Positions 1-20,100 of a DNA stretch of 20,100 nucleotides are shown piece by piece. The first letter of the stretch is position 1, and each line of letters begins with the position of its first letter. Origin of the DNA: a virus. Under the pieces are notes generated by a model. The model saw only the letters and a list, made by a program, of their open reading frames with translations. It was not told the origin of the DNA and did not search any database. Both the position numbers and the translations under genes were made by a program. Location: IMG/VR virus record IMGVR_UViG_3300013108_000701, positions 1-20,100 of that record. One strand, 5' to 3'.

Positions 1-3000
1 GAAATAACAGGTATGGAAGGATATCTGATGTGAGAATCAGGGAATGCAGAAGACGGAGGCATATATATAAGCCTCAAACCATATTCTACATTTTTGAAAA
101 AAGGCGGCGTAAGGGGAGATGGATCAAAATCACTTGGGCTCAAATGCGCGTCTTCTAAGTCGCCAGTCGATCCTCCCCACAGTGCGACAGTCATATCTAA
201 CAATTCCCTAAAAGCTTGCAGACTCAGCACTCCCTTCAAGTGAGGGGGTCGATCAATTATTTCTACTGGTGTCAGATTATATTCTTCTTCATCGGGAGCC
301 CAGTCCGTTATTTTTATAAACCGCTCTAAAAATAAGCCGCCACTTGCAAGGTCCTCGGGAGAGGTTGATCCCCTGGCTGAGCGTTGAAGGTCTATGAGTT
401 CTCGACGTAAGCTATCGAGTTTCGCATTGGTATCATTAATCGATTCCCTCTCTGTCCCAGCGACAGTGGTGTCATCGGGACTTTCAATAAGTCGAAGATA
501 CTGTTCTTGTCTCTCTATTTCCTCACGCAGTTCTTCTATTCTTGGCATCGCTTCATCTATTTTAAAATATTTATCGAAGTTTGAGCTTAGGTTAGCACGA
601 GTACGAAAGCGGGCAGCGTCATCTAAAATCTTATCATCCGCCCGATTGTACGCTACTCTGAGAAGGTTTCTCTCAAGAGCATATTCTACAACCGCTGCTT
701 GTGAATCATCGTTGCTGTCCCAATAACCTCGCTCAAGCAACATTTGCACAGCGGTAGAGAGCCTGAGCGCCTCAGCAAAGGGCGACCCAACAACGGTTGC
801 TCCAATAAGGGCTGATTCGGGTACAAGTGTCGGATCGGAAAGAAGTGTGTTCAAACCAGATATAATCTTTCTCCTAATATAATCCCTGTTGGCGTCCCAA
901 TTAAGTCGTGACAAACTATCATAGCCGCGAGAATGATAAAAGCCTGATTGTGTTTTATCATGAACAGGGACATCATATAAACTCAAATTATCTAGAAAGG
1001 CTCGTTGAACTTCTCGCATTGTATCAAACCTAATGATTTCGGAAACATGAGCGCGGATGCCACTAAGCTGTCTTTTGATCTCTGGAATGAAAAAATCCGC
1101 ACGCAAATCTTCTAGCATATCCCTAGTCAGATTTTGGCTTTCAACAACTCCGTCTTTCATAAAAATTTCAGATGCGGCAGTAACAAAGCGAGAATAATAA
1201 TCCGAATCCATACGAACCATCTCCTCGACCATTTTATCAAAATAGAATTCAGCTAACGAATCATCAGTGGAACCAGAGGATGATTCACTATAAATGGCAG
1301 AAAAGACAAAGAACCCTCTCATGAAATAATCAAAAGTATAAATGCGTATAGTTGTTTTAATAATGGATTCCAGCATTGTCTTATCAAAAGGAGAAAAAAG
1401 TTCATCAGGGTCAGTTGGAGGAGCAACCTCACAAAATCCAACCTTCGCTATATTCTTTGCTTCCTCTAGATTGAGAACATTATCTTTTTTACAAGACACA
1501 CTCGAAATGCACGAAAGGTCTAAATGCTCAATAAGAAGAGGAGTGTTTTGAAGCGCAAGGGAGCCTTCAGGGGGCGGTGAATTATAAGGCAGCTCTATCT
1601 TACCAAAAAGAGGGCTTTGTAAAATTTGCTGAGAAAGTGAAGAGAAAGCCTGGGTGGCTGAGTGTCCGTAAGCTCCGTGTGAGAAAAGGTTTGTGATGGC
1701 TTCGCGATCCGCATCCGCCTCTAAAGCTTGGTCAGAATTTATAGAGTTCATAAGAAGCTTGCTGAAAGAATATTGCTCTAAAGGAATAAGAGCGTCTTTC
1801 TCATCCAAATAATCAAGCGTCAGGATGTGCTCGTCTAAGTATTCTGCAATTGTATCAGATTCTTGAGGTATCAGTTCTTTGTGGAACAAAGTGTCTTCGC
1901 CTGATAAAATGAAGACTTTATACCGACGATCATTTTGAATTGAGGCAGGCTGCAATATATAACCCACAGAATAATCTTGTGCGGGGGCAGAATCCGAAAT
2001 TGACAAACCGCCACCTAGTTCTGTCTCGCTAGCAAAACCAGGGACAGATTCATAATGGGCTCTAATATTTATCATCGAGCCATACCCTTGGTTCCGGTAA
2101 TTATTGTAAGGAAGAGTGCCGCCCAATAAGTTTATAGTATCATAAAAGGAGGGAAGAGCCTGTTTCTCTATACCTTGGAGTTCACGCTCGCCAGAGTCAC
2201 CTGAAAACTTTTCCACACTCGACACCAGCGTAGGTCCATAGTCTTTTATATCATCGCTAAATGAGGAATATACTCCTGTAAACAAGTTATCCACTGTCTT
2301 TTCTAGCATATAATCAAAAGTGTGATGGGATGAAGGAACAATCTGCGAGCTGGGGTTCTGGCAAGAAAGGTCTTGTTGTGAAGAAATTCCATTAGCAAGC
2401 AAATCAGCTAGCCCTTGTGCGGTTTTTAGTTTTCTCTCTTTCTCTCTTTCAAGTTGCTGCTGAATCTCTTCTTCTGTAAGGACACATTTTTCTCTCAAGA
2501 GTTCTTGACGGAACTGACGTAAAGTGGAGTCTCCGCAAAAGTCGTTTATTCCTCCAGTATCAAATACTGATGTAATGTCGTTACAAAACGAAGCAGTGCC
2601 TAAAATTTCCCCGGTTGATTTAAAGAAATCTTTGGTTTGCTTGTTTAGATAACCCCTCCTGCGGAGATGAGTCGCTATAGGCTTGTGCTTGCGAGTCATT
2701 AGCGCAATTACCAAGTTTATAGTAGGAGTAGAAGCACTTCCCGTAAAAAGAGAACAAACCTCTTTAGGGGTCAAGAGATTAGAAACATCATCAAAGAAAG
2801 AAAACAAATCTAAACTTGAATCATCCATGCCCTGGCGGGCAAGTTCGTTTCTAACGCGCTCAACTTGAGAATCAGTAGGAACAACAGGTGAAGTGAGTGC
2901 AGCTTGGGTGTCGTCCAGTATATCACAAGATGCCATCACATTCTCTAGAATATTCTTTATACCATCTACCAGAACACTTGTGACAGCCTCTAAAATTGCA

Positions 3001-4823
3001 GCCGCAATACTGTCCACATAGTCTTCTAATAAGTCGTTAGTGGGAAGCTCGTCAGGAAAATCTAACGTAGGCACTGATGGCATTTGCGGTATCGCATCAA
3101 AAAAATCTTGATCTGGAAGGGGTATAGAACCAGCAGCTTCAGAGGCGGCTCCAACTAACTGCCTTCCTTTACTAAACCCTTCTCTAACAGTAGAGTCTAC
3201 TGCATTAGCAAATTCTTCATAATCAGGTACTTGCTTAGCAATACAATTAAGGGCTTCTGCCAGTAACCCATCCACACTCACCCGGTTCAACAACAGGTGA
3301 TATGATTCTTCGACACTGTTAATGCCGTTCAGAATATCAGACAGTCGGCTCTGAATCCCGCCAACCTCGTCCGAAATATTACCAACAATTCGCTGAGCTT
3401 CTTCTCTGAAAGAGGTGTTGTCAAGCACCCTGTTTTCTTCAATGGTGCGAGCGAGGGTTTTCACCGGAATCTGGTCTGCTTCAGAGCGCAAATTCCTGAT
3501 AGCAGTTTCATCTACGTTTTCACTCGCGGTGTCTTCTGAGGCTACTGCTTCGACGCTTGCAGCGGCGTCGAGAGAATAGGTCGCCATAAAATCTACCCAG
3601 CCAACTTCTTCCGCATTAATACGCGAAATAACCGGAGACAACATAACATAATTCATTACAGTGGGGGTAAAGGCTTCTGACTGAAAAGGTTGTAAATCAG
3701 TTTTAATGGGTCCTGATTCAATATTCACTAAAAACATCACTAAACGACGGTTCACATCCCAACCCAGTTCAATGCTGCCCTCTTGGGTAGGTTGGATATT
3801 GTGTTGACGCAAGATGGCAGTTACTTGGGTTGAAAAATCCCTTAACACGGTGGCGGACTCTTCTGGGGCAAAACCTCTTGTCTGCCCTTCAAAATTGTCA
3901 ACTTGCTGCTGATAGCCTCCTATAATCTGAGCGGTGCGATCGACAAAAGAAATCAGATCGCGAATCTCATACATTTTGTAAAATGCTACACCGCCATAAC
4001 CATAAAGCCCTCCGTCTTGAGACTCAACACTGGCGGCGGCGGCACCATTCTCAATAGAAGGGAGATATTTATGAGGAATCTGAACTAAGACTTTTAGAGC
4101 ACCGCCCGGTCTAGAAGACAAATTATAATCTGCTACCTGAAAAGAAATAAAATAATCCTTCAGTAGAGATAGGACAAAATCCTTATCATTTTTCTTACCT
4201 AAAGATTGTAAAATTAAAGTAGCCCCTCGAAATGTTGCATCAACCAGGCAGTCGGCAAGACCCTCAGTAGATGAGGATATTAAATCCGCCGAACCCTCCA
4301 TAACAATTTGGTGAGTCGCACTGGAAGCGTCAAAGTAAGCTGTATTGACTGCTTTCTGGAGCCATGGCGGGGACATTATGTTAGAATCAGCGTGCGAGCG
4401 AATGTCACTGCAATCTATAGAAAGGGATGGCAACTGACCGTCCATTTTGGTTATTTTAGTGTTCTCCACATACCCACGCTGAGAGCCTGTGATAATATGT
4501 GACCAGCCGCAGTTGTCCCCGGTGCCCTCGTTTATAACGATTAGCTCAGTGCCCTCAGGAACTTGAAGGAGGGACGCTGATGAAGTGTTTGGGGATGAAT
4601 ATACCGAAGCAGAAGAGGTGGAAATATGTGTAGAAGTGGCAGGACGCGGGTAGGGCATATCACCACTATATTCCCCTTTCCAGCGCAGCTCTTCTATCTC
4701 TCCGACTGTTAGAGAAGCTTCTGCTTCCGCACTACCGGAAAGACCCACACCGTCGCCAACCCCAACAAGCGAGGTTGTTAGCGCGTTGATCCTTGATCTA
4801 AACTCCCTCAAATCATCGCTCAT
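1..4823 (-). CDS. Giant phage structural protein (partial, C-terminus off window) with N-terminal SH3-like domain
   Basis: One uninterrupted reading frame starts at ATG 4823 and runs off the left edge, giving about 1607 visible residues without a stop. The start is supported by AGGA seven bases upstream and by a 9-nt gap after the previous gene. Residues about 72-126 look like a bacterial SH3 domain (short strands, VPEGTELIV, then CGWSHI and GYVE). The rest has no signal peptide or obvious membrane segment. It is rich in Asp, Glu and Ser, and residues about 1420-1480 have a charged heptad-like pattern suggesting a coiled coil. I recognise no enzyme motif. As the last visible gene of the hub/SGNH-M23 cluster it is most likely a large tail or baseplate component. 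It could also be an injected virion protein. The role is inferred from context only. Confidence 0.85.
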   Translation of the reverse strand, partial: MSDDLREFRSRINALTTSLVGVGDGVGLSGSAEAEASLTVGEIEELRWKGEYSGDMPYPRPATSTHISTSSASVYSSPNTSSASLLQVPEGTELIVINEGTGDNCGWSHIITGSQRGYVENTKITKMDGQLPSLSIDCSDIRSHADSNIMSPPWLQKAVNTAYFDASSATHQIVMEGSADLISSSTEGLADCLVDATFRGATLILQSLGKKNDKDFVLSLLKDYFISFQVADYNLSSRPGGALKVLVQIPHKYLPSIENGAAAASVESQDGGLYGYGGVAFYKMYEIRDLISFVDRTAQIIGGYQQQVDNFEGQTRGFAPEESATVLRDFSTQVTAILRQHNIQPTQEGSIELGWDVNRRLVMFLVNIESGPIKTDLQPFQSEAFTPTVMNYVMLSPVISRINAEEVGWVDFMATYSLDAAASVEAVASEDTASENVDETAIRNLRSEADQIPVKTLARTIEENRVLDNTSFREEAQRIVGNISDEVGGIQSRLSDILNGINSVEESYHLLLNRVSVDGLLAEALNCIAKQVPDYEEFANAVDSTVREGFSKGRQLVGAASEAAGSIPLPDQDFFDAIPQMPSVPTLDFPDELPTNDLLEDYVDSIAAAILEAVTSVLVDGIKNILENVMASCDILDDTQAALTSPVVPTDSQVERVRNELARQGMDDSSLDLFSFFDDVSNLLTPKEVCSLFTGSASTPTINLVIALMTRKHKPIATHLRRRGYLNKQTKDFFKSTGEILGTASFCNDITSVFDTGGINDFCGDSTLRQFRQELLREKCVLTEEEIQQQLEREKERKLKTAQGLADLLANGISSQQDLSCQNPSSQIVPSSHHTFDYMLEKTVDNLFTGVYSSFSDDIKDYGPTLVSSVEKFSGDSGERELQGIEKQALPSFYDTINLLGGTLPYNNYRNQGYGSMINIRAHYESVPGFASETELGGGLSISDSAPAQDYSVGYILQPASIQNDRRYKVFILSGEDTLFHKELIPQESDTIAEYLDEHILTLDYLDEKDALIPLEQYSFSKLLMNSINSDQALEADADREAITNLFSHGAYGHSATQAFSSLSQQILQSPLFGKIELPYNSPPPEGSLALQNTPLLIEHLDLSCISSVSCKKDNVLNLEEAKNIAKVGFCEVAPPTDPDELFSPFDKTMLESIIKTTIRIYTFDYFMRGFFVFSAIYSESSSGSTDDSLAEFYFDKMVEEMVRMDSDYYSRFVTAASEIFMKDGVVESQNLTRDMLEDLRADFFIPEIKRQLSGIRAHVSEIIRFDTMREVQRAFLDNLSLYDVPVHDKTQSGFYHSRGYDSLSRLNWDANRDYIRRKIISGLNTLLSDPTLVPESALIGATVVGSPFAEALRLSTAVQMLLERGYWDSNDDSQAAVVEYALERNLLRVAYNRADDKILDDAARFRTRANLSSNFDKYFKIDEAMPRIEELREEIERQEQYLRLIESPDDTTVAGTERESINDTNAKLDSLRRELIDLQRSARGSTSPEDLASGGLFLERFIKITDWAPDEEEYNLTPVEIIDRPPHLKGVLSLQAFRELLDMTVALWGGSTGDLEDAHLSPSDFDPSPLTPPFFKNVEYGLRLIYMPPSSAFPDSHIRYPSIPVI

Positions 4824-4832
4824 GTAATTTTC

Positions 4833-5762
4833 CTAATTGACATTATTATATCGACTGTTTATATAATTGTTGCCTGACTGTTGTAAATAGTTCGCCTTGA
4901 AAGATACGAGGTTTGCCTTGTGAGACATTAGCGAAGTTTGCACTTGTGATAAGTGGCTAGAAACTGTTCTCATTCCAGATGGAACGACACTCGGGGAAGG
5001 TGATGTCGGTGCGCCAAAAAAAGGAGAGTTGTGGAAATGGTGAGTAAGGTCTCTATTAAAATTCATCTGAATCATGAGCATGTTATGAACGATGCCATTT
5101 AATTTATCTAAGTGGTGGACAATCCTATCCAAAGCATCCACTAAATTCTCTCCTTTGGGCATAGGTTGTAAGCCACTGTCCTCATTCCCAGCAATAATAT
5201 CGACACCATAAACCTCTTGCGCTTCACCCCCCTGTGAATTTCTCATGTCGGTCCTTGTAACAAGCTTGATCCCTTCTCTTGCGATTACGCGCACTTGATC
5301 TGCCTTAATGCCAATGCCAGAACGGGCAGTAGAGGTGCCAACTGTGCCCGAAGCTAATGAAAAGTTTTCATCTATATCGGTCTTTTGGCTTATATAAATG
5401 CGGGCGGCATCGGTCCTAAAGTTAGGATCAACGCGGAGAGGCTCACCGTCCTCAGTAGTTTCACGGGGAGAATATGACATTCGCCCCACCACCATATCAA
5501 TCATAGATGCCTGGGTGTCTCCTCTCCCTCCATATCCGCTGAGGCGTGAAGCATTACGATCCCTTCCTAAAACGATAAAAGAGTTGTTTTCTCCCTGTAT
5601 TGTTGTTTCACATGGGGCTTCATTAAACGCAGGAATAGGTTCCCGTAGCGTAGAACACGCAGTTCCGTTGCGCGAGGCAGCTACCGAACGAGATTGGCGC
5701 TGAAGCATGTCTCTTGCTTCGTTGCTTAAATTATCAATATCATAGGCTCTTCTTCTGGTCAT
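4833..5762 (-). CDS. Putative phage baseplate/tail structural protein, 309 aa
   Basis: Unrecognised protein lying between the SGNH-M23 fusion and the giant gene, with gaps of 17 and 9 nt, so probably co-translated with them. The N-terminus is Arg-rich (MTRRRAYDID). The middle, residues about 110-205, contains short alternating hydrophobic strands such as GIKADQVRVIAREGIKLV, suggesting a beta-rich, possibly spike-like or trimeric fold. Residues about 215-240 (DALDRIVHHLDKLNGIVHNM) look like an amphipathic helix, and the C-terminus is Ser/Asn/Gln-rich and low in complexity. There is no signal peptide or membrane segment. The start at 5762 has an AGGA only about 11 bases upstream, a weak site, but no better start is seen. 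A virion role is inferred from position. Confidence 0.8.
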   Translation of the reverse strand: MTRRRAYDIDNLSNEARDMLQRQSRSVAASRNGTACSTLREPIPAFNEAPCETTIQGENNSFIVLGRDRNASRLSGYGGRGDTQASMIDMVVGRMSYSPRETTEDGEPLRVDPNFRTDAARIYISQKTDIDENFSLASGTVGTSTARSGIGIKADQVRVIAREGIKLVTRTDMRNSQGGEAQEVYGVDIIAGNEDSGLQPMPKGENLVDALDRIVHHLDKLNGIVHNMLMIQMNFNRDLTHHFHNSPFFGAPTSPSPSVVPSGMRTVSSHLSQVQTSLMSHKANLVSFKANYLQQSGNNYINSRYNNVN

Positions 5763-5779
5763 AACATTATTTTTCCTAT

Positions 5780-7405
5780 TTAGGTGCTGGACGCTGCTTG
5801 AGCTATCTCATTTAGGGTTTTCACTCCAGCCCTTATCCGTCGAGGTCCATCAAACCCTTGTCGTCGGAGCTGTGCAAGTTTTGCTGCGGTTTCCTCCACG
5901 GGCTCACTAAGCAATTCCAATATAGGATAGGGGTTTACACGCTGAAATTCGGATGACTCACCTTGGCGTACTTTCCATTCAATATGCACATGCTGTGCGC
6001 CATTACCATCCCTATATGCGCTGCCCGTATTGCCCTGAAGTCCCAATTGTTGCCCTCGGCTTACTATTTGCCCTATCGTTACGTCAACCTGAGAGAGATG
6101 GGCAAAATAAGCCCTATTATTACCAGTGCCATTGGTATCTATTAGTACAACATAATTACCCCCAGCGCCGCCGCCTGCGCCCTGCTGACCGCTTCTTACC
6201 CCAGTCACCTTAGCATTTTCAAATGGCGAACGTACAGGTGCGTTTCTTGGTCCAAACACGTCTATGCCCGTGTGACCCTGTGGACGGTTAGGACCCCAGG
6301 AGCGCCCATAGCTATTTTTAAATGCCGAACGCCCGTCAACAGGAAACGCAACCCCTGGTCCACTGCTGGGGATGGGTTCTCCAGTGGGATCTCCAAGTCG
6401 AGAAGAAACCGGAGCCGCTGCATTTGTTGTGCTCCCACAGCGGGTGTGCCCTAGAGCAATATTAGGAGAGGAAGAGCGGGAAGCTGCCGAAGAAGCGGCA
6501 GATGTTGCGCCTGCACCCGTACCAGCAGCAACATTTGCACTCGCAGTGTTTTGAGCTTTTTCTAAAGCCCAAGATGAAATTCTATCTACTGTAGTTCGCC
6601 CATTGGTACCACTATGAATATGCAACCCATCACCTAAATTTGGAAAATAAATCCCCGGCAATTGTTCCACGGCACCAGGAAGGGAACGGCTTGGAATTTC
6701 TCGCACATCTAAATAAAGCACGCCAGTATTCGCTAAAGTTCTTTTCAATCTATTGTTATACTCCTCACGCCTCTGAGCGGCTACCATCGGGGTTCCGTCT
6801 ACATTAGCTGTCGCTCCAGATAAATATAATTCTGCATTCCCCCCAATAGCTGGGCGACTTAACACTCTTCGCGATGTGATTCTAGTTGAAGGAGCAGGAC
6901 CAATCCAGATAAGTTTACTGCCAAACAGAGAAGCTAAACGAGAAACAGACCCTCCAGTATTAAGATAAAACCTGTTCCATCTACCAGGAGCATTTGTATC
7001 ATTTCCCCCTGCGAACATAAAAACAATATCATATTCCGATGTGGGAAAAGGGTTTGCAGATGAAGGGTTCCAGTGGGTTGCCCAATTGCTGCGAGGTCTT
7101 CTCCACCGAGGGTCATTATTTAATGACGTGCTCTCTCCCTTGAAATCTCCTCGACCACCATTTGCAGTTGCCATTTCTATAAGAAACTCGGTAGTCATAG
7201 AGACATTGGTACTCACATGCACGTTATTGGCGTTTAGTCCAGCGGCGATAAGCTTCTCTCTGATTTTACTGCCTGTGCCACGAGGACCACCAGTTTGGCT
7301 GTCACCAAATATTAGAACTTTGAGAGAACCTTGATTCTCTGCTGTAATTGATAGGACCGGATTGCCGCTAGAAGAAGATTCAACATTTGAACTGAGTTCT
7401 GTCAT
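5780..7405 (-). CDS. SGNH-hydrolase / M23 (LytM-type) peptidase fusion, virion-associated envelope-degrading enzyme
   Basis: 541 aa with two enzymatic domains. Residues about 28-285 are an SGNH/GDSL-type hydrolase: block I GDS with Ser36, block III GGND with Asn135, and block V DGLHIH with Asp259 and His262 (or His264). A linker of about 60 residues rich in Ala, Ser and Gly follows. Residues about 350-495 are a peptidase M23 domain: HTGID (His378, Asp382) and HVHIEW (His472, His474) supply the expected zinc ligands, with AYFAHLS between them. M23 enzymes cut peptidoglycan cross-bridges; SGNH enzymes remove acyl or acetyl esters from glycans or lipids. There is no signal peptide, so delivery by the virion is likely. 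The ATG shares one base with the stop of the hub gene (TAATG), implying coupled translation. Domain calls are firm; the SGNH substrate is unknown. Confidence 0.9.
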   Translation of the reverse strand: MTELSSNVESSSSGNPVLSITAENQGSLKVLIFGDSQTGGPRGTGSKIREKLIAAGLNANNVHVSTNVSMTTEFLIEMATANGGRGDFKGESTSLNNDPRWRRPRSNWATHWNPSSANPFPTSEYDIVFMFAGGNDTNAPGRWNRFYLNTGGSVSRLASLFGSKLIWIGPAPSTRITSRRVLSRPAIGGNAELYLSGATANVDGTPMVAAQRREEYNNRLKRTLANTGVLYLDVREIPSRSLPGAVEQLPGIYFPNLGDGLHIHSGTNGRTTVDRISSWALEKAQNTASANVAAGTGAGATSAASSAASRSSSPNIALGHTRCGSTTNAAAPVSSRLGDPTGEPIPSSGPGVAFPVDGRSAFKNSYGRSWGPNRPQGHTGIDVFGPRNAPVRSPFENAKVTGVRSGQQGAGGGAGGNYVVLIDTNGTGNNRAYFAHLSQVDVTIGQIVSRGQQLGLQGNTGSAYRDGNGAQHVHIEWKVRQGESSEFQRVNPYPILELLSEPVEETAAKLAQLRRQGFDGPRRIRAGVKTLNEIAQAASST

Positions 7406-9300
7406 TATTCTTCATCCTCGCCACCGCCGAAAGCATCCCTAATAGCTTGGGAGCCAGCGTCCATAAATCCAGTGGGCTGCTCTTCCATAATTCTTGCACG
7501 CTCAGGGTGAGAGGCACTCCTGAACCTATTGACCTCTTCTTCTAATTCTTCCCGATTACTCCCCGAACGACTCAAGAAAGTAAGGCGTTCTTGAAGCCAT
7601 GCATCTTCGGGGGGTGTAAATTCTGCCGGGGATGAAGATTCAGAAGATTCAGAAGATTCAGAAGATTCAGCAGAGGGTGGTGATGTTGAGGCTGTTTCTT
7701 CGCTTGTGCTAGACGTACCAGAGGTAGAACCAATTTGCTGCATTACTTGGATTCTTGTTCCAAAATATCGCATTCCCCAGTGTGGTAGACCTCCTTGTCG
7801 AGTTCCTTCAACCTTATTATAGTTAGCATAAAGAGCCATACCGGGCATTAAAGAGGCACCCCCCGTGCTATCTGGCTTAGTCATCAACTCGCCTTCCCGC
7901 TCTCGGCGTTTCTTTCGATGTTCGCGAGCATTGGCTCCATTAGCTACAATGAGATTTTTAGCTTGTTGGGGATTTCCTGCATTGATAGCACTAATGGCTT
8001 GACGCAACCACGACGGAACACCCGCATTAAACACCGCGGAGGCTAAACCGTCAAACTGGTTTTGGGTAGGAACAACCTTAAGAAGACGAATAAAACGATT
8101 GCAATGTTCGTCTATAACATACCCATAAAGATCCTCTGCCTCATCAGTAGATAAAGAAGCGGGACCAGGGGTAAGATAGGGAGTCCATAATTGACGGTGA
8201 CGTTCATCATTGAATAATAAAAGACCAACACCTACCGTGGGTCGACTTGTCCTTCCATTACTGGCTGGACGGCTTTCGAGGCTGCTTGGGTATCGATTGC
8301 GACCGCTCGTCAAGTCCAAATAAACTTTAGATTCATTACCTTCCAATATGCGTAACATATGACGACCGGCATCACTCATTGTCATAAGCCCGAGAGCTTC
8401 CTTTACATCTGCTGGAGCATCGCTATGATAGCGCCTTCTTTGGGCTTTTTGCCTGTAATAATTCCTAATAGGTTCATAATGACCACCAGCTTGCAGGGGC
8501 GACTCCGCACGACCCTGACGACCTGTATATAAGCCAGTAAAAGTGCCTCCGTCAAGCCGCAAACTACTTCTTCTCCCGGTCGTACCTGGCACATGAACAA
8601 GAGATGGATCGCGAGGGATTCCTCCCGCCAAAACAGCGCAATCTTGACTTGCACAACTATTAACACCGGATATGGGATTAGAAGAAGTGATACCAGGAAG
8701 CGATGTACAATTAGCATTAAACGCGCCTCTAGCTGAAGGAGCCGCATTGCCCGACTCCGTAGCGTTACCTGCCTGGCTTACTACCTTGCCTAGATAAATT
8801 CCACCTTCGCGGTCTTCAACATTTTGAAAAGTGGTCCAAACAAGATCCCCTGGAGATGCTGGTTCCGTCGCTGTGCTCTGTGCCGTGAAGGTCATATAAG
8901 TATCGATAACCGTCTGATGCTCTCCCGCTTCACTATAAGAAGCAGCCACGCGAGATGGTATCATGAGCATGGCGTCAATTTCAGGAATGCGTATTTTATA
9001 TTTTTTACGCACGGTGGCACCGGCATTACCCACGCCAATTGCAGATAAAATACTATCAATAATGCCCGTAGGTTCGCCAGGTTCCGCCGCAACAGTGTCT
9101 TCTTCAACACGAAGTACAATTCCCTGAAACACTGTGAGTCCCGCAAACGCATTAGGTGTATGTGTTTGAACTACTGATTCTCTAAGAGCAGCTTGCGGGG
9201 TTGTCTGATTAGTGAGTGAGGGGGTTCGAGGGGAACGCGGACGAACAGGGTTTAGATCACCAAAAGCAAAGTTTCTTAGGGTATCGCCTTCATCAGTCAT
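7405..9300 (-). CDS. T4 gp5-like baseplate hub protein with OB-like domain and GH24 lysozyme
   Basis: 631 aa. Residues about 52-175 (FQGIVLRV, YKIRIPEID, DLVWTTFQN, IYLGKVV) resemble the N-terminal OB-fold of T4 gp5-type hub proteins. Residues about 300-475 are a GH24 (T4-type) lysozyme: Glu320 and Asp329 have exactly the E-x8-D spacing of T4 lysozyme, and the usual T-x-G-x-G follows as T355VGVG, though with about 20 extra residues between Asp and Thr. QNQFDGLASAVFNAG (about 413-427) matches the conserved GH24 helix. The C-terminal ~130 residues are low in complexity, with a Ser/Glu repeat. It likely cleaves peptidoglycan locally during tail penetration. The start at 9300 has only a weak upstream AGAG and lies 20 nt after the preceding gene. 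The lysozyme call is strong; the hub call is moderate. Confidence 0.88.
   Translation of the reverse strand: MTDEGDTLRNFAFGDLNPVRPRSPRTPSLTNQTTPQAALRESVVQTHTPNAFAGLTVFQGIVLRVEEDTVAAEPGEPTGIIDSILSAIGVGNAGATVRKKYKIRIPEIDAMLMIPSRVAASYSEAGEHQTVIDTYMTFTAQSTATEPASPGDLVWTTFQNVEDREGGIYLGKVVSQAGNATESGNAAPSARGAFNANCTSLPGITSSNPISGVNSCASQDCAVLAGGIPRDPSLVHVPGTTGRRSSLRLDGGTFTGLYTGRQGRAESPLQAGGHYEPIRNYYRQKAQRRRYHSDAPADVKEALGLMTMSDAGRHMLRILEGNESKVYLDLTSGRNRYPSSLESRPASNGRTSRPTVGVGLLLFNDERHRQLWTPYLTPGPASLSTDEAEDLYGYVIDEHCNRFIRLLKVVPTQNQFDGLASAVFNAGVPSWLRQAISAINAGNPQQAKNLIVANGANAREHRKKRREREGELMTKPDSTGGASLMPGMALYANYNKVEGTRQGGLPHWGMRYFGTRIQVMQQIGSTSGTSSTSEETASTSPPSAESSESSESSESSSPAEFTPPEDAWLQERLTFLSRSGSNREELEEEVNRFRSASHPERARIMEEQPTGFMDAGSQAIRDAFGGGEDEE
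7634..7669 (-). repeat. Four tandem 9-bp repeats inside the hub gene
   Basis: GAAGATTCA (plus-strand reading) occurs four times in a row. On the minus strand it encodes a repeating Glu-Ser-Ser tripeptide in the C-terminal linker of the hub protein. Nine-base units keep the frame, so copy number can change by slippage without breaking the gene. Confidence 0.95.
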
Positions 9301-9320
9301 GATATAAAAACTCTAGCTTC

Positions 9321-9725
9321 CTAGCCTCCGTTTTGGTCATTAAGTAAATCAAAAATTTCCTCTTTCTCTGTAGAGGATAAATTACTATTCTTGCTCTCTT
9401 TCTTTTGAAGTAAAGAAGTAACTTTTACAAGCTGCTCATTAGACCTCTGTAGTGTTTCAACATATTTAGAAGCAATAAGCCCCAATCTCTCGTGAGTGTG
9501 GGTCCCTTCTCCTTTCATGTGAATCATAAGTTCGGTAAGGAGAGTAGAAGTAACTGCTCGATCGGCGCGTAGATTATTGACAGCCTCGGCAATCAACTCT
9601 TCACCACTAGTTTCTTTAAGAGGTGCTTTATCAGTCGAGGACTTCTTGGATGAGCGCGAAACTGTCTTTTTGGGTGCCGCTCTCTTTCTTGTTGTCTTTT
9701 TTTTCTTTGGCGATGTGTTTGACAT
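9321..9725 (-). CDS. Lys-rich N-terminus, helical protein overlapping the sigma factor gene
   Basis: 134 aa, not recognised as a named family. Residues 1-35 are Lys/Arg/Ser/Thr-rich and probably disordered, possibly nucleic-acid-binding. Residues about 42-115 look helical, and the C-terminus is acidic and hydrophobic (EEIFDLLND). Its first 95 bases overlap the 3' end of the sigma factor gene in another frame. The next in-frame Met is near residue 67, so 9725 is the only ATG giving most of the protein. AAGGG lies very close to that ATG and a GGAG sits about 15 bases upstream, so initiation may depend on coupling to sigma translation. Its position invites comparison with late-transcription coactivators, but no sequence match is claimed. 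Confidence 0.72.
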   Translation of the reverse strand: MSNTSPKKKKTTRKRAAPKKTVSRSSKKSSTDKAPLKETSGEELIAEAVNNLRADRAVTSTLLTELMIHMKGEGTHTHERLGLIASKYVETLQRSNEQLVKVTSLLQKKESKNSNLSSTEKEEIFDLLNDQNGG

Positions 9726-10467
9726 TTCCCTTATCCCACTCCGATTTGAAAGTCCTGTATTTAGCTCTAAGTTTATTAAGGTTATTGACCACTTGCTTGG
9801 TGTTAAGTCCGGTCAATTCCCTTAGATACAGATAAATAGCTTTCTTGTTGAAAATTTCAATGTCGTCAGGATTGTCTAAAAGTATCTTAACTGCCTTGTA
9901 TACTTTCTCTTCAGTCGCCTTCATTTGAACCGATTGCCAGGAGTTTATCTCCTGGGAAAGAGCTTGCCAAAATTCCTTCTTTTCAAGCTCCTCAATAAAT
10001 GTGTTATCTGTGGTGATATATTTTTCTTCAACAGCGGCAGTAATGTCGTCGATAAGAATTTCCCGGCGGCGGCGGTTCTTGTTCTTCTTCACCTCGTGGA
10101 TAAACCAATTCTTCGTTATTACGCTATAATAGGAAAATGCCTTATACCCTTTATCTTTATCAAACTTATCTAAAATCGTAGTAAGCCAAACTTTACACTC
10201 GCTGCGTAAGTCATCAATATTGGGCAAATTAGTAAATTTATATGTATACACAATCTTGTCCACCATCTCGCTAAATGCTGGTTGGATATAGGTGCGATAC
10301 AATTCTTCTCTTTCATATTGATCGGTGCTGTTCGCATACTTGATTATTGCGTCCTCGTGGACTTGTGTAAAATAATATTTCTTTGTGCCCCGGCGGCGGC
10401 GCTTTCTTTTTTTAGGAGCTGGGGGTGGCTCATTCGTTGTGTCTTCGTTGGTGGTTTCATCAGTCAT
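9631..10467 (-). CDS. Phage RNA polymerase sigma factor, T4 gp55-like (late transcription)
   Basis: 278 aa. After a basic, Pro-rich N-terminus (residues 1-30), residues about 55-130 resemble sigma region 2: IDDLRSECKVWLTTILDKFDKDKGYKAF followed by SYYSVITKNWFIHEVKKNK, the layout of gp55-type sigma factors (Leu/Trp helix, F-D-xx-KG, aromatic helix, basic tail). No clear region 4 is visible, as in gp55. The C-terminus is Lys-rich and ends in a short hydrophobic/acidic stretch (FALIQEVLD), which could be a sliding-clamp contact like that of gp55; that is inference. The start overlaps the membrane-protein gene by 8 nt and has AGAAGG eight bases upstream. It likely directs host RNA polymerase to late phage promoters. 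Confidence 0.75.
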   Translation of the reverse strand: MTDETTNEDTTNEPPPAPKKRKRRRRGTKKYYFTQVHEDAIIKYANSTDQYEREELYRTYIQPAFSEMVDKIVYTYKFTNLPNIDDLRSECKVWLTTILDKFDKDKGYKAFSYYSVITKNWFIHEVKKNKNRRRREILIDDITAAVEEKYITTDNTFIEELEKKEFWQALSQEINSWQSVQMKATEEKVYKAVKILLDNPDDIEIFNKKAIYLYLRELTGLNTKQVVNNLNKLRAKYRTFKSEWDKGNVKHIAKEKKDNKKESGTQKDSFALIQEVLD

Positions 10468-10756
10468 TTTTATCGCCTTCTTCTTCCAAATCTAATTCTT
10501 CAAGACCAGGGGTAAAAACAGCGACAAATTCACGACAACTGTTCGCGTGATATTTGGTGTGCTTCAACAACTCCTTCAAGGTCGCATCTTCATAAAACAA
10601 AGGGAGGTTATAAACCTTAACCAAGTGGTTTTCATATTCAGAAGTCAATTCAAAAAGAGAATAGACCTCCTGTGAGATATAACTCATCCGTCGGACAAGC
10701 CAAAAAATATAAACTACAGCAAGGAGGAGGAGTACAGCTAAAATTGTAGTCAACAT
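10460..10756 (-). CDS. Small single-pass membrane protein, 98 aa
   Basis: Residues about 3-21 form a hydrophobic membrane segment (LTTILAVLLLLAVVYIFWL) followed by the basic VRRM, which suggests an N-out, C-in topology. The remaining ~75 residues are soluble and helical, contain TLKELLKHTKYHANSC, and end in an acidic tail. The start has GGAG seven bases upstream, is 4 nt after the zinc-ribbon stop, and the gene overlaps the sigma gene by 8 nt. The role is unknown; there is no second membrane segment or dual start of the kind typical of holins. Confidence 0.85.
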   Translation of the reverse strand: MLTTILAVLLLLAVVYIFWLVRRMSYISQEVYSLFELTSEYENHLVKVYNLPLFYEDATLKELLKHTKYHANSCREFVAVFTPGLEELDLEEEGDKND

Positions 10757-10760
10757 AATC

Positions 10761-11009
10761 TTACTCCATGTCTTCCTGTAGATCGCTCTTTATACTATCA
10801 AGGGTGCGGCGGGCATCTTCTATAAATTCTTTAACCCGAGTTTCCGCGGTTGAATTCTTGACCTTTTTGTTCGTATTTGTAAACTGAGCAGGGATCTTCT
10901 CTAATGGATTTCCACACTCCGTACAAAGCTCCTGTTGGGGTTCTCCCATCGGGACCATCTTCTCTATAATGGTCTTACACCCGCCGCACTCATAACAGTA
11001 AATTGGCAT
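10761..11009 (-). CDS. FmdB-family zinc-ribbon protein
   Basis: 82 aa. The family hallmark MPIY at the N-terminus is followed by CxxC pairs at Cys8/Cys11 and Cys29/Cys32 (an extra Cys5 is present), a one-zinc ribbon. The C-terminal half is charged and helical. I start it at ATG 11009, 1 nt after the preceding stop, because MPIY is the conserved family start; an in-frame ATG at 11042 would add 11 residues that lie over the upstream gene. FmdB-like proteins were named as putative regulators and occur often in phages, where their role is not established. DNA/RNA binding or protein contacts are possible. Confidence 0.85.
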   Translation of the reverse strand: MPIYCYECGGCKTIIEKMVPMGEPQQELCTECGNPLEKIPAQFTNTNKKVKNSTAETRVKEFIEDARRTLDSIKSDLQEDME

Positions 11010-11010
11010 T

Positions 11011-11223
11011 TTATTCTTCTTCAGATGAGGCGATAGGTGCATCTACATGAACCACGGGAGGGTTCTTTACATCTAGTTCACCGCTCTTGGTGCCCCACTT
11101 CTTTGTATCCGAGGACTTGACCAAATCCATCGACTTGAAAATCTCTACAACATCGATCTTCTCTAATAGACCTTTTTGAAGGGTCATCATAATTGCTCCA
11201 ATAGCTTGATTGCTTAACTTCAT
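11011..11223 (-). CDS. Small phage protein of unknown function, 70 aa
   Basis: Begins with MKLSNQAIGAIMMTLQKGL, an amphipathic helix, then an acidic-hydrophobic middle and a V-x-NPP-x-V segment near residue 53, ending in SSEEE. The ATG overlaps the stop of the upstream glycosyltransferase (ATGA) and is preceded by AAGGAGA seven bases away, so it is clearly translated. Similar short N-terminal helices with a downstream NPP occur in small hypothetical proteins of T4-like marine phages, but I cannot name a family. Function unknown. Confidence 0.8.
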   Translation of the reverse strand: MKLSNQAIGAIMMTLQKGLLEKIDVVEIFKSMDLVKSSDTKKWGTKSGELDVKNPPVVHVDAPIASSEEE

Positions 11224-12410
11224 TTTTCTATCTCCTTGCTGACATTAGTGATAATATCATTGATTCTAGTATTTATTGCCTTCTCGTTATAACGCAAAGA
11301 CAAATTATTTTGTAGACGGCGAGCCTTGCGCTTTGAAGGTCTCCAATTAGAATAAATCTCGCGCATATTTTCTCGCAAACTTTTCATATCTGGGTAACAC
11401 CACTGAGAGTCAGGTGTCAGTACATCTTCCCAAACATCCCTCGGAGCTACATTCTCTAAGGTAAAGGCTAGATCGAGTGCTGCCAGCTCTTTCTTCTTAG
11501 ACTTGCCGGTTTTGTGGATACTTAAGAAATCCTTATGTCCTCCCCAGTTAGGCGCAATAACCGGAAGTGCATGACAAGCAGCCTCAAAGGTGGGAAGCCC
11601 AAAACCCTCCCCACGGGAGGTAGATACATAGCACTTAATCTTCTCATGCTCATACAGCGCAGACATCTCGTCATCCGATAAAGTCCCGTGCAGCAAATAA
11701 ATTTTACACTTCCGCTCTTCAGTTCCTTTGAGGAACATTCTCAAACGCTCTTCAATGTAATGTCGATCAATATGAGAACCATTTTTAATAAATGCCTTCA
11801 AGACAAGACCTACGTCCTCGTTCTTGAATTCTTCTAAAAAGGCAAAGATGGTCTGCTCTACATTCTTGCGATTAGACCACTGTGAGACATTCAAAAAGTT
11901 AAATTGAGGCTCAAGGTTAAGTTCAATCGAAGAAGATCTAGAACCCCTGAAAGGGAATCCAATGACATTAAACTTGTCAGTAATCTCAGCATCATAAGAT
12001 GCAAAACATTCTTTTGAATGTTCAGAAGGTACAATGACTTGATCCATCATCTTGATTGCCGCTGCCCACGGTTCGGAGGCTTTCGTCGTTTCAATTCCTG
12101 CGAATACGCCAATATTCTTTTTAGCTAGCAAGTCCCATTCAGTTGGCAACTGAACCTGTACAGAGACGTCGAACTCCATGTTCTGAAGTTCTCTAGCGTG
12201 ACCGGCGGCGACGGTCTTCATAATGATTCCATCAATCCAATTCCGCTCGTCATTGTCTTCAAAAAGCCAACCAGTTTCGCCCCAGCCCGTGTTCACAAGG
12301 TAGAGGTTATAATCCTGTTCTTGGGCGCGGAGAGCACGCAATACAGCCCTACAATGCTCCCCATACCCCGACCGGGAAAGTGCCGGTCCTCTTATAATAA
12401 TATTCTTCAT
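11220..12410 (-). CDS. GT-B glycosyltransferase (family 4-like), 396 aa
   Basis: The N-terminal half has the glycine-rich acceptor-side loop (GPALSRSGYGEH, residues 8-19). NFLNVSQWSNRKN (171-183) marks the start of the C-terminal Rossmann domain, and STSRGEGFGLPTFEAACH (263-280) is the E-x-F-G-L-x-x-x-E nucleotide-sugar motif of GT4/GT1-type retaining enzymes, followed by PVIAPNWGG. There is no membrane segment, so it is cytoplasmic. It sits 4 nt after a second glycosyltransferase and ends in an ATGA overlap with the next gene. AGGA lies seven bases before the ATG. Donor and acceptor cannot be told from sequence: modified DNA, a virion protein or a host surface glycan are all possible. Confidence 0.9.
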   Translation of the reverse strand: MKNIIIRGPALSRSGYGEHCRAVLRALRAQEQDYNLYLVNTGWGETGWLFEDNDERNWIDGIIMKTVAAGHARELQNMEFDVSVQVQLPTEWDLLAKKNIGVFAGIETTKASEPWAAAIKMMDQVIVPSEHSKECFASYDAEITDKFNVIGFPFRGSRSSSIELNLEPQFNFLNVSQWSNRKNVEQTIFAFLEEFKNEDVGLVLKAFIKNGSHIDRHYIEERLRMFLKGTEERKCKIYLLHGTLSDDEMSALYEHEKIKCYVSTSRGEGFGLPTFEAACHALPVIAPNWGGHKDFLSIHKTGKSKKKELAALDLAFTLENVAPRDVWEDVLTPDSQWCYPDMKSLRENMREIYSNWRPSKRKARRLQNNLSLRYNEKAINTRINDIITNVSKEIEK

Positions 12411-12414
12411 CTGC

Positions 12415-13680
12415 TTATCCTACCTCTTTCAATTCCCAAGAGACATAGTTTTTACGACTTGCCCAAGAGCCAGATTCTTCATGCAATTTTGTAAGAACTT
12501 CATCCCACTTTTGTGCAAAACTACTCAAACTATAATTTGCTTCTAGGTGCTTTCTGCCTTGAGCGCCGAGATCTTGTAGCTTTTGGGGACCTGCATTATA
12601 CATTTCCCTCAAGGCATTAATAAAGTCGTCCTTGCTAATTCTGTCTTCAAAAATATATGGAACCTCCTGAGAGCCTATAACAGCCTTTGAAGAAGGTGTG
12701 ATTCCAACACCGAATGTTTGTACGCCATCCGTAACCTGCTCTTGAAGACCTCCAGTGAGTGTTACAATGATGGGGGTCTCGCACGCTAAAGATTCAAAGG
12801 TAGCAAGCCCGAACCCTTCCGCGTCAGCAATATTAATCGTACAATCTGCAATATTATACAAATACGCCATCTTCTCAGGAGGGTACTTCATGGGAGAAAT
12901 CATAACCTCTCCTTGGTTCATATCAATGTGGTCTAAAACTGTCTCTAGATCAGGTCCATGTGGGTCTTTGGGGTCCGTATGCATAAGCAAGCAGGCTTTA
13001 TCGTGACCAATCTCATCCAGAAATTCTTTAAACCACCATACAACGCTGTTAGATTGCTTTCTCTTTGCATTACGATTATTCCAAAAGAAGATAAAACGGT
13101 CATCAGTATCAGCAAAATGGGCAGACTTAAACATTGCGAGGTCCTCCTCTTCAAGCTTCTTATAGATATCCATATCTACCGTATGAGGGATATAACACTC
13201 TTCAACAGTTGGAGCAACTGTTTGCACAACATCACTCGTAAGCTTGGAGATGGTAACAATCAAATCATTGGACTCGTAATACTTTTTATTAAACTGGGGG
13301 TATGGATAATTGTCCCACACATGATAATAAACAATGGGCATGTTAGCTCGAATCTCGTCATCTATATGCCAGAGCCACGCCCAAAACCTCGGATCTGTCA
13401 TAATCCACATGATATCCGGCTTTTCAGTACGCATGATAGAACGAACCATTTCCTGAGTTCCAAAACCTTCCACCGGGAAAATCTTCCAGTCTTCACCATA
13501 TTTCTCTGTCATGAGTGGAGTCATGTCTTTTGGTTTTGTGGCACCGGCAAGACTAATGAATTCATATTTACCAGTATCAAGCATCGCTTCAATAAAATAC
13601 TTGGTTTGAATCCCCACTCCTGACGGTGCAAGAGGGTGATCGCTCAAAGTCATAATTTTTATTTTTTTGTTATCCGACAT
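12415..13680 (-). CDS. GT-B glycosyltransferase (family 4-like), 421 aa
   Basis: Starts with IKIMTLSDHPLAPSGVGIQT (about residues 7-26), the typical glycine-loop strand of GT-B enzymes. FIFFWNNRNAKRK (196-208) opens the donor-binding domain, and NIADAEGFGLATFESLACE (283-301) is the E-x-F-G-L-x-x-x-E motif, followed by PIIVTLTGG. I choose ATG 13680 because GGAG lies seven bases upstream; a longer frame from 13743 would overlap the nuclease gene and adds a non-homologous leader. It shares the fold and motif order of the next glycosyltransferase but differs widely in sequence, so the two probably perform successive or different transfers. Cytoplasmic; substrates unknown. Confidence 0.9.
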   Translation of the reverse strand: MSDNKKIKIMTLSDHPLAPSGVGIQTKYFIEAMLDTGKYEFISLAGATKPKDMTPLMTEKYGEDWKIFPVEGFGTQEMVRSIMRTEKPDIMWIMTDPRFWAWLWHIDDEIRANMPIVYYHVWDNYPYPQFNKKYYESNDLIVTISKLTSDVVQTVAPTVEECYIPHTVDMDIYKKLEEEDLAMFKSAHFADTDDRFIFFWNNRNAKRKQSNSVVWWFKEFLDEIGHDKACLLMHTDPKDPHGPDLETVLDHIDMNQGEVMISPMKYPPEKMAYLYNIADCTINIADAEGFGLATFESLACETPIIVTLTGGLQEQVTDGVQTFGVGITPSSKAVIGSQEVPYIFEDRISKDDFINALREMYNAGPQKLQDLGAQGRKHLEANYSLSSFAQKWDEVLTKLHEESGSWASRKNYVSWELKEVG

Positions 13681-13690
13681 CTTGTTTCTC

Positions 13691-14482
13691 CTACACCCGA
13701 GGGCACTCCTCTGTATCAAAATATTCACATCGTGAACACGCAAGCTTATTTTTTATAAAATTGTTCGAATCGATGTTTTTAATAGCTTTTGACAAAAGAT
13801 TAGAAGCGTTTACAAGCTTGCGGTCCCCACTAGAAACTCTAAAAATTTCCACTTGGTCTTTCTTTGCAGTTCTCTTAAGTAAACCAAAGTGCGTTTCAAT
13901 CTGCGACAGTTCAATCGAGTGCTTCTTGGCAAAATACTTCTTATATAAAGTTAGCTGATAGGTCACCATCGGATCATTCTTCTTGCGATAGTCCCACCCC
14001 CATGAGCAACTCTTCCAATCAATTATGTGATAAGTGTCATCACTAGTCTTAATGACTAAATCAATAAAACCCTTAAAGAGATATTCACTTCCTTCGATCT
14101 CCTCATACAACTGTTCTTCGGTTGAAACAATTTCAAACTCACCAAAATGCTCTCGAAGTGCTGGGATTGCTAGCGGGGCGAGAGCACGACCTTGGGAGAG
14201 GAAGCTCTCATACTCACTAGCATCGACGCTGACTCTCTCTTCATCGGGGAGTTTTGATATCTCCTGTTCAAAACACGAATCAAAAAACTCTACTTCACAA
14301 ATCGACTCATTGAGTAGTTTTTGTTCACACACGCTGTGGATAGCAGTTCCAAATGCCGTATATTTATTTCCGGCGAAGAGGCGAATACCATCTATGTATG
14401 CGAGCTTGTAGGAAAAAGGACATTCATTCCACTTCTTTAAAGCTGAAAAAGATAAATGAGCCACCTCATGCCCCGCTTTCAT
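13691..14482 (-). CDS. PD-(D/E)XK nuclease, RecB/Cas4-like, with likely Fe-S cluster
   Basis: 263 aa from ATG 14482. The family start signature HLSFSALKKWNECPFSYKL (9-27) leads to GTAIH with His49, then FKGFIDLV (Asp141) and IIDWKS (Asp155, Lys157), the DxK catalytic core. Cys21 together with Cys249, Cys252 and Cys260 form the one-plus-three cysteine pattern of the Fe-S clusters in Cas4 and AddB-type nucleases. QLTLYKKYF matches the conserved QxxxY helix. This indicates a DNA exonuclease or end-processing enzyme in phage DNA metabolism. The start is uncertain: ATG 14482 overlaps the previous gene by 17 nt and has a poor ribosome site, whereas GTG 14464 lies 1 nt after the previous stop with GGGG six bases upstream and gives MAHLSF as N-terminus. 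No cas1 or cas2 is nearby. Confidence 0.88.
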   Translation of the reverse strand: MKAGHEVAHLSFSALKKWNECPFSYKLAYIDGIRLFAGNKYTAFGTAIHSVCEQKLLNESICEVEFFDSCFEQEISKLPDEERVSVDASEYESFLSQGRALAPLAIPALREHFGEFEIVSTEEQLYEEIEGSEYLFKGFIDLVIKTSDDTYHIIDWKSCSWGWDYRKKNDPMVTYQLTLYKKYFAKKHSIELSQIETHFGLLKRTAKKDQVEIFRVSSGDRKLVNASNLLSKAIKNIDSNNFIKNKLACSRCEYFDTEECPRV

Positions 14483-14882
14483 CCTCAGGAGTGTCTTCAT
14501 CCTCTGCGCTCTCAGCTTCAACTTCAGTCGAGCTAGCGGAAGCTTGAGGCTCAGCCTTAGCTGAGGTCTTTCGCTGGCGTCTGGACTTCCCTCCTTGCTT
14601 CTTTTCCGTGCCAGAGGTGGAAGTGACAAGTGAAAATTCCCAACTCCCTTGGAGTGTGTTATCGTCCTGATTGGAAATAGTAAGGGGGGTACTTAGCAAT
14701 TTCCCTGCGGCGACGCCTTTGAGGGCGGCGACGCGGCGGGCACGGGCGGGAGTGATGCTTAAAGCACGCTCTCCGGTTCCGTGGGTGCGGCTTCCCAGAG
14801 TAATTGAAACTTTGACTTTTTCGTTTTTAGTGTCGACTTTAACATCGCTAGTCGTAATCTTTTCAAGTAGTTTTTTTATCAT
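14466..14882 (-). CDS. Unknown protein with basic middle and acidic tail, 138 aa
   Basis: Residues about 1-85 are a compact, probably mixed alpha/beta domain (VKVSITLGSRTHGTG, ALSITPARARRVAALKG). Residues 95-112 are Lys/Arg-rich (KKQGGKSRRQRKTSAK), and the last ~30 residues are Ser/Glu/Asp-rich and disordered. I choose ATG 14882, four codons inside the longest frame, because GGAG lies five bases upstream; the outer ATG at 14894 has no ribosome site although it overlaps the previous stop (TGATG). A folded domain with basic and acidic tails suggests a nucleic-acid- or protein-binding role, but no family is recognised. Confidence 0.78.
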   Translation of the reverse strand: MIKKLLEKITTSDVKVDTKNEKVKVSITLGSRTHGTGERALSITPARARRVAALKGVAAGKLLSTPLTISNQDDNTLQGSWEFSLVTSTSGTEKKQGGKSRRQRKTSAKAEPQASASSTEVEAESAEDEDTPEDESGA

Positions 14883-14893
14883 TTTTCTCTCCA

Positions 14894-15577
14894 TCAGACC
14901 AAAAAATCATTAATCTGTTTAATTTTTTTATACAATACCGGACTCACTTCTTTCAGTGTATCTTCTTCTCCTACAAAGTACTGTTCTATGCCTTCGGCAA
15001 AATATTCAGCTAACGAGGTTGCTGAGTAAGGAGTAGCAAAAAGCCCCAGCGTGAGCGAGACCAAGGTAGGATAACCTACATCAAACCAAAGAAATTCATC
15101 TACTTCTTTATCATATTCAGGGTTCATTAATTTAGAAATATCAAACCCAATAGAAGAACCCGCTTGTGAAAGGTGAGATGCTAGGCGCTTTCGTTTTCCT
15201 AAAAATTCATTCTCCATCTTACCATCATAGTATAGCTCAACTTGAGAGTGTTGTTCAATAGAATGTGCCATTTCGTGAATTATATTTTTCACGAAGTCCT
15301 CTGAAGTGGGGTGAGCGTTGGTAGTATAGATTGCCCCGTCTAAATATACGGAGGACACACCACGTTCCTCTAATTCAGGAAACTGACCAATATAGATCGC
15401 ATCTATGTTGTAGAACATACCTTCAGGGACTATGTCTTGAATCTCCTCCAGAGCACTCGCCAAATCTAGCTCAGCGTCCATATGATCTTTTACCAGAACC
15501 ATGATTCGCCCATGAAGATTATATTCGCGGCGCGTGGAAGCAGCTTCGGAGAGCTGTGTTTTGATATAAGACGTCAT
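14894..15577 (-). CDS. Zinc metallopeptidase, lethal-factor (M34/ATLF)-like gluzincin, 227 aa
   Basis: Residues 98-110 contain HEMAHSIEQH, an HExxH zinc site (His101, Glu102, His105). Downstream, SLAEYFAEGIEQYF (188-201) supplies the third ligand, Glu191, in the AE(Y/F)FAE arrangement seen in the catalytic domain of anthrax lethal factor and its relatives. The distance of about 85 residues between the motifs and the full-length soluble fold suggest an active enzyme. There is no signal peptide. The start overlaps the previous gene by 4 nt (ATGA). It could process a virion or host protein, or it may be a structural relic; the substrate is unknown. The motif assignment is firm, the family placement moderate. 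Confidence 0.82.
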   Translation of the reverse strand: MTSYIKTQLSEAASTRREYNLHGRIMVLVKDHMDAELDLASALEEIQDIVPEGMFYNIDAIYIGQFPELEERGVSSVYLDGAIYTTNAHPTSEDFVKNIIHEMAHSIEQHSQVELYYDGKMENEFLGKRKRLASHLSQAGSSIGFDISKLMNPEYDKEVDEFLWFDVGYPTLVSLTLGLFATPYSATSLAEYFAEGIEQYFVGEEDTLKEVSPVLYKKIKQINDFLV

Positions 15578-15912
15578 TCAGAAGTGTCGTCCTTTAGAGC
15601 GGCAGCGTTCACCTCTTCTTGAATTGCTTGACGACCTGCCTCTACGTCAGCAATTCCTTGGCGATATCCGCGCAGCCAATTTTCCTCCGCCAAAGCAAGA
15701 ACAAAATCAGGGAACTCATCAGCTAAAACATCCACAATCATTGACACTGTCACTTCCCCGTTCTTCGGCTGAAGTTTGTCACCAACATAATTTAGCAACC
15801 ATTCCTGAACCGGCGTATCTCCCTCTGGAGTTTGGGTTAGGACTGGATTTTCATCCTCATTAAAATTCGAAGCCTTAGGTAATTGTGGGTCAATAGTCGT
15901 ATCTGTAGACAT
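15574..15912 (-). CDS. Small acidic protein, first gene of the long minus-strand operon
   Basis: 112 aa from ATG 15912, chosen because AGGAGG lies just upstream; a longer frame from 15963 runs over the promoter. Residues 1-30 are acidic and disordered. The rest appears helical: VQEWLLNYVGDKL, VSMIVDVLADEFPDFVLALAEENWLRGYRQG and a polar tail. No family is recognised. Its position directly after a strong promoter and before the metallopeptidase suggests early or high expression. Confidence 0.82.
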   Translation of the reverse strand: MSTDTTIDPQLPKASNFNEDENPVLTQTPEGDTPVQEWLLNYVGDKLQPKNGEVTVSMIVDVLADEFPDFVLALAEENWLRGYRQGIADVEAGRQAIQEEVNAAALKDDTSE

Positions 15913-15934
15913 GGTCTTTCCTCCTGTATTACAC

Positions 15935-15963
15935 AGTATAACGACATTATGACATAAAGTCAA
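15935..15963 (-). promoter_or_regulatory. Sigma70-type promoter of the long operon, with odd palindrome in the spacer
   Basis: On the minus strand, -35 TTGACT (15958-15963) and -10 TATACT (15935-15940) are separated by exactly 17 bases. The start point is expected near 15928, about 16 nt before ATG 15912. The spacer begins with TTATG-T-CATAA (15947-15957), a perfect inverted repeat around one base that could be a repressor site. No terminator is seen between phoH and this promoter, so read-through may add to expression. Confidence 0.8.
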
Positions 15964-15981
15964 CAGGTTTGTTAACTTTTT

Positions 15982-17304
15982 TTATAATTTGTTAGACGCC
16001 AAAGTTGCAATTGGGGACCTCTCACCCTTTGTAAGAGTGATATGACCCGTCAAATGCGAGTCCTTTAGACGCTCGACGGCATGGGCAAGCCCATTAGTTG
16101 TTTCATTAATGTAGATATTGTCAATTTGTTCAATATCGCCAATTAATATAAGCTTGGTGCCCTCCCCCACGCGAGTAATAATAGTTTTAATCTCGTGTTG
16201 TGTAAGGTTCTGAGCTTCGTCAATAATAATAAAACTGTTGCTGATGGAGCGTCCACGGATGTAGCTCAACGCTTCTACTTCGATGGTGCCTTTCTCCATG
16301 TATAATTCAAGAGCCAGTTTATCATTACCAAACAAGGTTCGTAGATTATCTTGGATAGGCTTCAACCATGGTAACATTTTCTCTTCCATGGTGCCCGGTA
16401 GAAAGCCGATATCCTTACCTAAGGATTCGACGGGGCGAGAAATAATCATCTTAGTATAAATGGCTGTTGATTTTTCCATAATCTGTTGTAGTCCGGCGGC
16501 GATGGCGCACAGTGTTTTACCCGTCCCGGCTTTACCAACTAAAGTAACTAATGAAATTGTAGGATCGAGCAACAAGTCCATGGAGAGTGTTTGTTCGCGG
16601 TTCCGTGGATCAATGCCCCATACATTATTTTTTTGTATGACAGGCTCTAGAGGCTTATCTTCAGCTATGTATCTTGCCAGTGCCGTTTGTTTTGGATTTC
16701 CTTCACACTGGAGCATAACAAACTGGTTTGGGAATAAATCAACCGTAGGGGATTCCAAATATACATTGTTTTCTTGGTAGAACTCATTTATCTGGGTTGT
16801 GGTGGTTGTGTGTGTGTAAAATCCGCTATACAGGTCTTCAGAGGAAACCACCGCTTGATCTAATACATAATCTTCAGTGGGGAGCCCAATTGCGTCACAC
16901 TTTACACGCATGTTTATATCGCGAGTAACAACCACAACAGTATCACCAATTTGTTTTCTAGCGCCAAGAGCGGTGCAAATGATTTGGTTGTCAGGGTCCG
17001 TCAACAACCATTCATTAGGAATTTCTCGGTCTTTGATCTCCATACAAGAGAGAGTGCGGATACTCCCCTTGTCAGGACCTAGCGATACTCCTTTATGGAG
17101 GTTTCCTGCTTGGCGTAATTCGTCGAGAATGCGAATAGTTTGCCGGGCGTTGTACCCTACCGCATCTTGCCTCTTTTTGTGCTTATCAATCTCTTCTAAG
17201 ACCTTAAGGGGGACGATAATATCGTTCTTGCCAAAAGAGTGTAAAGACTCATAATTTGTCAAATACACATTAGTATCCAACACATAAGACTTCTTGCTAG
17301 TCAC
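15982..17304 (-). CDS. phoH: PIN-PhoH fusion ATPase (PhoH2 type)
   Basis: 440 aa. Residues 5-150 are a PIN nuclease domain with acidic residues at Asp10 (VLDTN), Glu38, Asp104/Asp106 (TDPDNQ) and Asp129 (TRDINMR). Residues about 230-440 are a PhoH P-loop domain: Walker A GKAGTGKT (257-264), Walker B FIIIDEAQN (358-366) and the ISRPVE and GDIEQID segments typical of PhoH. PIN-PhoH proteins are thought to be RNA-processing NTPase/nucleases, and PhoH is very common in marine phages, where its role is unsettled. ATG 17304 has GAGG seven bases upstream. It has its own promoter, divergent from the serine-protease gene. All key residues are present, so it is probably active. Confidence 0.96.
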   Translation of the reverse strand: MTSKKSYVLDTNVYLTNYESLHSFGKNDIIVPLKVLEEIDKHKKRQDAVGYNARQTIRILDELRQAGNLHKGVSLGPDKGSIRTLSCMEIKDREIPNEWLLTDPDNQIICTALGARKQIGDTVVVVTRDINMRVKCDAIGLPTEDYVLDQAVVSSEDLYSGFYTHTTTTTQINEFYQENNVYLESPTVDLFPNQFVMLQCEGNPKQTALARYIAEDKPLEPVIQKNNVWGIDPRNREQTLSMDLLLDPTISLVTLVGKAGTGKTLCAIAAGLQQIMEKSTAIYTKMIISRPVESLGKDIGFLPGTMEEKMLPWLKPIQDNLRTLFGNDKLALELYMEKGTIEVEALSYIRGRSISNSFIIIDEAQNLTQHEIKTIITRVGEGTKLILIGDIEQIDNIYINETTNGLAHAVERLKDSHLTGHITLTKGERSPIATLASNKL

Positions 17305-17324
17305 ACGTCCTCGCTCATGCTTCT

Positions 17325-17354
17325 TATATAAGTAGGTCTTTGTTGATTGATCAA
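17325..17354 (-). promoter_or_regulatory. Probable promoter of phoH
   Basis: On the minus strand, -35 TTGATC (17349-17354) and -10 TATATA (17325-17330) are 18 bases apart; reading the -10 as TTATAT gives 17. The start point would fall about 15 nt before the phoH ATG. The -35 lies inside the perfect palindrome ATTGATCAAT (17346-17355). Confidence 0.5.
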
Positions 17355-17373
17355 TGATTTATTATTGTTGATT
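17340..17373. promoter_or_regulatory. Direct repeat and palindrome in the divergent phoH/protease intergenic region
   Basis: TTGTTGATT occurs at 17340-17348 and again at 17365-17373 with starts 25 bases apart, flanking the palindrome ATTGATCAAT. This is the 97-nt AT-rich region between two divergent genes, a natural place for operators controlling both. No clear plus-strand -35/-10 pair was found for the protease gene, only a weak TTGATC-N17-GATTAT. Confidence 0.4.
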
Positions 17374-17401
17374 ATATTTATTTTATGAAAGGAGAGATTT
17401 T

Positions 17402-18235
17402 TTGTCCCACCTTCTACTTTATCCTCCATTATTCGCTTTATCCCTCATGTTCGGGTGTTGTTCGTCTTGGTCGCTTCCTGCGGACCAAAGTCACACTCCA
17501 CAACCGGCAACGCCTTCAATAGACTTAGAAACATTACGACATTCATTTCTCAAAGTAGAGCGGCGCATTTTTGTTAGACTGTGCGGACTGGTTGCAAGCG
17601 GCGAAATTGAATGTTTGGACACAACTCCCAGTAGGGCTACTGCATCATCCATTGTATACAGTCACGAAAATGACAGAACTCTAATTTTGACTGCCGGTCA
17701 CACTTGCGAGCCTGTAACTCAGCTTACCATATTTCATTATATTTATAACGTCCCTCAATCTGACGCTGTAGCGCGGCAGTTGGCTCGATTCGTTGATATT
17801 CGCACTATGGAAAAAGTCACCCAATTTGAATTACGAAACGTCAGAGGTGAGACATTCATTGACGACGTTGAAGTTGTAGCTGTTGATACGCCATCCGATC
17901 TATGTGTCCTATCAATGCCTGAAGCAGAACACATTAACGCAGTCCCGATAGCTGAGAGTGATCCCCGAGTTGGTTCGCCCATTTGGAATATTGCCGCACC
18001 CTATGGCATTTTCAACACTGGTATGGTGCCTATCTTAAGTGGTATATGGTGCGGACGAACCCCAAGCGGACAGTCTTTTCTCTGTGATCTTCCGGCATCG
18101 CCGGGAAGTTCGGGTTCCGCTGTGTTCAATACTGAAGGAGAGATAGTCTCAATCGTGCTCGCTACTAACATGCAATTTCATCACGCATCTTTTGGCGCGA
18201 CGCTCGAACAAATTCGAGACATCATTGGAGAATAA
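17402..18235 (+). CDS. Exported trypsin-like serine protease, possible lipoprotein
   Basis: 277 aa. The catalytic triad of the chymotrypsin fold is visible: His100 in LTAGHTC, Asp166 in TPSDLCVL and Ser237 in GSSGSAVF. Residues 1-19 form a hydrophobic signal segment ending in FGCC, a poor lipobox; it has no basic residues, which is unusual. The start is TTG 17402: AAAGGAGAG ends five bases before it, and the only ATG nearby (17385) is out of frame. The next in-frame Met is residue 16 in the middle of the signal. It would act outside the cytoplasm, perhaps on host envelope or competing-phage proteins. It is the first plus-strand gene and is closed by a terminator, so it looks like a self-contained cargo gene. 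Confidence 0.87.
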   Translation: MSHLLLYPPLFALSLMFGCCSSWSLPADQSHTPQPATPSIDLETLRHSFLKVERRIFVRLCGLVASGEIECLDTTPSRATASSIVYSHENDRTLILTAGHTCEPVTQLTIFHYIYNVPQSDAVARQLARFVDIRTMEKVTQFELRNVRGETFIDDVEVVAVDTPSDLCVLSMPEAEHINAVPIAESDPRVGSPIWNIAAPYGIFNTGMVPILSGIWCGRTPSGQSFLCDLPASPGSSGSAVFNTEGEIVSIVLATNMQFHHASFGATLEQIRDIIGE

Positions 18236-18259
18236 AAAAAACAGCCCTTTTGGGGCTGT
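18234..18259. terminator. Bidirectional intrinsic terminator between convergent genes
   Basis: ACAGCCC (18241-18247) pairs with GGGCTGT (18253-18259) across a 5-nt loop, giving a 7-bp GC-rich stem. On the minus strand it is followed by a run of Ts (18234-18240), ideal for ending the small membrane-protein transcript. On the plus strand, eight As precede the stem and a weaker CTAATTT follows it, so it may also end the protease transcript. Confidence 0.9.
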
Positions 18260-18268
18260 CTAATTTGA

Positions 18269-18445
18269 TTACCATGATTGTGGTGGCAATCTCTCTAATA
18301 CCTTTTCACCAATAAACTCAGAAAGCTTATAAACGCCGATACAGAGGAGGGTCCCTCCAAGGTCTGTGGGTGCTTCGCCTACCAGACGAGCTAGTAATAG
18401 AAACGCCAATGGTGCTGCAAGCCATCGTAAAAGTGATCTGAACAT
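18269..18445 (-). CDS. Small membrane protein, 58 aa
   Basis: I choose ATG 18445 (MFRSLLRW), with AGAGG four bases upstream. A longer frame from 18493 crosses the divergent regulatory region. Residues about 8-19 (AAPLAFLLLARL) and 29-39 (GGTLLCIGVYK) are hydrophobic, so one or two short membrane segments are possible, and the C-terminus is amphipathic. It ends just before a strong minus-strand terminator, which supports expression. It could be a holin-like or inhibitory membrane peptide, but nothing specific identifies it. Confidence 0.65.
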   Translation of the reverse strand: MFRSLLRWLAAPLAFLLLARLVGEAPTDLGGTLLCIGVYKLSEFIGEKVLERLPPQSW

Positions 18446-18469
18446 AATTCCTCTCTTCTCTTCTTTTAT

Positions 18470-18483
18470 TTGTCTCGCGACAA
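18470..18483. promoter_or_regulatory. Inverted repeat between divergent small membrane-protein and J-domain genes
   Basis: TTGTC-TCGC-GACAA forms a 5-bp dyad in the 58-nt gap between the two divergent genes. Its left arm overlaps a possible plus-strand -35 (TTGTCT, 18470-18475), which is followed after 17 bases by TACTTA (18493-18498). It may be an operator or a promoter element. Confidence 0.35.
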
Positions 18484-18503
18484 AAAGAAACATACTTACC
18501 TAT

Positions 18504-19100
18504 ATGAGCAAAAAGCTAAAATATAGGAAAATCTTTGCTAAACTGGATTATCTTGTTTTAGAAAAAGAAGAATGTGAGGTTCTTCTCGAAGATTACACTC
18601 AAACATTCCATGAAGACTTTAAAGATGAGTTGGAATTCCTTCAGGTCAAGCAAAATGCTGAGGGGGTTGATCCTCCAAAGAAAACTGACGAGGATATGGA
18701 ATCTTCAAAAAATTCAATTTCAAACAAGACCATCACCGCTTTATATAAGAAAATTGCTTTGAAGTGCCACCCAGATGTATCAAAGTTAGAAAATGCTGAG
18801 GAGCTTTTTATGAAAGCAAAAAAGGCTCACCTTGAGGAAGATTGGGTGACGCTCATAACTCTTGCCAAGGAACTGAATATCAATATTCCTGAGTTCTCAG
18901 ATGAAGAAATCGAACAAATCAATGAACACATGACCAAGATAGAACTAGAGATTGCTATGGCTAAAAATAACAATGTTTGGTTCTGGGCTAACGCCTCAGA
19001 GAGTCAGAAAGAAGATTTTCGAAAGCTCTTTCTGATTAGTCAGAGAATTGATCCTGAGGAATTTGAGGCGTTCCTAGAGAAGAAAAAGAAAGAAGAATAG
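18504..19100 (+). CDS. J-domain-like (DnaJ-type) protein, 198 aa
   Basis: Residues about 72-125 read as a divergent J domain: TITALYKKIALKCHPDVSKL contains the diagnostic HPD motif at 89-91, preceded by a basic helix II and followed by ELFMKAKKAHLEED. Residues 1-60 and 130-198 are charged and helical, with acidic runs and a Lys-rich end. J proteins stimulate Hsp70 ATPase activity, so it could recruit host DnaK to phage proteins. The longer frame from 18366 runs across the small antisense gene; ATG 18504 is the only plausible start. No ribosome site precedes it, and a candidate promoter would place the transcript start on the ATG. It is convergent with tRNA-Thr, one base away. Confidence 0.82.
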   Translation: MSKKLKYRKIFAKLDYLVLEKEECEVLLEDYTQTFHEDFKDELEFLQVKQNAEGVDPPKKTDEDMESSKNSISNKTITALYKKIALKCHPDVSKLENAEELFMKAKKAHLEEDWVTLITLAKELNINIPEFSDEEIEQINEHMTKIELEIAMAKNNNVWFWANASESQKEDFRKLFLISQRIDPEEFEAFLEKKKKEE

Positions 19101-19173
19101 AGCCACTTGTCAGAGTCGAACTGACGACCTATGGTTTACAAAACCAGTGCTCTACCAACTGAGCTAAAGTGGC
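19101..19173 (-). tRNA. tRNA-Thr (UGU anticodon)
   Basis: A full cloverleaf can be drawn. Acceptor GCCACTT pairs with AAGTGGC; the D stem is GCTC/GAGC; the anticodon loop TTTGTAA carries UGU; the T stem GTCAG/CTGAC encloses TTCGACT. The anticodon stem has a C27-U43 mismatch and the discriminator is U73. CCA is not encoded. It probably reads ACA codons. Confidence 0.92.
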
Positions 19174-19260
19174 TTAAAGGCCTTATATTAAGTTATAAAA
19201 GAACTACTTTTTATCTTATTTAGATTTAATTTAAGATACTTAAAAGATAAGATCTATATC

Positions 19261-19288
19261 ATTATACCCAAGAATTCATTTCTGTTAA
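19261..19288 (-). promoter_or_regulatory. Probable promoter for tRNA-Thr
   Basis: On the minus strand, a perfect -10 TATAAT (19261-19266) follows TTAACA (19283-19288) with 16 bases between. Transcription would begin about 80 nt before the tRNA. It lies in the AT-rich gap between the two tRNAs; otherwise this 181-nt gap holds only the tRNA-Asn terminator. Confidence 0.55.
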
Positions 19289-19314
19289 GCTTTTTTTGAA
19301 AAAAGTCACTTAAG

Positions 19315-19341
19315 GCAAAAAAGCAGGACGAATGTCCTGCT
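19315..19341 (-). terminator. Intrinsic terminator after tRNA-Asn
   Basis: AGCAGGAC and GTCCTGCT form an 8-bp stem (19322-19341) around a 4-nt loop, followed on the minus strand by six Ts. It ends the Nmad1-like/tRNA-Asn transcript 13 nt after the tRNA. Confidence 0.9.
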
Positions 19342-19354
19342 CTGATGCTCATGT

Positions 19355-19429
19355 TGGCTCCGACGGATGGGCTCGAACCACCGACCAGACGATTAACAGT
19401 CGTCCGCTCTACCACTGAGCTACGTCGGA
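19355..19429 (-). tRNA. tRNA-Asn (GUU anticodon), CCA encoded
   Basis: Cloverleaf: acceptor TCCGACG/CGTCGGA, D stem GCTC/GAGC, anticodon stem GACGA/TCGTC with loop CTGTTAA carrying GUU, T stem GGTGG/CCATC with one G-U pair. Discriminator G73 (normal for Asn) is followed by an encoded CCA. It begins 8 nt after the stop of the Nmad1-like gene, so it is cut from a shared transcript. Confidence 0.96.
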
Positions 19430-19437
19430 AAAGAAAA

Positions 19438-19722
19438 TTACTCTTGATCGTTAGCAATACCCAAGACAGCGTATCCGCAGATATCTCTCCATGGGCTTTC
19501 ACCAAAAGCATCTTTCTTGTTAGCAATTCGAAAGAGCTTATCAATGACACGGACAATAGCTAGCATGTCAGTGTATTGGTCTCTTTCAATTCCATTGGGG
19601 TAAAGCACTTCGAGAATCTCTTGGGCTTGACCAAAAGAATTCCCGTATGCTTTATTCTTTTCAGAAACAAGTTCGCCAACTTCAGCGGCTATTTGTTGAA
19701 ATAAATCAGTCTTACTCATCAT
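19438..19722 (-). CDS. Nmad1/DUF1599-like protein, 94 aa
   Basis: The sequence follows the small helical family called nucleotide modification associated domain 1 (DUF1599): EKNKAYGNSFGQA (22-34), DMLAIVRVIDKLFRIAN (about 52-68), then SPWRDICGYAVLGI (76-89). Members are MazG-like in helix pattern and occur in phages, some near genes for modified DNA bases; no reaction has been settled that I can state. The start is ATG 19722, with GGAG six bases upstream; a second ATG follows at once. It is transcribed from a consensus promoter and continues into tRNA-Asn. Confidence 0.78.
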   Translation of the reverse strand: MMSKTDLFQQIAAEVGELVSEKNKAYGNSFGQAQEILEVLYPNGIERDQYTDMLAIVRVIDKLFRIANKKDAFGESPWRDICGYAVLGIANDQE

Positions 19723-19733
19723 GCTGTTCTCCG

Positions 19734-19750
19734 TTCTACCGAAGGTAGAA
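19734..19750. promoter_or_regulatory. Palindrome overlapping the -10 box of the Nmad1-like promoter
   Basis: TTCTACC-GAA-GGTAGAA is a perfect 7-bp inverted repeat with a 3-nt centre. It overlaps the -10 and the expected start point and could be a repressor operator or a hairpin at the 5' end of the mRNA. Confidence 0.55.
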
Positions 19751-19775
19751 TACCATAAGAATGGAGAATTGTCAA
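19747..19775 (-). promoter_or_regulatory. Near-consensus sigma70 promoter for Nmad1-like gene and tRNA-Asn
   Basis: On the minus strand, consensus -35 TTGACA (19770-19775) and -10 TATTCT (19747-19752) are 17 bases apart. The expected start point is near 19740, about 18 nt before the ATG. This suggests host-polymerase, early expression. Confidence 0.85.
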
Positions 19776-19782
19776 GTAAAAA

Positions 19783-20100
19783 CTAATTCTTTTTCTTCCA
19801 AGTTGTCTTTTTAGAAGCAGCTTTTTTTGCTGTATTGGCGTTGGTGGCTTTTGTTTTCGCCGCAGTAGCAGCCTTTGCAGCAATCTTTGCCTTTGCAGCC
19901 TTTTCAGCAGCCTGTGCTTTAAGATCTTCAAGCGCAGGAGCCGCAGCAGCAGCAATTGGAGCAGCCTCAGTTTGGTTATTGTTCTCAATAGCCTCTACAA
20001 TGACCTCAATGTCAGCCGCTTGCGTCGACGACGCAGCATTTGTAGCATTGTTAGCTTCTGCTATAATCGCTTGAGCCTTGGGGTTCTTATGAGCGAAGCC
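19783..20100 (-). CDS. Ala/Lys-rich protein, C-terminal part only (N-terminus beyond right edge)
   Basis: An open minus-strand frame enters at 20100 and stops at TAG 19783, giving 105 visible residues. They start with GFAHKNPKAQAIIAEANNA, pass through a Gln/Glu/Asn section, then an Ala/Lys-rich stretch (AAEKAAKAKIAAKAATAAK) and end in KKAASKKTTWKKKN. Such tails resemble histone H1-like or DNA-binding basic tails and could also be a virion or scaffolding tail. The family cannot be judged from this end. The other-frame Leu-rich reading here is an artefact of this composition. Confidence 0.7.
   Translation of the reverse strand, partial: GFAHKNPKAQAIIAEANNATNAASSTQAADIEVIVEAIENNNQTEAAPIAAAAAPALEDLKAQAAEKAAKAKIAAKAATAAKTKATNANTAKKAASKKTTWKKKN

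Follow-up and report, generated by a model that had tools for sequence, protein, structure and literature searches.

The window, the whole 20,100-nt stretch analysed here, is a 20.1-kb viral contig from an uncultured, probably marine phage. Its minus strand carries an open reading frame for 541 aa with an ATG start and no internal stops, and the product had been described, from the DNA letters alone, as an SGNH hydrolase fused to an M23 peptidase. A Pfam search placed both domains in this one protein. Peptidase_M23 matched residues 377-480 with an E value of 5e-13 and 49.5 bits, against a cut-off of 28.7. Lipase_GDSL_2 matched residues 33-237 with an E value of 1.6e-6 and 29.2 bits, just under the curated cut-off of 32.9 bits; this cut-off was reached by the relatives G018 (L144) and G011 (L149) in a six-frame search. 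The features of the gene and its neighbours are listed in Table 1.

Table 1. Features of the SGNH-M23 gene and the surrounding genes of the window
Feature	Description	Position	Strand	Evidence
SGNH-M23 protein	SGNH hydrolase and M23 peptidase fusion, 541 aa	5780..7405	-	ORF, Pfam, homologues
SGNH domain	residues ~28-285; Ser36, Asn135, Asp259, His262	6551..7324	-	Pfam, six-member alignment A4, AF2
Linker	Ser/Ala-rich, residues ~286-350	6356..6550	-	sequence; pLDDT <40
M23 peptidase domain	residues ~362-500; His378, Asp382, His436, His472, His474	5906..6322	-	Pfam, PDB matches
Hub-type protein	OB-like N-domain (~50-175) and GH24 lysozyme (~303-487), 631 aa	7405..9300	-	Pfam, PHROG, AF2
Conserved protein	309 aa, next gene after SGNH-M23	4833..5762	-	relatives
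Large protein	1607 aa (cut), SH3_3-like stretch 70-121	3..4823	-	Pfam E 1.4e-5, just sub-cut-off
Late-sigma-factor-like protein	start of syntenic block	9631..10467	-	phrog_234 E 2.2e-5; same order in relatives

The catalytic residues named in the original prediction were all present. In the SGNH domain, S36 lies in GDSQ, N135 in GGND, and D259 and H262 in DGLH. An alignment of six divergent SGNH domains (A4) indicated that D35-S36, G133-G134-N135-D136 and D259-G260-x-H262 are invariant. These segments correspond to block I (nucleophile S36 in IFGDSQ), block III (GxND, as GGND at 133-136) and block V (DxxH, as D259-G-L-H262, with D, G and H invariant) of the SGNH/GDSL superfamily. G45 and G56, both invariant in the same alignment, are candidates for the oxyanion-hole glycine of block II, the exact position of which needs a good structure. 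Since the catalytic blocks are invariant, the idea of an SGNH pseudo-domain was dropped.

The M23 domain carries the HxxxD and HxH zinc ligands of its family (H378 and D382 in HTGID, H472 and H474 in HVH), as well as the further conserved catalytic histidine H436 (in YFAHLS), which the prediction had overlooked. The M23 rows could not be aligned jointly with the SGNH rows. Lysostaphin and LytM were among the best PDB matches of this domain, and the endopeptidases lysostaphin, LytM, ShyA and MepM ranked near the top of its sequence matches in PDB and NCBIfam. All their zinc and catalytic motif residues are shared by the window domain; however, it is distant from them, far under the NCBIfam equivalog cut-offs, and is fused to an SGNH domain. 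No known cell-wall-binding domain was found in the protein, and no signal peptide was visible at its N-terminal sequence, the latter in agreement with the prediction. The relative L012 has a stretch similar to the linker (SPNVSL..C..RL) after its own SGNH domain, just ahead of the contig end.

As a test of the flavodoxin-like alpha/beta/alpha fold of the SGNH superfamily, AF2 modelling with 7 sequences gave an SGNH core with strands alternating with helices (pLDDT ~60-84). In the AF2 model of the full protein, the mean pLDDT was 47; the SGNH core was acceptable, and the linker and M23 domain were unmodelled. The viral fold library gave no usable match. A Foldseek search with the SGNH model returned the SGNH protein TesA (1ivn) among its matches (prob 0.87, TMt 0.58), none of which reached E 0.001, and a PDB profile search returned TesA at E 0.49. 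These weak sequence and fold matches raise the possibility that the SGNH domain is a TesA-like lipase or lysophospholipase that would weaken a membrane, outer or inner, as the phage penetrates the cell. We consider this unlikely: the matches are too weak to assign a substrate, other SGNH esterases scored equal to or better than TesA, and the pairing with muramidases in relatives, described below, would be left unexplained. No Ape, PatB or OatA structure was among the PDB profile matches of the domain.

A second contig of the same phage, IMGVR_UViG_3300009130_001720, carries the same gene in a context that is longer by ~9 kb, and SGNH homologues that are 35-37% identical lie at the same locus in L012 and L017. 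An ORF artefact was therefore dropped as an explanation of the fusion, and the two Pfam matches, the SGNH homologues of these two other phages and the invariant catalytic blocks together exclude a chance match. When the window was compared with this second contig, its near twin (L005), 10 differences were found over 17,124 shared bases, and all of them lie within 226 bp (6746-6971) of SGNH coding sequence; the probability of such clustering by chance is ~1e-16. Six of the affected codons are silent, and three neighbouring ones change the residue (S178A, R179Q and R180S; SRR to AQS); the catalytic residues are untouched. Either recombination brought the tract in from a co-occurring allele, or the assembly switched from one strain to another.

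Probable baseplate context of the SGNH-M23 gene

Immediately upstream lies the hub gene, the stop codon of which overlaps the SGNH-M23 start codon (TAATG). The prediction had placed a lysozyme hub next door, and this protein indeed matched Phage_lysozyme at 352-450 (1.5e-6) and the phrog_7 endolysin family at 303-487, with E320/D329/T355 as its GH24-type residues. AF2 modelled its N-domain as an OB-like barrel with a core pLDDT of up to ~90. Foldseek matched the barrel to ribosomal S12 OB proteins and to baseplate or injection-system chains of P1, the Algoriphagus eCIS, A-1(L) and E217, all weakly (E >0.001).

We gathered 80 related contigs through the PhoH protein encoded in the window, and more through the 309-aa protein. 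The relatives share a conserved gene order: the sigma-like gene, a 134-aa gene, the hub, an extra gene (here SGNH-M23), the 309-aa gene and the large gene. The 309-aa protein had neither a Pfam nor a PHROG match. It has relatives at the same place that are 46-62% identical, it is present in 37 of 39 related records, and it is probably a central-spike or hub partner. One contig found with its profile sits in a MAG labelled Actinomycetes; read by eye, it is a fragment of a phage whose hub is SLT-like, too weak a basis for naming a host. In the relative G003, the conserved row runs directly into GPW_gp25 (2.4e-14), and the gene at the place of the large gene precedes gp25, so the large protein is a probable baseplate protein.

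Among cultured phages, Flavobacterium phage immuto (Immutovirus) and Microcystis phage Mel-JY01 encode a distant sigma-like homologue a few genes upstream of gp25. The conserved gene order, the gp25 gene of G003 and the position of this homologue near gp25 in immuto and Mel-JY01 indicate that the locus is most likely the baseplate locus of a contractile-tailed phage. HMM and hhalign comparisons of the hub N-domain and the 309-aa protein with the hub proteins of Immutovirus, Mel-JY01 and LMM01 revealed no homology; the link to these phages consists of the sigma-like gene and gp25 only.

Wall enzymes and SGNH domains in related phages

Across 50+ related uncultured phages, the locus is a modular wall-enzyme cassette, newly described here, in which the OB-like domain is constant and the enzyme behind it is exchanged. 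The hub N-domain is followed by GH24 in the window, M23 in L012, L162, L164 and L195, VanY/M15 in L147, L148, L151, L158, L167 and L168, and Amidase_2 in L060, L066, L158, L159, L165, L166 and L167. Other records carry an N-acetylmuramidase (PF11860; L144 and L161), SLT (L145, L150 and L156), GH19 (L154), M74 (L170) or VanY with or without Amidase_2 (L141 and L142) in this position. Some of these matches (SLT, M74) are slightly below the Pfam cut-off, and the M15-like calls in L076, L029 and L099 have even less support. Two or three tandem hub paralogues are present in many related genomes. The locus is a natural catalogue of the wall-enzyme combinations that would be mounted on phage tail tips.

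In L157, one tandem hub paralogue (4068-5918) has a HINT/intein-like domain at its end (Intein_splicing 1.7e-6, PT-HINT 2e-6), which is unusual in a baseplate gene. The C-terminal part of the L017 hub (15263-16750), where a wall enzyme was expected, matched no family; a SleB-like assignment was dropped after Pfam, PHROG, NCBIfam and PDB searches all gave no match. The ~1330-aa hub genes of L141 (1875-5876) and L142 (1868-5845) encode VanY, with Amidase_2 in L141, and a GxSxG alpha/beta-hydrolase-like stretch, perhaps another pairing of an esterase with a wall hydrolase. The esterase was kept only as a lead, as a GHSNGG motif was seen and a database match was absent.

SGNH domains recur at the locus in several arrangements: an OB-muramidase-SGNH chain of 679 aa (L144); OB-SGNH followed by OB-phrog_90 endolysin (L149); OB-SLT, OB-SGNH and OB-phrog_90 (L156); OB-SGNH with an unmatched domain (L160); and three tandem genes for OB-M23, an OB-phrog_90 endolysin-like protein and OB-SGNH (L195). 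By sequence, the last comes close to the three activities predicted for the window, spread over three genes and with the phrog_90 endolysin-like protein replacing GH24. The L160 hub gene (3430-5955) also encodes a coiled coil, and its C-terminal domain of ~320 aa had no match in Pfam, PHROGs, NCBIfam or PDB. Between groups, the SGNH sequences are ~20-25% alike where alignable, with L144, L149 and L195 mutually closer; this low likeness suggests that SGNH was acquired several separate times. The locus supplies at least five different architectures of SGNH plus wall hydrolase, a basis for direct in vitro tests of the coupling.

Among 58 related records, about 7 of the 10 non-redundant SGNH matches fell inside the locus. 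Against a binomial expectation taken from the rough share of a 6-kb locus in a 77-kb mean record, the probability of this enrichment is ~2e-6, or ~1e-4 when only five independent gains are counted. Counting phrog_90 as glycan-cutting, which is an assumption, a glycan-cutting enzyme occurred in 5 of 6 cases with SGNH and in 4 of 18 without (Fisher p 0.015). Within the best-sampled subclade, the trend was 4/4 versus 3/7 and was not significant (p 0.19), and we regard the co-occurrence as suggestive only. Together with the recurrence of SGNH at the locus, it lends indirect support to the order of events in the original prediction, deacetylation before cutting.

Candidate role of the SGNH-M23 protein and known counterparts

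The complete catalytic sets, the invariant SGNH blocks, the conserved order with gp25, the OB-like hub and the SGNH recurrence are consistent with a two-domain virion-associated tail-tip lysin, in which the SGNH domain would deacetylate glycan, the neighbouring lysozyme would cut the strands and the M23 domain would cut the cross-links; we put the chances of this reading at about even. From gene order only, the protein is most likely located in the virion at the tail tip. The enzymatic activity, substrate and order of action that we infer are as follows. The tail tip would first pass the outer surface, and the wall enzymes would then act. The SGNH domain may strip acyl groups, most likely O-acetyl, from the glycan of the wall, which would allow the GH24 lysozyme in the neighbouring hub protein to cut the deacetylated strands. 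With the M23 domain cutting peptide cross-links, this joint action would perforate the wall locally and let the tube through. Lysozyme is commonly blocked by peptidoglycan O-acetylation, and our best guess for the SGNH function, judged from sequence, is that the domain deacetylates peptidoglycan before the muramidase acts. The window protein would be one member of the cassette, which combines a constant OB-like hub domain and accessory genes with different wall enzymes.

Several observations count against this lysin reading. Hubs with muramidase, GH19 or SLT yet without SGNH occur in L145, L150, L154 and L161; in L012, whose hub has M23, the contig ends without a visible muramidase; the co-occurrence of SGNH with glycan-cutting enzymes loses significance inside one subclade; and the OB-like domain by which its counterparts are tethered is missing from the window protein. 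This missing tether, the placement in the virion from genes alone and the presence of M23 in some endolysins (phrog_3578) would fit a lysis-stage, endolysin-type enzyme or a late secreted helper outside the virion. Such a role seems quite improbable, because the start codon overlaps the hub stop within the baseplate cluster, relatives fuse the same activities to the hub domain, and a signal peptide is absent.

The SGNH domain might alternatively deacetylate a surface polysaccharide (O-antigen, capsule or exopolysaccharide), with M23 opening the wall afterwards, so that the two domains would act on different layers in sequence. Most phage SGNH domains described so far deacetylate polysaccharides as parts of tail fibres or spikes (for example PMC9569702, PMC8471582). 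The window domain has the Ser-Asn-Asp/His blocks in common with these SGNH (GDSL) enzymes, and the fact that the window and its near twin vary only within SGNH might suit a surface-facing, host-matched enzyme. However, the known deacetylases sit in receptor-binding fibres, whereas the window gene is embedded among hub and wall-hydrolase genes, flanked by the hub gene and the gene for its conserved partner. The protein shows no evident segment for receptor binding or trimerisation, and relatives carry SGNH behind the hub OB-like domain, in L144 in one chain with a muramidase, which points to a wall-crossing device. The surface role is possible but rather doubtful.

The original prediction knew of no phage enzyme with this architecture. 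This stood for the full fusion: among 50,697 phage records, no match spanned 80% of the protein, all 18 matches were confined to the M23 part, the SGNH part alone gave nothing significant, and none of the cultured relatives in this set carried the SGNH-M23 protein. When the full protein or the SGNH alignment was scanned against viral and bacterial contigs, the matches were confined to the near-identical contig and two relatives. None of 84,980 species genomes of bacteria and archaea matched these queries, and hence no host clue was obtained.

SGNH on a phage tail hub is, by itself, not new, having been described in staphylococcal Tal. In phi11 gp44 and 80alpha gp59, a gp27-like hub domain precedes a C-terminal SGNH domain, the activity of which was described as untested (PMC4876445, PMC7048315), and a review lists phi11 gp44 as an 'endopeptidase and SGNH hydrolase' virion-associated lysin (PMC5380687). 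As a tail-tip hub protein with SGNH and a proposed role in cell-wall degradation (PMC4876445, PMC7048315, PMC5380687), Tal is the closest precedent for the window protein. In contrast to Tal, which belongs to siphoviruses of a Gram-positive host and for which no M23 match is reported, the window protein has an N-terminal SGNH (from residue ~28) followed by M23; the gp27-like part is absent, and Pfam found no domain ahead of SGNH. It carries the sequence motifs of both enzyme families but not the Tal architecture, and it belongs to an unusually plastic cassette that is most likely mounted at the tail tip.

The closest M23-bearing counterpart is gp095 of Microcystis phage Ma-LMM01 (Fukuivirus), in which the hub gene gp094 likewise adjoins an M23-bearing partner. 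Gp094 has Phage_base_V (OB, sub-cut-off) and a weak amidase-like part, and gp095 is two-part, with M23 as its C-terminal half. Its N-terminal half is transglycosylase/lysozyme-like (weak) rather than SGNH, and its identity to the window protein is ~28%, in the M23 domain only.

No characterised phage esterase that reverses peptidoglycan O-acetylation was found in the literature searched. We propose, tentatively and with less than even confidence, that this large lineage of uncultured phages possesses a plug-in tail-tip kit trading lysozyme-type, endopeptidase and SGNH esterase domains between the constant OB-like hub domain and accessory proteins, and that its SGNH domain is a peptidoglycan O-acetylesterase cancelling lysozyme resistance at entry.

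Other genes in the window

A 227-aa protein encoded at 14894-15577 (-) contains an HEMAH zinc-peptidase motif, with sub-cut-off matches to ATLF (1.9e-5) and Peptidase_M90 (7e-5), and has homologues at the same place in relatives. A trypsin-like serine protease (Trypsin_2, 3e-13) is encoded at 17402-18235 (+), on the strand opposite to the late genes; its N-terminus resembles that of a lipoprotein, and relatives have an ORF in the corresponding position.
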